Positions 1-64,000 of a stretch of DNA of 64,000 nt are shown piece by piece. A model generated the notes under the pieces. It saw only the letters and a program-made list of their open reading frames with translations, did not search any database and had not been told where the DNA came from. The stretch comes from Pyxidicoccus trucidator (lineage in GTDB: Bacteria > Myxococcota > Myxococcia > Myxococcales > Myxococcaceae). Position numbers and translations under genes: made by a program. The first letter of the stretch is position 1. Each line of letters opens with the position of its first letter. The stretch spans positions 496,001 through 560,000 of the forward strand of contig NZ_JAAIXZ010000005.1 of assembly GCF_010894435.1 (NCBI RefSeq), in the 5' to 3' direction.

Positions 1-383
1 TCCAACCCCATCCGGCAGGTGGACGACAGCCCTCCCCACCGGACTGACATGGGGAGTCCGGAGCGCCACAGGTGAAAGCGCAGGACTCACCGCCGCCGCA
101 GGTCGCGCAGCAACGGGGTGACGCGCGCTTCGGTCAGTGCGCCGCTCGCGAGGCTCCCGGTCCGCTCGATGTCGCCCCGGTGGATGACGGGACAAGGAGG
201 TGCTCGCGGAGTACAGGTCCGCGCAGGCCGAGGCGGAAGCCCGGTTCCGGCCGAAGCGACCGAAGACGCGTTGATACATCCATTCCTCGCACTTCCTCCG
301 CAAGAAAGTCATTTCGCGTAGACCTTCTGGGACGCTTGTCCGTTCACGGAGCGGCTGTTTCCCCCCAACAAGGAACGCGAGTG
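1..383. other. Left-edge stretch without a supportable gene
   Basis: No convincing gene start or domain is visible. A frame runs open through the whole stretch into the next gene, but its translation is Arg/Pro-rich and reads like antisense or non-coding GC-rich DNA. A short frame at 188-274 ends in a basic Glu/Ala/Arg tail and could be the decayed 3' end of an older gene; I cannot identify it. The only clear signal is the ribosome binding site AAGGA at 370-374, which serves the lipoprotein gene starting at 384. Confidence 0.4.
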
Positions 384-1778
384 ATGCTGCAAAAGAAGTA
401 CTTCCCCTGGACCCTGATATTGACAGGACTGACGCTGCTCACGGCATGCGACCGTGAGCCCAGGCTTGTCGAGGTCATTTCCTCTCATGGGCCCGGGGAC
501 CTGATGCTGCTCATTGAGCGGGAGGGCGGAGCAGGCCCCTACGTCGAAAGCACGCAGGAACAATTCCGGATCGTCGCCTCGGGCGAGGCCTTCAAGTCGG
601 TGCGTTGGAGCACCAACGCCGGGGCGCTCGAGTCCGACGCGGAGCATGTCACCTGGACGCTACCCCCAGCGGGGACGGCTTCCTTGTCTGTCTTGGTAGA
701 GACGGAGTCCGGCAAGACGGCGCAGGGGGCTTTCCACTTCAGCGTGGTGGCGTCTCCGCTCGCCGCCAGTACGGTGATCGACCCGGGGCCGGACGTGACG
801 GGCAGCACCTGCGAGCTCGCGTTCGACGACGCGGGCAAGGGACACGTCGTCTACACGAACGACACCCACAACACTCTCTGGTACGCGACCTGGGACGGCA
901 CGACGTGGAAGACAGAGCAGATTGACGGTCCCGGTTTCAACACCGGTGGCATGTTCGTCACGAAGCCCGTGCTGGCGCTCGACGCGGCGACCGGCACGCC
1001 GCACGTCGGTTATCTCAAGAGCACCGGCCCTCTTGCGGTCGCCACGTTCCGCATCGGCTACGCCACGCGCGTCAATGGCGCATGGACTCGCGAGAGCGTG
1101 GACACCGCGGCGACGAACCGGTTGGGTATCGCCCTCAACCCCGCACAGGGCCAGCAACCGGTCATCGTCTCCGCCAGCAATTCCATCGGGACCATCCGGG
1201 TCGCGACCCGGACGGCGGCCAACACCTGGGCCAGCTCGCTGCTGCCCCTCACCACCGCCCACCTCACGGGCGACCCGGTCTTCGACGCGGCCGGTGGGCT
1301 GTATGTCATGACGAATCAGGCCACCGGCGGCATCGGTGCCAGCCACCTGCGGGTCATCCGGGGCTCGGTCATCGACTCCTTCAAGGTGGAGGACACCGGC
1401 TCCTTCATCCCCTGGAACGCGCTCGTCTGGGGACAGGGCCAGCACCTCCTCGCGCTGGCCAACGGCATCAATGAAGGCGAGCGGGCCGCCATCGATGACA
1501 TCACGGTCGGCACGCCCCTGTCGGCCAGCACCGTGAGCTCCTCCCCGGTCGACTACCGGTACGCGTCGTCGGACCTCGCGTATGGCGGGGGCAAGCCGGT
1601 CGCCGTCCTGCGCAATGGGACGGCCATGGAGCTCAGCACGCCGGACACGCAGGGGTTCTGGACGTATACCCAGCTGGGAACGGTGGATGATGCCACGCGC
1701 CCGAGCGTGGCGATCCGTCCCACGGATGGCACGCCGCACGTCTGCTATCAGCGGGATGGGAAGGTAAGCTTCCAGTAG
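384..1778 (+). CDS. Secreted lipoprotein, probable beta-propeller
   Basis: A 464-residue protein with a type II signal peptide: basic MLQKKY start, hydrophobic stretch, lipobox LLTAC with the lipidated Cys at 22. Residues about 30-125 look like an Ig-like beta-sandwich. The rest repeats blades of the pattern H-V-x-Y ... L-W-Y-A-T-W-D-G-T-T-W, as in exported sialidase- or BNR-like propellers, but no Asp-box catalytic set is evident. ATG 384 was chosen because AAGGA lies 9 bases upstream and the signal peptide begins there; the frame is open much further upstream but gives Arg-rich nonsense. Likely membrane-anchored or surface-exposed; function unknown. Confidence 0.8.
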   Translation: MLQKKYFPWTLILTGLTLLTACDREPRLVEVISSHGPGDLMLLIEREGGAGPYVESTQEQFRIVASGEAFKSVRWSTNAGALESDAEHVTWTLPPAGTASLSVLVETESGKTAQGAFHFSVVASPLAASTVIDPGPDVTGSTCELAFDDAGKGHVVYTNDTHNTLWYATWDGTTWKTEQIDGPGFNTGGMFVTKPVLALDAATGTPHVGYLKSTGPLAVATFRIGYATRVNGAWTRESVDTAATNRLGIALNPAQGQQPVIVSASNSIGTIRVATRTAANTWASSLLPLTTAHLTGDPVFDAAGGLYVMTNQATGGIGASHLRVIRGSVIDSFKVEDTGSFIPWNALVWGQGQHLLALANGINEGERAAIDDITVGTPLSASTVSSSPVDYRYASSDLAYGGGKPVAVLRNGTAMELSTPDTQGFWTYTQLGTVDDATRPSVAIRPTDGTPHVCYQRDGKVSFQ

Positions 1779-1802
1779 CCCTGCCTCTTCGACTGGGAGG
1801 CC

Positions 1803-2282
1803 GTGCGCGTCCCGGACCTCACCGCCGAAACCCGCGATTGGTTGCGCTCGCCGGAGAACTTCCAGACCGTCCGTGTAGATGCCGAAACAGGCACGCTCGC
1901 CTGGGGCGACGCGCGCCCGTTCAGCGCGTCGCTGGTGTACTGGCGCGTGGAGAAATACCGGGTGAAGGCGACCGTCCGCCGGAAGGACGGGACCGTCCTC
2001 TCCTCGGTGCTGCTCGGCGGCAGGGGCGAGGTCTGGTCGAAGGGGCTCACCCTCGGGCGGGACCGCACCAACACCGTTGTCGTGGACCAGGAAGGGGTGG
2101 CGCCGGTGCACGCCCGGGTGACGGTCGGCGGTGGTCACCACCCCTGCTATTTCATCGAGGTGGTGGAAGGCCTCACCTCGGCGGGAGGGACCTCCGCGTC
2201 AACGCCCGGTGAACGCCTGCGGGTCCCAGCCCGCCAGCCGCTCTTGCTGGAGGTGGGACCCTGCGTCGTGGAGATTGAGTAA
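1803..2282 (+). CDS. FHA-like protein with DUF2442-like N-terminus
   Basis: A 159-residue cytosolic protein starting at GTG 1803, after a GGGAGG placed only 2 bases upstream. Residues about 15-45 (SPENFQTVRVDAETGTLAW) closely resemble the C-terminal half of DUF2442 proteins. Residues about 75-105 (LGRDRTN then VVVDQEGVAPVHARV) match the FHA phosphothreonine-binding core, G-R then S/T-x-x-H-A, with Ala-Pro-Val-His where Ser-x-x-His is usual. It lies 24 bases downstream of, and in the same frame as, the lipoprotein gene. It may be a chimera formed by deletion. FHA domains usually act with Ser/Thr kinases, and a large one lies at 5478. Moderately sure of the FHA call. Confidence 0.6.
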   Translation: MRVPDLTAETRDWLRSPENFQTVRVDAETGTLAWGDARPFSASLVYWRVEKYRVKATVRRKDGTVLSSVLLGGRGEVWSKGLTLGRDRTNTVVVDQEGVAPVHARVTVGGGHHPCYFIEVVEGLTSAGGTSASTPGERLRVPARQPLLLEVGPCVVEIE

Positions 2283-2458
2283 GCCGGAAGGCTCAGGGCG
2301 CACGGAGGCTGAGCGTCGCCACTGCAATTCCGGCACCCGGAGGCAGGCGTCCGGCCCGTGTACGCCTCCACGCGGTGAGTTGTGCGTCACGCGGCAACCA
2401 TTCCGGAGGCTCACGCCGTCCCGGTGCTTCACTCCTCGGGAAACTGGAGGAGTGCACC

Positions 2459-4111
2459 ATGGCGTCCCCTTCGCTCTCTCCGCGCGTATGGCTGTTCGCC
2501 TGTGCGCTGGCGCTCGTCACCCTCGCTGGCTGCGATGACACCCCGGCCCCCGTCGTGGACGCGGGCACTTCCCCTGTGGAGGACTCGGGGACAGTCGACG
2601 CGGGGCCCGAGCCGTGGGACGGCGGCTACACCGTGCTGGAGGAGCGCGGTGACTGGCTGGACCGGGGTCCCCATGCCCCGTGCACCCTCAACCCGGGGAC
2701 GACGCCGAGCTGTGATGACCTGACACCGTCCATGTTCGACCTGTCGTCGTGTGACGCGGACGCGCTCGCCAGCGTGGAGCCCCATGGCATCTACCAGGCC
2801 GGCATGCGCGCGGAGACAGTCGCCCAGGACGGCGGCACCACCGTGCTCTTCTCCGCCGTCGGCTTCATGCTCCACTCCGACGGCGGCGCCGACACCCTGG
2901 CCACCCGGCCCGTCGTCACCCGGCATACCGACGGCGGCACCTTCTTCATCGCCAGCCGGCCTCCGAGTACGCCCTCCACCAACTTCGCCTTCGCCGGCTG
3001 CAAGACTCCCTCGCCCGGCGTCATCACCGGCTGCTTCATCCGCTGCGTCAGTGGACGGTTCTCCCGCACTGGCACCTTCGAGGCGCATCGCATGGCCTGG
3101 CCTCCCGGCGAGGCGGAGTCCTCCGGCGGGCTGGTGCTGCGCTCGGAGTCACGGGTGGAACTGGGCCAGCCCGCGGACATCTATGTCACCAAGGACCATG
3201 CCTACGTCGTCTCGCTCGACAGGCCGGGCCGCGCTGGAGGCCTCACCGTCTTCGACGTGAGCGACCGGAGCCACCCTGTCTTCAAGACGTCCATCAGCAT
3301 CCCCGGTGACTCCAACTGGAACGGCGCCTGGGCCCTCGGCGACGCCCTGTACGTTGCCAGTGATGTCTCGGGCACCATCGTCTACGACATCTCCCGGCCC
3401 GCCGAGCCCGCCTTCCTGCGCGCCCTGCCCTCGGGGCAGTACGGCGTGCACACCGTGCTCGTCGACGGAGACCGGCTGTATGCCGCGGACAATGAGGGCC
3501 TCACGCGCGTCTACGACGTCTCGCGCCCGCTGGATCCCGTGCTGCGGCAGACCATCAGCCTGGACTCGGTCCTCGCCGCAGGGGGAAGCCCCCATGACCA
3601 CTTCGCCTACCAGGGCCGCCTCTACATCAACAACACCTACGCCGGGTTCTCCATCGTGGACGTCTCCAACCTCGATGACGTGCGACACCTGGGGCAGTAC
3701 GTGCATGGCAGCTATTCGCACCACAGCGCGGTGGGCACCTTCGCCGGCCGCACCATTGCCTTCGAGGGCGGTGAGTTCGCCGCCTCCCACCTGCGCGTGC
3801 TGGACGTCACGGACCCGGCCCACATCGTGAAGATTGGCGAGCACCGCAAGCGCCCCGTCTCCTCCATCCACAACATGATTCTGCGCGGAGACCGCCTCTA
3901 CATCGCCTGGTACCAGGAGGGCCTGCGCGTGCTGGACGTGTCCAACCCCACGAAGCCGCGCGAGGTGGCGCACTTCAACACCTTCCGCGAGTCGGACCCC
4001 GGCCGGTCGGACGGCATCTTCGTGGGCGCCTACGGCATCCGCATTCCCGGGGATGACTTCCTCTACGTCGTGGAGTCCGCTCGCGGGCTGCTCATCCTCG
4101 ACGAGCCCTGA
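2459..4111 (+). CDS. LVIVD-repeat lipoprotein
   Basis: A 550-residue secreted lipoprotein. ATG 2459 follows a strong GGAGG; the signal peptide ends in the lipobox LAGC (Cys 24), then an acidic Asp/Ala/Pro linker. The C-terminal two thirds contain at least six LVIVD-type repeats, each with a V-x-D-V-S-x-P core: VFDVSDRSHP, VYDISRPAEP, VYDVSRPLDP, IVDVSNLDD, VLDVTDPAH, VLDVSNPTKP. These fold as a beta-propeller on the surface of many environmental bacteria; ligands are mostly unknown. The N-terminal part (residues about 60-200) has several Cys residues. A standalone gene, convergent with the next one. Confidence 0.85.
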   Translation: MASPSLSPRVWLFACALALVTLAGCDDTPAPVVDAGTSPVEDSGTVDAGPEPWDGGYTVLEERGDWLDRGPHAPCTLNPGTTPSCDDLTPSMFDLSSCDADALASVEPHGIYQAGMRAETVAQDGGTTVLFSAVGFMLHSDGGADTLATRPVVTRHTDGGTFFIASRPPSTPSTNFAFAGCKTPSPGVITGCFIRCVSGRFSRTGTFEAHRMAWPPGEAESSGGLVLRSESRVELGQPADIYVTKDHAYVVSLDRPGRAGGLTVFDVSDRSHPVFKTSISIPGDSNWNGAWALGDALYVASDVSGTIVYDISRPAEPAFLRALPSGQYGVHTVLVDGDRLYAADNEGLTRVYDVSRPLDPVLRQTISLDSVLAAGGSPHDHFAYQGRLYINNTYAGFSIVDVSNLDDVRHLGQYVHGSYSHHSAVGTFAGRTIAFEGGEFAASHLRVLDVTDPAHIVKIGEHRKRPVSSIHNMILRGDRLYIAWYQEGLRVLDVSNPTKPREVAHFNTFRESDPGRSDGIFVGAYGIRIPGDDFLYVVESARGLLILDEP

Positions 4112-4132
4112 GCCAGGCGGCTCGTACCCGCT

Positions 4133-4549
4133 TCATTTCGCTGGAGCGGGCGGCGGTTGTTTCGGGGGGACGACAGAGACTTCGCCGTTCTCCTGCTGGA
4201 GCGTGTGGGTGCTGCCGATGGCGAAGCGCTGGAGCTCCTCCAGCGTCTCTGGCGAGTACGTGACGGGCGGATGGCCTTCGCCCTGGAGGACCACGGTGTA
4301 GCTCGCGTCGCGCGAGGTCCGCTCCTGCTCGCCCTTGGGCAGCGCCTTGGCGGGGCGCAGCTCGGCGGCGGCGGGCCAGCGCGTCTCGAGCGTCTTCCCG
4401 CTCGCCTTCACGTCCCGGTCATGGCTCCAGGTCCACTCCTTCCTCCACACGGGGGCGGAGGCGGTGTCCTCGGGCATCTCGTACTGCTCGCTGCCGTCCT
4501 TGGCGTTGTGGTTCCACCTCTGGGTCTCGAACCGCGGGGCGGCGCCCAT
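4133..4549 (-). CDS. Hypothetical protein, 138 aa
   Basis: Starts at ATG 4549 behind AGGAAG. The translation is charged and soluble, with Trp/Lys-rich N-terminal motifs, a central YTVVLQGEGHPPVTY strand-like segment and a Pro/Ala/Lys tail. No signal peptide, membrane segment or known motif is visible. It is convergent with the LVIVD lipoprotein gene and divergent from the membrane-protein/kinase operon. Composition supports a real gene over its shadows, but I do not recognise the family. Confidence 0.55.
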   Translation of the reverse strand: MGAAPRFETQRWNHNAKDGSEQYEMPEDTASAPVWRKEWTWSHDRDVKASGKTLETRWPAAAELRPAKALPKGEQERTSRDASYTVVLQGEGHPPVTYSPETLEELQRFAIGSTHTLQQENGEVSVVPPKQPPPAPAK

Positions 4550-4644
4550 AACATGGTTCTTCCTGGGTCGTGGCCCTCACGCCGTCGCGGTGAGGCGCCG
4601 CGTCGGCTTGACTCCGGAGAGGCTTGTGCGCTCCGGTCCACGCC

Positions 4645-5481
4645 ATGACCCCTGCACCCCAGATGTCTGACTGGCCCTCGTGGGCGAAGAACTTCCCGCC
4701 CGAGGAAGGCGAGCATGTGCTGGCGAGCGGGGGGCCGTGGTTCATGGCGTATTTCCTCGCGTTCATGGTGGCCCTGACGCTGCTGCCAACAGTGGTGTTT
4801 CCCCTGCTGGGCATCTGGTTCTTCTGGGGGCGGTCCGGGAAGTTCCTGCTCACCAGCCAGCGCCTCATCTGGAGGCCGAACCTGGGCAAGCCGGTCATCG
4901 TTTCCCGCGAGGAGCTACGGACCCTGGACGTCGACATCGGGACTCGCTTGCGGAGCGTGAGCCTGCGCGGCGCGCGGAAGGCCTCGATGCCCCTGCTGTG
5001 GAAGTACAAGCAGCTCTGGGGCGGGCTGGCCCTGCTCCAGCGCTGGACGCCGCCCGCCTCCACGTCTTCAACCCCGGCACTGCGGGTGCTCTCCGCGTGG
5101 CTCGTGTCTGGCTTCCAGATTCAACCCGGCGCCGTGGTGATTCAGCCGGATGGCGTCCGGTTCTATCCGGCGGAGTCCACCGCGAACGTCGCCGCGGAGG
5201 CGGGCGCCGCGCTGACGGGGCTCGTGCTGGGCGTCACACGCCGGACGCATCGGGCCCGCTTTCCAGTGGAGGCCGCACTGTCGCTCGTCGCCAGGACGGA
5301 AGCCGTCGAGCCCGAGCTCGACGCCCTGGGCCGCCTCCTGCGCGCCGAGCTGTGGCAGGGGCCTCCCACCGCGCAGGGACCGGCGGGTGCCGGACGCACG
5401 CGGATGACCTATCAGCAGGGCAACCGGAAGTTGACGTTCGTCATGCCCACGGCCAAGGCTGATACGCTTGCCACCGGATGA
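4645..5481 (+). CDS. Membrane protein with bacterial PH-like domain
   Basis: A 278-residue protein. Residues 32-62 form one or two hydrophobic helices, followed by FLLTSQRLIWR (about 67-77), the hallmark strand of bPH/GRAM-like domains found after membrane anchors. A second half (about 150-260) is soluble and alternates strands and helices. ATG 4645 is the most upstream ATG; a TTG at 4624 and an ATG at 4663 are alternatives, and none has a strong ribosome binding site. Its stop codon overlaps the start of the kinase gene by four bases (ATGA), so the two are translationally coupled, which suggests a shared membrane-signalling role. Confidence 0.65.
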   Translation: MTPAPQMSDWPSWAKNFPPEEGEHVLASGGPWFMAYFLAFMVALTLLPTVVFPLLGIWFFWGRSGKFLLTSQRLIWRPNLGKPVIVSREELRTLDVDIGTRLRSVSLRGARKASMPLLWKYKQLWGGLALLQRWTPPASTSSTPALRVLSAWLVSGFQIQPGAVVIQPDGVRFYPAESTANVAAEAGAALTGLVLGVTRRTHRARFPVEAALSLVARTEAVEPELDALGRLLRAELWQGPPTAQGPAGAGRTRMTYQQGNRKLTFVMPTAKADTLATG

Positions 5482-8400
5482 CGGCTTGTCCTGCTGAGAC
5501 GACGCTGAGTGATTTGCTGGCGGGGCTGCTCCCGGCGGAGCAGCGCACGCAGGTGCTGGCGCACGTGGAGCGCTGTCACGACTGCCAGCGGGTCCTGGCG
5601 GCGGCGGAAGCCGACTCGATGAGCGAAAGCGTGTCCGCCGGGTCGCCCCCCGCGCCGCTGGAGCGCGGTGCCACGCTGTCTCGGTACGTGGTGCTGGAGC
5701 GCATCGGCGCCGGGGCCATGGGCGTGGTGTACGCGGCCTATGACCCGGACCTGGACCGCCAGGTGGCCCTCAAGATGCTGCGTCCGGAGGGCCGGCAGGT
5801 GGAGGAGTTGCGCCAGCGGCTGGTGCTGGAGGCCCAGTCGCTGGCCCGCCTCTCCCACGCCAACGTCGTCTCCGTCTTCGACGTGGGCACGCATGAGGGC
5901 TGCGTCTTCCTGGCCATGGAGCTGGTGGACGGCGTCACGCTCGCGGAGTGGCTGAGAACGCCGCGCTCCTGGCAGGAGGTGCTGCGCGTCTTCACCGAGG
6001 CGGGGCGGGGGCTCCTGGCCGCGCACGCGGCGGGACTGGTGCACCGCGACTTCAAGCCCGCCAACGTCCTTGTCGGCAGGGACGGGCGCGCGCGGGTGAC
6101 GGACTTCGGCATGGCAAGGCCTCTCAACCGGGGGCAGGTCGCCGCGTCGAAATCAGGGGCGCCCGGCGCGGCCGCCTCCATGGCCAGCCCGCTCACGCGC
6201 ACGGGCGTGCTGCTGGGGACGCCCGCGTACATGGCGCCGGAGCTGCTCGACGGAAGGCGGGCGGACGCGCTGTCGGACCAGTTCAGCTTCTGCGTGGCCC
6301 TTCACGAAGCGCTCTACGGCGTGCGTCCCTTCGAGGGCAGCAGCCTGGAGGAGGTGGCCCGCGCCGCGCAGGAGGAACGCCTGCGCCCGGCGCCCCACGG
6401 CACGAAGGTGCCCGCCTGGGTGCGGCGCGTGGTGCTTCGCGGGCTGAAGCCGCGCCCCGAGGACCGCTACCCCTCCATGGAGCCGCTGCTGGCGGCGCTC
6501 GCGCCTCCGCCCCGGCGTGTGTGGGCCCGCGTGGCGGCACTCGCGGGCGCGGCCTGCGTACTGGGCGCGGTGGGCGCCTGGGCCCTGGCGCACCGGGCCG
6601 AGGCGCGCTGCGCGCAGGAGGCGGAGAAGCTTGGCGCGGCGTGGGGCCCCGTGCAGCGCGAGCAGGTGCGCGCGGCCTTCCTCGCCACGGGCGCGCCTCA
6701 TGCGGCCGACGCCTGGGAGAAGGTGGCGGGGTTTCTGGACGCGCACGCCTCGCAGTGGCGCACCCTGCGCACCGAGGCCTGTGTCACGTCCCACGAGCAG
6801 CCCGCGAGCAACGTGTGGCAGACGGCAGCCTGCCTCGACGCCCGGCTGTGGCAGCTCGCCGCCGTCACCGGCGTGCTGAAGCAGGCGGACGCGCAGACGG
6901 TGCGCAACTCGCGGCGGCTCGTCATGTCCCTGGAGGGGCTCACGGGGTGTCGCGATGCGCCGGAGCTCGCCACCCGCCCGCAGCCGCCCGAGGCGCTCCA
7001 GCCCCGCGTGGACGCCGCCCGGCGCAAGCTGGCCGAGGCCCGCGCGGAGACTGACGCGGGCCGGTATGCGCAGGGGCTCGCGCTCACGTCCGCCCTCCTG
7101 AAGGACCTCCAGGACCTGGACTACAAGCCCCTCGAGGCCGAGGTGCTCCTCGCCCACGGGGAGCTGCTGCACCTGGGCGACAAGCCGAAGGACGCGGAGG
7201 ACGCCCTCTACAAGTCCGTGTTCGCGGCCGAAGCCGGGCATGACGACGAGACGGTGGCGCGCGCGTGGAACTACCTGCTCTGGGTGGTGGGAGACCAGCT
7301 GGCCCGCTCCGAGGACGCGGAGCGCATCGCCCAGCATGCCCAGGCCGCCGTGGCTCGACTGGGCCGTGAGCGCTTCCCGGACATTGCCGCGGACTACCAC
7401 CTGAGGTGGGGCTCGGTGCTCCTCCAGCAGGGGAAGTACACCCAGGCGGAGGCGGAAATCCCCAAGGGGGTGGAGCTGGCGAAGCGCGCCCACGGCGAGG
7501 ACAGCCTTCAGGCCGCCGAGTTCCTCCACGCGCTCGGCCGGGTGCACTACCGGCAGAAGCGGCTGCAGCAGGCCGTGGACGCCCATCTCCGCTCGCTCCA
7601 GATCATGGAGCGCCAGCTCGGGCCCCATCACCCCGAGCTTTCCATCAGCCTCAACAGCCTCGCCTACGACTACGACGCCCTCGGCCGCGCCGACGAGGCG
7701 CTCGCCGCCCTGCAGCGGGCCGTTGGCCTGTACTCGGACGTCGAGGGCGAGGAGCCCATCAACCTCGCGGTAGTGCTCGGCACCCTCGGCACGAAGTTGA
7801 GGGACCAGGGCCGCGCGGAGGAGGCCGAGCGCAGCATGGAGCGCGCACGCGCCATCTTCGAGCGCACCCTCGGCCCGGACAACCCGCTCACCGCCCTGGC
7901 TTTCTCCCAGCTCGGCCGGCTGGCCAGTGAAGCGGACCGGCCCGACAAGGCCTTCGCCCTCTTCGCCGAGGCCGAGAAGCGCTTCGAGCGCGCCCTGGGC
8001 CCGGACTCGCAGCGGCTCACCGCGGTGCTCTTCTTCCGTGCGCCGGCGTACACCCGGGTGGGCCGCTACGCCGAGGCCCGGAAGGACCTCCAGCGCGCGA
8101 AGGCCATCCTCGAGAAGGAGCACGGCCCCGACAACGTCAACATGGCCCTGGTGGCCGCGCCGCTGAGCCAGGTGGCCCTGGCCGAGGGACACCCGAAGGA
8201 GGCGCTCGACATCTGCGAGCGCTCCCTGGCCCTCAATGAGAAGGCCCAGGGGCCCCGTTCCATGGCCGTGGCGCTGGACCTCGTCTGCCTCTCGGAAGCA
8301 CACCTCGGCCTGGGCGCGCCGGAGAAGGCCCGCCCCCTGTTGGAGCGCGCCCGGGAGTTCCTCGATGGCGTCTCCACCGCGAAGCTGTATTCAGCCTGGG

Positions 8401-8567
8401 CCCGCTTCCTGATGGCGCGGGCATTGGTGGCGCAGCGTGCGCCGGACCGGGCGCGCGCGATGGCCCTCGCCGAGGAGGCCCGCGTCGCGCTCGAAGCCCA
8501 GGGCACCCGAGCCAGGCCAGAGCTGGAGAAGGTCCGGGTGTGGCAGCAGGACCTGTCCCGGCGGTGA
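5478..8567 (+). CDS. Receptor-type Ser/Thr kinase with zinc finger and TPRs
   Basis: A 1029-residue PknB-type kinase. Residues 4-40 carry a zf-HC2-like anti-sigma zinc finger (H29-x3-C33-x2-C36). The kinase domain (about 70-345) has the glycine loop GAGAMGVVYAAY, the VALKML lysine, the catalytic loop HRDFKPANVL, DFG and an APE-like MAPE. A single membrane helix follows (about 350-370), then a long TPR array (about 490-1020) with repeats of the A-E-A/L-L-G-x-L-G type, probably outside the cytoplasmic membrane. Coupled to the upstream PH-like membrane protein. TPR-bearing receptor kinases are expanded in myxobacteria; the target here is unknown. Confidence 0.92.
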   Translation: MTACPAETTLSDLLAGLLPAEQRTQVLAHVERCHDCQRVLAAAEADSMSESVSAGSPPAPLERGATLSRYVVLERIGAGAMGVVYAAYDPDLDRQVALKMLRPEGRQVEELRQRLVLEAQSLARLSHANVVSVFDVGTHEGCVFLAMELVDGVTLAEWLRTPRSWQEVLRVFTEAGRGLLAAHAAGLVHRDFKPANVLVGRDGRARVTDFGMARPLNRGQVAASKSGAPGAAASMASPLTRTGVLLGTPAYMAPELLDGRRADALSDQFSFCVALHEALYGVRPFEGSSLEEVARAAQEERLRPAPHGTKVPAWVRRVVLRGLKPRPEDRYPSMEPLLAALAPPPRRVWARVAALAGAACVLGAVGAWALAHRAEARCAQEAEKLGAAWGPVQREQVRAAFLATGAPHAADAWEKVAGFLDAHASQWRTLRTEACVTSHEQPASNVWQTAACLDARLWQLAAVTGVLKQADAQTVRNSRRLVMSLEGLTGCRDAPELATRPQPPEALQPRVDAARRKLAEARAETDAGRYAQGLALTSALLKDLQDLDYKPLEAEVLLAHGELLHLGDKPKDAEDALYKSVFAAEAGHDDETVARAWNYLLWVVGDQLARSEDAERIAQHAQAAVARLGRERFPDIAADYHLRWGSVLLQQGKYTQAEAEIPKGVELAKRAHGEDSLQAAEFLHALGRVHYRQKRLQQAVDAHLRSLQIMERQLGPHHPELSISLNSLAYDYDALGRADEALAALQRAVGLYSDVEGEEPINLAVVLGTLGTKLRDQGRAEEAERSMERARAIFERTLGPDNPLTALAFSQLGRLASEADRPDKAFALFAEAEKRFERALGPDSQRLTAVLFFRAPAYTRVGRYAEARKDLQRAKAILEKEHGPDNVNMALVAAPLSQVALAEGHPKEALDICERSLALNEKAQGPRSMAVALDLVCLSEAHLGLGAPEKARPLLERAREFLDGVSTAKLYSAWARFLMARALVAQRAPDRARAMALAEEARVALEAQGTRARPELEKVRVWQQDLSRR

Positions 8568-8590
8568 GGCCTCAGCGAAGCACGGGTGCT

Positions 8591-8622
8591 CGCCGGGCCC
8601 CCGCGTGAAGGAGGGCCCGGCG
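8591..8622. terminator. Bidirectional hairpin between convergent genes
   Basis: A perfect 10-bp stem, CGCCGGGCCC at 8591-8600 pairing with GGGCCCGGCG at 8613-8622, around a 12-base loop. It lies between the converging kinase and metalloprotease genes. There is no U-run, so it may work with Rho or simply protect the 3' ends. Confidence 0.5.
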
Positions 8623-8656
8623 GCGGAATGCGACGCTTCAGCGGGGACGGCGGTGA

Positions 8657-9913
8657 CTACCGGGCGTCGCGCGCGTCCACGGTGAGGCAGGGCTCCATCT
8701 TCTCGGGGGGGACGAGGTACAGCTCCTCGCGGCCCAGGTCCTGGGTGATGCCCGACGTGGCGAAGCCAATCTGGCCACCGCCGTCATACGCGAGGGCCAA
8801 CCAGTCGTTCTGCGACGCGGGGAACACGTTGGCGGTGGAGCCGTTGCCGTCGAGGTCCCGGGCGTAGGACGTGGCCTGGATGCTCCCGTTGTTATTGAAG
8901 TCCAGGTTGGTGCTCGCGTTGCCAGTGACCTGGGCGTTGTTGAAGCGAAGCGCGCTGATTTTCGCGAGGTCCGCTTCGGTGGTCGGGGCGACGGGCGTGA
9001 ACGCGGAGACCTCGTTGACGCTCTGCTCGCTGATGGAAGCCACCCGCACGCGCGAATAGTCGAGCACGTTGTTCAAGCCGCCAATGCCGAAGCCGTAGAA
9101 CTGGTACTGGTAGTTCATGATGCTCAGGTAGTTGGGCTTGTAGTTGGCGTTGTCGGTGCCGCCGTGGCGCAGGCCGATGTTGTGCCCCAGCTCGTGCATG
9201 AGGGTGCCGGCCAGCTGCACCTCCGTGACCGCGGCGAAGCCCAGCGTCACCACGAAGTCATGCGCGGGAATGCCGCGCGAGATGCCGCTGGAGTTGCCGC
9301 CGTCGTACCGGTGCGCGAACAGCATGTAGTGGAAGTAGGGCGCGCGGTTCGCGGCGAAGTACTTCCCCTTGATGACGTCGAAGTCCGTCCACACGGGGCT
9401 CAGGTCCAGGTCCGCGTCCGCCGCGGTGATCTGCTGGTCCACCACGATGTGCAGGGTGATGCCCGTGGAGCCATCCGGGTTCGTCACCGGCGCGTTGGCG
9501 AAGGCGTTGATGACCCGGTTCAGCATGGCCTGGGTGGGCTGTTGGTTGGGGTAGTAGTCCGCCTCGACGAAGATGTCCTTCCTGCGCGCGTTCGCGCCGA
9601 GGGCCGTCAGGTCCAGGCCGCCGCCGAAGCCGAACGACTCCGCGTAGTCGTTGAGCCGGTCTCCGTCCGTGTCGGGGTTGTTGGGATTGGTGCCCAACAA
9701 CGTCTCCACGACGTCGCAGACGGCGTCGCCGTCCGTATCGGGGAGAAGCGCGCATGCGGGGATTGGGAGGGGAATGGCCGTCGCGACTTCCACGCCCTGG
9801 CGGGTGCTGACCGTCTCTGTGGTCTCCGTATCCGGGAGGTCGGGACTGCCACAACCGTTGAAACCCAGGAGCGAGACGGAAGCTGCTAGCAGGGTCTTCT
9901 GAAGCTTGGACAT
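8657..9913 (-). CDS. Secreted metzincin-type zinc metalloprotease
   Basis: A 418-residue exported protein with signal sequence MSKLQKTLLAASVSLLGFNGC (Cys 21 is a plausible lipid site, though Phe-Asn-Gly is a weak lipobox). Residues about 57-95 hold two thrombospondin-3-like Ca-binding motifs (DTDGDAVCD, DTDGDRLND). The catalytic zinc motif is HELGHNIGLRH with H240, E241, H244 and H250, and a Met-turn SIMNYQYQFYG follows. ATG 9913 is preferred over the upstream ATG 9943 because AAAGGA precedes it and the signal peptide starts there. A CTTTG/CAAAG dyad covers the ribosome binding site (9921-9934). Probably a surface or secreted peptidase used in predation. Confidence 0.88.
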   Translation of the reverse strand: MSKLQKTLLAASVSLLGFNGCGSPDLPDTETTETVSTRQGVEVATAIPLPIPACALLPDTDGDAVCDVVETLLGTNPNNPDTDGDRLNDYAESFGFGGGLDLTALGANARRKDIFVEADYYPNQQPTQAMLNRVINAFANAPVTNPDGSTGITLHIVVDQQITAADADLDLSPVWTDFDVIKGKYFAANRAPYFHYMLFAHRYDGGNSSGISRGIPAHDFVVTLGFAAVTEVQLAGTLMHELGHNIGLRHGGTDNANYKPNYLSIMNYQYQFYGFGIGGLNNVLDYSRVRVASISEQSVNEVSAFTPVAPTTEADLAKISALRFNNAQVTGNASTNLDFNNNGSIQATSYARDLDGNGSTANVFPASQNDWLALAYDGGGQIGFATSGITQDLGREELYLVPPEKMEPCLTVDARDAR

Positions 9914-9943
9914 GGGATTCCTTTGTTTACAAAGAATTGGCAT

Positions 9944-10263
9944 CGCGCCAACCGCCCCGTGATTGTCGCAAGCAGGTTTTTTTGGCTATTCTTTTTTGTC
10001 TAGATTCACACGACTGAGGCAGGGATTGGGCGGGACCGGGCACGAAACCGTCGGTTTTCCCTTAGGAGGCACCGCGCGGCTGTACTCCTGCCGTGTCACG
10101 CGAAGCCAGACAACTTCTTCCTGGTCCGGTGTGACAAATCCTGACTCAGGGGAAACCCTTACGTCAGACATTGTCGTCGCAGCTTCCCTTTATCACATTC
10201 GTCATCGAAATATGAGAACGTGGTAACAGGTCCACGAAGAGGGAAGGAGCGACAGGCGGCTCC
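9944..10263. other. AT-richer intergenic region
   Basis: A 320-base gap, less GC-rich than its surroundings, with T-runs at 9977-9993. It must contain the metalloprotease promoter on the minus strand, but no clear -35/-10 pair stands out. Short open frames here show no coding character. Confidence 0.4.
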
Positions 10264-10390
10264 TTCCCCCAGGTCAGCCGCGGCTCAGGAGTCGTAGCCG
10301 TGGCGCCCGTCGAGCAGGATGACCTTGCCGCTGTTCGGGTAGTAGGGGACGCCCCACTCCTGGACGTCGCCAGGTAGGGAGAGGGATGTT
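10264..10390 (-). pseudogene. 3'-end fragment of secreted lipoprotein gene
   Basis: Positions 10264-10369 match 12665-12770, the 3' end of the 446-aa lipoprotein gene, with only four visible mismatches over 106 bases. The fragment still encodes the C-terminal residues of that protein (QEWGVPYYPNSGKVILLDG, then RHGYDS and stop), but with Leu to Pro and His to Arg changes and no upstream coding region: homology ends at 10370, just beyond the stop of def. It is a non-functional duplicate that, with the intact gene, brackets the def/ATP-grasp cassette. Confidence 0.85.
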
Positions 10391-10993
10391 CTACCCACCC
10401 GTGTCGAACGCCAGCTTCGTGTTGCGGGCCAGTACCGGGTCGTTGGCTGCGACCTGCACCACCTTGCGAAGGTCGCCCAGCTCGGCGATGCGGTCGGGGT
10501 AGAGGATGCCGTCCAGGTGGTCGATTTCGTGCTGGAGGCAGCGGGCGTACAAGCCGCTGGCTTCAATCTCCAGCCTTCGACCTTGTGGCGTGTAGGCCAC
10601 CACGCCGACGCGAGGGGGGCGCATCACGAAACCTTCGTATCCCTCGACCGACAGACACGCCTCGGCGGCCTTGAATTCAGGACCGTCCCGCCAGACGATT
10701 TCCGGGTTGACCAGCGCGTGAAACGGTACCGCCTGGACCTGCCCAAAGCCGACCCGCTCGTGTGCCGGTATTTCAATGACCACCAAACGCCGGAACAGGC
10801 CCGTCTGGGGGGCGGCAATCCCGATGCCGCCATGAACCCGCCGCGATAGGTCCAGCTGGCTTATCCACTCCTGCAGCCGCGGGCCGCCAAGATCGGCCTC
10901 ATCCACCCGTGCCGACAGTTGGCGCAGCCGCGCATCATCGAACTGCAAGACCGGCCACGCCTGCTTCGCCTCCGGCTGTGCCACCTGGCTCAT
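10391..10993 (-). CDS. def: Peptide deformylase
   Basis: A 200-residue metal hydrolase that removes the formyl group from nascent N-termini. All three signatures are present: motif I GIGIAAPQ (56-63), motif II EACLS with metal ligand Cys113, and motif III QHEIDH with His155, Glu156 and His159. Motif II has Ala where Gly is usual. ATG 10993 follows GAGAGG; the upstream open frame is non-coding in character. It is 169 bases downstream of the ATP-grasp gene on the same strand rather than in a fmt-def operon, and may be an accessory copy; whether another def exists cannot be seen here. Confidence 0.9.
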   Translation of the reverse strand: MSQVAQPEAKQAWPVLQFDDARLRQLSARVDEADLGGPRLQEWISQLDLSRRVHGGIGIAAPQTGLFRRLVVIEIPAHERVGFGQVQAVPFHALVNPEIVWRDGPEFKAAEACLSVEGYEGFVMRPPRVGVVAYTPQGRRLEIEASGLYARCLQHEIDHLDGILYPDRIAELGDLRKVVQVAANDPVLARNTKLAFDTGG

Positions 10994-11162
10994 GATGTGC
11001 CTCTCGAGGCGCGGCGGTGTGAAGCTTCGCGCCCGACCGGACGCTAGCAGCCGTTGCCAGGCCTCGCCAGGAGCCCGGGCAGGCGCGGGCGGTTGCCTGC
11101 CACGGCCGCGGCGCCGGGCTGGCCAGCACGCAGCGCCCTCCTGTTGCGCGTGGCCTCTCCCG

Positions 11163-12083
11163 TCACCCCAGGCCGTGCCGCAGATGGTCGACCATGCGGA
11201 CGTCACCGTCGGGGCGGCCCCAGTAGGGGGTCAGGTTGATATCCACGACGTAGGGGATTCCGGCATCGTCCCGGACGAGGTCGATGGAGCCATAGTCGAG
11301 CCCCGCCGCTTCGGCCACGGCCAGCGCGGCGAGCGCGGCGGCAACCACGGGAGGGGCGAGGACACCGGCCAGCACCGGCTCCAGGATGGACTTCCGGTTG
11401 GCGAGATAATCATAGCGGTCGAAGCCATCGGCCATGCGGCGCACCTCGGTCAGCGCCTTGCCTTCGCAGATGACCATCTGCTCGCCGCAGAAGTAGACGC
11501 GACAGAAGGCGCCGTCGCGGTTGTCGATGTACTCCTCGAGGACGAGCCGCGGGTCGTCCCACCAGCTCGCGTCGACTTCCTTGCGACGCATGACACGGTA
11601 GCCCTGGATGCCGTCGAGCGGCGAAGGCGTGCGCTCCGGCCAGCCCATCGCCGAGCGGTGCTCATCGGGCACCTCCCACTCGGCAATCCCCCGGCTGTTG
11701 AGGTTGGTCTTGACGATGACCCGGGTGTCCGGGTCTCCGTCGCGCTTCGCCGCCGCGCAGGGGAGGTTGAGCCGTTGCAGCAGGCTGTGGATGGAGCGCT
11801 TGCGGATGTCGTGCATCGCGCCGTTCCACACGGCATAGCCCGCGTCTCCGAGCAACCCGCAGAAGGCCTCGAGCGGGCGGATGAAGTCCGCGGGCGTACT
11901 GGCGTCGATATGGAGGAGCACGTTGCCGGGTCCCCCGGCCTTCGTGAATACCTCCTCGGCCATGGCCGCGGCGGGGATGCCGGGCTTGACCTTGACGAGC
12001 CGCGCGTCGCGGAGGAGCTGACGCGCCAGGTAGTCCGGCCTGAGCGTCCAGTCGAGAATGGTGAATCCAGCGTTCGAAGTCAC
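11163..12083 (-). CDS. ATP-grasp ligase-like protein
   Basis: A 306-residue protein. The C-terminal third has the ATP-grasp metal-binding pattern YGSIDLVRDDAGIPYVVDIN (about 264-283), with acidic/Asn ligands, and an earlier VLEEYID (181-187) matching the adenine-binding hinge. A Lys in VIVKTNLNS (about 125) is a likely ATP contact. Such proteins join a carboxylate to an amine or hydroxyl through an acyl-phosphate. It starts at GTG 12083 behind GGAGGG, 33 bases after the stop of the 138-aa gene, so the two form an operon. The substrate is unknown; peptide tailoring is possible. Family call fairly sure, function open. Confidence 0.72.
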   Translation of the reverse strand: MTSNAGFTILDWTLRPDYLARQLLRDARLVKVKPGIPAAAMAEEVFTKAGGPGNVLLHIDASTPADFIRPLEAFCGLLGDAGYAVWNGAMHDIRKRSIHSLLQRLNLPCAAAKRDGDPDTRVIVKTNLNSRGIAEWEVPDEHRSAMGWPERTPSPLDGIQGYRVMRRKEVDASWWDDPRLVLEEYIDNRDGAFCRVYFCGEQMVICEGKALTEVRRMADGFDRYDYLANRKSILEPVLAGVLAPPVVAAALAALAVAEAAGLDYGSIDLVRDDAGIPYVVDINLTPYWGRPDGDVRMVDHLRHGLG

Positions 12084-12116
12084 TCGCTCAGCCCTCCGCG
12101 TCAGGACGGTACGCCT

Positions 12117-12533
12117 CTACTTGCCGCGGTATGCGCGTTCGAGCTGCTCTTCGATGGCGGCCGTCACGAGCTTGCGGTCGATGCCAGCGGCGCGTGCGTT
12201 GCTGAACACGTCACGCAGGCTCGCGGCCAGGCCGAGCTGGGACGAGCTCACGCCACTGCGCTCCGCCAGCACCGAGATGCGCGCATTGAGCTCGCGAAGG
12301 ATGTTGATGACGTCCACCCCGATGCCGAGGGACTGCTTTCCCCCAGCAGCGAGGTTGCCGGGGGTCCTGAGGTCGACGACCTGGCCTGAGGCCTGCTTGC
12401 CGCCCGCCACCCGGCGCCAGTTGTTGATGGCCGCTCCCCGGAACCCTCCCAGCTCCGTGAGGAGGTTACGCAACAGGATGCTCACGTTGCTCAAGTCAGC
12501 GCTGCTTACCTGTCCTTGCCCGTAACGCCCCAT
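12117..12533 (-). CDS. Small helical protein paired with ATP-grasp enzyme
   Basis: A 138-residue protein with an excellent ribosome binding site (AAAGGAG, 8 bases before ATG 12533). No signal peptide or membrane helix. Two amphipathic helical segments (about 10-40 and 75-135) flank a central loop in which AGGKQ occurs twice, around residues 43 and 62, enclosing an ASGQVVDLRTPGNLA stretch. It precedes the ATP-grasp gene by 33 bases, so it could be its substrate or partner. It lacks the Thr/Glu/Asp-rich repeated core expected of graspetide precursors. No recognised family. Confidence 0.6.
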   Translation of the reverse strand: MGRYGQGQVSSADLSNVSILLRNLLTELGGFRGAAINNWRRVAGGKQASGQVVDLRTPGNLAAGGKQSLGIGVDVINILRELNARISVLAERSGVSSSQLGLAASLRDVFSNARAAGIDRKLVTAAIEEQLERAYRGK

Positions 12534-12664
12534 CTTGCGGCTCCTTTGTCAGAAAAGAACTGGGTTCGGCTTCTTCATCGCTCCGTTGATGATGGCTCGC
12601 AGTTGTGGCGCGAAATGTGTTCAGGCGCGCAATGAGCAGTCAATAGGCGCTGGGGCGCAACTGT

Positions 12665-12770
12665 TTCCCCCAGGTCAGCCGAGGCTCAGGAGTCGTAGCC
12701 GTGGTGCCCGTCGAGCAGGATGACCTTGCCGCTGTTCGGGTAGTAGAGGACGCCCCACTCCTGGAAGTCG
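12665..12770. repeat. Direct repeat copy B (partner 10264-10369)
   Basis: A 106-base segment containing the 3' end and stop of the 446-aa lipoprotein gene, repeated with about 96% identity in the same orientation at 10264-10369. The copies are 2401 bases apart and enclose the 138-aa/ATP-grasp/def cassette. Confidence 0.9.
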
Positions 12771-14026
12771 TGGCAGTTGTGGCAGGGCACTTCGTCTCCG
12801 TAGAACCAGGCCTGGACCGGGCCGCCGCCCGCGAAGGCATCCAACTCCGCCAGCAGCGCGGCTCCACGGGCATCCGCGAAGAAGAAGGTCTGCGCCAGGC
12901 CGCTCCGGTCGGTGTAGGTGCCGGCGTCGCGGGGCGAGAGGACTCCGTCCGTCACCAGCCGCTCCACCACCGCCTGGACGGTCACCGGCTCGGCGGGGCA
13001 CTCGGGCGTGGCGTAGGTGTCGATGTTGGTGAGCTCCCGCCAGGACAGGGGGTTGGAGCCGACATTCCAGGCCAGACGCGCGGGCTCGAGGGACGAGGCG
13101 TCGGTGCCGGTGACGGAGAAGGGCTGCGGGAACACCTCGCAGACGCTGGCGTAGGTGCAGCGCTGGACCTGGCGGTAGGTGCCGCAGTGGCTGAAGTCCC
13201 GCGTACCCGCGGGTGCCGAGTGATAGCAGGTGTAGACGGCGGGGGCGCAGGGCGCGGGGGGCCAGACCTCGTACGCGTCCCCGTCGGTGACCTCGAACTC
13301 CGTCACGCGAGCGACGAGGCGGGCCGTCTTCTCCCACTCCACGCCGTTGTCGCCGCCAGCGGAGAAGGTGAGCGGGACGGTGTGCGGGTCGATGGCCTGA
13401 TAGATGCCCGGGTAGCCCCAGTCGAGGCGGTAGCTGGGCCGGCCGTTGACCGAGGGGATGCCGTCGGGCGCCGTGACGGTGAGCCAGTCGGAGTGCACGC
13501 TGGCGCGGCCGCGGTAGAGGAGGTTGGTGGTGCCCTGGACGACGTAGATGGGATTGACCTCCTCCTGGATCCAGATGGCGCTGGAGCCGCGGAAGTCGAA
13601 GAACCGCGGGGCAATCACGATGCGCGCGGTGTACGAGCGCGGAGTGCCGGTGAAGGTGTGGACGGAGACGAAGAGGGGCAGGCCGGAGAGCACGGTGTTG
13701 AGCTCGTGGCCCTCCGCGAGGGCAATCTCGAACCGGCGCTCGCTGATGATGCTCGCGGTCCCGAAGATGTCGTCGGGAACGAAGCTGTAGACGTCCGAGA
13801 GGTAGCGGTTGGCGGTGGCGCGGATGATGAGCGAGCGGACGCCGTTGCGCACCTCGAAGGTGCCGAGCGTCTCGAAGCTCAGCTCGTTGTCACCGACGGT
13901 GGCGTAGAGGCGGTTGGTCACCGCCGCGGAGGTGACCTCTCCGGTCTCCTCCGCCGGCTCGGAAGTGGTGTTGGTACAGGCGGCCAGCGCCGCGAGGCAG
14001 GCGAGTGCGAGGGTGCGAAGCTTCAT
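12686..14026 (-). CDS. Large secreted lipoprotein with CxxCH motif
   Basis: A 446-residue exported protein: signal peptide MKLRTLALACLAALAACTN with lipobox LAAC. The middle is strand-rich. Residues about 270-320 hold a Cys-rich block (several CY, SHC and RC motifs) resembling small disulfide domains. Near the C-terminus is a CHNCH motif (415-419), formally a CxxCH c-heme attachment site, although only one is present and no cytochrome fold is evident. ATG 14026 was chosen for the signal peptide. A 3' fragment is duplicated at 10264. Function unknown. Confidence 0.75.
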   Translation of the reverse strand: MKLRTLALACLAALAACTNTTSEPAEETGEVTSAAVTNRLYATVGDNELSFETLGTFEVRNGVRSLIIRATANRYLSDVYSFVPDDIFGTASIISERRFEIALAEGHELNTVLSGLPLFVSVHTFTGTPRSYTARIVIAPRFFDFRGSSAIWIQEEVNPIYVVQGTTNLLYRGRASVHSDWLTVTAPDGIPSVNGRPSYRLDWGYPGIYQAIDPHTVPLTFSAGGDNGVEWEKTARLVARVTEFEVTDGDAYEVWPPAPCAPAVYTCYHSAPAGTRDFSHCGTYRQVQRCTYASVCEVFPQPFSVTGTDASSLEPARLAWNVGSNPLSWRELTNIDTYATPECPAEPVTVQAVVERLVTDGVLSPRDAGTYTDRSGLAQTFFFADARGAALLAELDAFAGGGPVQAWFYGDEVPCHNCHDFQEWGVLYYPNSGKVILLDGHHGYDS

Positions 14027-14210
14027 GTGGAGTCTCCGGGTGGAAGCACCCGGATACCACACGCGCGTGACAGCCTGATGGCGGGCGGCCGGCGGGCTTG
14101 CCGCGGCGCATGCCGGGCCTCCGCCGCGAGGATGCGCCGGGGCCTCCGCCGTGCTGACGACTCAGGCCGCCCGGTCCGAGACCTCTCGGACCGGGCAGCC
14201 CGGGGACACG

Positions 14211-14501
14211 CTAGAGCTTGCTCCAGCAGACGCTGTACGCGCTCCGGCCGCACTGCCTGTCGGCGTGCTCGCGGCAGTTGCCGTAGGGCACGTCGCCGTA
14301 GCCAGCGAAGTAGTGCGTGGTCTGCGAGGAGGTGCACCGCCACGTGCAGTAGCGGGCGCCGCTGTCCCAGCCCTCACAGAGGGCCTGGTCCGTCGTACCG
14401 AGCACAGGCTCCGTGCTCTCGGTCTCCTCGGGGAGGGGGCCGCCGCAGGCGGAGAGGAGGGCACCGAACGCCACGCTCATCATCAGGGTCTTCAGCTTCA
14501 T
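14211..14501 (-). CDS. Cys-rich mini-lipoprotein A
   Basis: A 96-residue lipoprotein, signal peptide MKLKTLMMSVAFGALLSACG with lipobox LSAC. The mature part has an acidic linker and a domain with six Cys in the pattern C-EGWD-G...C-TW-x-C...C...C...SVCWS, probably three disulfides. It is the first of a tandem pair with the gene at 14580, sharing length, signal and all six Cys. The start ATG 14501 is preceded by GAGAAAG. Likely surface-attached; possibly a toxin-like or adhesive module, but no family is recognised. Confidence 0.75.
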   Translation of the reverse strand: MKLKTLMMSVAFGALLSACGGPLPEETESTEPVLGTTDQALCEGWDSGARYCTWRCTSSQTTHYFAGYGDVPYGNCREHADRQCGRSAYSVCWSKL

Positions 14502-14579
14502 GGGGATGTCTTTCTCGGGGTGTGGTTGAGGTTCAGAGGTGGAGGGCGGCGACGCACGGCCCTGGCCGCCCGGAAGGTG

Positions 14580-14870
14580 CTACCGGCTCCAGCAGACCGA
14601 GACCGCGTTGCCCTTGCAGAAGTTGTTCGCGTACGCGTTGCACCCGCCATAGGCCACGGGGCTGGTGGCGTAGATCCAGATGCCGTTGGAGCTGCACTTC
14701 CAGGTGCACCGGCGCCCGCCGGCGTCCCAGCCCTCGCATACGCCCTGCTCCGTGTCGCCGAGCACTTCCACTTCCACCGAGCTGTCCGCGCCCTCCTCAG
14801 GAAGGGGGCCGCCACAGGCGGAAAGGAAGGCACCGAACGCCAGGCTCATCATCAAGGTCTTCAGCTTCAA
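14580..14870 (-). CDS. Cys-rich mini-lipoprotein B, TTG start
   Basis: A 96-residue paralogue of the neighbouring gene. Translation should begin at TTG 14870, which aligns exactly with the ATG of copy A and gives the same KLKTLMMSLAFGAFLSACG signal. An in-frame ATG at 14912 would add 14 residues ahead of a signal peptide and is less likely. GGAG lies 11 bases upstream. The six Cys and the SVCWS end are conserved, while the linker (Glu/Asp/Val-rich) and the loop between Cys 3 and 4 differ. The tandem arrangement points to local duplication and divergence. Confidence 0.72.
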   Translation of the reverse strand: MKLKTLMMSLAFGAFLSACGGPLPEEGADSSVEVEVLGDTEQGVCEGWDAGGRRCTWKCSSNGIWIYATSPVAYGGCNAYANNFCKGNAVSVCWSR

Positions 14871-15004
14871 GGATGGAGACTCCAGGAGAAGTGCCGGCGA
14901 CATGCACGGCACGGAATCTCATTATCTCAGGTTCTACATAAATGTTTCAATTGGCTGATTAATCGGGTTTCACGCGTAGTGCGGATTTTGCTGGGCGCAG
15001 TGCG

Positions 15005-16636
15005 TCAGCTCACGGGCTCCATGCGGAACCACCGGTAGCCGTAGCCCTCCAGTGTCACGCGGTGCCTGCCGCCCTTGCCGGACGGGGAGTGCGCCTCGGA
15101 CAGCAGATGGACGAGCTTCGCCGCGGGCCCGCCGGGGGAGAAGCTCACCTCACACGCCTTGCCGGACAGGTTGTGCAGCGTCACCAGCGTCTCGCCCTTC
15201 CAGTCGTAGCGCAGGGCGAGCACGTTCTGCTGCTTCACGCGCAGCATCCGCCACGCGCCCCAGCCAGGCTCGGGGCACTCCTTGCGCAGGCGCACCATGC
15301 GCTCCATCCAGTTGAGCAGGGACGCCGGGTCCCTCCGCTGTGTCTCCACATTCAAGTGCGGGTAGCCATAGGGCGCCTCCGTCACCACGGGCCGGAAGGG
15401 CTCGGGCGCGCGGGTGAAGCCGCCGTGGGGCTCGTCCGTCCACTGCATGGGCGTGCGGACGCTCTGACGCTCGTGGAGGGACAGGTCCTCGCCCATGCCC
15501 AGCTCGTCCCCGTACCAGAGCACCGGCGTGCCCGGCAGGGACAGCATCAGGCTGAAGGCCAGCTCCAGCCGGCGCCGGTCTCCGGACAGCATGGGCGCCA
15601 GGCGCCGCCGCAGCCCGCGTCCGTAGAGCTGCATCTTCGGCTCGGGGCCCAGCTCCGCGAAGACGCGCTTGCGCGCGGCGGCGGGCAGCCGGCCCAGGTC
15701 CAGCTCGTCGTGGTTGCGCAGGAAGTTGGCCCACTGCGCGGTGTGGGGCAGGTCCGGCGCGGAGGCCAGCGCCTCCGCCAGGGGCGTGGCGTCCTCCGTC
15801 ACCAGCGAGAGGAAGAGGTTCTGGTTGGCGGCGAAGTTGAAGACCATCTGCATGCGGTCCCCATCCGAGCCGTAGAAGTTCATCACCTCGTCCATGGTGA
15901 CGTTCGCCTCCGCGAGGAGGATGGCGTCGCCGGTGCGCCACGAGAGGAACTCCCGCATCTCGTCCAGCAGCTGGTACGGGTCCTTGATGCCGTGGTTCTT
16001 CAGCCCCTTGAGCTCCACGAGGAAGGGCACCGCGTCCACCCTGAAGCCGGACACGCCCAGCTCCAGCCAGTAGCCCATGACCTTGAGCAGCTCCTCGCGC
16101 ACGGCGGGGTTGGCCACGTTCAGCTCGGGCTGGAAGGGGAAGAAGCGGTGGAAGTACCAGGCCTTCGCGTCCTTGTCGTACGTCCACGTGCTCTCCTGCG
16201 AGCCCGGGAACACCATGCCCTTGTGCGCGTCCTTCGGCTTCTTGTCCGCCCAGACGTAGAAGCCGCGGAAGCGGCTGTCCGGGTCCTTGCGCGCGGCCTG
16301 GAACCACGGGTGCTTGTCGCTGGTGTGGTTGACCACCAGGTCGATGATGACGCGCATGCCCCGCTGCTTCGCGTGGTGGGTGAACTCCACGAAGTCACCC
16401 GGTGAGCCCAGCCGGGGGTCCACGCCATAGTGGTCGGTGATGTCGTAGCCGTTGTCGCGGTTGGGCGTGGGCTGGAAGGGCATCAGCCACAGGCAGGTGA
16501 CGCCCAGGCCCGCCAGGTAGTCCAGCCGCCGCTGGAGCCCCACGAAGTCGCCCACGCCGTCGCCATTGCCATCCATGAACGTCTCCACGTCCAGGCAATA
16601 GACGACAGCGTTCTTGTACCAGAGGTCATGAATCAT
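15005..16636 (-). CDS. treS: GH13 trehalose-synthase-like enzyme
   Basis: A 543-residue alpha-amylase-family protein. The start region (YCLDVETFMDGNGDGVGDF) is typical of trehalose synthases and their close GH13 relatives. Catalytic residues are in place: nucleophile Asp201 in GFRVDAVP, acid/base Glu243 in LLAEANV, and Asp310 in LRNHDELD; DLVVNHTSD is conserved region I. No fused maltokinase domain. ATG 16636 follows GGGAG. It may interconvert maltose and trehalose or act on related glucosides. Divergent from the LLM oxidoreductase gene with about 165 bases between, so control may be shared. Confidence 0.85.
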   Translation of the reverse strand: MIHDLWYKNAVVYCLDVETFMDGNGDGVGDFVGLQRRLDYLAGLGVTCLWLMPFQPTPNRDNGYDITDHYGVDPRLGSPGDFVEFTHHAKQRGMRVIIDLVVNHTSDKHPWFQAARKDPDSRFRGFYVWADKKPKDAHKGMVFPGSQESTWTYDKDAKAWYFHRFFPFQPELNVANPAVREELLKVMGYWLELGVSGFRVDAVPFLVELKGLKNHGIKDPYQLLDEMREFLSWRTGDAILLAEANVTMDEVMNFYGSDGDRMQMVFNFAANQNLFLSLVTEDATPLAEALASAPDLPHTAQWANFLRNHDELDLGRLPAAARKRVFAELGPEPKMQLYGRGLRRRLAPMLSGDRRRLELAFSLMLSLPGTPVLWYGDELGMGEDLSLHERQSVRTPMQWTDEPHGGFTRAPEPFRPVVTEAPYGYPHLNVETQRRDPASLLNWMERMVRLRKECPEPGWGAWRMLRVKQQNVLALRYDWKGETLVTLHNLSGKACEVSFSPGGPAAKLVHLLSEAHSPSGKGGRHRVTLEGYGYRWFRMEPVS

Positions 16637-16803
16637 CCCGTCTCCCGGACGAGAGGGTGGGGCGTCCGCCCGGAAGTCGGCAGCACGACGTGCGACGTCC
16701 GTGCGCCAGCGCACAGCCGGAGGGACGAGGCTTCCATCAGCGGACATTCGCGCGCGAGCAAGGCTCGCGGTGGTGGAGGGCCGGCGCCAACGTGCACGGC
16801 CCC

Positions 16804-17772
16804 ATGGTCACCGTTGGCTACCACGCCTCACACGAACAGTTCCTCCCGAGCGAGCTGCTGCGCCTGGTCCGCCAGGCGGACGAAGCGGGCTTCATGGCGG
16901 CGCTCAACTCGGACCACTTCCACCCGTGGAGCGACTCGCAGGGACAGAGCGGCTTCGCGTGGAGCTGGATGGGCGCGGCGCTGGCCACCACGAAGCTGGC
17001 CAGCGTGGGCGTGGTGAACGCGCCGGGGCAGCGCTACCACCCGGCCATCATCGCGCAGGCGCTGGGCACGCTCGCGGAGATGTTCCCCGGACGCGCCTGG
17101 GCGGCGCTTGGCAGCGGTCAGCTCGTCAACGAGGGCATCACCGGCAACACCTGGCCCGCGAAGGACCAGCGCAACGCCCGGCTGAAGGAGTGCGCGGACA
17201 TCATGCGCGCGCTCTTCCGGGGCGAGCGGGTGACACACCGGGGGCTCGTCACGGTGGAGGAGGCGAAGCTCTACTCGCGCCCGGCGAAGCCACCACTGCT
17301 GGTGGGCGCCGCGATTACGCCCGAGACGGCCGAGTGGGTGGGGAGCTGGGCAGATGGCCTCATCACGGTGAGCAAGCCCCCCGCGGAGCTGCGGAAGATG
17401 GTGGACGCCTTCCGGCGCGGCGGCGGCGACGGCAAGCCGATGTTCCTCAAGGTGCAGCTGTCATGGGCCGAGGACGAGGCGGAGGCGCTGAAGGGTGCCA
17501 TGGAGCAGTGGGCGCCGAACATCTTCGCCAGCTCGGTGCTCACCGACCTGCGCCGGCCCGAGCAGTTCCAGGAGCTGGCGAAGACGGTGCAGCCCAAGGA
17601 CATCGAGGGCCACGTGCGCGTGTCCTCCAGCCTCCAGCGCCACGTGGACTGGCTGTCGGAGGACGTGCGGCTCGGGTTCAGCCACCTGTACCTGCACAAC
17701 GTGAACCGCGGGCAGGATGCGTTCATCCGTGCGTTCGCGGAGAAGGTGGTGCCCGCGCTGCGAGGTCAATAG
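16804..17772 (+). CDS. LLM-class flavin oxidoreductase (TIGR03885-like)
   Basis: A 322-residue luciferase-like TIM barrel. The opening VGYHASHEQFLPSELL and the downstream SDHFHPWSDSQGQSGFAWSW match the non-F420 flavin-dependent LLM subfamily. GITG then WPAKDQRNARLKECADIMRALFRGE is a typical LLM helix. ATG 16804 is used; GTG 16792, four codons upstream and closer to a GGAGGG, is an equally fair start. Likely FMN-dependent. The divergent neighbour is a trehalose-synthase-like enzyme, which suggests a role in carbohydrate or osmolyte metabolism; the substrate is unknown. Confidence 0.82.
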   Translation: MVTVGYHASHEQFLPSELLRLVRQADEAGFMAALNSDHFHPWSDSQGQSGFAWSWMGAALATTKLASVGVVNAPGQRYHPAIIAQALGTLAEMFPGRAWAALGSGQLVNEGITGNTWPAKDQRNARLKECADIMRALFRGERVTHRGLVTVEEAKLYSRPAKPPLLVGAAITPETAEWVGSWADGLITVSKPPAELRKMVDAFRRGGGDGKPMFLKVQLSWAEDEAEALKGAMEQWAPNIFASSVLTDLRRPEQFQELAKTVQPKDIEGHVRVSSSLQRHVDWLSEDVRLGFSHLYLHNVNRGQDAFIRAFAEKVVPALRGQ

Positions 17773-17918
17773 TGCCCTCGTTACGGTTGTTGTCGCTGTG
17801 CGACATGGGCAGCCCACACGGCGCGTCATCGTGGAGGTGACGCGCGAAGTGCCACCGGGTTTTTCCGGGCTCGAAGGCGCCGGTTGACGCTTTCGGATGG
17901 CAGGCGTCTGCTGGCGTC

Positions 17919-19238
17919 ATGTCCGAACACACTCCTCTCGCGGACGCCGCCGTCACCGAGGCGCGTCCGGTGGCCGTCACGGAGCGCGTCACACTGCTGG
18001 ACGCGCTGCGCGGCTTCGCGCTGTGCGGAGTCTTCATCTCGAACAGTGTTTCCTGGTTCAGCGGACGGACGCTGCTTCCTCGCGAGCAGGCGCAGGCGCA
18101 GGGGGCGCCGCTCCTCGAGGTCATCGTCAACTCCAGCTACCAGTTCCTGGTGAACCAGAAGTTCATCACCCTCTTCTCGTTCCTCTTCGGGCTGGGCTTC
18201 TCCATCCAGCTCTCGCGGGCGGCGTCGCGGGGCAGCTCCGTCGTTCCGCTCTACTCGCGGCGCCTGTTCATCCTGCTGTGCATCGGCGTGGTGCACCTGT
18301 TCGGCATCTGGATTGGCGACATCCTCCACACGTATGCGGTGGTGGGCTTCCTGCTGCTCTTGTTCCGCGCGCGCTCGAACCGCACGGTGCTGATCTGGGC
18401 GGTGGGGTTGATGGTGGCGATGTCGCTGCTGCTCCCTCTCCTCCAGCGCTACGTGCCGGTGCTGCTGCACGGGAAGGAGGCGGCGGCCGAGCTGTCGAAG
18501 GCGGCCCAGGCCGAAGAGGCCACCCATCGCGCGAGTCTGCTGGCGGCACTCTCCAGCGACTCTCCGTGGACGGGACTGGTGGGGCGCGTGACGTACTACG
18601 TGGACACGTTCTTCCGGGTGAATCGCATCAAGTGGATGGGCCTCATCCTCGCGCGCTTCCTGTTCGGCCTGCTGGCGGGTCGGCTCCTGCTGCTCCAGGA
18701 CGTGGAGCGGAACCGCCCGCTGCTCCGTCGGATGCTCGTCTGGGGGCTGGGGGCGGGCGTGCTCATCAATGGCGCGGGGCTGGTGATGTCGCGCCTGCGC
18801 AGCATGGGAAAGCTACCGTCGACGGACAGCGTGTGGCCATTCATCCTGAACAACCTCCAGGAGCTGGGCTTCCTGGCGATGGGCGCTGGCTACGTGGCCG
18901 TCTTCGCGTTGCTGTTCCAGCGGGTGCGGTGGCAGCGGGTGCTGGGTGCGCTCGCGCCCGTGGGACGCATGGCGCTCAGCCAGTACCTGCTCCAGTCCAT
19001 CGTGAGTGTGTGGATCTACGACGGTTGGGGGCTGGGCCTCATCGGCACGCTGCCGCCCTCGCGCGTCGTCGCGATTTCCCTGGGCATCTTCGCCGTGCAG
19101 ATTGTGCTCAGCCACTGGTGGCTGTCGCGCTTCCGCTTCGGCCCGGCTGAGTGGCTGTGGCGCTCGCTCACCTACGGCCGTTCCCAGCCCATGCGCCTGT
19201 CGGCGATGGATGGAGCGGCGGGAGCGGCGGCCTCGTGA
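17919..19238 (+). CDS. DUF418 family integral membrane protein
   Basis: A 439-residue membrane protein. LLDALRGFALCGVFISN near the N-terminus is the signature of DUF418 proteins. About ten hydrophobic helices follow, with a conserved C-terminal half (GALAPVGRMALSQYLLQS and HWWLSRFRFGPAEWLWRSLTYG) typical of the family, which is related to acyltransferase-3-like membrane proteins. ATG 17919. Transcribed alone; the function of the family is not established. Confidence 0.85.
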   Translation: MSEHTPLADAAVTEARPVAVTERVTLLDALRGFALCGVFISNSVSWFSGRTLLPREQAQAQGAPLLEVIVNSSYQFLVNQKFITLFSFLFGLGFSIQLSRAASRGSSVVPLYSRRLFILLCIGVVHLFGIWIGDILHTYAVVGFLLLLFRARSNRTVLIWAVGLMVAMSLLLPLLQRYVPVLLHGKEAAAELSKAAQAEEATHRASLLAALSSDSPWTGLVGRVTYYVDTFFRVNRIKWMGLILARFLFGLLAGRLLLLQDVERNRPLLRRMLVWGLGAGVLINGAGLVMSRLRSMGKLPSTDSVWPFILNNLQELGFLAMGAGYVAVFALLFQRVRWQRVLGALAPVGRMALSQYLLQSIVSVWIYDGWGLGLIGTLPPSRVVAISLGIFAVQIVLSHWWLSRFRFGPAEWLWRSLTYGRSQPMRLSAMDGAAGAAAS

Positions 19239-19266
19239 GCCGGTGACCCGTCAGCAAGGAAAGGAA

Positions 19267-19409
19267 TGAGCGCGCCCGAGTGAACAAGCCATTTGGGGTT
19301 CTGAGTTATAGTCAGATGCCGACCCTCGGCAGCGCCCCCATAGGAGTGGAGGCGGACGGAGTTGAACCGTCTTCAAGGCGTGTAGGACCTCTTCGGCCGG
19401 GCGCGCTCA
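19267..19409 (-). other. tRNA-like element in permuted order, outer stem closed
   Basis: Given here on the minus strand. A 12-bp inverted repeat (TGAGCGCGCCCG at 19267-19278, complement at 19398-19409) encloses, 5' to 3' on the minus strand: a perfect 5-bp T-like stem with a 7-base loop TTCAACT (19355-19371); a 7-base CGCCTCC plus A; an 8-base linker (19340-19347); GGGGGCG (19333-19339), which pairs with CGCCTCC over 7 bp with one G-U; a 6-bp hairpin (19317-19331); and a TCTGA/TCAGA stem with a 7-base loop (19300-19316). These are the helices of a tRNA with its 3' part placed first. It may be a real permuted tRNA-like RNA, the relic of a tmRNA/tRNA 3' end used as an attachment site, or a run of terminator hairpins. 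Confidence 0.4.
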
Positions 19410-19456
19410 ATCCAGAATGACGGGCGGCGAAATTCGTCCTGACAGGCGCGTGGAAT

Positions 19457-20128
19457 TCAGCGTCCGCGCCGGCCCATGAAGAGGGTGTGGCGCGTGCCCT
19501 TGGTGCCATGGGCCGCGGGGTGCAGCACCTGGACGGTGAAGCCGGCCTGCTCCAGGCGGCGCTCGAAGCCGGGGGCGGGCCCGGCGCTCCAGACGCCGAG
19601 GGTGCCCCGGGCGCGCAGGGCATGGAAGGCGCGCGAGAGCCCCCCGAGCCCGTAGAGGCCCTGGTTGTCGGGGTGGGTGAGGGCGGTGGGACCGTTGTCC
19701 ACGTCGAGGAGGATGGCGTCGAAGGTGGCGGACTGGCGGGCCATGAGCGCGCCCACGTCTCCTTCCACCACGGTGACTCGCGGGTCCTCCAGCGGCGCGC
19801 CCGCGAGCGTGGCGAGGGGACCCCGGTTCCACGCCACCACGGCAGGCAGCAGTTCGGCCACCGTCACCCGCGTCCCGGGGCCGACCCGGTTCAGCACGGC
19901 GCGCACCGTGTAGCCGAAGCCGAGGCCCCCCACGAGCACCCGGCCGCCGCTCTTCCCCACCAGGTCCGCGCAGCCGGCCTCCGCCAGCGCCTCTTCCGAG
20001 CCGTGACGGCGGCTGGACATCAGCGTCTGGCCCCGGACGCGCAGGACGTACTCGTCTCCGCGCCGGGCCAGCGTGACTTCCCCCACGTCGGGGACCTGCG
20101 CGGTGTCGAGCGTCTCCCAGGGCTTCAT
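19457..20128 (-). CDS. Spermidine-synthase-like methyltransferase-fold protein
   Basis: A 223-residue Rossmann-fold protein. RVLVGGLGFGYTVRAVL (about 63-79) is the nucleotide-binding motif I; TVAELLPAVVAWNR and VVEGDVGALM are the following acidic strands, and AILLDVDNGP is the active-site strand seen in spermidine synthase-like proteins. Shorter than true SpeE (about 280 aa) and lacking the full N-terminal beta domain. ATG 20128. Probably binds S-adenosylmethionine or its decarboxylated form; the actual reaction cannot be told. Confidence 0.75.
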   Translation of the reverse strand: MKPWETLDTAQVPDVGEVTLARRGDEYVLRVRGQTLMSSRRHGSEEALAEAGCADLVGKSGGRVLVGGLGFGYTVRAVLNRVGPGTRVTVAELLPAVVAWNRGPLATLAGAPLEDPRVTVVEGDVGALMARQSATFDAILLDVDNGPTALTHPDNQGLYGLGGLSRAFHALRARGTLGVWSAGPAPGFERRLEQAGFTVQVLHPAAHGTKGTRHTLFMGRRGR

Positions 20129-20264
20129 GCCCCGGGCTCTTCGCGCGGAGCCGCCTCCGGGTCAAGGTGCTCCGTGTCCCAGCTTCATCGGGCGGACGTG
20201 GAGCTTCGGGCCGGGCGGTGCCGCTCCAGGCCCGCTCCCGTCTGCCAGGCGACCACCCCTGTCG

Positions 20265-21212
20265 TCACGCCGCGGCGGTGCTCGCCACGGCGCCAGGGGC
20301 AGGGGTCGGGGCCGCCAGGTGTTTCATCCCCTCGCGGTACGTGGGAAAGGCGGGTATCCAGCCCAGCTCGCGCCGGGCCTTCGCGTTGCTGATGCGCTGC
20401 CCATGCGTCAGCGGCTCGCCGAGCGCGCCGGTGACGAGCGTCGCGAGCCAGGCCGGCAGCGCCCCGGGGGCCGGTGCTCCGAGCTGCTCCGCCAGGTAGC
20501 CCAGGTACGTGCGCATTGGCACGGGCTCGTCGTCGACGACGTTGTACGTCGTGAAGCCGCCCTTCTCCACCGCCAGGGCGTAGGCCTGCGCCACGTCGTC
20601 CACATGGACGAGCGACGCGTACTGCGCACCCGAGCCGAACCAGCGGACCTTCTTCCCCTGGCGCATGGGCCCGAGGAAGAACTTCTCGAAGGAGCCGGTG
20701 GGGCCATACACCGTGCCCACACGGAGGGTGACGTGCGAGCTGTAGCCGAGCCGCCGGGCCTCCTCGGCCACCGCCACCTCCGTGACCACCTTGGTCGTCA
20801 TGATGCGGAACGGGCGTGGGGGCGTGGACTCGTCCGCGGTGGTCTCGCCGGTATCTCCGTAGACCCAGATGCCGCTGGTGAAGACGAAGGTGGAGGCGCG
20901 ACCCGCGCCCGCGCGCAACAGGCGCAGGGTCCACTCCCGGTCCAACTCGAAGATGCGGCGCTCCTCCGCGCGGGACACGCGCAGTCCCTTGAAGGGAGCC
21001 ATGGCGCAGTGGACGATGGCGTCCACCTCCCGGGCCGCGGGGATATCCCCCGTCGACAGGTCTCCGTGCACCACCCGCACTCCGGAGGCGGCCAGCTCCC
21101 GCGAGGCGCGGCTCTCCCTCGCGAGCGCGAGCACCTCGTGGCCCCGTTGCTGGAGCGCGCGGACGACGCTTCCTCCGATGAATCCCGTGGCTCCCGTCAC
21201 CAGCACCTTCAT
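20265..21212 (-). CDS. NAD-dependent epimerase/dehydratase
   Basis: A 315-residue extended short-chain dehydrogenase. MKVLVTGATGFIGGSVVRAL carries the GxxGxxG NAD(P)-binding loop; VDAIVHCAMAP and the central VFTSGIWVYGD correspond to the strands before the catalytic Tyr region, though the usual YxxxK is replaced by a less clear TTKVVTE. ATG 21212 has GAAGGAG upstream. It may act on a nucleotide sugar or a small ketone or alcohol. Same strand as, and downstream of, the LysR gene. Confidence 0.8.
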   Translation of the reverse strand: MKVLVTGATGFIGGSVVRALQQRGHEVLALARESRASRELAASGVRVVHGDLSTGDIPAAREVDAIVHCAMAPFKGLRVSRAEERRIFELDREWTLRLLRAGAGRASTFVFTSGIWVYGDTGETTADESTPPRPFRIMTTKVVTEVAVAEEARRLGYSSHVTLRVGTVYGPTGSFEKFFLGPMRQGKKVRWFGSGAQYASLVHVDDVAQAYALAVEKGGFTTYNVVDDEPVPMRTYLGYLAEQLGAPAPGALPAWLATLVTGALGEPLTHGQRISNAKARRELGWIPAFPTYREGMKHLAAPTPAPGAVASTAAA

Positions 21213-21345
21213 GGCATGGCTCCTTCGCGTGTCCCTTGCTCCGTGGAAAAGGATACGCCCAGGGCTTCCATCTTCACCACCGAGCGGGTCGCAATCACCC
21301 TGTCCGCTCGAGCTTCGACTTCGTTTGCGGCAACGCCAGGCGCTA

Positions 21346-22287
21346 CTACAACACGCTGGACGTGGTCCGCCTCCGAGACTGCTTCGCGGCGCGCGGGGGT
21401 GTGCGTTGCTCCCGCAGCGCGGTGATGAGCCGCTCCACGCCGGAGTGCGGAGCGGCGCCCGCCCGGGTCACCGCGTAGAGGGCATTGGTCACCCGGCGCG
21501 GAGTCGGGCGAAGCACCTTCACACGTCCCTGCTGGACGGAGTGTGCGGCCACATGGTCGGGGACCACGGACACGCCCCGGCCCAGGGCAACGGTCTCCAG
21601 CACCTCCTCCAGTTCCTCGAAGTGACACACCTCGCGCATCATTCCGGGCTGCGTCCCGAACTGCGCATCGAACCACCGCCCGAAGACGTACTCGCACTCG
21701 TCATAGGAGATGAAGGGGACGGACTCGTAGCCCTTCACGGACTGGAGCGCGTGCCTGGTGGCGTCAAAGCCCGTTGGCGCGATGAGCACCAGCTCCTCAC
21801 GCCCCAAGGGCTGCACGCGCAGCAGCCGTGACACGCGGGGCACATGGACGACGCCCAGGTCACACCGGCCCTCTTCCAGCGCGCCGAACACCTCCTCCAC
21901 CGTGGGGAAGCGCAGCGAGTAGCGCAGCTCGGAGAAGCGCGGCTCGCACAGCAGGGGGAACAGCACGTAGCGGCCGAAGCCACTCACCGCCGCGATGTGC
22001 AGGGGCTCCTCGGCGGAAGGGGCGCCCTCCGCGAAGGATGTGGCCAGCCTGCCGAACTCGCCGAAGAAGCGCTCACACAACTCGCGCAGCCGCTTCCCGG
22101 CGGGAGTCAGCAGCAGTGGGCGCTGGGCGCGCTCGATGAGCCGCGTCCCCAGTTGCCGCTCCAGCATCCGCACCTGGTAGCTGATGGCGGGCTGCGTCCG
22201 GTGCATCGCGGTGGCGGCGCGGCTGAAGCCTCCCTCGCGGCAGACGGTGAAGAAGGCCTCCAGGTAACGCGGGTCCAGGTCCATCAA
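21346..22287 (-). CDS. LysR-type transcriptional regulator
   Basis: A 313-residue regulator. Residues 5-62 form the LysR winged helix (YLEAFFTVCREGGFSRAA, then AISYQVRMLERQLGTRLIER). A type 2 periplasmic-binding-like effector domain follows (about 90-290). The last ten residues (SRRRTTSSVL) extend beyond the usual end. The start may be ATG 22287 or the next ATG 22284. Divergent from the alkaline phosphatase gene across about 140 bases, the classical position for a LysR target promoter; no T-N11-A box could be assigned with certainty. Confidence 0.88.
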   Translation of the reverse strand: MMDLDPRYLEAFFTVCREGGFSRAATAMHRTQPAISYQVRMLERQLGTRLIERAQRPLLLTPAGKRLRELCERFFGEFGRLATSFAEGAPSAEEPLHIAAVSGFGRYVLFPLLCEPRFSELRYSLRFPTVEEVFGALEEGRCDLGVVHVPRVSRLLRVQPLGREELVLIAPTGFDATRHALQSVKGYESVPFISYDECEYVFGRWFDAQFGTQPGMMREVCHFEELEEVLETVALGRGVSVVPDHVAAHSVQQGRVKVLRPTPRRVTNALYAVTRAGAAPHSGVERLITALREQRTPPRAAKQSRRRTTSSVL

Positions 22288-22429
22288 ATGATTTTTGCCT
22301 GTCCGCGAAAACGTTCAATTGGCTTTTGCGAGGCCCGAGCGTCACCTTGCGCCGCATGACGTCAGCCCCGGGAGCCATGCTCCTCTCGTGCTCCGCAGGC
22401 CCGGGGCGTCCTGGCCCGAAAGACACCCC

Positions 22430-23521
22430 ATGCCTCGCTTCCGCTGCTGGCTCCTCGCCGCTTCCACCGTCGTCGTGCTGTCCTGCCGGAGCGCTCCAGC
22501 CACCCTGCCGGAGCGGCCCCACGCGGCCCTCCCGAAGAACATCGTCCTCATGGTGGGTGACGGCATGGGCACCGCGCACTTCGCGGCGGCCCGGCTGCTC
22601 CGGGGCGAGGCCTTCGCGGCGGGCCGCTTCCCGGTGACGGGGCTCGTCTCCACCGGCTCCGCCAACTCGCTGGTGACCGACTCGGCGGCGGCGGCCACGG
22701 CGATGGCGACCGGAGCGAAGTCGAACAACCGGATGCTGGGGCTCGACGCCTCGGGACAGCCGCTCCCCACGTTGGTGGAGCAGGCCGAAGCCCAGGGCAA
22801 GGCGACGGGCCTCGTGACGACCACCTTCTTCGGCGATGCGACGCCCGCGGCCTTCGCCGTCCACACGGCCCGACGGGACCAGGTGGCGGACATCGTCAGC
22901 CAGCTCCTCGGCGGTGGGGTGGACCTCATCGCCGGAACGGGCGCGGAGCTGTTCGGCACGAATGGACTGCCCGCGCTTCGCGACGCCGCCGCGAAGCACG
23001 GCTGGTCGCTCGTCACCGAGCCCGCCGCGCTCGCCTCGGCACCCGGGTCGAAGGCGCTCGCCGTCTTCCCCACGCAGCGCAACGACGGGGACGTCCCGGG
23101 TGCACGGCTCCCCGACCTCGCGCGCTGGGCGCTGGAGCGCCTCTCCACGGACCCGGAGGGGTTCTTCCTCGTCCTGGAGCACGAGGGCACGGACAAGGCC
23201 AGCCATGTGAATGCGGCGGAAGACCTGAAGACCAGCCTGCGCTCCTTCGATGAGGCGGTGGGCGTTGTCGCGGACTTCGCAAAGCGGCGCGGCAATACAC
23301 TCGTGCTCGTCGTCGGAGATCACGAGACGGGAGGACTGCGTGTCGTGGCGGACGCCACCGGCGCGCTGTCCCTCGAGTTCGGCACCACCCTGCACACCGG
23401 CGCGCTCGTCCCCCTCTTCGCGCTGGGGCCCGGCGCGGAGCGGTTCGGTGGCTTCTACGAGAACACGGAGATTGCCCGGAAGGTGAGGGCGCTGTCCCAG
23501 GGCACGGCGCCCGGCTTCTGA
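22430..23521 (+). CDS. Alkaline phosphatase lipoprotein
   Basis: A 363-residue PhoA-family hydrolase exported as a lipoprotein (lipobox VLSC). IVLMVGDGMG supplies the first metal-binding Asp; the nucleophile motif is DSAAAATAMATG, with the Ser directly after Asp; EHEGTDKASH and GDHETGG are the remaining metal-ligand motifs. Shorter than E. coli PhoA because insert regions are missing. ATG 22430 starts the signal peptide; upstream open sequence is non-coding. It releases phosphate from monoesters in the periplasm or outside. Divergent from the LysR regulator. Confidence 0.88.
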   Translation: MPRFRCWLLAASTVVVLSCRSAPATLPERPHAALPKNIVLMVGDGMGTAHFAAARLLRGEAFAAGRFPVTGLVSTGSANSLVTDSAAAATAMATGAKSNNRMLGLDASGQPLPTLVEQAEAQGKATGLVTTTFFGDATPAAFAVHTARRDQVADIVSQLLGGGVDLIAGTGAELFGTNGLPALRDAAAKHGWSLVTEPAALASAPGSKALAVFPTQRNDGDVPGARLPDLARWALERLSTDPEGFFLVLEHEGTDKASHVNAAEDLKTSLRSFDEAVGVVADFAKRRGNTLVLVVGDHETGGLRVVADATGALSLEFGTTLHTGALVPLFALGPGAERFGGFYENTEIARKVRALSQGTAPGF

Positions 23522-23546
23522 GCCCGTCCCGACACGTGGAAAGACA

Positions 23547-23581
23547 AAGGGCCCGGAACCGCCGAGCGATTCCGGGCCCTT
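23547..23581. terminator. Strong bidirectional terminator
   Basis: A 12-bp perfect stem, AAGGGCCCGGAA (23547-23558) with TTCCGGGCCCTT (23570-23581), loop of 11 bases, followed by CCTTTC on the plus strand and preceded by A-rich sequence that gives U residues on the minus strand. It separates the convergent alkaline phosphatase and clpB genes. Confidence 0.8.
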
Positions 23582-23608
23582 CCTTTCAGCGGTGCCGCGC
23601 GTCGCCGG

Positions 23609-26233
<2,625 letters not shown>

Positions 26234-26485
26234 GTCTTGAACGTAAGAGTCGGACCCCTCTTGGCAAGTTGGCGCAGTGCGTCGGAATGTCCGCCTGCCG
26301 TGAAATACTTTGGACCCCTGGTAGCGACCGGACTTTCACGGAGCCGGAGTTGCCAGGAGACGCGGGGCCGGGTATAGGCGGCCCCCATCCTCGGGGGGCT
26401 GATCCTGGAAGCGCACGGCGGTTATCTTGTAAGACTCGAAAGCCTGGGCGGCCTGGAGCTGATCCGGCTGGCGCGTGAGGCGCTG

Positions 26486-26995
26486 GTGCTGGACGGCGCC
26501 ACGGGCGCCACGGGTCTGCAGGTGACGGTGAACCGGCGCCGCAAGGTGGTGCGGTTGGCGTACGTGGGGCCCTTCACGGCGAGCCGGCAGGGCGCCCACT
26601 GGTACGCGGCGCACCACGCGCTGCCGAGGCTGCTGTCCCGGGCCGCCAACGTCACGGTGCACGCCTATATGTACGACCCGGACGAGGGCGAGGAAGTCAT
26701 CGCCTACGGCAATGGCCGGCGCGTGGGTGGCGAGCGCGTGGTCTACGAGGACGTGGAGCTGCCCGGGCGTCCCGAGGACGTGGACGAAGCGGCCTTCAAG
26801 TACATGCAGGAGCGCTGGCCCGTGGGGCACCTGGCGTATGTCTTCGGCCTGACGCGCAAGGAGTTGCTGCGCCTGCCGCTGGCGGTGCCGAGCCGCGTGC
26901 TGGCGCTGGATGGCTCGGAGCAGGACAGCGCCTCGGCGCTGGAGGCGCTGCTGCCGGGCGCCGGAGTGCCGCACTTCCCGCCGGACGCCCACTAG
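26486..26995 (+). CDS. Conserved hypothetical protein, start unclear
   Basis: A soluble protein of 169 residues from GTG 26486 (GAGG, 5 bases upstream). The frame is open back to 26378, and the upstream translation (HGGYLVRLESLGGLELIRL) has clear protein character, but it contains no ATG, GTG or TTG; the only candidates are CTG or ATC codons, such as ATC 26402 after a GGGGGG run. The true protein may therefore start earlier with a rare codon. The body is mixed alpha/beta with a VVRLAYVGPFTASRQGAHWYA motif. Family unknown. Confidence 0.6.
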   Translation: MLDGATGATGLQVTVNRRRKVVRLAYVGPFTASRQGAHWYAAHHALPRLLSRAANVTVHAYMYDPDEGEEVIAYGNGRRVGGERVVYEDVELPGRPEDVDEAAFKYMQERWPVGHLAYVFGLTRKELLRLPLAVPSRVLALDGSEQDSASALEALLPGAGVPHFPPDAH

Positions 26996-27019
26996 AGAGG
27001 CGCCCCGCAGGGGAAGCAG

Positions 27020-27667
27020 CTACTCCTCTGGAGGCGGGTCCTGGGCGAGGACGGCGTCGCGGACCGACGCACTGCGGAAGTACTGGCCGAGCAGGGCGAA
27101 GGTGCCCGCCACCAGGACGGTGCCGAGGACGGACAGGCCCACGGCGAACCAGGGGGCAATGGTGCTCACCACGTGGGCGGCCACCGGGTCCTGGTTCTCC
27201 GGCAGCTTGCCGAGCGTCTCCGCCAGCACGGTGCCCATGCGGCGCGACACCACGGCGAACTGAGCGCCGTCGATGGTGCGCAGCACCGCCACGGCGATGG
27301 CGGCACGGCCCAGCATCCGCCGCATGCCCTCGCGCGGCAGTCCATCCGGGCGGAGCATGCGGCCGGCGGCGACGAAGACGAAGGCGCACGCGATGGAGAG
27401 GATGCCCATCAGCACCACGCGCGGCTCGCGCATGGGCTCCAGGGCGGAGTACTGCGTGCGCACCACCTGCTGGATGACGTCGCGGTCCCCCATCCAGGCG
27501 GGAGGCTCGTTCTCCAGGTGCAGCTCGCGCACCTCGTAGAAGTGGGCGAGCTCGGTGGCCTCGCGCAGGGCGGACCAGCCGGTGAAGGCGGCGAGCACGA
27601 GGCCCACCATGGCGGCGTAGCGAATGCGCCGGGGAAGCCCGCTCGAGCGGGAGGCAGACACCGTCAC
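27020..27667 (-). CDS. Four-helix membrane protein
   Basis: A 215-residue integral membrane protein with hydrophobic segments at about 17-34, 83-103, 118-135 and 165-195. The loop between the first two (about 40-80) is acidic. It is the last gene of a three-gene operon and overlaps the DUF1844 gene by 4 bases (27664-27667). No recognised family. Confidence 0.75.
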   Translation of the reverse strand: MTVSASRSSGLPRRIRYAAMVGLVLAAFTGWSALREATELAHFYEVRELHLENEPPAWMGDRDVIQQVVRTQYSALEPMREPRVVLMGILSIACAFVFVAAGRMLRPDGLPREGMRRMLGRAAIAVAVLRTIDGAQFAVVSRRMGTVLAETLGKLPENQDPVAAHVVSTIAPWFAVGLSVLGTVLVAGTFALLGQYFRSASVRDAVLAQDPPPEE

Positions 27668-27978
27668 CGCTTGCTCGCCCCCACGAAGCGCAGGCGCAGG
27701 TCCGTGAGCAGGCCGTCGAAGAGCTTCTCCTCTTCGGCAGTGAGGTTTCCCTGGGTCTTCGTGCGCAGCATGGAGAGCAGGTCCAGGTTCTGCCGGGCCA
27801 GGGGCAGGTCCTTCGCCAGCTGGCCCGTCTCCGGATTGGGAGCGTCACCGAGGTGGATGATGACCGCGGTGCCCAGCCCCACGATGAAGGTGCTGAAAGA
27901 GATGGACTCCTCGGACGCGGAGCGCGCTTCCCCCCGCATCACGAAGGTCTCGCCGCGCTTCTCGTCCCCGGAGCTCAT
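27664..27978 (-). CDS. DUF1844 family protein
   Basis: A 104-residue protein. FSTFIVGLGTAVIIHLGDAP, then DLPLARQNLDLLSMLRTKTQGNLT and LRLRFV, are the defining blocks of DUF1844. Usually 90-110 aa, of unknown function. Overlaps both neighbours by four bases (ATGA with each), so the trio is translationally coupled. Confidence 0.88.
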   Translation of the reverse strand: MSSGDEKRGETFVMRGEARSASEESISFSTFIVGLGTAVIIHLGDAPNPETGQLAKDLPLARQNLDLLSMLRTKTQGNLTAEEEKLFDGLLTDLRLRFVGASKR

Positions 27979-28226
27979 GCGGAGGCCGAACCCTCGTCCT
28001 CGGAGCCCTCGTCGGACTCGTCCTCATCCTCGTCGATGTCGTCCTCGTCATCCTCGAAGTCGTCGACGTCGTCGAGCATGTGCGTCTCCACCGGAACGGA
28101 CTTGTCCGCTACGTCCGGCAGGCTCTTGACGTGGCGCTCGTACGCCTTCTCGTCGAGCTGGCCGGAGCGCAGGTAGCGCTCCGCGGTGCGCTTGTCGAGG
28201 TACTTGGGGTCCGCCGAATCCGCCAT
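27975..28226 (-). CDS. Small acidic protein
   Basis: An 83-residue protein. The first half is a basic/mixed helix (DKRTAERYLRSGQLDEKAYERHVKSL); the second half is almost entirely Asp/Glu (DDVDDFEDDEDDIDEDEDES). ATG 28226 has GAGGAT upstream. First gene of the operon with the DUF1844 and membrane proteins. The acidic tail suggests binding of a basic partner or metal; the function is not known. Confidence 0.75.
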   Translation of the reverse strand: MADSADPKYLDKRTAERYLRSGQLDEKAYERHVKSLPDVADKSVPVETHMLDDVDDFEDDEDDIDEDEDESDEGSEDEGSASA

Positions 28227-28317
28227 GTTCAAATCCTCAGAATTGCTATGAAAACAGCGCGGCACCTTATAGCAGGAGGGGCGCCTGTCAACGCCGCCGA
28301 GCCGCCTTCCGGAGCCG

Positions 28318-28974
28318 ATGAACGTCTCGTCCCGCCCCATGCTTCCCCGAGGCCCGTACTTGCTGTGCGACGACACCGTCCTGCCGGACGTCCCGCTGGT
28401 GGACAAGGCAGCGCGGCTGGTCGCCGGAGGGGCCCGGGTGCTGCAACTGCGCATGAAGCGCACCCCGCCCAGGGCCGCGCTGGCCGCCGCGCGAGAGGTC
28501 GTGGCGCTGTGCCGCCGGGCCGGGGCGCTGTGCCTGCTGAACGACAGGGTGGACCTGGCGTTGCTGGCGGGCGCGGACGGGGTGCACGTGGGTGACGAGG
28601 ACCTGCCGCCCGAGGCCGCGCGCGAGCTGCTGGGGCCCGGCCGGCTGGTGGGCGTCACGGTGCGGGGCGTGGAGGGGGCCCGCGCGGCGCGGGACGCGGG
28701 CGCGGACTACGTGGGCGTGGGGCCCGTCTTCGCCACGATGACGAAGCAGGTGGGCGCGCCGGTGCTGGGGCTGGAGACGTTCGCCGAGGTGGTGCGGGGC
28801 AGCCCGCTGCCGGTGGTGGGCATTGGCGGGGTGAAGCTGTGGAACATCGGCCGGGTGGCGGCGGCGGGGGCGCATGGCGCGGCGGTGGTGTCCGACGCCC
28901 TGCTCGCCAAGGACATCACCGAGCGGGTGCGGCAGTTGCTGGCCGCGTTTGAACAGGGCGGGGTGGGGGACTAG
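28318..28974 (+). CDS. thiE: Thiamine phosphate synthase
   Basis: A 218-residue TIM barrel that joins HMP-pyrophosphate to the thiazole phosphate. Landmarks: VLQLRMK (about 42-48), LLNDRVDLALLAGADGVHVGDEDLP with the substrate-binding Asn-Asp-Arg, GADYVGVGPVFATMTK, and IGGVKLWNIG, the phosphate loop. The usual S-x-H of the S-V-H-T motif is replaced by VTVRG. ATG 28318. Followed by a GATase-family gene and thiD on the same strand. Confidence 0.88.
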   Translation: MNVSSRPMLPRGPYLLCDDTVLPDVPLVDKAARLVAGGARVLQLRMKRTPPRAALAAAREVVALCRRAGALCLLNDRVDLALLAGADGVHVGDEDLPPEAARELLGPGRLVGVTVRGVEGARAARDAGADYVGVGPVFATMTKQVGAPVLGLETFAEVVRGSPLPVVGIGGVKLWNIGRVAAAGAHGAAVVSDALLAKDITERVRQLLAAFEQGGVGD

Positions 28975-28995
28975 CCTCGACGGCTCAGGAGCGCC

Positions 28996-29757
28996 ATGCA
29001 CAACCATTCGCGACATGGGCCGCCGCCGCGCCGCCCGAACATCGGCATCACCCCGGACTGGAGCCAGCCCGAGGACCAGGCCTTCGCCCGCTATGAGCTG
29101 AAGGTGCCGTACTCGGACGCGGTGCTGCGCATGGGGGGCCTGCCCTTCGTGCTGCCGTACTCAGACGACCCGACATGCGTGGAGGCGTACCTGGACCGTG
29201 TCTCCGGGGTGCTCGTCACCGGCGGCGCGTTCGACGTCCCCCCGGAAGCCTACGGGGAGGCGGCGCGCGAGGGCCTGGGTGCGCTGAAGGAGGGCCGCAC
29301 CGCGTTCGAGGCGGCGCTGATGCGCGGCGCGCTCAAGCGCAACATGCCGGTGCTGGGCATCTGCGGCGGCATGCAGTTGCTCAACGTCATCCTGGGCGGC
29401 ACGCTGTTCCAGGACATCGGCCGCGAGGTGCCGGGCGCGCGCGAGCACGAGCAGAAGCATGACCGCACCCAGCCCCAGCACCCGGTGGACGTGAAGAACG
29501 GCACGCTGCTGGCGGAGGCGGTGGGGCACGGCCAGCTGATGGTCAACTCCACGCACCACCAGGCGGTGCGGGTCGCGGGCAAGGACTCGGTGGTGTGCGC
29601 GGTGGCGCCGGACGGCGTGGTGGAGGCGATTGAGTCCACCGTGCATGGCTTCGCGGTGGGCGTGCAGTGGCACCCCGAGTACATGGCCACCAGCATTCCC
29701 GTGCACCTGGGCCTGTACAAGTCCTTCATCCAGAAGGCGCGCGAGCACCGGCGGTGA
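28996..29757 (+). CDS. Class I glutamine amidotransferase-like hydrolase
   Basis: A 253-residue protein of the PuuD-like gamma-glutamyl hydrolase family. The nucleophile elbow is GICGGMQLLNV, and the catalytic His-Glu pair lies in VQWHPEYM; GVLVTGGAFDV supports the family. PuuD removes glutamate from gamma-glutamyl-GABA. Sandwiched between thiE and thiD and overlapping thiD by 4 bases, it may serve thiamine-precursor salvage instead; that link is inference. Confidence 0.85.
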   Translation: MHNHSRHGPPPRRPNIGITPDWSQPEDQAFARYELKVPYSDAVLRMGGLPFVLPYSDDPTCVEAYLDRVSGVLVTGGAFDVPPEAYGEAAREGLGALKEGRTAFEAALMRGALKRNMPVLGICGGMQLLNVILGGTLFQDIGREVPGAREHEQKHDRTQPQHPVDVKNGTLLAEAVGHGQLMVNSTHHQAVRVAGKDSVVCAVAPDGVVEAIESTVHGFAVGVQWHPEYMATSIPVHLGLYKSFIQKAREHRR

Positions 29758-30488
29758 TTCCCCGCGTCCTCCTGCTGGCCGGGCATGAGCCCACGGGGAG
29801 GGCGGGGTTGCTGGCGGACGTGTCGGCCGTGCTGGCGCGGGGTGGCCAGCCGGTGGCGGTGCCCATGGCGCAGACGGCGCAGGGCACGCGGACGTTCACC
29901 TGGGTGGCCGCCGCGCCGCGCATGCTTTCCGCGCAGGTGGCCGCCGCGCGCGAGCTGGGCCCGCTGCACGCGGTGAAGTGGGGCATGGTGCCGGGGCCCG
30001 CGCAGCTGTCCGCCGCGCGCGTGGCACTGGAGGGCTCGGACGCGTGGTGGGTGGTGGACCCGGTGGTGCGCACCTCGCGGGGGCAGCCGCTGTCGCGCCT
30101 GTCCGCGCGGGGCTACCTGGCGCTGGCGGGCCCGCGCGTGGTGCTCACGCCCAACCTGGACGAGGCGGGCTGGCTGCTGCGCCGGCCCGCGCCCCGCTCG
30201 GTGGAGGAGGCCGTGGAGTCCGCCGCCGCGCTGGCGCGGTACGGCTTCGCCGCGGTGTTGGTGAAGGGCGGGCACCTGCCGGACGTGGAGGGGCTCGCGG
30301 ACGTGCTGGCCACACCGGAGCGCGTGCGGGTGCTGCGCGGTGAGTGGCTGGAGCGCGCGCCCGGACGCCGTGGCACCGGGTGCCGGCTGGCGTCCGCGCT
30401 GGCCACGGAGCTGGGGCGGGGCCGCACGCTGGAGGCCTCGGTGCGCGCGGCCCGGGGCCTGGTGGTGCGCTACCTGCGCGCCGCGTAG
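29754..30488 (+). CDS. thiD: ThiD-like (phospho)methylpyrimidine kinase
   Basis: A 244-residue ribokinase-fold protein starting at GTG 29754, which overlaps the previous stop (GTGA). VLLLAGHEPTGRAGLLADV corresponds to the ThiD opening (AG-D-SGGAG-Q-D) with changes: His for Ser/Asp and Thr-Gly-Arg for Ser-Gly-Gly. WWVVDPVVR and VLTPNLDEAGWLL match the substrate and ATP strands; GTGCRLASALA is the catalytic anion hole (GTGC). It probably phosphorylates hydroxymethylpyrimidine (phosphate). Sequence drift leaves room for a different pyrimidine substrate. Confidence 0.8.
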   Translation: MIPRVLLLAGHEPTGRAGLLADVSAVLARGGQPVAVPMAQTAQGTRTFTWVAAAPRMLSAQVAAARELGPLHAVKWGMVPGPAQLSAARVALEGSDAWWVVDPVVRTSRGQPLSRLSARGYLALAGPRVVLTPNLDEAGWLLRRPAPRSVEEAVESAAALARYGFAAVLVKGGHLPDVEGLADVLATPERVRVLRGEWLERAPGRRGTGCRLASALATELGRGRTLEASVRAARGLVVRYLRAA

Positions 30489-30496
30489 CGGACCGG

Positions 30497-31864
30497 CTAC
30501 TCGCCGCGGGAGCGGCTCTCGAAGCGGGTGTATTCCGAGAGGAACACCAGGTCGACGGAGCCCACGGGGCCGTTACGCTGCTTGGCGACGATGAGCTCCA
30601 CCGGGATGACGGTGCTGGAGGGCGGAGCCGCGCCGTCCGGGCCGCCTTCGTCCGTATCCTCACGGTGGATGAACATCACCACGTCGGCGTCCTGCTCGAT
30701 GGAGCCGGACTCACGAAGGTCGGACAGCATGGGCTTGCCGCCCTTGCGCTCCTCCACCTTACGGTTGAGCTGGCTGAGCGCGATGATGGGCACCTCCAGC
30801 TCCTTGGCCAGCTGCTTGAGCGCGCGGGAGATTTCCGCGACTTCCAACTGGCGGCTCTCCACCTTGCCCTTCTGGTGCATGAGCTGGAGGTAGTCGATGA
30901 CCAGCAGCGACAGCCGGGGGTCCTTCTGCTTCACGCGCCGCGCCTTGGCGCGCAGGTCGAACGGGGACAAGCCACCGGAGTCGTCGATGTAGATGGGGGC
31001 GTTGTAGAGCGCGCCCGCCATCTCCTGGAACTTCTCCTCGTCGTGCGGCGACAGCCGGCCGCCGCGCAGCTTCTTCATGTCCACGCGCGCGGTGGAGGCC
31101 AGCAGACGCATGAGCAGCTGGTCCGCGGGCATTTCCAGGCTGAAGATGCCGACGGCCTTGTTCTCCTTCAGCGCCGCGTGCACGGCGATGTTCATCGCGA
31201 GGGACGTCTTGCCGATGCCCGGCCGCGCCGCGAGGATGATGAGCTCGCCCGCGTGCAGGCCGGTGAGCTGGTTGTCCAGGTCGATGTAGCCGGTGGACAG
31301 GCCCGTGATGCCCGTGGCCGCGGCCTTCATCTTGTCGAGCAGGTCGAGCGTCTGCTCCATCAGCTCGCTGACCGGGCGCAGGTCGCCCTCGCGCTTCTTC
31401 TCCGCGAGGAGGAACACCTTGCGCTCGGCCTCGTCGAGCAGCACTTCCAGCTCGCCCGTCTCCGAGCTGGCGAGCTCTTGAATCTCCCGGCCCACGTTGG
31501 CCAGGCGCCGGCGCAGGGCCTGGTCCTTGACGATCTGCGCGTACTGGACGGCGTTGGACGCCAGCGGCACCACCTGGTCCAGCCGCATCAGGTACGCGGG
31601 GCCGCCCACGGCGACGAGCTGGCCGAGGACCTTCAGCTCCTCGGCCAGGGTCAGGTGGTCGACCTGCTTGGACTGGCCGTCCAGCTTGAGCATCGCCGCG
31701 AAGATCTGCGCGTGCGCGGGGCTGGAGAAGTCGTCCGGGAAGACCACCTCACCCACGGCGGCGATGAGGGTGTTGTCCGCGAGCACGGCGCCCAGCACCG
31801 CTCGCTCCGCGGCCAGGTCCTCGTGAACCCGCCGGCCTTCTCTGATGTCGAGGACGTTATCCAT
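30497..31864 (-). CDS. dnaB: Replicative DNA helicase DnaB
   Basis: A 455-residue hexameric helicase. The N-terminal domain (about 15-115, AERAVLGAVLADN) contacts primase; the RecA-like C-terminal domain has Walker A ARPGIGKTSLAMN, SLEMPADQLLMRLLA, Walker B LLVIDYLQLM and the arginine-finger region ALSQLNRKVEER. Full length for the family, no intein. ATG 31864. Convergent with thiD (8 bases between stops). Downstream of no replication gene; monocistronic here. Confidence 0.97.
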   Translation of the reverse strand: MDNVLDIREGRRVHEDLAAERAVLGAVLADNTLIAAVGEVVFPDDFSSPAHAQIFAAMLKLDGQSKQVDHLTLAEELKVLGQLVAVGGPAYLMRLDQVVPLASNAVQYAQIVKDQALRRRLANVGREIQELASSETGELEVLLDEAERKVFLLAEKKREGDLRPVSELMEQTLDLLDKMKAAATGITGLSTGYIDLDNQLTGLHAGELIILAARPGIGKTSLAMNIAVHAALKENKAVGIFSLEMPADQLLMRLLASTARVDMKKLRGGRLSPHDEEKFQEMAGALYNAPIYIDDSGGLSPFDLRAKARRVKQKDPRLSLLVIDYLQLMHQKGKVESRQLEVAEISRALKQLAKELEVPIIALSQLNRKVEERKGGKPMLSDLRESGSIEQDADVVMFIHREDTDEGGPDGAAPPSSTVIPVELIVAKQRNGPVGSVDLVFLSEYTRFESRSRGE

Positions 31865-31963
31865 GGCTGCCTGCCCACTCTACAGGCGGGCCTGACATCT
31901 CCAAATTCCCGCCACAGACCTGTAGCACCGGGTGGGTGGAGGGGGGCGACCCTACCCCCTGAC

Positions 31964-32734
31964 TCACCCCTCCAGGCCCCACTTCTGGAGGAAGGCTTCA
32001 CGCCAGGTGCGGCTGAGCACCACGGTGGTGCCGTTCTTGAGGACGAGGATGCCGTCCCCGTGCGTCCAGGGCTCCAGCCGCGCCACGGCGTCCAGGTTGA
32101 TGATGTCGCCGCGGTGCACGCGCACGAAGCGCGCGGCGTCCAACCGATCTTCCAGGGCGCGGAGGCTCTGCCGGACCAGGTGCTCGCCCTGGTCGGTGTA
32201 GAGGCGCACGTACTTGTCCTCCGAGGACAGGCGCCAGACGGTGTCCAGGCGCAGCGGCACCCAGGCCTCGCCCACCTTCACCACCAGCCGCTCCAGCGGG
32301 CGCGCGGGCTGGGCGCGGGACAGGTCTTCCAGCAGCGACTGGAGGCGGCCTGTCTCGGGCTGTCCGCCGATCAGCAGCGCGTGGGCCTTGTCGAGCGCCC
32401 TGCCGAAGCGGTCCGCGTCGTAGGGCTTGAGGAGGTAGTCCACCGCGTGCGCGTCGAAGGCCCGGAGGGCGAAGGCGTCGTAGGCGGTGGAGAAGATGAC
32501 GGCGGGGCAGTCCTCCGGGCCGAGCGCCTCCAGCACCTCGAAGCCGGTGAGCCCCGGCATCTGCACGTCGAGCACCAGCAGGTCCGGGCGCAGGGCTCCC
32601 ACGCGCGAGAGGGCTTCCGTTCCGTCCGCTGCCTCGCCCGCGAGGACGAAGCGCGCGTCGTCCGCCAGCAGGCGCTTCACCTTTGCCCGCGCGGGGGCCT
32701 CGTCGTCCACGACCAGCACGCTGAAGCGCTTCAT
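31964..32734 (-). CDS. LytTR-family response regulator
   Basis: A 256-residue regulator. The receiver domain (1-120) has acidic Asp10-Asp11, phospho-acceptor Asp56 (LVLDVQMPG) and Lys103 (YLLKPY). The LytTR DNA-binding domain (about 150-255) shows LSSEDKYVRLYT and FVRVHRGDIINLDAV. The partner is the sensor kinase encoded just upstream. Translation starts in a four-base overlap with the stop of the 30-codon mini-ORF (32731-32734). Confidence 0.93.
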   Translation of the reverse strand: MKRFSVLVVDDEAPARAKVKRLLADDARFVLAGEAADGTEALSRVGALRPDLLVLDVQMPGLTGFEVLEALGPEDCPAVIFSTAYDAFALRAFDAHAVDYLLKPYDADRFGRALDKAHALLIGGQPETGRLQSLLEDLSRAQPARPLERLVVKVGEAWVPLRLDTVWRLSSEDKYVRLYTDQGEHLVRQSLRALEDRLDAARFVRVHRGDIINLDAVARLEPWTHGDGILVLKNGTTVVLSRTWREAFLQKWGLEG

Positions 32735-32756
32735 GCCGCCACCTCACGCGGGAGCC
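32717..32756. repeat. 40-bp direct repeat, copy 1 (copy 2 at 32806-32845)
   Basis: Perfect 40-base identity to 32806-32845, offset 89 bases. The repeat spans the 3' end of the histidine kinase gene and the first six codons of the regulator gene, i.e. the coupling junction itself. The 49 bases between the copies are unique. Confidence 0.95.
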
Positions 32757-32823
32757 GAGGACACGTGCTCACGGGTCGAGCATCGGTCGCTGCATCCATG
32801 GGCCTCACGCTGAAGCGCTTCAT
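32731..32823 (-). CDS. Chimeric 30-codon mini-ORF between kinase and regulator
   Basis: Created by the 89-bp duplication. It begins at ATG 32823, inside the kinase stop (ATGA), with the regulator's own first six residues MKRFSV, runs through a unique stretch, and ends in frame with the kinase's last residues LPREVAA and a TGA (32731-32733) that overlaps the regulator ATG 32734. Both four-base couplings are thus kept. No independent function is expected; it may serve to pass ribosomes from kinase to regulator. Coding status is inferred from the preserved frame only. Confidence 0.6.
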   Translation of the reverse strand: MKRFSVRPMDAATDARPVSTCPRLPREVAA

Positions 32824-33947
32824 GCCGCCACCTCACGCGGGAGCCACAGCGACACCCGTGCACCGCCTTCCGGGCCGCGCCCTCGCTCCATCCTCGCCCG
32901 CCCTCCGTGCAGCAACGCGAGGATGCGCTCCAGGTGCGCCAGCCCCACGCCGGGCCCCGTGGCGGGGGAGGCTTCCGCGAAGCCGCGTCCCGTGTCCTCC
33001 ACCTCCAGCCGCCAGTCCGCCCCGTCCTCGCGAGCGCGGATGCGGACCTCCAGCGGCTCCCTCCGGTCCTGGTTGTGCTTCACCGCGTTCTCCACCAGCG
33101 ACTGCAGCGCGAAGCACGGCACCCGCGCGCCCTCCAGCCCAGGGGCCACGTCCCAGCGCACCGTCACGCGCTCGCCGAACCGGGCTGTCAGCAGCGCGAC
33201 GAAGCGCTCCGCATGGGCACGCTCCTCCGCGAGCGTCCACGTGGCCTCCTTGCGCTCCAGGCTGGCGCGCAACAGCCCGCCCAAATCACTCAGCAGCCGG
33301 TCCGTGCGCTTCAGGTCCTCGTACATCACCGAGCTGATGGTGTTCAGTGCGTTGAAGAGGAAGTGCGGGTGGAGCTGCCCGGTGAGCGCCTGCAGCCGGG
33401 CCTCCCGCAGCTCACTCTCCAGCGTGGCCTCCCGGACGGCTCGCGCCTGCCGCTCCTTCCAGGCGAGCAGGAGGCTCCACAGCGTCGCGCCCACCGAGTA
33501 GAGGATGAGGTCCTTCTGGGCCTCCATGGGAATGCGGAAGACCAGGTCTCCATAGTCATAGGTGCCCAGGTCCAGCAGCGCGTAGAGCGGGTACCTCGGG
33601 GGCACCATCACCAGGATGTGCAGCGTGGTGAAGAGCACGAAGCCCGCCACGTGGACGCCCAGGAAGCGCGCCCAGCCGACGCGGGGCCCGGGCGCGTTGA
33701 CCACCGCCGTCTGTACGACGGGCAGCACGGCCAACGCCGCCAGCGCTCCGGTGAGTTCCCAGACGAACGGCTCCAGCACCGGGATGCTGCCGCCATTGCC
33801 GAGGATGGTGAGGTACACCGTCAGCCCGTTCCACAGCCCCACCCCCAGGAAGAGGCCGAACAGCACCAGCGCGGGGCGCGCACGGATTCGCGGCCACTGC
33901 CAGGGGGCGACGGAGGCCCGAAGGTTCTCGGAGGCACGGGGTGACAT
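32820..33947 (-). CDS. LytS/AlgZ-type sensor histidine kinase
   Basis: A 375-residue membrane kinase with four predicted helices in residues about 25-170. The H-box LTGQLHPHFLFNALNTIS carries the phospho-accepting His in the first His-Pro-His. The N-box LQSLVENAVKHN and glycine loops DTGRGF and GVGLAHL form the ATPase domain. The partner of the LytTR regulator. It starts at ATG 33947, 7 bases past the acyltransferase gene stop, so the three genes plus the mini-ORF form one operon. Confidence 0.92.
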   Translation of the reverse strand: MSPRASENLRASVAPWQWPRIRARPALVLFGLFLGVGLWNGLTVYLTILGNGGSIPVLEPFVWELTGALAALAVLPVVQTAVVNAPGPRVGWARFLGVHVAGFVLFTTLHILVMVPPRYPLYALLDLGTYDYGDLVFRIPMEAQKDLILYSVGATLWSLLLAWKERQARAVREATLESELREARLQALTGQLHPHFLFNALNTISSVMYEDLKRTDRLLSDLGGLLRASLERKEATWTLAEERAHAERFVALLTARFGERVTVRWDVAPGLEGARVPCFALQSLVENAVKHNQDRREPLEVRIRAREDGADWRLEVEDTGRGFAEASPATGPGVGLAHLERILALLHGGRARMERGRGPEGGARVSLWLPREVAA

Positions 33948-33953
33948 GGGCTG

Positions 33954-35123
33954 TCAGGCAGTATGCCCCGCCTCCGCCGTCCGGAGGGCCACGGGCCGGG
34001 AGTCGCGCGGCTTCATCCCGAAGCACGGCCTCAGGAAGGGCACCCGCGCCACGGCCTCCGTCAGTCCCCACGTGACGCCGAAGGACACGACGAGCACCAC
34101 CCCGAACAGCGCCCACGGCCCCACCGGCAGCGCCAGGAGCGCGTAGCCCAGGACGACGATGACCGTCTGGTGGAGGATGTAGAAGGGATAGGACAGCTCC
34201 TGCGCGTGCTTCAGCCAGGGACGGCGGACGCGGATGCGCGCCCGGGCCCACGCCAGCGCCGTCAGGATGAACAGCCAGAGCGCCGCCTGCGCGCCGAGCA
34301 CCTCCGGCACCAGGGGGAACTCCGAGTCCGGCATCATGACGGCGAAGAGCACGGCGCTCGCCGCCAGCAGCGCCCGCCGCCGCTCCACCAGGGAATCCCA
34401 GATGCGCGGGCAGCGGCCCAGCAGGTGGCCCAGCAGGAAGAGGATGCCGTAGTGGCCGAAGGTCCTCGGGTCGTCGAGGAGCGCGTGCGTCGTGGGGTGG
34501 TGGCGCAGCAGCAGCCAGTTGAGCGCGAGCGGCAGGAAGAGGAAGGCCACGTTCCATCCCCGGCACAGCCAGCCCTCCACCCGCGTGAGCAGGGCCTGCC
34601 CGCGCGCCGTGGCCAGCGCCGCGAAGAGCGGCAGCGCCAGCATGCAGTAGACGAAGAGGTACACGACGAACCAGAGGTGGTGCCAGCTGAAGCTGCCGGC
34701 CGGGTAGGGCACGAAGTCGAACACCGACGGGTAGAAGGCCGCGTAGTCACCGTGGAACCGACCGCGGAACAGCTGCTCGATGTAGATCTGCGGCGGCACC
34801 ACCACGAAGATGCCGAACACCACCGGCCCCAGCAGGCGCTTCGCGCGGTCTCCCGCGAAGCCCTTCAGCGAGCGGCGCCGCAGCGCCAGCGCCGTGCCCA
34901 CCCCGGCGATGAACATCAAGAGCGGCATCCGGAGGTGGTGCATCACCTCCATGACGGGCTCCAGCGCGGGCAGCGCCTGGGCGCTCTTCACGTGCCAGTC
35001 CCACGTGTTGAACATCATCCCCGTGTGGAACAGGTGCAGCAGGAGGATGGCCACCACCCGGAGCCAGTCCAGGTCGGGGCGGTGCTCGTCAACGGGGTGC
35101 GGCGCAGCGGTAGCGGTGCTCAT
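33954..35123 (-). CDS. Acyltransferase-3 family membrane protein
   Basis: A 389-residue protein with about ten membrane helices. LDWLRVVAILLLHLFHTG near the N-terminus and LSYPFYILHQTVIV near the C-terminus are characteristic of the acyltransferase-3 family, which O-acylates surface glycans or lipids. ATG 35123 has AAGGAGG upstream; an in-frame start further up gives a non-homologous tail. First gene of the operon with the LytS/LytTR pair, hinting that the two-component system responds to envelope state. Confidence 0.87.
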   Translation of the reverse strand: MSTATAAPHPVDEHRPDLDWLRVVAILLLHLFHTGMMFNTWDWHVKSAQALPALEPVMEVMHHLRMPLLMFIAGVGTALALRRRSLKGFAGDRAKRLLGPVVFGIFVVVPPQIYIEQLFRGRFHGDYAAFYPSVFDFVPYPAGSFSWHHLWFVVYLFVYCMLALPLFAALATARGQALLTRVEGWLCRGWNVAFLFLPLALNWLLLRHHPTTHALLDDPRTFGHYGILFLLGHLLGRCPRIWDSLVERRRALLAASAVLFAVMMPDSEFPLVPEVLGAQAALWLFILTALAWARARIRVRRPWLKHAQELSYPFYILHQTVIVVLGYALLALPVGPWALFGVVLVVSFGVTWGLTEAVARVPFLRPCFGMKPRDSRPVALRTAEAGHTA

Positions 35124-35237
35124 GGGTGAGCCTCCTTCCACTCCGGGATACGCACCGCGCGCCCGGCGCTCCACGCGGATGTCGCGGGACGGACCGGACG
35201 CGGCGCGAGCCGGACGGGAGGAGGGGACAAAGCGAAA

Positions 35238-35263
35238 GGCCGCCCGGGTCTCCCCGGACGGCC
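35238..35263 (-). terminator. Rho-independent terminator of the rpsF-rplI operon
   Basis: On the minus strand, an 11-bp stem (GGCCGTCCGGG with CCCGGGCGGCC, one G-U) and a GAGA tetraloop are followed by TTTCGCTTTGT. It lies 30 bases after the rplI stop. Confidence 0.85.
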
Positions 35264-35292
35264 TCTCTCACTTCAACGACGGGAGGCGAGGA

Positions 35293-35736
35293 CTACTCGG
35301 CCACCACGTCGACCTTGATCTTCGCCTTCACTTCGCTGTGCAGGCGGAGCTCCACTTCGTAGCTGCCCGTCGACTTGATGGGCTCGGCCAGGTGGATGGC
35401 GCGACGGTCCACCGTCTGCCCCTGGGCGGCGACCGCCTCGGCGATGTCCAGCGCGGTGACGGAGCCGAAGAGCTTGTCCTGCTCGCCGACCTTGCGCTTG
35501 ATGGTCACCTTGATGGAGCCGATCTTCTTCGCCTGCTCCTCGGCCGCGCCCTTGAGCTTGGCGTTCCGGGCGGTGATGACGCCCTTCTCGTGCTCGAGCT
35601 GCCGCAGGTTCTGCTCGCTCGCCAGCACCGCCTTCTTGCGGGGCAGGAGGTAGTTGCGGCCGAAGCCGTCCTTCACGGTGACGAGCTCCCCGGACTTGCC
35701 CAGGTTCTCGACGTCCTCACGCAGAATGACCTTCAT
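35293..35736 (-). CDS. rplI: Ribosomal protein L9
   Basis: A 147-residue 50S protein that binds 23S rRNA. The N-terminal [24 protein letters not shown] motif with the conserved GFGRNYLLP, the long connecting helix, and a C-terminal domain with [12 protein letters not shown] are all present. Last gene of the rpsF-rpsR-rplI operon. Confidence 0.97.
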
Positions 35737-35762
35737 GTTCAGTCTCCTGTGCGGACCGGCGG

Positions 35763-36176
35763 CTAGCCGACCACCGCGTTGTAGGGGAGCAGCGCGATGC
35801 CACGGGCGCGCTTGATGGCCACGGCCACCTCACGCTGGTGCTTCGCGCAGTTGCCGGAGATGCGGCGGGGGATGATCTTGCCGCGCTCGGTGACGAAGTA
35901 CTTCAGCGTCGCCTGGTCCTTGAAGTCCACGGAGGCGTTCTTCTCGGCGCAGAAGCGGCAGACCTTCTTGCGGCCGAAGCCGCGGCCACCACCACGCTTG
36001 TCGTCGTCGCCACCCATCCCGCCGCCACGGTCGTCACGGCCGCCACCGCGGTCGTCACGGCCGCCGCGATCACCACCGCGGCCACCACCACCAAAACCAC
36101 CGCCACCGCCGCCGCCGAAGCCACCAGTGCGGCCGCCCGGGGCGGAGCCAGTCCTGCTTTCAGTTCCGTTGCTCAT
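35763..36176 (-). CDS. rpsR: Ribosomal protein S18 with Gly-rich extension
   Basis: A 137-residue 30S protein, against the usual 75-80. Residues 68-137 are canonical S18 ([45 protein letters not shown]), with the zinc-type Cys motif kept. Residues 1-67 are an extension of Gly with Arg, Asp and Lys (RGGDRGG, DDRGGG repeated). Start ATG 36176. S18 pairs with S6 on the ribosome; S6 here carries an acidic tail, so the two extensions could interact. Intrinsically disordered RGG-like tails often bind RNA. Confidence 0.93.
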
Positions 36177-36226
36177 GAGCGTTCTCGATTCCTGGGTTGG
36201 TCCCTAGGGAATTGACCCGGCGGCCC

Positions 36227-36697
36227 TCAGGCCTCCTCGGTCGACTCCTCTTCCGCCTCGACACCGGGCTCCTCGCCGCCTCGGAAGCCACCCTCGCGCT
36301 CCGCGGGGGCGCCCGGACGGGCCTCCTCGACGTCGCCGGCCAGCTTCAGGTCCTCGAGGACCGGACGGGACTCGGGGTCCACCTCGTCGGCGATCTTCAC
36401 CGAGATGTACCGGGTGACCTCGTCGAGGTTGCGGAGGTTGCGCTCCACCTCGGCCACCAGCTTCGAGCCGCCCAGGTAGCTGGCGTGCACGTAGATGGCG
36501 CGGGGCTGCTTGGCCACGGGGAACAGGGTCTTCTTCTTGCCCCACACCGTGAAGCGAAGGAGCTTGCCACCCTCACGGCCAACGATGCCGCGGACGCGCT
36601 CCTTGAGCTTGTCCACGTTGTCGTCGGTGAGGTCCGGCTTGACCAGGAAGATGGTCTCGTACTCACGAAGCCGCGTCGCGGCCTGCGTCTCAGCCAT
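36227..36697 (-). CDS. rpsF: Ribosomal protein S6 with acidic tail
   Basis: A 156-residue 30S protein, longer than the usual 95-135. Residues 10-105 hold the S6 fold (LREYETIFLVKPDLTDDNVD, then RAIYVHASYLGGSKLVAEVER). The last 45 residues are rich in Glu with Gly and Pro. First gene of the rpsF-rpsR-rplI operon, preceded by a leader of about 190 bases (36698-36885) downstream of a plausible promoter. Leaders of this operon in many bacteria carry an S6:S18-binding RNA; a CCCGTG/CACGGG hairpin lies at about 36820-36838. Confidence 0.95.
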   Translation of the reverse strand: MAETQAATRLREYETIFLVKPDLTDDNVDKLKERVRGIVGREGGKLLRFTVWGKKKTLFPVAKQPRAIYVHASYLGGSKLVAEVERNLRNLDEVTRYISVKIADEVDPESRPVLEDLKLAGDVEEARPGAPAEREGGFRGGEEPGVEAEEESTEEA

Positions 36698-36890
36698 GTT
36701 TTCTCTCCCCTTGGGGTCGAGTGCCCCCCGGACAATCCGAGGAGCGGGGAAACGGTCGCAAGGCCAGGAGGCCCTACGCCGGGGACGGGAAACCGCGCGC
36801 CCGTCGCCTTCGCGCTACGTCCCGTGCACGAACACGGGAAGCTTTGAAAGAACATCCCACCGGGCAACTTCACCCGTTGGGCGAACGCGC

Positions 36891-36919
36891 CTTCTAGGAG
36901 GGGGCCCCCTCCAAGTCAA
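36891..36919 (-). promoter_or_regulatory. Candidate promoter of rpsF operon with palindromic spacer
   Basis: On the minus strand, TTGACT (36914-36919), a 17-base spacer and TAGAAG (36891-36896) make a fair sigma-70-type promoter. The spacer contains a 16-bp perfect palindrome, GGAGGGGGCCCCCTCC (36897-36912), an unusual placement that could be an operator. It also lies about 55 bases past the pth stop and could act as a terminator hairpin instead. Confidence 0.5.
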
Positions 36920-36965
36920 GCGGGCGGACGGTCTGCCTGCCTGCCTGCCCCCTGAAGCCGGGCGT

Positions 36966-37541
36966 CTACGCCTTCCGGTTGAACCGGTTCATGGCCACCG
37001 ACAGTCCCTCGCGAATCCAGGTCTCCGTCATGTCCATGGAGCGGCCGATGAGCTCCTCCAACTGGCGGCGCTCCCCGTCGTCGAAGCCGGACAGGACGTA
37101 GCCGGACACGCGCTCGCGGGCGTTGGGGCCCTCCGGCTTGCCGATGCCGAAGCGCAGGCGGATGAAGCCCTCGTCGCCCAGGCTGGAGACGGTGCTCTTG
37201 AGGCCGTTGTGGCCGCCGCTGCCGCCGCCCGCCTTGAGCTGGAGCCGGCCGAAGGGCAGGTCCAACTCGTCGTGGATGACGAGCACGTCCTCCACGGCGA
37301 CCTTGTAGAAGCGCGCGGCCTCAGCCACCGAGCGGCCCGACAGGTTCATGAACGTCTGGGGCTCGACGAAGAGGACGCGCTCGCCGGCCAGGGTGCCCTG
37401 GCCCACCTTCGCGGCGAACTTCTCCTGGTTGAGCTGTGCGCGTGCCCGGGGCAGCAGCGCCTCCACCACCATGAACCCGATGTTGTGCCGGTGCCGCTCG
37501 TACTCGCGCCCCGGGTTGCCCAGCCCGACGATGAGCTTCAT
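36966..37541 (-). CDS. pth: Peptidyl-tRNA hydrolase
   Basis: A 191-residue enzyme that recycles peptidyl-tRNAs. [23 protein letters not shown] carries the conserved Asn and catalytic His; [22 protein letters not shown] and [11 protein letters not shown] are all present. Length typical. Between rplY and the rpsF operon, the standard delta-proteobacterial order. Confidence 0.97.
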
Positions 37542-37619
37542 GAGAGGCTCCGAAACGAGAACGGGGCCAGCCCCTTGTCCGGGCCAGCCCCGCTCCAGAA
37601 GGGTAACGCAGGAAGAAGA

Positions 37620-38309
37620 CTACTTCTTCGCGGGCGCCTTGGCCGCCGCGGCAGGAGCCGCCGCCGCCTTGTCGCCAGCCTTGCCCGCCGCCGGAGCCGC
37701 CGCCGCCGCCGGAGCCGCCGCCGCAGCAACCGGAGCCGCCTCGGCCGCCTCGGGCGCGCTGAGCACGGCCACGGTGTAGTTGACGTTCGACTTCACGGAC
37801 ACGCCCGCGGGGAACTTCACGTCGTTGATGTGGATGGCCTCCGCGATCTTCAGCGGCGTCACGTCCACCTCGATGCGCTCGGGGATGGCGTTCGGCAGCG
37901 CCCAGACCTCGATCTCGCGGCGAATCTGCGAGAGCAGACCGCCGTCGGCCACGCCCGCCGCCTTGCCGACGAGCACCAGCGGGATGTTGACCTTGACCTG
38001 CTCGTTCTCACGCACGGCGATGAAGTCGACGTGGAGGATGTCGCGGGTCAGCGGGTCCATCTGGTAGTCCTTGAGGAGGACCTGATGGGTGTCGCCGCCC
38101 AGCTTGATCTGGATGAGGGTGTTGAACTTGTGCGGGGTGTTGATGGCCACGCGGACCGACTTGGGGTCCACGGAGACGTGCACCGGCTTGGTCAGGTGCT
38201 TGCCGTACACCACGGCGGGAACCACGCCCTTCGCGCGCAGGCGGCGGGCAGCGCCCTTGCCAGAGCCTTCACGCGCCTGGGCCTCGAGGGTGGTCTTGTC
38301 GACGGACAT
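37620..38309 (-). CDS. rplY: Ribosomal protein L25/Ctc, long form
   Basis: A 229-residue 5S rRNA-binding protein of the TL5/Ctc type: an N-terminal L25 domain (LEAQAREGSGKGAARRLRAKGVVPAVVYG), then a C-terminal beta domain (about 95-190), and a low-complexity Ala/Pro/Lys tail of about 45 residues. Located 78 bases upstream of pth and on the same strand. The tail resembles linker-like Ala/Pro/Lys tails seen on other myxobacterial ribosomal proteins. Confidence 0.95.
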   Translation of the reverse strand: MSVDKTTLEAQAREGSGKGAARRLRAKGVVPAVVYGKHLTKPVHVSVDPKSVRVAINTPHKFNTLIQIKLGGDTHQVLLKDYQMDPLTRDILHVDFIAVRENEQVKVNIPLVLVGKAAGVADGGLLSQIRREIEVWALPNAIPERIEVDVTPLKIAEAIHINDVKFPAGVSVKSNVNYTVAVLSAPEAAEAAPVAAAAAPAAAAAPAAGKAGDKAAAAPAAAAKAPAKK

Positions 38310-38490
38310 GGAAAAGCCTCACGAAAGCGGACTGCGGTTGCCACCGGCTTCCCTGGCGCCCTCGGCATCCCGCCCCAGTGGCGGGCCCCGAAGACGGCGC
38401 CCTTGCGTGTAAGGGTCCGGTAGAGGAGGGCTGCACATGCCAGCCGGAGGGCCCGGAGTCAAGCCGTCCGGCGGGCGGGCGGGCGCCGGC

Positions 38491-39441
38491 TCAGACGAAG
38501 AGCGAGCTGAGCGAGTCGGCGCGGTGGATGCGGGCGATGGCCTCGCCGAAGAGGCGCTCGGTGGTGAGCACGCGAATCTTCGAGCAGGCCTGCGCCGTGG
38601 GCGACATCGGCACGGTGTCCGTGAAGACGACCTCTTCCAGCACCGAGTCGGTGATGCGCTGGATGGCGGGGCCGGAGAGGATGGGGTGGACGGCGTAGGC
38701 CACCACCCGGCGCGCGCCCTTGGCCTTCAGGGCGGCGGCGGCCTGGGTGAGCGTGCCGGCGGTGTCCACCATGTCGTCCACCAGGACGGCGTCCTTCCCA
38801 TTCACGTCGCCGATGAGGTTCATCACCTCGGAGGCGTTGGGACGCGGGCGGCGCTTGTCGATGATGGCGAGGCCGGTGTTCAGCCGCTTCGAGTACGCGC
38901 GGGCGCGCTCCACGCCGCCGGCGTCCGGCGAGACGATGACGAGCTCCTGCGAGTCCGGGAAGCGCTTGCGCAAGTCTTCCAGGAACACCGGCGAGCCGTA
39001 GAGGTGGTCCGAGGGGATGTTGAAGAAGCCCTGGATCTGCCCGGCGTGCATGTCCATGGACACCACTCGCTCGGCGCCCGCGGACTCCAGCAGGTCGGCG
39101 ATCAGCTTGGCGGTGATGGGCGTGCGCGGGGCGACCTTCCGGTCCTGCCGGGCGTAGCCGTAGTAGGGGATGACGGCGGTGATGGAGCCCGCGCTCGCCC
39201 GCTTGAGGGCGTCGCACATGATGAGCAGCTCCATCAGGTGGTCGTTGGCCGGCGGGCAGGTGGACTGGAGCACGAAGATGTCGTGCCCACGGACGTTCTC
39301 GCCAATCTCGACGTGTATCTCCCCGTCGGAGAAGCGACCGACCTCCGCCTTGCCCAGCGGGCGCTTGAGGTACTCGCAGATGCGATGCGCCAGGCCGGGA
39401 TTCGAGTTCCCGGCGAACACCTTGAAGTCACGCGGCTGCAT
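38491..39441 (-). CDS. prs: Ribose-phosphate pyrophosphokinase
   Basis: A 316-residue class I PRPP synthase. FKVFAGNSNPGLA is the N-terminal strand; RQDRK provides ATP contacts; VVSMDMHAGQIQGFF and the PRPP loop VLVDDMVDTAGTL are complete. ATG 39441 gives the standard length. Feeds PRPP to the upp-like and hpt salvage enzymes encoded nearby at 41-42.5 kb. Confidence 0.97.
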   Translation of the reverse strand: MQPRDFKVFAGNSNPGLAHRICEYLKRPLGKAEVGRFSDGEIHVEIGENVRGHDIFVLQSTCPPANDHLMELLIMCDALKRASAGSITAVIPYYGYARQDRKVAPRTPITAKLIADLLESAGAERVVSMDMHAGQIQGFFNIPSDHLYGSPVFLEDLRKRFPDSQELVIVSPDAGGVERARAYSKRLNTGLAIIDKRRPRPNASEVMNLIGDVNGKDAVLVDDMVDTAGTLTQAAAALKAKGARRVVAYAVHPILSGPAIQRITDSVLEEVVFTDTVPMSPTAQACSKIRVLTTERLFGEAIARIHRADSLSSLFV

Positions 39442-39485
39442 GGTGGGGCCGCTGACTAACCTGGACACGCGTGGAAGGGAAGTCG

Positions 39486-39785
39486 TTAGTCCATGTCCGC
39501 TGCCACCGCCATGAGCGTCCCGGCTTGCGCCTGATGAAGGTGGCGCTCGTACTCAATGAGGATGACGCGCTCCATCTGGCTGCGCGTGTCCGCATTGAGC
39601 GGGTGAGCGATATCCTTGTACGTCCCATCTTTCCTCTTCTTTGCCGGCATCGCGATGAACAGCCCGGAGGAGCCGTGGATGACCTTCAAATCGCGTATGA
39701 CGAAACAATGATCCAAGGTGATGGTGACGTACGCCTTGAGCTTGTCCTCTTCGACCGGAAACACCCGGACGTCGGTGATGTTCAT
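39486..39785 (-). CDS. spoVG: SpoVG-family RNA/DNA-binding regulator
   Basis: A 99-residue protein. MNITDVRVFPVEEDKLKAYV, then FVIRDLKVIHGSSGLFIAMP and DIAHPLNADTR, are the family blocks. ATG 39785 has a GGGGGG run upstream as a ribosome binding site. SpoVG proteins bind nucleic acids and affect development and cell division in several bacteria; in myxobacteria a developmental role is plausible. It sits directly upstream of prs, as is common. Confidence 0.95.
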   Translation of the reverse strand: MNITDVRVFPVEEDKLKAYVTITLDHCFVIRDLKVIHGSSGLFIAMPAKKRKDGTYKDIAHPLNADTRSQMERVILIEYERHLHQAQAGTLMAVAADMD

Positions 39786-39921
39786 GGTCCCCCCCCGAAC
39801 CCGAAAGGTCGGAGCTGAAGGGAAGCCTGGGACATACCGGGTGTAAAATGCAAGCGGGGACGCGACTGACCCACGCCCCAAAGGTCCATTCACCCACAGT
39901 CCGTCGTCGCTACCGGTGGGG

Positions 39922-40296
39922 TCAGTGGAAGAGGAAGGGCCAGTGCAGGACCAGGTGGGTCAGGAAGGCGAGGTGGTAGACCACGATGATGGCGTAGACG
40001 ACGGCGCCCGCGCGGATGGCGATGCGGCTGGCTCGCAGGCGCCGGTGGAGGCACAGCAGCCAGAGGCCGGCATTCACGATGACCAGCTTGGAGAACATGA
40101 AGAAGAGCGGCGACTGCTCATAGGCCACGCGCATCAGCGGGTTGAGCTCCTCCGCCACGCCGAGCTGCAGGAAGAGCAGGGTGAAGAGCCCGTCCAAGAG
40201 GTTCAGCACCAACAGCGCCACCGAGGCCGGTGACAGGTAGAAGGAAGCATTGCTGCTCCACGCCGCGCCCCGCGCCTGCTCCATCGTCGTCGCCAC
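39922..40296 (-). CDS. DUF5658-like small membrane protein
   Basis: A 124-residue protein with three membrane helices (about 24-46, 64-84, 96-118). LNLLDGLFTLLFLQLGVAEELNPLM matches the DUF5658 signature, D-x-x-x-T then E-x-N-P. Function unknown. Confidence 0.8.
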   Translation of the reverse strand: MATTMEQARGAAWSSNASFYLSPASVALLVLNLLDGLFTLLFLQLGVAEELNPLMRVAYEQSPLFFMFSKLVIVNAGLWLLCLHRRLRASRIAIRAGAVVYAIIVVYHLAFLTHLVLHWPFLFH

Positions 40297-40434
40297 GCCC
40301 GACCTCCCTCGCCCAGGTTCCGGAAGGACGTCCCTTCAAGACGCTTGCCAACGCCGCGAGCAGGGCTCCGGGAGCAGGCGGGCAGGCGGGCCGTGGCCGC
40401 GTTGGAACCCCGCCCCGGCGGGCCGCGCCGAAAG

Positions 40435-40463
40435 TTGACTCCCCTGGGGGTGTGGCAGACTAT
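40435..40463 (+). promoter_or_regulatory. Candidate promoter for tdk operon
   Basis: TTGACT (40435-40440), 17-base spacer, GACTAT (40458-40463), 36 bases before the tdk start. The -35 is good, the -10 matches consensus at three positions. Confidence 0.4.
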
Positions 40464-40498
40464 CCGCGCCCTTCGAGCCCCCTGCCCGTGAGTATTTC

Positions 40499-41098
40499 GT
40501 GCACCAATTCCCCAAAGATATCGGGTGGATAGAGGTCATCTGCGGCTCCATGTTCTCCGGCAAGACGGAGGAGCTGATCCGCCGCATCCAGCGGGCCCTC
40601 TACGGCAAGCAGAGGGTGCAGGTCTTCAAGCCGCGCATCGACAACCGGTACGATGAAAACCAGGTGGTGAGCCACTCGCAGCTGAAGGTGACCTCCACCC
40701 CCATCGACCGGGCTGAAGAGATTTTTTACAGGCTGGCCGCCGACACCCAGGTGGTGGGCATCGACGAGGTGCAGTTCTTCGGCGCCGAGGTGGTGGCGGT
40801 GGTGCAGGCGCTGGCCAACAAGGGGCTGCGCGTCATCTGCGCCGGGTTGGATCAGGACTACCAGGGGCGCCCCTTCGAGCCGATGCCGCAGCTGATGGCG
40901 GTGTCCGAGTACGTGACGAAGGAGCTGGCCATCTGCGTGGTGTGTGGGAATCCGGCCAATCGTTCCCAGCGGATTGTTTCAAGCGAGGAGCGCGTGGTGG
41001 TGGGCGCCGCGGGCGCGTACGAGCCGCGCTGCCGCAAGTGTCATGTGACGGAGCCCACGGAGGGCACTCCGCCGCAGACGCTGAAGCTGTTCGACTGA
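40499..41098 (+). CDS. tdk: Thymidine kinase (type II)
   Basis: A 199-residue enzyme with Walker A GSMFSGKTEELIRR (about 17-30), catalytic IDEVQFF and a zinc ribbon with Cys residues in ICVVCGNP and PRCRKCH. Start GTG 40499. Phosphorylates thymidine with ATP. First of the salvage operon tdk / upp-like / hpt. Confidence 0.96.
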   Translation: MHQFPKDIGWIEVICGSMFSGKTEELIRRIQRALYGKQRVQVFKPRIDNRYDENQVVSHSQLKVTSTPIDRAEEIFYRLAADTQVVGIDEVQFFGAEVVAVVQALANKGLRVICAGLDQDYQGRPFEPMPQLMAVSEYVTKELAICVVCGNPANRSQRIVSSEERVVVGAAGAYEPRCRKCHVTEPTEGTPPQTLKLFD

Positions 41099-41151
41099 GC
41101 GGGAGTGTCGTCCGCCTGGCGTGGTGCCCGGGGCGAAGAGGAGCCGACCGA

Positions 41152-41967
41152 ATGCGCGACACCCTGTACGCGAACGTGCCCTTCCGGCTGAACGAGATGA
41201 CCCACCACTATGGACCGCACGTCCACCTGGTGGGAAATCCGTTCCTCCTCTCGCAGCTGGCGACGCTGTGTTCGAAGGGCGTCATCCAGCCGCAAATCAA
41301 CCGGCTGGTGGAGCAGCTCTACGCGGACCTGGTGAAGACGGTGGTGAACGCCGAGTTCCCCCGGAAGATGGTGAGCCTGCCCACGCGGATGATTGATTAC
41401 ACGCCACAGGGGCTCTACCAGGGCGAGGTCATCGACCCTCAAGTCAGGGTGGTGACGGTGAACATCGCCCGGGCGGGCACGCTGCCGTCGCAGGTGACGT
41501 ACGACTTGATGAACACCACGGTGGACGCGTCGCTGGTGCGGCAGGACCACATCATCATGAGCCGGATGATTGACGCGGCAGAGGCGGTGGTGGGCTCGGA
41601 GATTGGCGGCGCGAAGATTGGCGGCGACGTGGACGACGCCTTCGTGCTCTTCCCGGACCCGATGGGGGCCACGGGCGGCAGCCTGTCCACGGCGATTTCG
41701 CTCTACAAGACGAAGGTGCCGGGGCGGCCCCGGCGCATCATCACCCTGAACCTCATCGTCACGCCGGAGTACCTGCGGCGGATGACGACGGACCACCCGG
41801 ACGTCACCATCTACGCGCTCCGGCTGGACAGGGGCCTGTCCCCGCCGGAGGTGTTCGGCACGGAGCCGGGCGCGCTCTGGGAGAAGGAGCGGGGGCTGGA
41901 TGACCGGCAGTACATCGTCCCCGGAGGTGGTGGCTTCGGGGAGATCATGAACAACGCGTACGTGTAG
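41152..41967 (+). CDS. upp: Uracil phosphoribosyltransferase-like protein
   Basis: A 271-residue phosphoribosyltransferase, longer than the usual 209. The PRPP loop is DPMGATGGSLSTAI (DPMLATGGS in typical Upp), and PDVTIYALRLDRGL ... YIVPGGGGFGE matches the uracil-binding flap and the C-terminal GLGDAGDR region with changes. ATG 41152 follows GAGGAG. Lies between tdk and hpt, so salvage of a pyrimidine base is likely. Divergence leaves the exact base uncertain. Confidence 0.8.
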   Translation: MRDTLYANVPFRLNEMTHHYGPHVHLVGNPFLLSQLATLCSKGVIQPQINRLVEQLYADLVKTVVNAEFPRKMVSLPTRMIDYTPQGLYQGEVIDPQVRVVTVNIARAGTLPSQVTYDLMNTTVDASLVRQDHIIMSRMIDAAEAVVGSEIGGAKIGGDVDDAFVLFPDPMGATGGSLSTAISLYKTKVPGRPRRIITLNLIVTPEYLRRMTTDHPDVTIYALRLDRGLSPPEVFGTEPGALWEKERGLDDRQYIVPGGGGFGEIMNNAYV

Positions 41968-41981
41968 CGGAGGAGCAGGCC

Positions 41982-42515
41982 TTGGCGTTCTACGAGCAGC
42001 AAGTCGGCGTCCTGATTTCCGAGGACAAGTTGCAGGCCCGAGTCCGGGAGCTGGCCGCGGAGATTACGCGCGACTACCAGGACAAGGACCTGACGCTCAT
42101 CTGCGTGCTGAAGGGCTCGGTGTTCTTCGCCATGGACCTGGCGAAGCACATCGACCTGCCGGTGAAGCTCGAGTTCCTGGGCGTGTCCAGCTACCAGGGC
42201 GGCACCGAGACGACGGGCGAGGTGCGCGTCACCACGGATGTGAGCAAGCCCCTGGCGGGCAAGCACGTGCTCATCATCGAGGACATCATCGACACCGGGC
42301 TCACCATGCAGTTCCTGCTGGAGAACCTGCGTGCCCGGCACCCGGCGTCCCTGAAGCTGTGCTCGCTGCTGGAGAAGCCGGCGCGGGCCCGGACGAAGGT
42401 GGACATCGACTACAAGGGCTTCGTCATCGATGACCACTTCGTCGTGGGGTACGGGCTCGACTACGGCGAGGTGTACCGGAACCTGCCTTTCATCGGAGTG
42501 ATGAAGGGGAAGTAG
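41982..42515 (+). CDS. hpt: Hypoxanthine phosphoribosyltransferase
   Basis: A 177-residue purine salvage enzyme. The PRPP motif is VLIIEDIIDTGLTM; LICVLKGSVFFAMDL, LEFLGVSSY and DYKGFVIDDHFVVGYGLDY are classical. Start TTG 41982 behind GGAGGAG. Last of the salvage operon. Confidence 0.95.
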   Translation: MAFYEQQVGVLISEDKLQARVRELAAEITRDYQDKDLTLICVLKGSVFFAMDLAKHIDLPVKLEFLGVSSYQGGTETTGEVRVTTDVSKPLAGKHVLIIEDIIDTGLTMQFLLENLRARHPASLKLCSLLEKPARARTKVDIDYKGFVIDDHFVVGYGLDYGEVYRNLPFIGVMKGK

Positions 42516-42721
42516 CGCGCCAGGGCCCGGCGGCGCGCCTGCCCTTGCTCGGGGAGGCGGAACGCCGAGGGCTCCGCGCGGACGCCGCCCTCCGAGCCTT
42601 CGGAGGGTGGCACTGGTGCCGTCTGGCTGCACATGCGCACCGTCCCTGAGGGGACTGCTTGTTCCGCGAGGCACCTGCCGCGGGCAACCGCGGCGTGGAC
42701 CTTCGTGGAGAGGGGCTGCGC

Positions 42722-43549
42722 ATGCCTGCATCCATGGTGAAGTCCGCTCCGGCGCGTGCCGGTGGCGAAGAGGCGCTCCGGAAGTACCTGGCGGAGCTGG
42801 TGGGGACCTTCGTGCTGGTGCTGGGCGGCGTCGGGGCTGCCGTGCTGGCGGGGGACCGCATCGGTTTCCTGGGCGTGTCGCTCGCGTTCGGCCTGTCGCT
42901 GCTGGCGATGGTCTACACCGTGGGCCCCATCTCCGGCTGCCATGTGAATCCGGCGGTGACGCTGGGGCTGTTGCTCACGGGGAAGATGGAGTCCCGGTAT
43001 GCGCTCGGCTACGTGGTGGCCCAGTGCGTGGGGGCGATTGCCGCGGCCGGGGTGGTGCTGCTGATTGCCGGGGGGGCGCCCGGTGGGTACTCGCCCTCCG
43101 TGGAGGGGCTGGCGTCCAACGGGTTCGGCGCGGCCTCGCCGGATGGGTACAACCTGGGGGCGGCCTTCCTTACCGAGGTGGCGCTTACCTTCCTGCTGGT
43201 GCTGACGGTGCTTGGGGCCACCGACGCCCGCGCGCCCGTGGGCTTCGCGGGGCTGGCCATTGGCCTGGTGTTGGCGCTCATCCACCTGGTGGGGATTCCG
43301 GTGACGAACACGTCCGTGAATCCCGCGCGCAGCCTGGGGCCGGCGGTGTTCGCGGGCGGGCTGGCGCTGAGTCAGTTGTGGCTGTTCATCGTGGCTCCGT
43401 TGCTGGGTGGAGCCACGGCGGCGGCCGTGTACCGCACGGTGTTCCGACCGGTGGCGCCGATTACGGCCACCACGGCGGAACGTGCGACGGAGCGCGAGCG
43501 GGCAGAGCGGGTGGCCGGGGACCGGAGGGAGGGCCGGACTCCTGTCTGA
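42722..43549 (+). CDS. aqpZ: Aquaporin, AqpZ type
   Basis: A 275-residue channel with six membrane helices and the two half-helix motifs HVNPAVTLG and SVNPARSLG. A hydrophilic Arg/Glu-rich C-terminal tail of about 40 residues is longer than in AqpZ. ATG 42722 follows GAGAGGGG. The pore residues suggest a water channel over a glycerol facilitator, but this was not tested. Confidence 0.92.
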   Translation: MPASMVKSAPARAGGEEALRKYLAELVGTFVLVLGGVGAAVLAGDRIGFLGVSLAFGLSLLAMVYTVGPISGCHVNPAVTLGLLLTGKMESRYALGYVVAQCVGAIAAAGVVLLIAGGAPGGYSPSVEGLASNGFGAASPDGYNLGAAFLTEVALTFLLVLTVLGATDARAPVGFAGLAIGLVLALIHLVGIPVTNTSVNPARSLGPAVFAGGLALSQLWLFIVAPLLGGATAAAVYRTVFRPVAPITATTAERATERERAERVAGDRREGRTPV

Positions 43550-44067
43550 GCCGGGGCGGGGCGCGTGTGCCGCGGCGGCGGTACCTCGCGCCGCCGGCAC
43601 ACTCGGTTCCGTGGGCCGGGCCACTGCGAGGGCTCGCCTGGACCTGGCCCGCGATGCCCTCAACCGCGCCGCTTCGCATGGCAGCCTGGCCCCGGCGTGA
43701 AGTGGCTCCGGACTCCATGGGCCAATTCCCGGCGGTGCATGGCCGGAAGGAATCTTCATTCCTCGCTGCGTCGGGCCTCCCGGGGCGGTGGGTGGCCGGA
43801 AGGAATCGTCGTTCCACGCTCCCGTCGGGCCTCCCGGGGCGGTGGGTGGCCGGAAGGAATCGTCGTTCCACGCTCCCGTCGGGCCTCCCGGGGCGGTGGG
43901 TGGCCGGAAGGAATCGTCGTTCCACGCACCTCGGCCCTTCAGGGCAGTGGCAGCCTGGCGGACTCCGGGCCTTCTCGCTGAGCGCGCCCGGGCGTATACG
44001 ACGGGCGTGGGACGGGGCCGCGACGTTCCGCACCTTGCTCCGGGTGTCACGGAGTGGAGCCACCGTC
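43550..44067. other. Non-coding gap with minisatellite
   Basis: A 518-base gap without a credible gene; all three frames on the minus strand and two on the plus strand stay open only because the 54-bp repeat is a multiple of three. Contains the tandem repeat listed separately and, at its right end, the ribosome binding site of the LysE gene. Confidence 0.6.
43741..43932. repeat. Tandem 54-bp minisatellite
   Basis: About 3.5 copies of a 54-bp unit (first unit 53 bp and diverged) containing GGCCGGAAGGAATCGTCGTT and CGGGCCTCCCGGGGCGGTGG; unit starts at 43741, 43794, 43848 and 43902. The second and third units are identical. No spacers, so not a CRISPR. Copy number is likely to vary between strains. 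Confidence 0.9.
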
Positions 44068-44700
44068 ATGCTCTTCGACCCGACCCGCCTCGCCGCGTTC
44101 ATGCTGGCGGGCATCGCGCTCAACCTCACCCCGGGACCGGACACGATGTATGTGCTGGCCCGGAGCATCGGCCAGGGACGCTCGGCGGGAGTCGTCTCCG
44201 CGCTGGGCATCTCCGCCGGGTGCCTGTTCCACATCGCCGCTGCGGCGCTGGGCCTGTCCGCGCTGCTGGCGACGTCGGCCATGGCCTTCACGGTGGTGAA
44301 GTGGGTGGGCGCCGGCTACCTGGTGTGGATGGGCGTGCAGATGCTGCGCAGCAAGGCAGGGCCCGAGGCCGTGCAGGGACTTCAGCCCACGAGCCTGTGG
44401 CGCATCTTCCGCGATGGCGTCGTCACCAACGTGCTCAACCCGAAGGTGGCCCTGTTCTTCCTGGCCTTCCTGCCGCAGTTCGTGGACCCGACTCGCGGCT
44501 CCACGGGGATGCAGTTCGTCCTGCTCGGGCTGCTGTTCGACGTGACGGGGACCGTGTGGCTCGTGTTCCTCGCCGGCGCGGCGGGGGCGTTCGGCGGCTG
44601 GCTGCGGCGCAACCCTCGCGTGGCAGCGGCGCAGAAGCGCGTCACGGGCGCGGTGTTCGTCGCGCTGGGAGCGCGGCTGGCGTTGCAGGGCCGGGAGTAG
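44068..44700 (+). CDS. LysE/RhtB-family exporter
   Basis: A 210-residue inner-membrane protein with six helices. NLTPGPDTMYVLARSIGQGRSAGVVSALGI is the family signature, and NVLNPKVALFFLAFLPQFV the second conserved block. Family members export amino acids or homoserine lactone. ATG 44068 after GGAG. Substrate unknown. Confidence 0.92.
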   Translation: MLFDPTRLAAFMLAGIALNLTPGPDTMYVLARSIGQGRSAGVVSALGISAGCLFHIAAAALGLSALLATSAMAFTVVKWVGAGYLVWMGVQMLRSKAGPEAVQGLQPTSLWRIFRDGVVTNVLNPKVALFFLAFLPQFVDPTRGSTGMQFVLLGLLFDVTGTVWLVFLAGAAGAFGGWLRRNPRVAAAQKRVTGAVFVALGARLALQGRE

Positions 44701-44712
44701 CGCGGCCTCGCT

Positions 44713-45360
44713 TCAGAAGATGGTCGTGACGACCAGGTACGACACGTAGAGCGCCCACGGCACGGCGGCGAGGACGCTCAGGAGATTGAGCAGGCCAGCC
44801 CAGACCGGATAGGCGTTGCGCCAGGGCAGGAGCAGGAACTGGCCGCCCGCGAGGATGGGCAGGGGCAGGAGGTTGATGGCGGCCAGCTTCGCGCTCATCA
44901 CGCCCCAGGCGCGGAGAATCTCTCCGTCACGCAGCAGCGCGAGGAAGCGCTCGATGCGGCCGGGGAGGGCGGAGAGCTCGAAGGGCACGGTGAAGCCGTG
45001 GACGAACTGGTGCAGCCCCTCTTCGGCGCCCAGGCAGACCATGGCGATGGCCACCTGCGAGACCCACGGCAGGAGGATGACTGCGCCGTGCATGGGGAGC
45101 GAGAGCTGCTGGAGCCGATTGCGCTTCGGTGCGTCCTCCACGGCCTCCGTGAAGCCCACCGCGCTGGCGACGGCGATGGGACGGAAGGACCAGACGATGC
45201 CGCCCAGGCGTCCGGACAGCAGGACGGGGCCGATGCCCAGGTCCACGAGCACGGGCCGCGCGCCCAGCGTGCTCGCCACCGCCGCCTGGGCCAGGGCCCA
45301 GAGCACGTTGACGGCGAAGAACAGCATCCAGAGCCAGAGGAATTGGGTGAAGCGGTCCAT
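44713..45360 (-). CDS. Degenerate M50-like membrane protein (no HExxH)
   Basis: A 215-residue protein with about five helices. The layout follows RseP-type site-2 proteases: an N-terminal helix WMLFFAVNVLWALAQAAVAS where HELGH would lie, a GIGPVLLSGRLGGIVWSFR segment matching the FGIGP-x-L-F-x-x-x-x-x-G-T-E block, and INLLPLPILAGGQ in place of NLLPIPxLDGG. Both the HExxH pair and the Asp zinc ligand are missing, and the PDZ domain is short or absent. Probably an inactive paralogue that may bind substrates or partners. Family link is inference. Confidence 0.6.
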   Translation of the reverse strand: MDRFTQFLWLWMLFFAVNVLWALAQAAVASTLGARPVLVDLGIGPVLLSGRLGGIVWSFRPIAVASAVGFTEAVEDAPKRNRLQQLSLPMHGAVILLPWVSQVAIAMVCLGAEEGLHQFVHGFTVPFELSALPGRIERFLALLRDGEILRAWGVMSAKLAAINLLPLPILAGGQFLLLPWRNAYPVWAGLLNLLSVLAAVPWALYVSYLVVTTIF

Positions 45361-45426
45361 GGGATACAGCCCGTTCTAACACGGCTTGGAGGGTGATTCC
45401 CGGCAGGGCGGGGAAGGGCACACTGG

Positions 45427-45590
45427 GTGGACACGAAGCGGTGGCCCGACTTCGCGCGGTTGTTCGAGAGCCGCGGAGGGCCCAAGGCGTGCTGGTGCAT
45501 GGCCTGGCGCGCGACCCTGCGGGTTCGCGCCGGCATGTCATGCGCTACGACATCGGTTCGTAGGGTAGGCGCGGCGCGTGCAGCAAATGC
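45427..45590 (+). pseudogene. N-terminal remnant of a GNAT acetyltransferase
   Basis: From GTG 45427 the frame reads MDTKRWPDFARLF then RGGPKACWCMAWR, the opening of a well-known GNAT acetyltransferase group. Similarity stops after about 30 residues, and the frame then runs into unrelated sequence. No acetyl-CoA loop remains. A deletion scar left before the M28 peptidase gene. Confidence 0.6.
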
Positions 45591-45629
45591 TAGTGGACTC
45601 CGGCGAGAGCAATTGCTGAGTAGTGCCCT

Positions 45630-47786
45630 GTGAGCCACCCCACGCGCACCCGCCCGCTCCCCTTCGTCTCCCTCGTCGTCCTCGCCGCGCTTGGCGCCGC
45701 CGCCCAGCAGCCCCCCACGTCCCCGCTGGGGCCCGTGTCGCCCACCACAGGCATGGTGCTGCGGGACGAGGTGGTGCGCGCCCTCATCCATGAGAGCTCC
45801 GGAGATCGCATCCACGACAACGTGCAGCGGATCTCCCTCCTCGCCCGGGACACCCAAGGGGGCTACGCCGAGGCGGCCGTGTGGATGAAGGCCGCCGCCG
45901 AGGCCGCCGGGCTGCAGGACGTGCGCCTGGAGGCGATGAAGGACGGCCCTCAGTGGCGCGCGACCCGCGGGGAGCTGTGGGTGTCCGGCCCGCACAGGTA
46001 TCGCGTCACCTCCTACGCCGACCAGCCCATGGCCCTGGCGGGAGGCAGCGGCAGCTTCGAGGGCTCGGGCCTGGAGCTGGTCGATGTGGGCACCGGCATG
46101 CAGGACGCGGACTACGAGGGCAAGGACCTGAAGGGCAAGGTGGTCCTCACCCGCGGTCCTCCCGGGTTCGCCGTGCGCAGGGGCGTGGGGCAGCGCGGCG
46201 CCGTGGGCGTGGTTTCGTCGTACTCGACGCCGCCCTGGAACGCGCCCAACCGCATTGACGGCGACTTCCCGGACCAGGTGGGCTGGGCGCGCGTCTCGTC
46301 GTCGCTGCTGCCGCCGGGCACGCCCGTGCCCTTCGCATTCATGGTCTCCGACCGCCAGGGACGTGAGCTGCGCGCCGAACTGCAAGCGGGCCCGGTGAAG
46401 GTGGACGTGAGCGTCGCCACCGAGACCTTCGAGGGCCACTACAGCATCGTCAGCGGCGTCATCCCCGGCACCCGGACGGGTGAGGAGGTCGTCCTCACCG
46501 CCCACTTGGACCACTACAAGCCCGGCGCCGACGACAACGCCTCGGGGTCGGCCGCCCTGCTGGAGATGGTGCGCACGTACACCGTGCTCATCCGCCGGGG
46601 TGTGCTGCCGCCGCCGGTACGCACCCTGCGCGTGCTGTGGCTGCCAGAGTTCGAGGGCACCCGCGACTGGTTCTCCCACCACGCCGAGGACCCGGTGCGA
46701 CGGGTGGCCAACTTCAACTTCGACATGCTCGGCGCGAGCCTGACCCGTGCCCACTCGCGCTTCATGGTGACCTACACGCCGGACTGGAACGCCAGCTTCG
46801 TGAACGCCGTGTCCGAGTCCACGGTGGCCTTCATGAACCGCTTCAACGGCGTGGCCTACCCGCCGAGGAAGGACTTCCGCATTGGCTCCGTCACCGGCTC
46901 GCGGGACCCGCTGGACGCGCACATGGAGCGCTACAGTCGAGGGTCGGACCACCAGCTCTTCAATGACTACCGCATCCCGGGCGTGTCCTTCACCACCTGG
47001 CCCGACGACACCTACCACACGAGTGGCGACAAGCCGGAGCTCGTGGACCCCACCCAGTTGCACCGCTCCGCCTTCGCGGGCCTGGCCTCGGTCACTGTTG
47101 CCGCCTGGGCCGAAGGCTCGGGTGCCCTGGAGCTGGCGCGTCTGGTGGCGGTGCACGGTGCGCGGCGCGTGGCGGAGGACGAGTTCCGCGCCCGCCGCGA
47201 CCTGGCCTCGGCCCCCGCCGCGGAGCTGCCCGGCACCTACCGCCTGGCCCGCGCCGTGGTGCGTACCGGCTACCAGCGTGAGCGCGAGGCCCTGCGCTCT
47301 TGCGTGCCCCTGGGCGCGCCTGCCGCGCTGGTACAGGCGATGGTGAAGGCGCTCGAGGCCGCCGAGGCGCAGGCGCTGAAGCGTCTGGAGGCGGACGGCA
47401 AGGCGCGCGGCGCGTCCTTGAAGGAGCCGGCCCCCACCGAGGCCGAAAAGCGGGCTCGGGCCTTCGTCCCCCGCCGCGTGAAGGGTCAGGAGCTGGCGTC
47501 CTTCGACGAGGTTGCGGGCAAGGCCAGCCCCGAGGCCCAGCCCCGGGTGGCCGCCGTGCAGGCCGCGATGACCGCCGCGGCCACCGCCCTGCGGGAGCGC
47601 GGGGAGGGGGAGCTGCGCTTCTTCCAACTGCCCGACGCCATCGCGAGCTACGCCGACGGCAGGCGCTCCGTGGCGGACATCCGCGAGGCGGCCTATGCCG
47701 AGTACGGCTACGTCTTCCCGGTGGAGGCGCTCCTGGACCTCTTCGGGGTGCTGGAGCAGGGTGGCATCATGACGCGTGCCCGCTGA
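45630..47786 (+). CDS. Secreted M28 aminopeptidase-like protein
   Basis: A 718-residue exported metallopeptidase. Signal peptide of about 25 residues, a PA-like insert (about 120-260), and an M28 domain with zinc ligands in AHLDHYKPGADDNASG (first His at 292), the acidic EFEGTRDW pair, FDMLG, and a final His in YHTSGDKPE. The C-terminal 230 residues are helical and Ala-rich. Start GTG 45630. Probably releases amino acids from peptides outside the cell, useful for a predatory life style. Confidence 0.85.
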   Translation: MSHPTRTRPLPFVSLVVLAALGAAAQQPPTSPLGPVSPTTGMVLRDEVVRALIHESSGDRIHDNVQRISLLARDTQGGYAEAAVWMKAAAEAAGLQDVRLEAMKDGPQWRATRGELWVSGPHRYRVTSYADQPMALAGGSGSFEGSGLELVDVGTGMQDADYEGKDLKGKVVLTRGPPGFAVRRGVGQRGAVGVVSSYSTPPWNAPNRIDGDFPDQVGWARVSSSLLPPGTPVPFAFMVSDRQGRELRAELQAGPVKVDVSVATETFEGHYSIVSGVIPGTRTGEEVVLTAHLDHYKPGADDNASGSAALLEMVRTYTVLIRRGVLPPPVRTLRVLWLPEFEGTRDWFSHHAEDPVRRVANFNFDMLGASLTRAHSRFMVTYTPDWNASFVNAVSESTVAFMNRFNGVAYPPRKDFRIGSVTGSRDPLDAHMERYSRGSDHQLFNDYRIPGVSFTTWPDDTYHTSGDKPELVDPTQLHRSAFAGLASVTVAAWAEGSGALELARLVAVHGARRVAEDEFRARRDLASAPAAELPGTYRLARAVVRTGYQREREALRSCVPLGAPAALVQAMVKALEAAEAQALKRLEADGKARGASLKEPAPTEAEKRARAFVPRRVKGQELASFDEVAGKASPEAQPRVAAVQAAMTAAATALRERGEGELRFFQLPDAIASYADGRRSVADIREAAYAEYGYVFPVEALLDLFGVLEQGGIMTRAR

Positions 47787-47929
47787 TGGCGCCGTTGTGA
47801 CCTGGACACTGCGCTCCAACGGCGGTGCAGGTTTGCCCGACGCGTAGAACCCGCGCCCTGGCGCGCGCGTTACCTCCTGCAACAACAACGTCCGCGCTCA
47901 TGGGAGGCGGACCCGCAGGAGGCACTCAC

Positions 47930-48169
47930 ATGGCGAAGAACAACAGCATCAGTGGCGGTGTGCACACCACCCCGAATCCGGATGGCGCGGGCTGGGTCAA
48001 TCAGGTGAAGGGGAAGGTGACGAGCTCGCACCGGCTCAAGGAGCGCGCGGTCGAAGCGGGACGGAAGCTGGCCCAGGCGCGGAAGACCGAGCACACCATC
48101 CACACGCTCAAAGGCAGCATCAGCCAGAAGAACAGCTACGGGAACGACCCGCGCCAGTCGAAGGGGTAG
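47930..48169 (+). CDS. DUF2188-like small basic protein
   Basis: A 79-residue protein. GGVHTTPNPDGAGWVNQ and a C-terminal GSISQKNSYGNDPRQSKG match the DUF2188 pattern (H-V-x-P ... W-x-V ... I-x-x-k-n-S-Y-G-x-D-P). ATG 47930 follows AGGAGG. Basic; function unknown. Confidence 0.82.
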   Translation: MAKNNSISGGVHTTPNPDGAGWVNQVKGKVTSSHRLKERAVEAGRKLAQARKTEHTIHTLKGSISQKNSYGNDPRQSKG

Positions 48170-48271
48170 CGCCGTGGCGGGGGCGGCCGCATGGGTGTGA
48201 GTCCGGGACAGGGGGAGGGTTGTCACTCGGTGGGGGTTCCGGAGTCACGGCGGTCGTGGTGGATTCAGGGC

Positions 48272-48628
48272 ATGCGCTTCAACACCCTGCTGGTCGCTCT
48301 GGCGTTGCTGACGGGCTGCGCCCCGTCCCCTCGCGTCAGGGCGTCTGCTGTGGTCCCTGCCGCCCCCGCCACAAAGCCCACCTCGCAGCCCGCGCCCTCG
48401 CGCTACCGGCTGGAGAGCGTCGAGGTCTTCGGCTCGCGTCGCTACTCGCGCGAGGAGCTGCTTGCCGTCTTTGGTGTCCCGGAGGGCCGGGACGTGGGCC
48501 TGTCGGGTGGCGAGCTGCATCGTGAGGCGAGGCAGGGCAAGGAGTGGGCTTGCCCCGGTTACGTGGACAGTAGGGTTATGCTGCCAACTTGCCGGGTAGT
48601 GTTGCAAGCTCAAAGTCCACTGGGCTGA
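48272..48628 (+). pseudogene. POTRA-like lipoprotein gene cut by IS30 insertion
   Basis: Starts at ATG 48272 with a lipoprotein signal (lipobox LTGC) and a Pro/Ala linker. Residues 46-95 (YRLESVEVFGSRRYSREELL ...) resemble a POTRA unit of BamA/FhaC-like proteins. The open frame then runs through unrelated sequence to a stop at 48626-48628, right where the IS30-type element begins. The rest of the gene is missing. Confidence 0.6.
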
Positions 48629-49508
48629 GGTGGATTCAACTGGTCGTCGCAACGCTCGAATCTGAGGAGTTGCGATGGGAGCAAACAAGCGTCGACGGGC
48701 TGCCCGGGCTGGGCGCCCTCCTATGCCGTCGCCCGGTCGTCCATCCGTGGGAAGGCGTGAGCACCGGCAACAATTCTGGGAAGCAATCGCCTGCGGACTT
48801 TCGAGCGAAGACGCCGGGAGAGAAGCCGGCGTATCGCCGGTGGTTGGCTGCAGGTGGTTCCGCGAAGGTGGCGGCATGCCATCGAGCAGTCTGGCCCCGC
48901 TGTCGGGGCGGTACCTGTCGTTTGCCGAGCGAGAAGAAGTCGCGATTCTGCACGCCCAGCGCCTCGGGGTGCGCGCGATAGCGCGTCGGCTCCGTCGTTC
49001 TCCATCGACCATCTCTCGGGAGTTGCGCCGCAATGCCGCAACCCGGGGCGGCGCCCTGGAGTATCGAGCCACGACCGCCCAGTGGCATGCGGACCGGCGC
49101 GCGAGCCGTCCGAAGGTCGCGAAGCTCACAGCGAACAGCGAGCTGCGCGAGTACGTGCAGAAGCGACTGGCGGGCATGCTCACCGCTACCGACGGGACGG
49201 GCGTGCCCGGCCCGTCGGTGCGATGGAATGGTCGGCGCCACGGACGACGGAAGGACCGGCGATGGGCAACCTCATGGAGCCCCGAGCAGATTGCCAACAG
49301 ACTTCGGGTGGACTTCCCTGAGGATGAGTCGATGAGGCTCTCTCACGAGGCCATCTACCAGGCGCTCTACGTGCAAAGCCGTGGTGCACTACGACGCGAG
49401 CTGGTCAGCTGCCTGCGGACCGGGAGGGCGCTGCGGGTGCCAAGGGCCCGCACTCGTGGGCATGGCAAGAAGTTTGTCAGCACCGAGAGCAGACTCAGCC
49501 AGCGCCCA
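48629..49508 (+). mobile_element. Truncated IS30-family element
   Basis: The left end near 48629 (GTGGATTCAACTGGTCGTCG) resembles IS30 inverted repeats. The transposase starts at ATG 48675 behind GAGGAG; residues about 75-120 (LSFAEREEVAILHAQRLGVR then SPSTISRELRRN) are the IS30 HTH, followed by WSPEQIANRL and HEAIYQALY. The frame is lost from the family pattern after about residue 277 (SQRP), where the ~120-bp repeat is joined, so the DDE catalytic domain is gone and the element cannot move itself. Confidence 0.82.
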
Positions 49509-49630
49509 AAGGGGGCTCAAGCGGCCTGTCCACCGGCCGGGAGCATCGCTCGGGCGGCCCCGTCAGCGGCCCTCCTCGGCCCCTCTGCACCCTCCCTCCC
49601 TCTCAACAGGGCCCCCATTCATCTTGTGCG
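49509..49630 (+). repeat. ~120-bp repeat, copy 1
   Basis: Begins AAGGGGGCTCAAGCGGCCTG and ends near CAGGGCCCCCATTCATC. Nearly identical to 51481-51602 and, inverted, to 51023-51138. Joined directly to the truncated IS30 transposase. Confidence 0.9.
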
Positions 49631-49631
49631 T

Positions 49632-50534
49632 TCAGGGCGCGGTCACCGTCAGAACCACGCTGCCGGCGATGTCATCCGCGCCGTTGGGCCCCTCGGCGCA
49701 GGGACTGACGGTATCGCCGTCGCGAGCGGCGGAGAAGCTGGTGACCGTGACAGCAAAGCCCCCGATGCTGACACTGCTCCCCTGCACGAGATCCACTGCG
49801 TTGCCGCAGGAGGTGAAGAGTGTCAACGTCGGCGGCACCTCGCCCGATCCTCCGTTGTTGTCGAAGCCGTCACCTTGCAGGTTGAAGGCGTAGGCCCCCG
49901 GCACGAGGGGGATGCTCAGTCCGGTCCCGACCCCTGGGTTGAGCAGGTTGTTGGACGTATCGTAGACGAACAGCTTGAACTGCCCGCAGGTCCCCGTGGC
50001 TTTCCACCCGTTCGGAAGGGCGAGCAGCTCGAGGTCCGTGAGCGTACAGGCGGGCGTGCAGGCACCGGAGGCGCAGGTCAGCCCGTCGCAGCACGGAAGG
50101 GAGGCATCACAGGGGGCTCCCTGCGGAACGCAGCCCCCTCCTTTGCATTTCGGGTCGAACAGCGACGAGTTGGGATCGGTGCTCGTGACGTAGTCGCCCG
50201 GATGCTTCGCGTGCGCGTTGCGGCACGCGTTCTCACTGACCCGGATCCGCGAATAGGGGTGCTTCGACGAGCAGGTCTTGTGGCAGAGATCCACCTTGCC
50301 ATTCACAGCGAAGAAGCTGCACTGGTCGGTGCTCAGCGCCGCGGTGGACGTGCCCATCTCCGGGCTGGACGTGCCCGTCTCCGGGTCGGACGTGGCGCCC
50401 GGCATTCCGCATCCGGCAATGCCGAGAAGTACCAATCCGGCCACGGACAAGAGGGTGATTGTTCTGGCGAATGTGACAGAATTTCGCGCATGCATCGGTA
50501 TGCGATGTAATGGATTCTGGCTGACTGCGGTCAT
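49632..50534 (-). CDS. Secreted Cys-rich lipoprotein
   Basis: A 300-residue exported protein. ATG 50534 follows AAAGGAC; a long n-region leads to the lipobox GIAGC, then a Thr/Ser/Glu linker. Residues about 75-170 have many Cys (CSFFAVNGKVDLCHKTC, CKGGGC, CDASLPCCDGLTC), as in myxobacterial disulfide-rich domains. The C-terminal part is a beta-sandwich of pre-peptidase type (YAFNLQGDGFDNNGG). The stop lies beside repeat copy 1. Function unknown; surface role likely. Confidence 0.72.
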   Translation of the reverse strand: MTAVSQNPLHRIPMHARNSVTFARTITLLSVAGLVLLGIAGCGMPGATSDPETGTSSPEMGTSTAALSTDQCSFFAVNGKVDLCHKTCSSKHPYSRIRVSENACRNAHAKHPGDYVTSTDPNSSLFDPKCKGGGCVPQGAPCDASLPCCDGLTCASGACTPACTLTDLELLALPNGWKATGTCGQFKLFVYDTSNNLLNPGVGTGLSIPLVPGAYAFNLQGDGFDNNGGSGEVPPTLTLFTSCGNAVDLVQGSSVSIGGFAVTVTSFSAARDGDTVSPCAEGPNGADDIAGSVVLTVTAP

Positions 50535-51022
50535 GTTTGATCGTCCTTTGGGCGAGCGCGTGCCTCCGCCGCACCACGTGTCGCCCGGAACACGGTGCAG
50601 TAGCGCGTCCGGCGGGCCTGCCGGATGCAAATCGTCACCCCAGTCAACCCCTCCCCTGGGCATCTCGCCGATTCTGCGGACCGGATCTACCTGAGGCCTT
50701 GTGTCTAATATGAGCTCAGAAAAAGTAAGGCTTAAGGGTGGCGCCCCTCGGATACCCCGCGGGCCTCCTCGGGCGAACCGCCTCTGCTCTTACTTTTGTT
50801 GGGCGCTCCAAATTGCAGGACGAATGAGTATTCGTCAAACGACTTTGTGCTTGAGCATCAGGTACGTCTATTTTCAATCATCCACCGGGCCGATGGGGCC
50901 GAACTGACATGAGCAGTGCCAGTGATGGTGCGCCTGTCGGAAGCTCGCCGTTTGTTGATGCTGAGCATGGACGTGTTTGGGTGGACTGAGGTGTGGACAG
51001 GAAGGAGCCGACCGCAAAGGTA
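50535..51022. other. Gene-poor, lower-GC gap
   Basis: About 490 bases without a supportable gene. 50700-50880 is notably AT-richer. A 26-codon frame at 50909-50989 (start ATG after GAACTGAC) could be the 5' end of a lost gene; I do not recognise it. Confidence 0.4.
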
Positions 51023-51138
51023 CGCATAAGAGGGATGGGGGCTCTGTTGAGGGGAGGGAGGGTGCAGAGGGGCCGAGGAGGGCCGCTGATGGGGTCGCCC
51101 GAGCGATGCTCCCGGCCGGTGGACAGGCCGCTTGAGCC
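51023..51138 (-). repeat. ~120-bp repeat, copy 2 (inverted)
   Basis: Reverse complement of copies at 49509 and 51481, lying head to head with copy 3 across 342 bases. Its inner end joins the IS91-type transposase tail. Confidence 0.9.
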
Positions 51139-51480
51139 TGCCTCCACACCTCACGCAGGCGAACACGTTGTAGTCGAACGTCCTCCTGCGCAACTCTGCC
51201 CAGTCCTCTCGCGGTGTCCCCTCCTTCTTCCTCTCCTTCCTCGCCGCTGCCTCATGCCCCGCGCTCGCCTCCCCCGCTCCTGCTTGAGGGAGCTGGCGCG
51301 AGTCTGGCGCGTGGGCTCGGCTGCGCAGAGGGTGCCTGTGCGCAAATGCTCGGGAGCCCGACGGACCTTCAGTCCGCGAAACCGTTCACGGGGTGGTGCT
51401 CGCATGAGGGGGCAGTTGGGCCAGGCCCAGGCTCCTGCCACGCACCTGATGGGAGCGCGGCCTGGGCAGGCGTGTGCCCC
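51139..51480 (-). mobile_element. Remnant of IS91-type transposase tail
   Basis: On the minus strand, 51139-51250 reads EDWAELRRRTFDYNVFACVR then CGGRL, the C-terminal zinc-binding CxxCGGR block of IS91/ISCR-like transposases. The protein then runs straight into repeat copy 2 instead of the usual RVLA continuation. Upstream sequence up to 51480 is frame-scrambled. Non-functional. Confidence 0.6.
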
Positions 51481-51602
51481 AAGGGGGCTCAAGCGGCCTG
51501 TCCACCGACCGGGAGCAGCGCTCGGGCGGCCCCGTCAGCGGCCCTCCTCGGCCCCTCTGCACCCTCCCTCCCCCTCAACAGGGCCCCCATCCCTCTTATG
51601 CG
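51481..51602 (+). repeat. ~120-bp repeat, copy 3
   Basis: Same orientation as copy 1. Its right end (near CCCATCCCTCTTATGCG) abuts the truncated 5' side of the HAF-repeat gene, so the element marks the edge of the foreign block. Confidence 0.9.
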
Positions 51603-52292
51603 CAACACCGTGCACGACTCGACCTGCGTCGCACCGCAGGTATTGCAGTTCCGCGCAGTCATGTGGGGTACGAACGACCAGATCCGCGAACTACCGCCGC
51701 TCGGCGACGACACGGTCAGCGCCGCCACCGCCGTCAACGACCGCGGCCAGGCGGTCGGCATCTCCGGTATCTGCGATATCGCAGTCGGTCAGCGCAGCGC
51801 GATCCATGCAGTGCGCTGGGATGGCGCGACGATCACCGACCTGGCAATATCGGTGGCGATGCATGGAACACGCCGACCGCAATCAACCAGCGCGGCGACA
51901 TCGTCGGTTTCGCCAATACCGCGCCCGGTACCGCCTTCAACCCGCACGCGTTCCTGTGGACGCAGCGCGGCGGCATGCAGGACATCGGAACATTGCCCGG
52001 TGACGTGACGAGCCAGGCGAGCGGAATCAACAACGCGGGCCGGATCGTCGGCCAGTCCTGCGACGCGAACGACGTGTGCCGCGGGTTCGTGTGGCAGAAC
52101 GGCGTGATGACGGACCTGCAGGCATTGATCGTTTCCGGCGACGATGACTTCGTGCTGACCGCCAACGACATCGACGACGCGGGCCGCATTACCGGCCAGG
52201 CCGTGGATCTCGCCACCGGCCTGTTCGTCGCCTTCCTGCCAGAAAACACCAACGTCCGAATCCGGCGAGTCCGCGCTGCCGGCCGGTGCTAG
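51603..52292 (+). pseudogene. HAF-repeat protein, truncated and frameshifted
   Basis: Two frames together encode HAF-type repeats: first MWGTNDQIRELPPLGDDTVS and AVNDRGQAVGIS, then, after a one-base loss in the GG of 51843-51844 (ACCGACCTGG-CAATATC), GNIGGDAWNTPTAINQRGDIVG, LPGDVTSQASGINNAGRIVG and ANDIDDAGRITG. The N-terminus is missing at repeat copy 3. Codon use is less GC-saturated than in neighbours. Stop 52290-52292. Confidence 0.75.
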
Positions 52293-52301
52293 CCTGCTCC
52301 C

Positions 52302-53795
52302 ATGTCGAGCGTCACCAGCAATACCGTCCCCGCCGCGCACGTCTGTGAGCAGGCGCGCCTGAGTCGCGATCCGCGCTTCGACGGCCTGTTTTTCATTGCC
52401 GTGACCAGCACCGGCATCTATTGCCGGCCGGTCTGCCCGGCGCCGACGCCGAAGCCCAAGAACATTACTTATTACGGCACCGCTGCCGCCGCGGAAGCCG
52501 CGGGGTTCCGCCCCTGCCTGCGCTGCCGTCCCGAGCTCGCTCCGGGCGACGGTGGCTGGCGACGCGGCGACGCCGCGGTGGCGCGCGCCCTGAAACTCAT
52601 CGATGCCGGCGCGCTTGCCGAGCAACCGCTGTCAGCGCTTGCGGACCGCATCGGCATCGGCGAGCGCCAGTTGCGACGCCTGTTCGTCGAGCGCCTGGGC
52701 GCGCCGCCGATCGGCGTGCACGGGACGCGGCGATTATTGTTCGCCAAGCAATTGCTGACCGAGACCACGCTGCCGATCACGCAGGTCGCGCTCGCCGCCG
52801 GATTCGGCAGCCTGAGGCGCTTCAACACGACGTTCCAGGCGGCGTACCGGATGGCGCCGCGCGACCTGCGCAAGCGTCCGCTGAAGGAACGCGGCGAAGC
52901 GCTGTCGCTGCGCCTCGGCTATCGGCCGCCGTACGACTTCGCAGCGATGCTGGATTTCCTGCGCGGGCGTGCGTTGCCCGGCGTGGAAGTCGTCGACGCT
53001 GCGAGCTATACAAGGGTGATTGGACCCGTCGAAACGCCGGGCTGGTTGCGCGTGTCGGCATGGCCCGGCGATGAGCATGCGTTGAAGCTCGAGCTGCACG
53101 GCGTCGCACCGGCGCGCCTACTGGACATCGTGAACCGGCTGCGGCGGATGTTCGATCTCGATGCCGATCCGCAGGCAATCGCCGCTGCGCTGTCGACCGA
53201 TGCGCGCTTGCGTCCGTTGCTGAAACGGCGCCCGGGGCTGCGCCTGCCCAGCGGCTGGGACGGCTTCGAGATCGCGGTGCGCGCGATCATCGGGCAGCAG
53301 GTGAGCGTGGCGGCGGCGCGCACCGTGGCGGCGCGGCTGGCGCAGCGGTTCGGGCAGGCCTTGCCGGCAGCGTTTGCACCTGGACTCGAGCATCTGTTTC
53401 CGACCCCCGAAGCACTTGCCGATGCCGATCTCTCTGCGATCGGCCTCACCCGCGCCCGGGCTGAAACGGTGCGCACGATGGCACGCGCGTTGCTCGACGG
53501 CGGGGTGGACTTCAAGCCCGAGCGCACGCTCGATGATTTCGCGGCACGCTGGGTCGCGTTGCCCGGCATCGGCCCGTGGACCGCGCAATACGTCGCGATG
53601 CGCGCACTCGGTCATCCCGATGCGTTTCCCGCCGAGGACCTGGTGCTGCAGCGGGCGTTGCCGAACGACGGCTCGCGGCTTACAGCGAAAGTGTTGTCCG
53701 CACACGCCGAGGCGTGGCGTCCGTGGCGCGCGTACGCGGTGATCCACCTGTGGCGCGACACGATGACGCAACCCAAGAAGGCAGGTGCACCATGA
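52302..53795 (+). CDS. Ada-type regulator fused to AlkA DNA glycosylase
   Basis: A 497-residue repair protein. Residues 15-80 form the Ada zinc domain with C41, C45, C72 and C75; C41 in GIYCRPVCPA is the methylphosphotriester acceptor. An AraC-type HTH follows (about 90-185). The AlkA part (about 200-497) has the HhH motif ALPGIGPWTAQYVAMRALG and a catalytic Asp in AFPAEDLV, removing 3-methyladenine from DNA. Coupled to ogt (ATGA). Such fusions are typical of gamma-proteobacteria, especially Xanthomonadales; codon use here also differs from the window. Confidence 0.92.
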   Translation: MSSVTSNTVPAAHVCEQARLSRDPRFDGLFFIAVTSTGIYCRPVCPAPTPKPKNITYYGTAAAAEAAGFRPCLRCRPELAPGDGGWRRGDAAVARALKLIDAGALAEQPLSALADRIGIGERQLRRLFVERLGAPPIGVHGTRRLLFAKQLLTETTLPITQVALAAGFGSLRRFNTTFQAAYRMAPRDLRKRPLKERGEALSLRLGYRPPYDFAAMLDFLRGRALPGVEVVDAASYTRVIGPVETPGWLRVSAWPGDEHALKLELHGVAPARLLDIVNRLRRMFDLDADPQAIAAALSTDARLRPLLKRRPGLRLPSGWDGFEIAVRAIIGQQVSVAAARTVAARLAQRFGQALPAAFAPGLEHLFPTPEALADADLSAIGLTRARAETVRTMARALLDGGVDFKPERTLDDFAARWVALPGIGPWTAQYVAMRALGHPDAFPAEDLVLQRALPNDGSRLTAKVLSAHAEAWRPWRAYAVIHLWRDTMTQPKKAGAP

Positions 53796-54316
53796 TTTAC
53801 CGGTTCATGCCCAGCCCGGTCGGCCCGCTGCTGATCGCCGCCGACGAACAGGGCCTGCGCCTGATCGAATTCAATTCGCCGCGGCATCCGATGCAACGCG
53901 GCAGCGATTGGAATGAAGGCGACAACGACGTGCTGCGCGAAACGCGTGCGCAGCTCGATGCGTATTTCGCCGGCAAGCGTCGTGCGTTCGACCTGCCGCT
54001 GGCGCCGCGCGGCACCGATTTTCAGCGCGGTGTGTGGCAGACGCTGGCGACGATCCCCTACGGCGAGACGATCAGTTACGCGCAGCTGGCAACCCGCGTC
54101 GGCAAACCCAGCGCCACGCGCGCGGTCGGTGCCGCCAACGGCCGCAATCCACTGCCGATCGTGCTGCCCTGCCATCGCGTGATCGGCAGCGATGGCAGCC
54201 TCACCGGGTTCGGTGGCGGGCTGCCGACCAAGCAATTCCTGTTGTCGCTGGAAGGCGCGTTGCCGCAGGACGACCTGTTCGCTCAGTCCGACAACGTATC
54301 GATCGCGGGGCGGTAA
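53792..54316 (+). CDS. ogt: Methylated-DNA-protein cysteine methyltransferase
   Basis: A 174-residue suicide repair protein taking methyl groups from O6-methylguanine onto Cys127 in LPCHRVIG; upstream YGETISYAQLA and RAVGAANGRNP are the helix-turn-helix and Asn-hinge. ATG 53792 overlaps the alkA stop by four bases. With the Ada-AlkA fusion it forms a complete adaptive alkylation-repair operon. Confidence 0.95.
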   Translation: MIYRFMPSPVGPLLIAADEQGLRLIEFNSPRHPMQRGSDWNEGDNDVLRETRAQLDAYFAGKRRAFDLPLAPRGTDFQRGVWQTLATIPYGETISYAQLATRVGKPSATRAVGAANGRNPLPIVLPCHRVIGSDGSLTGFGGGLPTKQFLLSLEGALPQDDLFAQSDNVSIAGR

Positions 54317-54346
54317 CGCCGCGCAATCGCATCGTCCCGCTCTCCA

Positions 54347-54487
54347 CTACACCTGCGTCTTCACCACGTCCTTGAGGCCGGTGGTGGCCTTCTCCACCAC
54401 CTTGCCCACCAGGTCCAACTCCTGCGTGTAGCGATACATGGACGCCTGGCGCGACAGCAGCTCCGCGTTGGAGAACGGCTTGCCGGA
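54347..54487 (-). pseudogene. 3' fragment resembling type III inner-rod gene (sctI)
   Basis: On the minus strand the last 45 or so codons read FSNAELLSRQASMYRYTQ, ELDLVGKVVEKATTGLKD and VVKTQV, then TAG (54347-54349). This matches the conserved C-terminal helix of T3SS inner-rod proteins (L-x-x-Q-x-x-x-x-Y-x-x-x-L-E-L-x-x-K-V-x-x-K-A). Upstream of about 54487 coding character is lost. It is separated from any other T3SS gene and directly borders the foreign repair operon, so it is probably a breakpoint remnant. Confidence 0.5.
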
Positions 54488-54594
54488 GCATCCCGACCGG
54501 GCCTGATATCTCCGCTTGCAGGCTGTTCCTCGTATACGGGCTGAATAAGAAATTCGGACTTCCGTCTCGACGGCCTCTCAGTCAAGGGGAGTCC

Positions 54595-56817
54595 ATGAAA
54601 CATACATCGTTCTCGCGGTTGCGAAGTGCAGTGGGTCTCACGCTGGGGTTGCTGTTGTCCGTGGGTTGCGGACATCAGGCCCAGGAGTCCGAATCCGAGG
54701 TCGAAGGCCAGCAGGAGGCAGCGCTCCAGCGCATCAAGCCGAGAGTCCGGGTCGCCGCGGGCAACTATCATTCACTCTTCATCCGCTCGGATGGCACGGT
54801 CTGGGCGTCCGGCTCCAACGTGTACGGCCAGCTCGGCGCGACGGGCTTCTACCGCACGTCGACTCCGGTGCAGGTGCCGGTGTTGACCGGGGCGACCTCG
54901 GTGGCGGTGGGCGACCGCCACTCCGTGGCGCTCCGCTCCGGAGGCACCGTCTGGACCTGGGGCTGGTACGGAGGCGGTCGGCTCGGTGATGGCAGCCAGA
55001 CCTCGCGCACCACGCCGGCCCAGGTGCCCGGGCTCTCGGGCGTGGTCTCCATCGCCGCGGGCGCAAGCCATACCCTCGTGCTGAAGCCCGACGGCACGGT
55101 CTGGGGCTGGGGCAGCAACACCGACAGCCAGCTCGGCAGCACCTACTACGGCAGCTTCGAGACGCCCGTGCAGGTCCAGGGCCTGACGAGCGTCGTGGCC
55201 GTATTCGCCGCCGGAGACAGCTCGTTCGCCATCCGCTCGAATGGAACCCTCTGGGCCTGGGGTGACAACTGGACCGGGCAACTGGGTACCGGCGCCACGA
55301 GCAGCCCGGTCGCGGTCCCCGTGCAGGTCCTGACCGGCGTCGTCGCGGCGGCCTCGGGCGGTGAGCACACCCTGGCCGTCAAGGCCGATGGCACGGTGTG
55401 GTCCTGGGGCGATAACTGGACCGGCGAGCTCGGCGACAACCTCGCGCTCTCCCGCCCCACGCCCGCCCAGGTGCCGGGGCTGAGCGGGGTCGTCGACGTC
55501 ACCGCGGGCGGCAACTTCTCACTGGCCGTCAAATCCAACGGCACGGTGTGGTCCTGGGGTTACAACTTCACGGGCCAGTTGGGGGACGGCACCAAGGTCA
55601 CCCGGTCCACCCCCGCTCAGGTGCCAGGGTTCACGGGGGCCTCGGTCCTCGCCGCGGGCGCGGGCCATGTGCTGGCGCTGCGCACGGATGGAACCCTCTG
55701 GACGTGGGGCGGCAAGGGCGACGGGCAACGCGGGGACGGGGCCACCCTCCAGTACGTGGAGCCCGGGCTCGTGCAGGGAGGACTGACCGGCGCGCTCGCC
55801 GTCGCGGCCGGAGACGCGCACTCCCTGGTGCTCCAGTACGACGGCACGGTCCAGGCATGGGGAGATAACTCCGTTGGACAGCTCGGAGATGGAACCCAGG
55901 TGTGGCGCCTGGCGCCCGTCCCGGTCCAGGGCCTCACGGACGTCACCGCCATTGCCGCGAGCAGTACGAAGTCGCTCGCCCTTCGCTCGGATGGCACGGT
56001 GTGGAGCTGGGGCGGCACGACACTGCCCGCCGACCGGATTGTTCCCACCCAGGTCTCGGGGCTCGGCGTCATCATCGCCATCTCCCTCAGCTCCACCCAC
56101 GCCCTGGCGCTGCGGGATGACGGCACGGTCTGGGCTTGGGGCAGGAACGACCACGGCAGCCTGGGCCATGGCTCGACGGCGGCTTACTCCAACACGCCGG
56201 TCCAGGTCTCCAACCTGAACGGCGTCATGAAGGTCTTCGCCGGGCCCGACACCTCCTACGCCATCCTCTATGACGGGACGGCCTGGGCGTGGGGTAGGAA
56301 CGCCTGGGCCCAGCTGGGCGACGGCACGACCACGACTCGTCGCACGCCGGTCCAGGTCTCGGGGCTGAACGACGTCGTCTCCATCGCGGGAGGCATCAAC
56401 TTCGGCATGGCCGTGCGCGCGGACGGAAGTGGTTGGAGCTGGGGCTCGGACCACACCACGAGCATGGCCACCCTGCAGGCCGTCAACTTCGTTCCGGTCC
56501 GCATGGCGGTCGAAGGGCTCATCGACGTCACGGCCAGCAACAACACGGGCATGGCGGTGACCGCCAACGGGCAGGTGTGGGCGGGCGGCAACCTCGCTTG
56601 GGACCTGGCGAGCAACGGTTCCTGGTACATGAGCAACCTGCCCACCAAGGTCCCCGTCATCACCAGTGGCGTGACGTCCCTCGCCGTGGGCGTCGGGCAC
56701 GCCATGGCCGTCCAGCCGGATGGCACCGTGTGGTCCTGGGGCGACAACCTCTACGGCCAGCTCGGCCGCGGCCAGCCCGACGGCGTCCTCGTCCCGTCTC
56801 CCTCCCTCCTGGATTGA
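54595..56817 (+). CDS. RCC1-repeat lipoprotein
   Basis: A 740-residue exported protein: signal peptide with lipobox SVGC (Cys 24), a Glu/Gln linker, then about a dozen RCC1/BLIP-II-type repeats of about 52 residues, each with SDGTVWAWG, YGQLGDGT and PVQVPGLSGVVAVAAG elements. They fold into two seven-bladed propellers, or one large one, and are common in surface proteins of myxobacteria. ATG 54595 follows GGGGAG. Ligand unknown. Confidence 0.9.
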   Translation: MKHTSFSRLRSAVGLTLGLLLSVGCGHQAQESESEVEGQQEAALQRIKPRVRVAAGNYHSLFIRSDGTVWASGSNVYGQLGATGFYRTSTPVQVPVLTGATSVAVGDRHSVALRSGGTVWTWGWYGGGRLGDGSQTSRTTPAQVPGLSGVVSIAAGASHTLVLKPDGTVWGWGSNTDSQLGSTYYGSFETPVQVQGLTSVVAVFAAGDSSFAIRSNGTLWAWGDNWTGQLGTGATSSPVAVPVQVLTGVVAAASGGEHTLAVKADGTVWSWGDNWTGELGDNLALSRPTPAQVPGLSGVVDVTAGGNFSLAVKSNGTVWSWGYNFTGQLGDGTKVTRSTPAQVPGFTGASVLAAGAGHVLALRTDGTLWTWGGKGDGQRGDGATLQYVEPGLVQGGLTGALAVAAGDAHSLVLQYDGTVQAWGDNSVGQLGDGTQVWRLAPVPVQGLTDVTAIAASSTKSLALRSDGTVWSWGGTTLPADRIVPTQVSGLGVIIAISLSSTHALALRDDGTVWAWGRNDHGSLGHGSTAAYSNTPVQVSNLNGVMKVFAGPDTSYAILYDGTAWAWGRNAWAQLGDGTTTTRRTPVQVSGLNDVVSIAGGINFGMAVRADGSGWSWGSDHTTSMATLQAVNFVPVRMAVEGLIDVTASNNTGMAVTANGQVWAGGNLAWDLASNGSWYMSNLPTKVPVITSGVTSLAVGVGHAMAVQPDGTVWSWGDNLYGQLGRGQPDGVLVPSPSLLD

Positions 56818-56840
56818 GACGCGGCCTGCTCGGATGAACC

Positions 56841-56872
56841 CGGGCCCCGGGATTTTTCACCCCCGGGGCCCG
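56841..56872 (+). terminator. GC-rich hairpin after the RCC1 gene
   Basis: CGGGCCCCGGG (56841-56851) pairs with CCCGGGGCCCG (56862-56872) over 11 bp; the ATTTTTCACC loop is 10 bases. No U-run follows; it lies 24 bases after the stop. Confidence 0.55.
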
Positions 56873-56977
56873 CAACCCAGATATCCGGTTTTACTCAGGA
56901 TTTTCCCGGATGACGGCCTGAGCCCGGGAATGACTTCCAAGAGTAGACAGCCAACAGGCCCAGGCTCCTGCCATGCG

Positions 56978-57991
56978 CTAGAAGCTCGTGAAATCAATCT
57001 GCAGGACGGGTGTGTCCGCTTCGATGTCGCGCCGGAACCGCCCCCACCGGTCGAGCGTGCTCTCGTCGAGCACGGCCGGGTCGCGATACTGGTGGAACAG
57101 CGCGTAATTCATCGAGCGCTGGAGCGCGAGCAGGTCCGGCACGGCCGCGAGCCACTCGCGATCCATCCGTCGGAGCTCCCGATACCCTTCGAGGAACGGC
57201 CCCAGGAACGCAGCGACCGCTTCGTCGCGCGCCTCTCGAGCCTCGCCTCGCGCGATGTAGAAGAGGAGTACCGCGATGTCCTTGACGAACCACGCGTACT
57301 CGCAGTTGTCGAAGTCGAACGCGGTGATCTTCCCTTCGGCGAAGCAGAAGTTGTGCATGTGGAGATCGGCGTGGATCAGCCCGTAGCTCTCCGGTGTTCG
57401 CGGTAGCTGGTTCAATCGCGCGATGATCGCCGCGGTGCGCTCGCGAACGAGCTTCTCCTCGGGAGGCGCGAACCGGTCGATGTCGACCACGTCGTACTCA
57501 TGCCATTCCTGGCGCTTGAGCCTGGGGCTCGAAGGCGCGTAGGTCTGGGCGCGGTTGTGGAGCCGCGCGAACAGCCGGCCCATGTCGCGGAACAGGGGGG
57601 GCTGCCAGTAGCGCTCCTTGAGCGGAGGCGCGTCGTCGAAGACGATGCCCGGCGCGCGCTCGAACGCGGTGGCGACGAAGTAGCTGCCGGGCTCGCGGTC
57701 TTCGATCCGCTCCACGAACTGCCCCGAATCGGAGAGGACCGGCGAGGCGATTGGAATGCGCGCGGCGGCCAGATAGCGAACGAACTCGACCTCACCCAGC
57801 GTGTAGTCGATCGTTCGCCGCGTACTGTGCGAGATGCGCAAGATAAGGCCTTCGCCGTCGTCGTTCTCCGCCTCGTAGACGAAGTTCTCGAAGGCCGCGA
57901 GCTCGGTGAGCTGCTCGGGCGACAGGCCATACCGGCGCGCAGCCTCATCGCGAATCGGTTCGTGGAAGCGGCGGACGAGCTCTGGATGCAT
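56978..57991 (-). CDS. APH-fold small-molecule kinase
   Basis: A 337-residue aminoglycoside-phosphotransferase-fold protein. GLIHADLHMHNFCF holds the catalytic Asp and Asn, and KITAFDFDNCEYAW the metal-binding Asp; FVYEAENDDGEGLILRIS is the nucleotide-binding lobe. Related to SrkA/homoserine-kinase-like enzymes. Last gene of the export operon, 8 bases after the stop of the 582-aa gene. It could phosphorylate an exported metabolite for self-protection; that is inference. Confidence 0.85.
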   Translation of the reverse strand: MHPELVRRFHEPIRDEAARRYGLSPEQLTELAAFENFVYEAENDDGEGLILRISHSTRRTIDYTLGEVEFVRYLAAARIPIASPVLSDSGQFVERIEDREPGSYFVATAFERAPGIVFDDAPPLKERYWQPPLFRDMGRLFARLHNRAQTYAPSSPRLKRQEWHEYDVVDIDRFAPPEEKLVRERTAAIIARLNQLPRTPESYGLIHADLHMHNFCFAEGKITAFDFDNCEYAWFVKDIAVLLFYIARGEAREARDEAVAAFLGPFLEGYRELRRMDREWLAAVPDLLALQRSMNYALFHQYRDPAVLDESTLDRWGRFRRDIEADTPVLQIDFTSF

Positions 57992-57999
57992 CGAACCCT

Positions 58000-59748
58000 C
58001 TAATCCTTCAACGTGAGGCTGCTCTCACCGTAGCCCAGCACGGTCGAGGCAGAGTGGCTGGTGACCGAGACGCCCAGGCCGCGCGCGAGGGTCTCCGCCA
58101 ACGGGGGGCCATTGCGCGGCCGCGTGAACACAGCCAGGTCTGTGCCGGTCAGGGGGTGATCCGGGCGCCGGAGCCGCTGGTTCAGCATCGCTTGCTCGCG
58201 CTCGACGACGCGCAAGCACCGGCGCTCGAGGGCGAACGCGCTGGCAGTGACGCCAGCGAGCTCACCGCAGATGGGCTCCGCCACGACCTTGTCTCCCGGC
58301 AGCCCATGCGCGAAGAGCTCGGCCAGTCGCCGCTGGCTCGTGTCCTGCTCGGCGGGATCCAGCTTCGCCAACTCGTCCAGCGAGGTGCCCTGTGGCGTGC
58401 CGGGGAACGCCTCGCCGATGCGCGCGAACAACCAGCGGCTGAGCTTGATCTCGCGCTGGTATGTCTCGGCGAGTGGGAAATCGTCCCGGAGCAACGGGTA
58501 ACGCGCGACATCGATCGGCGCCTCCACGAACTCTTGCAGCGCGGTGCGCGGGAGGTGTCCGGCGAACGCCGCCCGGAGCCGTTCGTGGAGCAGCCCCTGG
58601 GTCGCGCCGAGGAAGCGGACCACCGCTTCGACGCGCTGCCCGAGCAGGCCGTAATCGATCGCGGCGTCGAGATCGCCGAGGCGCGCCGCGATGTCGGGCT
58701 GGGCCTCAATCGGTGCCGGGGCCGCGCCGGTCAACACCTGCATGTATTCGTTGATCAGCGCCGGCGGCCCGGCGCACACGCCGTGCGGACCATTGAAGAC
58801 CGCGTGACGCTCGGCATAGTCCACGATCGTTTGCACGGTGACGGGCTGCTCGGGGGCGTCGCGCACCAGGTCGTTGGTGACCAGGCGAACTCCGTCGATC
58901 AGCCGGAACATGGCCGCGAGCCCGTTGTCGAGCTCTCCGTTCGGCACCGGCTGGTTGCCCCGCACCATCACGTACCCGACCGACGCGAGCGTGCAGACGA
59001 CCATCATGTGGAGCTCGCCCGCGGTGAGCACGCCCGGGGTCCGGGGCGGCATGCGCGCGAAGAAGGCCTTGCGGAACTGCTCGGTCAGCGAGAGCAGGTC
59101 CGGCCACTGACGTGCCATGGCCTTCATCGCGGTCACGTTCATCGGGAGTTCGTTCTGGTACCGGCTCCCCGCGTAGTGGCACTGCTTGCGCACGGTGGGG
59201 AGATCGAGGAACAAGGTGCGCGGTCCGACGTTGTTCTCGCCCACTTGCCGGCCGTCACCGTCGAGCGCCGGATGCGCCACGCGGTAGACCGGCACGACCA
59301 CCTCGAGGTTCGAGAGCTCCAACGCCCGTCCGTACGCCTGCTCGGTCAGCACGGGGCAACGATTGTCGTGGGCGCTGAACGTGAGCGGCTCACGCCCGGC
59401 TGGCACCTCACCCAACCGCTCAGGGTAGGACACCGCGGTGCGGCCCGTGGGCGCATCCGAGACCCGCCTCAGCACCCGCTGTTCGATCAAGGTTTCGAGC
59501 AGGTCCCGGATCTTGTCCCAGGAATGGGGCGCGCCGTCCGACCACGCCATGGCGTCGGAGGCTTGAAATTGCTCGACCTGGAGCAGCTTCTCGCCCAAGG
59601 GCGCGATGTCCGGCTCGTCGAAGATGAGCTCCACTTCGCCATAGAAGAGGTGCAGGACCTGCTGGCCATTGCCTGCGTCGAGCCGGTCGTGCGTGAGCCG
59701 CTTTCGATTGGGAATGTAGAGCAACTCATCCGCTTGTAGCTGTGCCAT
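58000..59748 (-). CDS. 582-aa protein of unknown family in export operon
   Basis: A soluble 582-residue protein. Residues 25-100 (FYGEVELIFDEPDIAPLGEK then SWDKIRDLLETLIEQRVLRRV) look like a winged-helix, precursor-binding-like domain; the middle has WPDLLSLTEQFRKAFFARMP, and the end a Ser/Thr-rich tail. It has several conserved-looking His and Cys (NRCPVL, RKQCHYAGSRYQ) but no motif I can name. Six bases separate it from the efflux gene upstream, 8 from the kinase downstream. It may be a tailoring or binding protein for the exported compound. Confidence 0.7.
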   Translation of the reverse strand: MAQLQADELLYIPNRKRLTHDRLDAGNGQQVLHLFYGEVELIFDEPDIAPLGEKLLQVEQFQASDAMAWSDGAPHSWDKIRDLLETLIEQRVLRRVSDAPTGRTAVSYPERLGEVPAGREPLTFSAHDNRCPVLTEQAYGRALELSNLEVVVPVYRVAHPALDGDGRQVGENNVGPRTLFLDLPTVRKQCHYAGSRYQNELPMNVTAMKAMARQWPDLLSLTEQFRKAFFARMPPRTPGVLTAGELHMMVVCTLASVGYVMVRGNQPVPNGELDNGLAAMFRLIDGVRLVTNDLVRDAPEQPVTVQTIVDYAERHAVFNGPHGVCAGPPALINEYMQVLTGAAPAPIEAQPDIAARLGDLDAAIDYGLLGQRVEAVVRFLGATQGLLHERLRAAFAGHLPRTALQEFVEAPIDVARYPLLRDDFPLAETYQREIKLSRWLFARIGEAFPGTPQGTSLDELAKLDPAEQDTSQRRLAELFAHGLPGDKVVAEPICGELAGVTASAFALERRCLRVVEREQAMLNQRLRRPDHPLTGTDLAVFTRPRNGPPLAETLARGLGVSVTSHSASTVLGYGESSLTLKD

Positions 59749-59754
59749 GGCTTC

Positions 59755-61221
59755 TCACTCCCGCTGCAGTGTGACGTCGCGCGACCAGGTGCCGCCGAGC
59801 GAACGATAGACCTCGACGCGATGGTTGAGCAGCAGCCGTTGCGCTTGCAGACTCGCGCGCTCGAGCCCGACCAGATTCGTCAGGGCGGAGAGCACCGTCA
59901 GATAGTCCGATTGCCCCTGCTCGAAGAGCCGCCTCGCCTCGTCCAGGAGCTGCCGCCCGAGCTGGACCTGCGCACGCAGGCTGCGCAGGCTCGTCGCCTC
60001 GTTCTCCTCCTGGACCACGGCATCCTGCACCCGTCCGATCGCGGTGTGCAGCGCGAGCTGGTATTGGACCTCGCGACGCTGGAGCTGGATCGGCAGTCGC
60101 ATGTGCTCGGTGAATCGCCTTCCATCGAAAAGGGCCCAGGTCAGGTTCACCCCGACGACGGACTGGCCGAGGACCGGCTCCGAGAGGCCAACCTTCGCGG
60201 CGCCCACGCTGCCCACCACTTGAATCGTCGGAAGCCAGCTCGCCCGGTTCGCGTTGATGCGGTGCCCGACCTCGGCGAGGCGCAGCTCCGCGAGCCGCAT
60301 CTCGGGCGTGTTCACGTTCAGGTCGCCTGGCGTTCCGAGCTGTGGCGGAGGCGGGAGATCGGGAAGCTGTCGCTCCAGTGGAACGATGTCGTCCGCGGGG
60401 CTGGGTACCCGGCCCAGCAGCGCCTTCAGCTCCGAATTCAAGAGCGCGTTCCGGGTGGAGATCAGCGGCACCTGCGATTCGAGGTTCACCAGCAACTGCT
60501 CCTGCTGCAGCACCGCGAGCCGGGGCGTGAGGTGCTGCTCGAACCGCGCTCGAATCAGCCGGAGCAGCTCCTTGTTGTAGTCGATCTGCCGCAGCGTGAG
60601 GTCCCGGAGCGCGCGGGCCTCGAGGATATCGAACCAGACCTGGGTGATCCGCAGCGCGAGGTCCTGGACGCGGGCCTCGGTGAGCTGCCGCTGCTGCTCG
60701 GCGAAGTTCAATCCCGCGCGCCGCTGCGCAGCGAGGTTTCCGAACAGGTCGACCTGGTAGGCCACGCCGAAATCGGCGGTGGCGATGTCGTACTCGACCC
60801 GGGTTGCCGGCGCGGGCGGAACGATGGCGATGACATGATTCAGCCCCGCCGGGTTGAGGATGCCGACCTGGAGCGGGTACCACCAACCTTGCGGCACGTT
60901 GGGGTCAAGCTGGTTCTCGTAGATCAGCTCCCGCACGTCGCGCAGGACCAGGCTGTTGCTGAAGCACTCCTGGATGGCCGTGTCGAGAGCGGGATCGGCG
61001 AACGCCGACCACCAGACTGTGTCCTGGGTGACGCGCTCGGCTGGCTGCGCGGGCACGCCCTCCTTCGACGGCTGCGGGCTTGGAACCCCGCCCCCGGTGC
61101 GCAGATCGACGGCGGTCGAGTAGCTGCTCGGCGCCGGAGGCGGTTTGACGACGACGGGACGGATCACCTCGCAACCGGCGCAGAACGTCGTGAGGAGGGC
61201 GAGCGCAAATCGAAGTCTCAT
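59755..61221 (-). CDS. Outer-membrane efflux lipoprotein (OprM/TolC type)
   Basis: A 488-residue protein with lipobox CAGC (Cys 17) and two tandem OEP domains (about 130-290 and 310-480), long amphipathic helices rich in Leu, Gln and Arg. VWWSAFADPALDTAIQE, then NSLVLRDVREL, matches the N-terminal signature of NodT/OprM lipoproteins. ATG 61221 overlaps the stop of the ABC gene by four bases (ATGA). Forms the outer channel of a type I-like exporter; no membrane-fusion protein gene is visible within the window. Confidence 0.9.
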   Translation of the reverse strand: MRLRFALALLTTFCAGCEVIRPVVVKPPPAPSSYSTAVDLRTGGGVPSPQPSKEGVPAQPAERVTQDTVWWSAFADPALDTAIQECFSNSLVLRDVRELIYENQLDPNVPQGWWYPLQVGILNPAGLNHVIAIVPPAPATRVEYDIATADFGVAYQVDLFGNLAAQRRAGLNFAEQQRQLTEARVQDLALRITQVWFDILEARALRDLTLRQIDYNKELLRLIRARFEQHLTPRLAVLQQEQLLVNLESQVPLISTRNALLNSELKALLGRVPSPADDIVPLERQLPDLPPPPQLGTPGDLNVNTPEMRLAELRLAEVGHRINANRASWLPTIQVVGSVGAAKVGLSEPVLGQSVVGVNLTWALFDGRRFTEHMRLPIQLQRREVQYQLALHTAIGRVQDAVVQEENEATSLRSLRAQVQLGRQLLDEARRLFEQGQSDYLTVLSALTNLVGLERASLQAQRLLLNHRVEVYRSLGGTWSRDVTLQRE

Positions 61222-63329
61222 GGATGGCTGACGACCACGAGGGCTTTGGCGTGGTTGAGGACGCAGCGCTGCGCGACCCGCATGGTCTCGGGATCGAGGG
61301 AGGCGAAGCTCTCGTCGAGGATGACCAGCTCGACCCCCTGCAGCAGCGTGCGCGCGATGTAGAGCCGGCTCTTCTCGCCGTGCGAGAGTTGCCAGCCGGT
61401 CTCGCCTATCATCTCCTCGAGGCCGGCGGGCATCTTGGCGACCAGCTCGTCCAGCCCGAGCTCCTTGCACAGCGCGGCGGCCTTGGTCCGCAGCTCGGGC
61501 GAGGTCGGCCACTCGCGCCCGAGCAGGAGGTTGTACGCGAAGCTGCCGGACAGGACGTGGTTCTCGTGGAACTGCGGCGCGGCGGTGATGCGCTTGCGCC
61601 AGCCCGAGGAGCCGAACGTCGCGCGGTCCAACGCGTGCAGCAGCATCACCCCGCCCTGCGGCGTCCTCATGCCCGTGAGCAGCGACACCAGCGTCGACTT
61701 GCCACCGCCGGATGGGCCCTCCAGCAGGATGCGGTCGCCCTGCGCGATCTGGAACGAGCAGTTCTCGAGCACCGGCCGGGTGCGCGCGTCGTGCCGGAAG
61801 GTCACGCCCCGCGCCTCGATGAGGGCTCCGCCGGCGGCGTCGGTGGGCTTGCCTCCCTCCATTTCGAGAGGGACTTTCGATTCGAGCTCGGGGCGGCCCA
61901 CCGCGAGCAACAAGTCGCGGATCTGCTCGAACGACACCGCCGCCTGGGAGACCTGCTGGAAGAAGACGGCGACCTCGTCGAAGGCTCGCAGCGCGAGCAG
62001 GATGCCGCCCACGGACACCGCCAGCGCGCTGGCATTGGCCGTACTGCTGCTGAACGCCGGCAGCAAGGTCAGCAGGGCGAGCACCAACCAGCCGTCGCGC
62101 AGGAGCGCGGTCAGCTGCATGGTCCGGCGATCCATGACCTTGGAGATCTCGGAGTAGGAGCTCAAGCGGACGTCTTCGCCATCATGCCAGCGCTCGAGTG
62201 GGAGCTGCGCCAGCCGCGTTCGATGACCGAGCATGCGCTCGAGCAGGTCGTGGGTGATCTCGACGCGCGCGCTCGACCACGCCCGCTGGACGCCGTAGTG
62301 GCGGCGCGCGAGGACGAACGCGACCACGACCCACAGGACGAGCACTATCGCCTGGGGCCACCCTCCCGCCCCGAGCACGAGGATGACGCCCGCCAGGACC
62401 AGGTCGACGAGCGACAACACCGCGAGCAGGGCGCCGCCGACCGCGAGCTGCTCGACGACCTCCGCCTCGGCGACGCGGCCGAAATGGCGGCCGATACCGT
62501 CGAGCCGCACCTCGTCGGGGGTCAGCTTGAGGGTTCCCGCGAGGAGCTGCTGCTTCAGCAGCGTTCCGAGCCGGATCGAGAACACGCCCTGCCACCACAC
62601 CTCGAGCATGCGCAGCGGAATCGCGCAGGCAATCACGGCGATCCACCCCAGGAACCAGCCGGTCTCGAGGTGGGCCTGGAGCGCGGCGCGACCGAGCAAC
62701 CAGAACGAGGCAGCCAGCACCAGCGAGAGGAGCGTGTGGCTCACGAGGATGCCGGCGACGAGCGACGGGATGTCGCCGAGCAGCGTCCGCCGACTCGCGG
62801 TGCGTCTGGGGCGCATGATCCAGCCAGTGCGCAGCTGCACCTGGCCGAGCCGCTGCAGCAGCATCTGGGAGCGGGCGTGCTCGCGCGCACGGGGCGACAT
62901 CTCCACGCCGCCGAGCAGCTGGTCCACCTCGGCGACGGTGGCTTCCTGCTCTTCGCGCAGGAGCGCGAGCGCGCTCTTCGTCGAGACCGAAACCGCCGTG
63001 GCGTCGCGCGCGAGCAGGCGCAGCTTCCCGCGCCGCGTCCCCAGCAGCACCAGATAGGACGGGACGCCGTCTCGCCGGACCTGGAGGATGCAGGGCGCGG
63101 CGCGTTCGAGGACGTCGGGCAGCTCGTGGTAGAGCGGCGTGATCGGCTCGAGCTCCACGCCAAGTCGATCTCCGAGCGCGAACATCCAGACCCGGCTCGG
63201 CTCGACGGCCGCCGCGGGCGGAGCGATCTCACCCGCGGCCCTGCCATAGCCTTGCCTCTGCGCCAGTTGCTCCAGCGCGTCGGGCAGTCGCTCGACCGGC
63301 CACAACAAGTCGGAGTGCGAGCGCGTCAT
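61218..63329 (-). CDS. ABC exporter with extended N-terminal domain
   Basis: A 703-residue fused permease/ATPase. Residues 1-150 form an extra soluble domain (LWPVERLPDALEQLAQRQGY, then VPSYLVLLGTRRGKLRLL), reminiscent of a C39 peptidase-like module but without the Cys/His pair. About six membrane helices follow (160-430). The ATPase has Walker A GPSGGGKST, signature LSHGEKSRLYIAR (His replaces Gly in LSGGE) and Walker B LVILDES. ATG 63329 overlaps the previous stop (ATGA). Resembles ABC pairs of NHLM-type peptide export systems. Confidence 0.85.
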   Translation of the reverse strand: MTRSHSDLLWPVERLPDALEQLAQRQGYGRAAGEIAPPAAAVEPSRVWMFALGDRLGVELEPITPLYHELPDVLERAAPCILQVRRDGVPSYLVLLGTRRGKLRLLARDATAVSVSTKSALALLREEQEATVAEVDQLLGGVEMSPRAREHARSQMLLQRLGQVQLRTGWIMRPRRTASRRTLLGDIPSLVAGILVSHTLLSLVLAASFWLLGRAALQAHLETGWFLGWIAVIACAIPLRMLEVWWQGVFSIRLGTLLKQQLLAGTLKLTPDEVRLDGIGRHFGRVAEAEVVEQLAVGGALLAVLSLVDLVLAGVILVLGAGGWPQAIVLVLWVVVAFVLARRHYGVQRAWSSARVEITHDLLERMLGHRTRLAQLPLERWHDGEDVRLSSYSEISKVMDRRTMQLTALLRDGWLVLALLTLLPAFSSSTANASALAVSVGGILLALRAFDEVAVFFQQVSQAAVSFEQIRDLLLAVGRPELESKVPLEMEGGKPTDAAGGALIEARGVTFRHDARTRPVLENCSFQIAQGDRILLEGPSGGGKSTLVSLLTGMRTPQGGVMLLHALDRATFGSSGWRKRITAAPQFHENHVLSGSFAYNLLLGREWPTSPELRTKAAALCKELGLDELVAKMPAGLEEMIGETGWQLSHGEKSRLYIARTLLQGVELVILDESFASLDPETMRVAQRCVLNHAKALVVVSHP

Positions 63330-64000
63330 CCCACCAGCTCCAAGCCGCCTGCGCCGGGCTCCGCGACCGGCGTCTCCACGGGCTTCGGTGCCGGCCTCTC
63401 CACCAGCTGGCCGTCCGAAAGCCACCAATGGCGCCAGTGCCCACCGCCCCAGAGCAGCGTGCGATTCTCCTGGTCGGCGCGAAGGAGCACGGCGTACCGC
63501 GACTCTTTGTTCGCGAGCAGCTCCTTCGGCGACCCGTTCTCGAGGATCCGGCCGTTCTCGACCACGAGCACGCGATCGAACTCCTGGGTGTGCTCGACGT
63601 CGTGGGTGACACAGAGGAGCGTGATGTCTGCCCAGAGCCGCCGGGACTCGGCGAGGAGCCGCGCGCGCCGGTCGCGATCGAGACCGCGAAAGGGCTCGTC
63701 GAGGATGGCCAGGCGCACGCCGGAGCGAAGCATCGCGCGCGCCAGGCGCACGCGCTGACCCTGGCCGCCCGAGACCAGCCCTCCGCCTTCGCCCAACGAC
63801 GTCTGCAGCCCGTCTGGAAGCGCCTCGAGGATGTCGAGCATCTCGGCGCCCTTGAGCGCCCCGGACAGTGACCAGCCGTGCGCGCCATCGTTGCCATACC
63901 GGAGGTTGTCGATGAGGCTCTGGTTCCAGAGACTGATCGCCGGATCCACCCAGGCCGTGGTGCGCCGCAGCCGCTCGACAGCGGCCTGATCGAGCACCTG
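63326..64000 (-). CDS. ABC exporter ATP-binding part, truncated at window edge
   Basis: The C-terminal 224 or so residues of an ABC protein whose 5' end lies beyond 64000. Visible: Q-loop region WVDPAISLWNQSLIDNLRYG, signature VSGGQGQRVRLARA, Walker B LAILDEPFRGLD, and the switch His in THDVEHT. Walker A and any membrane domain are outside the window. First visible gene of the export operon; stop overlaps the next start. Confidence 0.88.
   Translation of the reverse strand, partial: QVLDQAAVERLRRTTAWVDPAISLWNQSLIDNLRYGNDGAHGWSLSGALKGAEMLDILEALPDGLQTSLGEGGGLVSGGQGQRVRLARAMLRSGVRLAILDEPFRGLDRDRRARLLAESRRLWADITLLCVTHDVEHTQEFDRVLVVENGRILENGSPKELLANKESRYAVLLRADQENRTLLWGGGHWRHWWLSDGQLVERPAPKPVETPVAEPGAGGLELVG

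Follow-up and report, generated by a model that had tools for sequence, protein, structure and literature searches.

The window, a 64,000-nucleotide stretch of the Pyxidicoccus trucidator genome (G000), carries on its minus strand a gene for a LytS-type sensor histidine kinase followed by a gene for a LytTR-type response regulator. Pfam matches above the curated cut-offs mark them as a LytS/LytTR two-component pair, with His_kinase and HATPase_c domains in one protein beside a receiver-LytTR protein. Where the two genes meet there is a third, very short open reading frame (ORF), and the locus has the following parts.

32820..33947, minus strand: LytS-type sensor histidine kinase, 375 aa (ORF list; Pfam His_kinase PF06580 and HATPase_c; orthologues in 46 of 96 family genomes)
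31964..32734, minus strand: LytTR-type response regulator, 256 aa (ORF list; Pfam Response_reg PF00072 and LytTR PF04397)
32731..32823, minus strand: candidate relay mini-ORF of 30 codons, MKRFSVRPMDAATDARPVSTCPRLPREVAA, a chimera of regulator start and kinase end (sequence; a similar relay at the same junction in 9 other genomes)
32820..32823, minus strand: ATGA, overlap of kinase stop and mini-ORF start (sequence)
32731..32734, minus strand: ATGA, overlap of mini-ORF stop and regulator start (sequence)
32806..32845, minus strand: 40-nt perfect junction repeat, upstream copy, with the true kinase end and the mini-ORF start (repeat comparison)
32717..32756, minus strand: 40-nt perfect junction repeat, downstream copy, with the mini-ORF end and the true regulator start (repeat comparison)
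32757..32805, minus strand: filler of 49 unique nt with no stop in the relay frame (sequence; no second copy found in its own genome)
32831..32834, minus strand: GAGG resembling a Shine-Dalgarno sequence, 7 nt ahead of the mini-ORF ATG (read from the sequence; putative function)
32742..32745, minus strand: GAGG resembling a Shine-Dalgarno sequence, 7 nt ahead of the regulator ATG and duplicated as part of the repeat (read from the sequence; putative function)

The two repeat copies are spaced 89 nt apart. Compared with a plain 4-nt overlap, the junction therefore contains an 89-nt insertion composed of the 40-nt repeat and 49 unique bases. The initial annotation had called this an 89-bp duplication; the duplicated part is 40 bp, and the filler occurs once. 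Its description was otherwise accurate: we found the perfect repeat across the kinase/regulator junction, the chimeric ORF sharing an ATGA with each neighbor, and a frame that is open throughout the filler. The first ATGA opens the 30-codon ORF and the second closes it exactly at the regulator start. Because the insert is 2 mod 3 in length and lacks an in-frame stop, a ribosome could pass from kinase to regulator by way of the mini-ORF. Repeats of this kind are scarce. An exact direct repeat of at least 13 nt spanning the junction was present in 2 of 851 neighboring co-directional gene pairs in 1.9 Mb from three genomes, and the one in the window is longer.

Two further features of the locus were noted. 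The regulator start region holds a palindrome, AAGCGCTT, at 32724-32733 and again at 32813-32822. Ahead of the kinase, 6 nt (window 33948-33953) separate the end of a membrane acyltransferase gene (PF01757) from the kinase start, so the operon may comprise three genes.

The LytS/LytTR junction across the family

We searched for the kinase in 96 family genomes and obtained a match at E<=1e-60 in 46; in each, the kinase stop and the regulator start were placed by homology, regardless of any relay. At 36 of the 46 junctions there is a direct overlap, of 8 nt in G029 and of 4 nt (ATGA or GTGA) in the rest. Our script prints -1 for G034, G092, and G099 and +1 for G029, because the homology-based start falls a few bases late, and here the overlap was taken from the printed sequence instead. 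The other 10 junctions carry inserts of 23 to 119 nt: G014, 23; G075, 35; G086, 56; G088, 56; G010, 62; G078, 71; G077, 74; G000 (the window), 89; G005, 110; and G003, 119. All 10 are 2 mod 3 in length and open from the NTGA at the kinase stop to the NTGA at the regulator start. None of the 46 junctions is uncoupled: stop and start overlap in every pair, directly in 36 and through an overlapping mini-ORF in 10.

These results bear on the view, put forward in the initial annotation, that the insert preserves stop/start coupling and that its open frame matters. The view is supported, since 10 of 10 inserts are open relays of the right length class. By that annotation's own standard, it would be contradicted by relatives whose genes share one plain ATGA overlap and whose frame is free of selection. 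Simple overlaps do occur, in 36 of the 46, but the frame is kept in 10 of 10 inserts. An assembly artifact, the other doubt raised there, is unlikely as a general cause because other assemblies carry inserts at the same junction, including genomes in one or two contigs (G010, G014, and G086).

In G075, the insert arose by simple tandem duplication of 35 bp at the junction, which yields MTVFRVLMEARS, the same type of chimera as in the window; its junction is the same as that of Corallococcus carmarthensis record L095. The relay peptides of the 10 genomes are mostly dissimilar to one another. On a tree of the 46 pairs, we counted at least seven changes between direct overlap and relay, six of them forced by well-supported branches, and relays are placed among direct relatives in several clades. 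By sequence, we sorted the inserts into five conservative groups (G000 and G010; G005 and G003; G014; G086, G088, G078, and G077; and G075), a division into independent origins that is a matter of judgment. The G086/G077 and G000/G010 alignments are patchier. For the inserts of the window and G010, the alignment is suggestive of a common origin, but genomes with direct overlaps lie between them on the tree.

Within groups, the aligned inserts differ by single indels of 9 nt (G005/G003) and 15 nt (G088/G078), with none between G088 and G086, and the relay frame survives these changes in length. Between G005 and G003, the relay ORF differs at codon positions 1/2/3 by 4/7/3 (2 synonymous versus 10 nonsynonymous codons); the flanking kinase and regulator stretches differ by 4/3/16 and 4/0/14. 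Between G088 and G086, the relay ORF differs by 4/5/4 (1 synonymous versus 8 nonsynonymous codons). This comparison covers relay ORFs of relatives; that of the window is without a close homologue. Because the indels are single 9-nt and 15-nt events and most codon differences alter the amino acid, we conclude that the frame is maintained while the peptide drifts, with no sign of amino acid selection in either pair of ORFs.

Three side observations came from the same search. G008 (L025), which lies outside the 46, lacks the kinase, and a nonsense codon interrupts its regulator frame; both genes of the pair seem to be decaying together. The 3' part of the 23-nt relay of G014 (L020) resembles the last kinase codons of its close relative G009 (L022), and relay and kinase tail may interconvert while the regulator overlap stays. 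Finally, the myxobacterial locus, with 76% kinase identity, also turns up in L085 (BNCN01000006.1), a record titled Comamonas sp. KCTC 72670, whose junction is identical to that of L013, from a genome of the window's genus; the record name looks wrong.

Other junctions, controls, and genome-wide surveys

A second junction, where a HisKA-type kinase gene follows an OmpR-type regulator gene (both labeled by reading the proteins, not from Pfam), has a match in 26 of the 96 genomes. Twenty-one of these are direct 4-nt overlaps, and five have inserts: G002 (L257), 148 nt; G005 (L274), 89 nt; G003 (L275), 351 nt; G011 (L276), 137 nt; and G017 (L277), 41 nt. All five inserts are unbroken chains of mini-ORFs up to the kinase start. 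The chain in G002 consists of two mini-ORFs made of 74-nt junction repeats, and that in G003 of three mini-ORFs within a 351-nt array of junction copies.

The third junction belongs to a second kinase/LytTR-type regulator pair, labeled from a reading of the proteins, with phmmer labeling the orthologues as kinase and regulator. In G000 and G002, these genes overlap by 8 nt (ATGGCTGA). G003 has a 106-nt insert instead (contig C6, near 110443-110556, stretch L348), with a 37-codon ORF that runs from ATGGCTGA to GTGGCTGA and overlaps both genes by 8 nt. The length of 106 is 1 mod 3, the class demanded by an 8-nt overlap, and not 2. This single case separates an explanation by coupling from any bias toward class 2. 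As controls, we read the best 30 loci at each of two junctions, an argC pair and a hybrid-kinase/NtrC-type-regulator pair, which have matches in 59 and 96 genomes, respectively. Each gave 30 of 30 direct overlaps, and so inserts are not common everywhere.

For a wider survey, we took sequence flanking the locus in G000, G002, G010, and G003, about 2.3 Mb in all, and called genes with a simple codon-usage finder. There was no genome-wide excess of relays in G000, G002, and G010: 46 of 526 co-directional pairs with a gap of 5 to 200 nt have NTGA on both sides, with length classes 0/1/2 at 22/9/15, and chains that extend to the next gene amount to 12 of 506, versus 8.55 in shuffles. Comparison of orthologous junctions (n = 204) gave 182 with the same spacing, 5 with another overlap, and 17 with a gap, several of the 17 being later in-frame start choices or weak orthologues when checked by eye. 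By script, 131 of 151 ortholog junction instances in the four genomes are direct. Where a junction overlaps in a relative, all six real gaps of at least 19 nt in the four genomes are relays after hand review, three at the LytS/LytTR junction (G000, G010, and G003), two at the second (G002 and G003), and one at the third (G003). Before hand correction, the script had labeled five long gaps as relays and four as lacking one; of those four, three overlap directly once an earlier in-frame start is used, and the remaining one is the relay at the 8-nt overlap, a type outside the script's search. Gaps shorter than 19 nt are mixed, with two relays and five of seven without.

How often would open frames of the right class arise by chance? 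Given the length class, the chance of an open frame per insert is 0.55 to 0.96 at this high GC. For eight grouped origins at the three junctions (the group containing the window was excluded), multiplying the class chance (1/3) by the shuffle-based open-frame chance gives a product of 1.8e-5, where the open-frame chance at the third junction was set to 1, G011 and G017 were taken as one group, and G005 and G003 were taken as one group at each of two junctions. The class alone gives 1.5e-4, and the empirical rate of 13/46 from the genome-wide survey gives 4.1e-5.

A putative translational relay

We consider it probable that the mini-ORF is a translational relay that preserves termination-reinitiation coupling between kinase and regulator. 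In the ancestral arrangement, a ribosome ending the kinase would restart on the regulator at the 4-nt stop/start overlap. The local rearrangement, a 40-bp junction duplication with 49 nt of filler, shifts the regulator start 89 nt away and should break this coupling. With the mini-ORF in place, the ribosome would end the kinase, restart on the mini-ORF, end at the regulator start, and restart there. A junction duplication would be a ready source of such relays, since one copying event supplies stop, start, and Shine-Dalgarno-like GAGG at once; all that is then needed is the right length class and a frame free of stops. The peptide would be a by-product; selection would hold the unbroken chain of overlaps and with it a supply of regulator proportional to the kinase.

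For termination-reinitiation, the two genes must overlap or be separated by a very short gap. In E. coli, a 38-nt gap lowered coupled translation by 80 to 90% in two gene pairs and abolished it in a third (PMC10666635), and on this evidence the insert would starve the regulator unless a bridging ORF carried the ribosome across. From the conserved overlaps and the length class, we infer that downstream translation depends on the upstream gene. Translation of the mini-ORF, reinitiation, dependence of the regulator on the mini-ORF, and the kinase:regulator ratio as the selected quantity are likewise inferences. What is observed is the anatomy and its repeated occurrence, the length class and the open frames among relatives, and the lack of amino acid constraint; together these suggest that the link between kinase and regulator translation is itself under selection. 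Against the relay, the regulator has a GAGG of its own, and independent initiation is possible. The lack of a genome-wide excess, the ease of open frames at high GC, and the short gaps without a relay count against it as well.

The relay might also do more than preserve coupling. It could keep the coupling at a lower yield, with gain and loss of mini-ORFs adjusting the kinase:regulator ratio. We regard this as possible though rather doubtful. The variable number of mini-ORFs at the second junction, from one to three, is in its favor, as is the kind of gene involved: long inserts occur in three junction families, every one of them a two-component pair, versus 5 of 51 families overall (P 4.8e-4, a post hoc value for junction families from one genomic region). 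Yet plain preservation accounts for the same sequences.

That the insert is a neutral accident seems unlikely to us. It would be a recent slippage product, with the regulator translated from its own Shine-Dalgarno sequence and the frame open by luck and high GC. The two 40-nt copies in the window are identical, which indicates that the duplication, or a homogenization, is recent, and both the open frames likely at such GC and the lack of a genome-wide relay excess fit as well. However, with an expectation of about 1 in 3 to 1 in 4 for each insert, relays account for 10 of 10 at the LytS/LytTR junction and 5 of 5 at the second. We give still less credence to a regulatory element, such as an internal promoter or an RNA structure that tunes the regulator, with the open frame secondary. 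There is a precedent in the senX3-regX3 intergenic region, which holds repeats called MIRUs and is described as having promoter activity (PMC4213456), and the two junction copies of the window can pair through AAGCGCTT in the predicted RNA fold. Against this, that fold is no more stable than those of shuffled sequences (z -0.24), a search limited to sigma-70-like promoters and terminators found none, there was no Rfam match, and a regulatory element leaves the common length class unexplained. A small functional protein of the two-component pathway is scarcely credible: a short ORF does lie at the same place in 10 genomes, but its peptides are mostly unlike, nonsynonymous changes dominate among homologous ones, it is absent from 36 of 46 genomes, and we rejected it on the codon-position data (4/7/3 and 4/5/4).

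Known systems and implications

A translational relay of the kind we favor has relatives among known systems. Supply et al. reportedly described the MIRUs (mycobacterial interspersed repetitive units) in 1997 from the senX3-regX3 two-component operon. Their location there is between kinase and regulator (PMC4213456). A 2025 review discusses short ORFs that solely deliver ribosomes and a mycobacterial MIRU ORF coupled at -4 at its insertion site (PMC12548453). Like a MIRU, the internal ORF in the window overlaps its flanking genes at stop/start sites, with ATGA at both ends. Unlike MIRUs, which are a dispersed and apparently mobile repeat family, the window's insert shows no sign of dispersal: a 161-nt query around it finds only itself in its own genome at E<=0.001. 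In addition, there is mostly no relationship between inserts from separate lineages, and several of them are local junction duplications. Coupling at gene overlaps is established, and termination-reinitiation at 4-nt overlaps is described in other work (PMC10666635, PMC6728339). The ATGA/GTGA overlaps are the same here, in series of two or more; the genes in those pairs overlap directly, whereas here an extra ORF bridges an insertion. Among ribosome-delivering minigenes, mg2 of axe-txe is reported as a minigene of two codons that stimulates txe translation, its stop being 15 nt ahead of the txe start (PMC8708949). Translation of a very short ORF promotes the next gene there, which for the window's mini-ORF is our proposal, and unlike mg2 the mini-ORF overlaps a gene at each end.

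Among the titles and abstracts searched, none describes relay ORFs formed locally in myxobacteria, nor the signature they leave in length classes. A bolder reading, which we offer tentatively, is that local duplications at two-component junctions in myxobacteria repeatedly build chains of one to three relays, and that selection retains these chains because they maintain, and might also grade, the ratio of kinase to regulator via successive reinitiation, much like a variable-number repeat. Long inserts occur where the stop/start chain stays unbroken, which is natural, repeated evidence for selection on gene coupling. The length class, 2 mod 3 at 4-nt overlaps and 1 mod 3 at 8-nt overlaps, would be a sequence-only readout of translational coupling and, applied to other genomes, could point out the gene pairs that need it. 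Annotation may also be missing functional bridges in some short "intergenic" gaps and their tiny ORFs.

Follow-up and report, generated by a model that had tools for sequence, protein, structure and literature searches.

Several described systems for RiPPs (ribosomally made, post-translationally modified peptides) resemble parts of the locus studied here. Prochlorosin-type systems use many scattered precursors, and thioamitides and class V lanthipeptides are RiPPs that depend on a kinase. ThcOx, TruD, McbB and TigE carry a fused RiPP recognition element (RRE) next to a larger domain. The PCAT-exported RiPPs, such as lanthipeptides and Nif11/NHLP peptides, have a C39-ABC exporter with an intact triad, a leader ending in small residues and a peptide-modifying enzyme in the operon; leaders of double-glycine exporters have a GG-type end and hydrophobic residues at positions -4, -7 and -12 (PMC10885120). 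The present operon combines such an exporter, a leader with small residues at its end and a probable peptide-modifying enzyme, and it probably works like a PCAT-exported RiPP system and is one. In contrast to the described members, its leader has 10 residues and lacks a hydrophobic residue at -7, its candidate enzyme (U582) has no profile match to the families tested, and the operon adds a second ABC protein and a TolC-type channel.

The window, a stretch of 64,000 nucleotides (C5:496001-560000 of a 12.67-Mb genome), contains five minus-strand ORFs with the ATGA overlaps and 6-8-base gaps that the original prediction had described. In particular, the ABC1 and ABC2 genes overlap by ATGA at 63326-63329, and ABC2 and the outer-membrane channel gene (OMF) overlap by ATGA at 61218-61221; a gap of 6 bases separates OMF (end 59755) from U582 (59748), and a gap of 8 bases separates U582 (end 58000) from the APH kinase gene (57991). 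Extension of the contig past 64000 showed that the operon runs beyond the window edge, with the order HlyD, ABC1 (C39), ABC2, OMF, U582 and APH kinase. The upstream region contained both the HlyD-type gene and the small precursor ORFs for which the original prediction had advised a search, and no ordinary known cluster. The features are listed below, where L002 denotes coordinates on the extended contig and L002 + 51999 gives the window numbering.

56978..57991, minus strand: APH-fold kinase, 337 aa (PF01636, E=1e-23)
58000..59748, minus strand: U582, 582 aa, with a predicted RRE-like winged helix (~1-100) and a predicted helical domain (~120-582)
59755..61221, minus strand: TolC/OprM-type outer-membrane channel (OMF), 488 aa (OEP, PF02321, E=5e-26)
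61218..63329, minus strand: ABC2 exporter, 703 aa (ABC_tran, E=7e-19)
63326..64000, minus strand: 3' part of ABC1 inside the window, a C39-peptidase ABC exporter
L002:11327-14056 (to 66055 in window numbering), minus strand: entire ABC1 gene, 909 aa (PF03412 and ABC_tran)
L002:14059-15276, minus strand: hlyD, 405 aa (HlyD_3, E=8e-13), past the window end
L002:15488-15535, plus strand: precursor minigene 1, MKIKLHVRGGPKARS, past the window end
L002:15593-15625: hairpin of minigene 1
~L002:15980-16387, minus strand: decayed 5' copy of hlyD, read from the sequence
L002:16599-16643, plus strand: precursor minigene 2, MKIKLHVRGGPKAR, past the window end
L002:16704-16736: hairpin of minigene 2

The six-gene order is kept in 14 of 14 examined loci of this type (13 and the present one, hereafter own-type). 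The same order is found in genome G010 from another bacterial family, whose U582 is 54% identical; the arrangement is therefore not due to chance.

The exporter genes bear directly on the kind of transport involved. ABC1 joins a Peptidase_C39 domain (PF03412, E=7e-15) to ABC_tran (E=2e-23), and the catalytic Cys, His and Asp of the C39 domain are intact in 28 of 28 cluster-linked exporters. Pfam detects no C39 domain in the N-terminal region of ABC2, where a degenerate C39-like stretch is discernible by eye only, and the OMF scores 128 bits against TIGR01845, under that model's cut-off. The trio of ABC1 with C39, ABC2 and HlyD, with NHLM_micro_ABC1 as the best NCBIfam model for ABC1, would suit an NHLM or double-glycine bacteriocin export cluster with accessory genes; this reading is nevertheless very improbable, as all three NHLM models score far under their cut-offs (TIGR03796, 187 bits versus 853; TIGR03797, 102-177 bits versus 709; TIGR03794, 45 bits versus 156), no NHLP or Nif11 precursor was seen in the cluster, the 10-residue leader is unrelated to Nif11 or nitrile-hydratase leaders, and U582 and the kinase are fixed components. 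The original proposal is partly supported: the precursor ORFs and HlyD bear out peptide export, possibly with the kinase in a tailoring role, whereas the model scores and the lack of a long NHLP-type leader speak against membership in the NHLM type.

The two minigenes, of 15 codons (MKIKLHVRGGPKARS) and 14 codons (MKIKLHVRGGPKAR), lie upstream of hlyD and divergent from it, and encode MKIK[LI]HVRGGPKAR(S/A); genes this short are expected to be missed by gene finders. The second lies within a tandem duplication, in which the copy of hlyD has been truncated and has decayed. The 16 own-type copies, which come from 12 loci, all have the same ribosome-binding site, GAAAGGAGG. Within codons 1-14, their differences are almost all synonymous third-position changes, with Leu/Ile at codon 5 as the non-synonymous exception; the flanks vary much more than these codons. 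The minigene is followed by a terminator-like hairpin of ~17-18 pairs with a short T-containing tail, which folds better than 200 of 200 shuffles and in which two pairs retain pairing despite changes on both sides. A sigma-70 scan upstream of the minigenes returned no promoter; TTGACAT is conserved there in the own-type alignment. The short peptides had zero matches in Pfam and NCBIfam. Overall, the minigenes specify a small ribosomal precursor that lies beside the operon and whose protein sequence is conserved, which is what a RiPP system calls for.

The wider family of precursors shows the other hallmark of RiPPs, a conserved leader with a variable core. Among 83 distinct precursors, a common 10-residue leader precedes a hypervariable core; the leader reads MK[IV][KQ], mostly [TS], a variable residue and [VIL][RK][GA]G, with eight of its ten positions strongly restricted. 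It ends in GG or often AG, has V/I/L at -4 and Lys or Gln at -7, and is too short to include position -12; its shortness, the missing hydrophobic residue at -7 and the frequent AG ending weigh against the RiPP model. Arg is found in 81 of the 83 cores and Cys in 72 (for example, in precursor MKIKTKVRGGPRGCGPGGISIWYDEV), and in 71 of these 72 an Arg lies no more than two residues from a Cys, compared to a mean of 18 and a maximum of 34 in 5000 core shuffles. Cys is absent from the own-type cores and from those of G010 (four precursors: MKIQTNVKAGLTKIR, MKIQTNVRAGVLVKGR, MKIQTNVKAGMKIR and MKIQTNVRAGLIAVKGR), which have K-x-R; the NPQPDPPG-type peptides of G043 and G044 are exceptions. Within its own clade the own-type core is itself nearly invariant, and it would comprise just 4-5 residues after GG, which counts against the RiPP model. 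The leader strings MKIKTN, MKIKSN, MKVKTN, MKIKTK, MKIKTR and MKVKSN were not found in the open literature searched, nor was any account of this peptide class; subscription journals lay mostly outside that search, and an earlier description is possible.

The presence of the precursors follows the presence of U582. The start of the peptide can be written as a degenerate 29-base pattern, ATGAARRTHMARNNNNNNVTNMRNGSNGGN, which has two matches in the genome studied here, both at the U582 locus. It is present in 30 of 147 genomes of the class, exactly the 30 that have a full-length U582; the pattern is missing from the remaining 117, including a few with weak or RRE-less homologs; the reversed pattern, used as a control, has zero matches in the genome studied here and in all 147. 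The 147 genomes are related and are not independent tests, and the match holds for each one. Pattern matches lie at U582 genes; G120, G043 and G044 additionally have matches at sites unlinked to them. In G120, there are 16 matches over many loci for two U582 genes, similar to the scattered precursors of prochlorosin-type systems, from which the present family differs in leader, enzyme and size class and in the single, nearly invariant peptide of the own-type clade. This exact co-occurrence, which extends to genomes whose U582 loci lack APH and OMF, together with the conserved C39 peptidase, makes it hardly credible that the locus serves small-molecule efflux or self-resistance, where the kinase would inactivate a drug, the exporter would remove it, and U582 and the minigenes would be incidental, even though an APH fold and a TolC-type channel are present and the kinase is the operon protein best conserved between the own-type family and that of G010.

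The 582-aa protein, described as unknown in the original prediction, belongs to no named family: searches of U582 and 28 homologs against Pfam and NCBIfam gave nothing usable. Its residues 1-100 are predicted to form a winged helix resembling RRE domains (ThcOx, Z 7.2; TigE, 6.6; McbB, 6.4), with the MINA53/NO66 winged helix as the top structural match, above the RREs (Z 9.6); Pfam RRE and PqqD models do not match the N-terminus. The RRE assignment is of moderate strength because it is drawn from structure, with no Pfam match. Foldseek and VIA-align searches with the full-length model returned matches to the N-terminal domain only. The model of the C-terminal helical domain is confident (pLDDT 87.7, pTM 0.90) and gave nothing above background among PDB folds (best Z 5.5), a result that does not itself prove a new fold; a PDB sequence search with two U582 profiles gave just coiled-coil or helical-bundle background. 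U582 has the predicted layout of ThcOx, TruD, McbB and TigE, an RRE-like domain of ~100 aa at the N-terminus followed by a larger domain. It differs from them in that helices make up nearly all of the larger domain, for which neither sequence nor fold comparison gave a match, and in that its RRE is seen by structure only. Homology to tryptophan dioxygenase (PF03301; hhalign probability <=1.3%, at the profile level, where a fold relation is possible) and to MNIO (PF05114; <=0.2%) was rejected; the hhalign control between U582 subgroups gave 100%.

Nineteen U582 residues are invariant in 49 homologs, at ~30% identity: D163, R167, G170, E171, C190, G194, R196, N204, W215, R226, G286, V324, C325, A326, G327, P328, Y366, Q519 and P548. 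Two shorter homologs lack the RRE, keep the invariant residues, and adjoin methyltransferase, thioesterase and AMP-binding genes; this setting would fit a tailoring enzyme better than a leader protease, and suits an enzyme that modifies amino acids. That no functionally characterised enzyme resembles the helical domain counts against the enzyme reading.

Twenty-two other genomes, from Myxococcus, Corallococcus and one further genus, carry orthologs with 90-96% identity, and the tree places the own-type clade, with its APH and OMF, as a separate, well-supported group. More distant homologs (~30-41% identity) were identified at further loci of Myxococcus and Archangium, as well as in Methylococcales, Ramlibacter, Rubrivivax, Roseateles, Alphaproteobacteria, Nitrosomonas and Nitrospira. 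Nearly all of the distant homologs adjoin one to several such peptides, as in Archangium, Methylococcales, Ramlibacter, Alphaproteobacteria, Nitrosomonas and Nitrospira. Apart from Nitrosomonas, the leaders in these groups can be summarised as MK[IV]K[TS]xVR[GA]G. Among 300 genomes from the order of the Ramlibacter relative, the enzyme is found only in that genome itself, and the family is therefore patchy outside Myxococcia. Some clusters add a MauG/MbnH-type di-haem enzyme, and those of the Ramlibacter and Devosia types include a pair made up of a histidine kinase and an NtrC-type regulator. U582 represents a family, so far undescribed, of what are probably peptide-modifying enzymes in myxobacteria, Proteobacteria and Nitrospira. 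From the window alone it is not visible that U582 marks a broader family that has a precursor type of its own.

An alternative is that the peptide serves as a secreted pheromone. It would then be an unmodified signal processed by the C39 domain, and instead of an enzyme U582 would be a chaperone or regulator that binds the peptide; the near-invariance of the own-type peptide over Myxococcus, Corallococcus and one further genus is as expected of a signal, and NtrC-type two-component genes are present in many Proteobacterial clusters. Such a role is unlikely, however, considering that the invariant residues of U582 include two Cys and charged or polar residues, that the RRE-less homologs lie among biosynthetic genes, and that several clusters contain MauG-type di-haem enzymes, which are typical of residue oxidation.

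As in the kinase-dependent RiPPs, the APH-fold kinase adjoins the maturase, here the proposed one, U582. The kinase is 95-99% identical among own-type orthologs and 71% identical in G010. Ser, Thr, Tyr and Cys are all absent from MKIK[LI]HVRGGPKAR, the sequence of the commonest own-type peptides, and the PKARS variant alone ends in Ser. With neither Ser nor Thr in most own-type peptides, phosphorylation of the unmodified peptide by a Ser/Thr kinase is unlikely, and dehydration by a kinase and lyase (LanK or thioamitide type) is ruled out on the commonest ones. The substrate of the APH kinase would instead be a group that U582 has introduced, a Lys, Arg or His nitrogen, or another molecule.

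Taken as a whole, the observations are very likely explained by a RiPP-type pathway around a previously unnamed maturase family; that the system is of RiPP type is highly probable, and that U582 modifies the core is likely. According to this pathway, the minigene would be translated and the leader, MKIKxHVRGG (the first 10 residues), would dock on the RRE-like domain of U582, after which the helical domain would modify the core. The site would be K-x-R in the own-type clade and Arg-Cys in most other clades, an assignment that we make tentatively. The C39 domain of ABC1 would then cut after Gly-Gly (GG/AG), and ABC1/ABC2, HlyD and OMF would export the short product from the cell; several U582 loci have no exporter within ~8-9 kb, which counts against this export model. 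The APH kinase would act late, for tailoring or self-protection, with the group created by U582 or the product as its target. The new element is the undescribed maturase family, and the RiPP pathway itself is of a known kind. Further, U582 could perhaps found a new enzyme superfamily, with a fold absent from the PDB, an undescribed modification at Arg-Cys or Lys-x-Arg and an exceptionally short leader, and serve many unlinked minigenes in trans in some myxobacteria.

If the pathway is correct, it would constitute a new RiPP class with precursors of ~14-60 codons that gene finders easily overlook. U582 would then be a family-specific enzyme marker, and a simple DNA pattern would locate the precursors genome-wide. 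U582 would also be an enzyme open to experiment for which no related fold is known, and a 14-residue precursor is within reach of a synthetic peptide. For Myxococcus and Corallococcus, the pathway would provide a nearly invariant candidate secreted peptide, with a possible function in signalling or defence.

A genome of the window's genus (G120; loci L140-L149) contains 16 matches to the degenerate 29-base precursor pattern versus two U582 genes. The pattern scan of this genome shows that many of the 16 matches are unlinked to either U582 gene, and that the peptides carry Cys in the core, PRSCGPAPVLA and PRGCAYVIL being two examples; the unlinked peptides are candidate trans-acting precursors. 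Elsewhere, the following peptides were located.

L089:11871, precursor with a glycine-run core
L096:11839, precursor with a glycine-run core
L150:8016, L150:8108 and L151:8245, orphan peptides (MKVKTHIRGGFNPQPDPPG and relatives)

Both glycine-run precursors carry a very long glycine stretch in the core, after GGRCS. The orphan peptides have the same leader as the other precursors; their cores lack Cys in all three cases and Arg in two of the three.

A MauG/MbnH-type di-haem enzyme, found by blast, two members also having been run against Pfam, occurs near U582 in ten clusters (L058, L061, L062, L064, L066, L071, L081, L082, L091 and L112). A Myxococcus-like operon copy, with a 93% identical U582, appears in a record titled Comamonas sp. 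KCTC 72670 (L078); its coordinates agree with those of a genome assigned to the window's own genus, and the record is probably mislabelled.

Two U582 homologs lack the RRE-like domain.

L067:8838-10136, RRE-less U582 homolog
L068:8810-10210, RRE-less U582 homolog

Their neighbours are AMP-binding, thioesterase, and CmcI-like and PRMT-like methyltransferase genes. At these loci, the putative U582 catalytic domain apparently serves another natural-product context.
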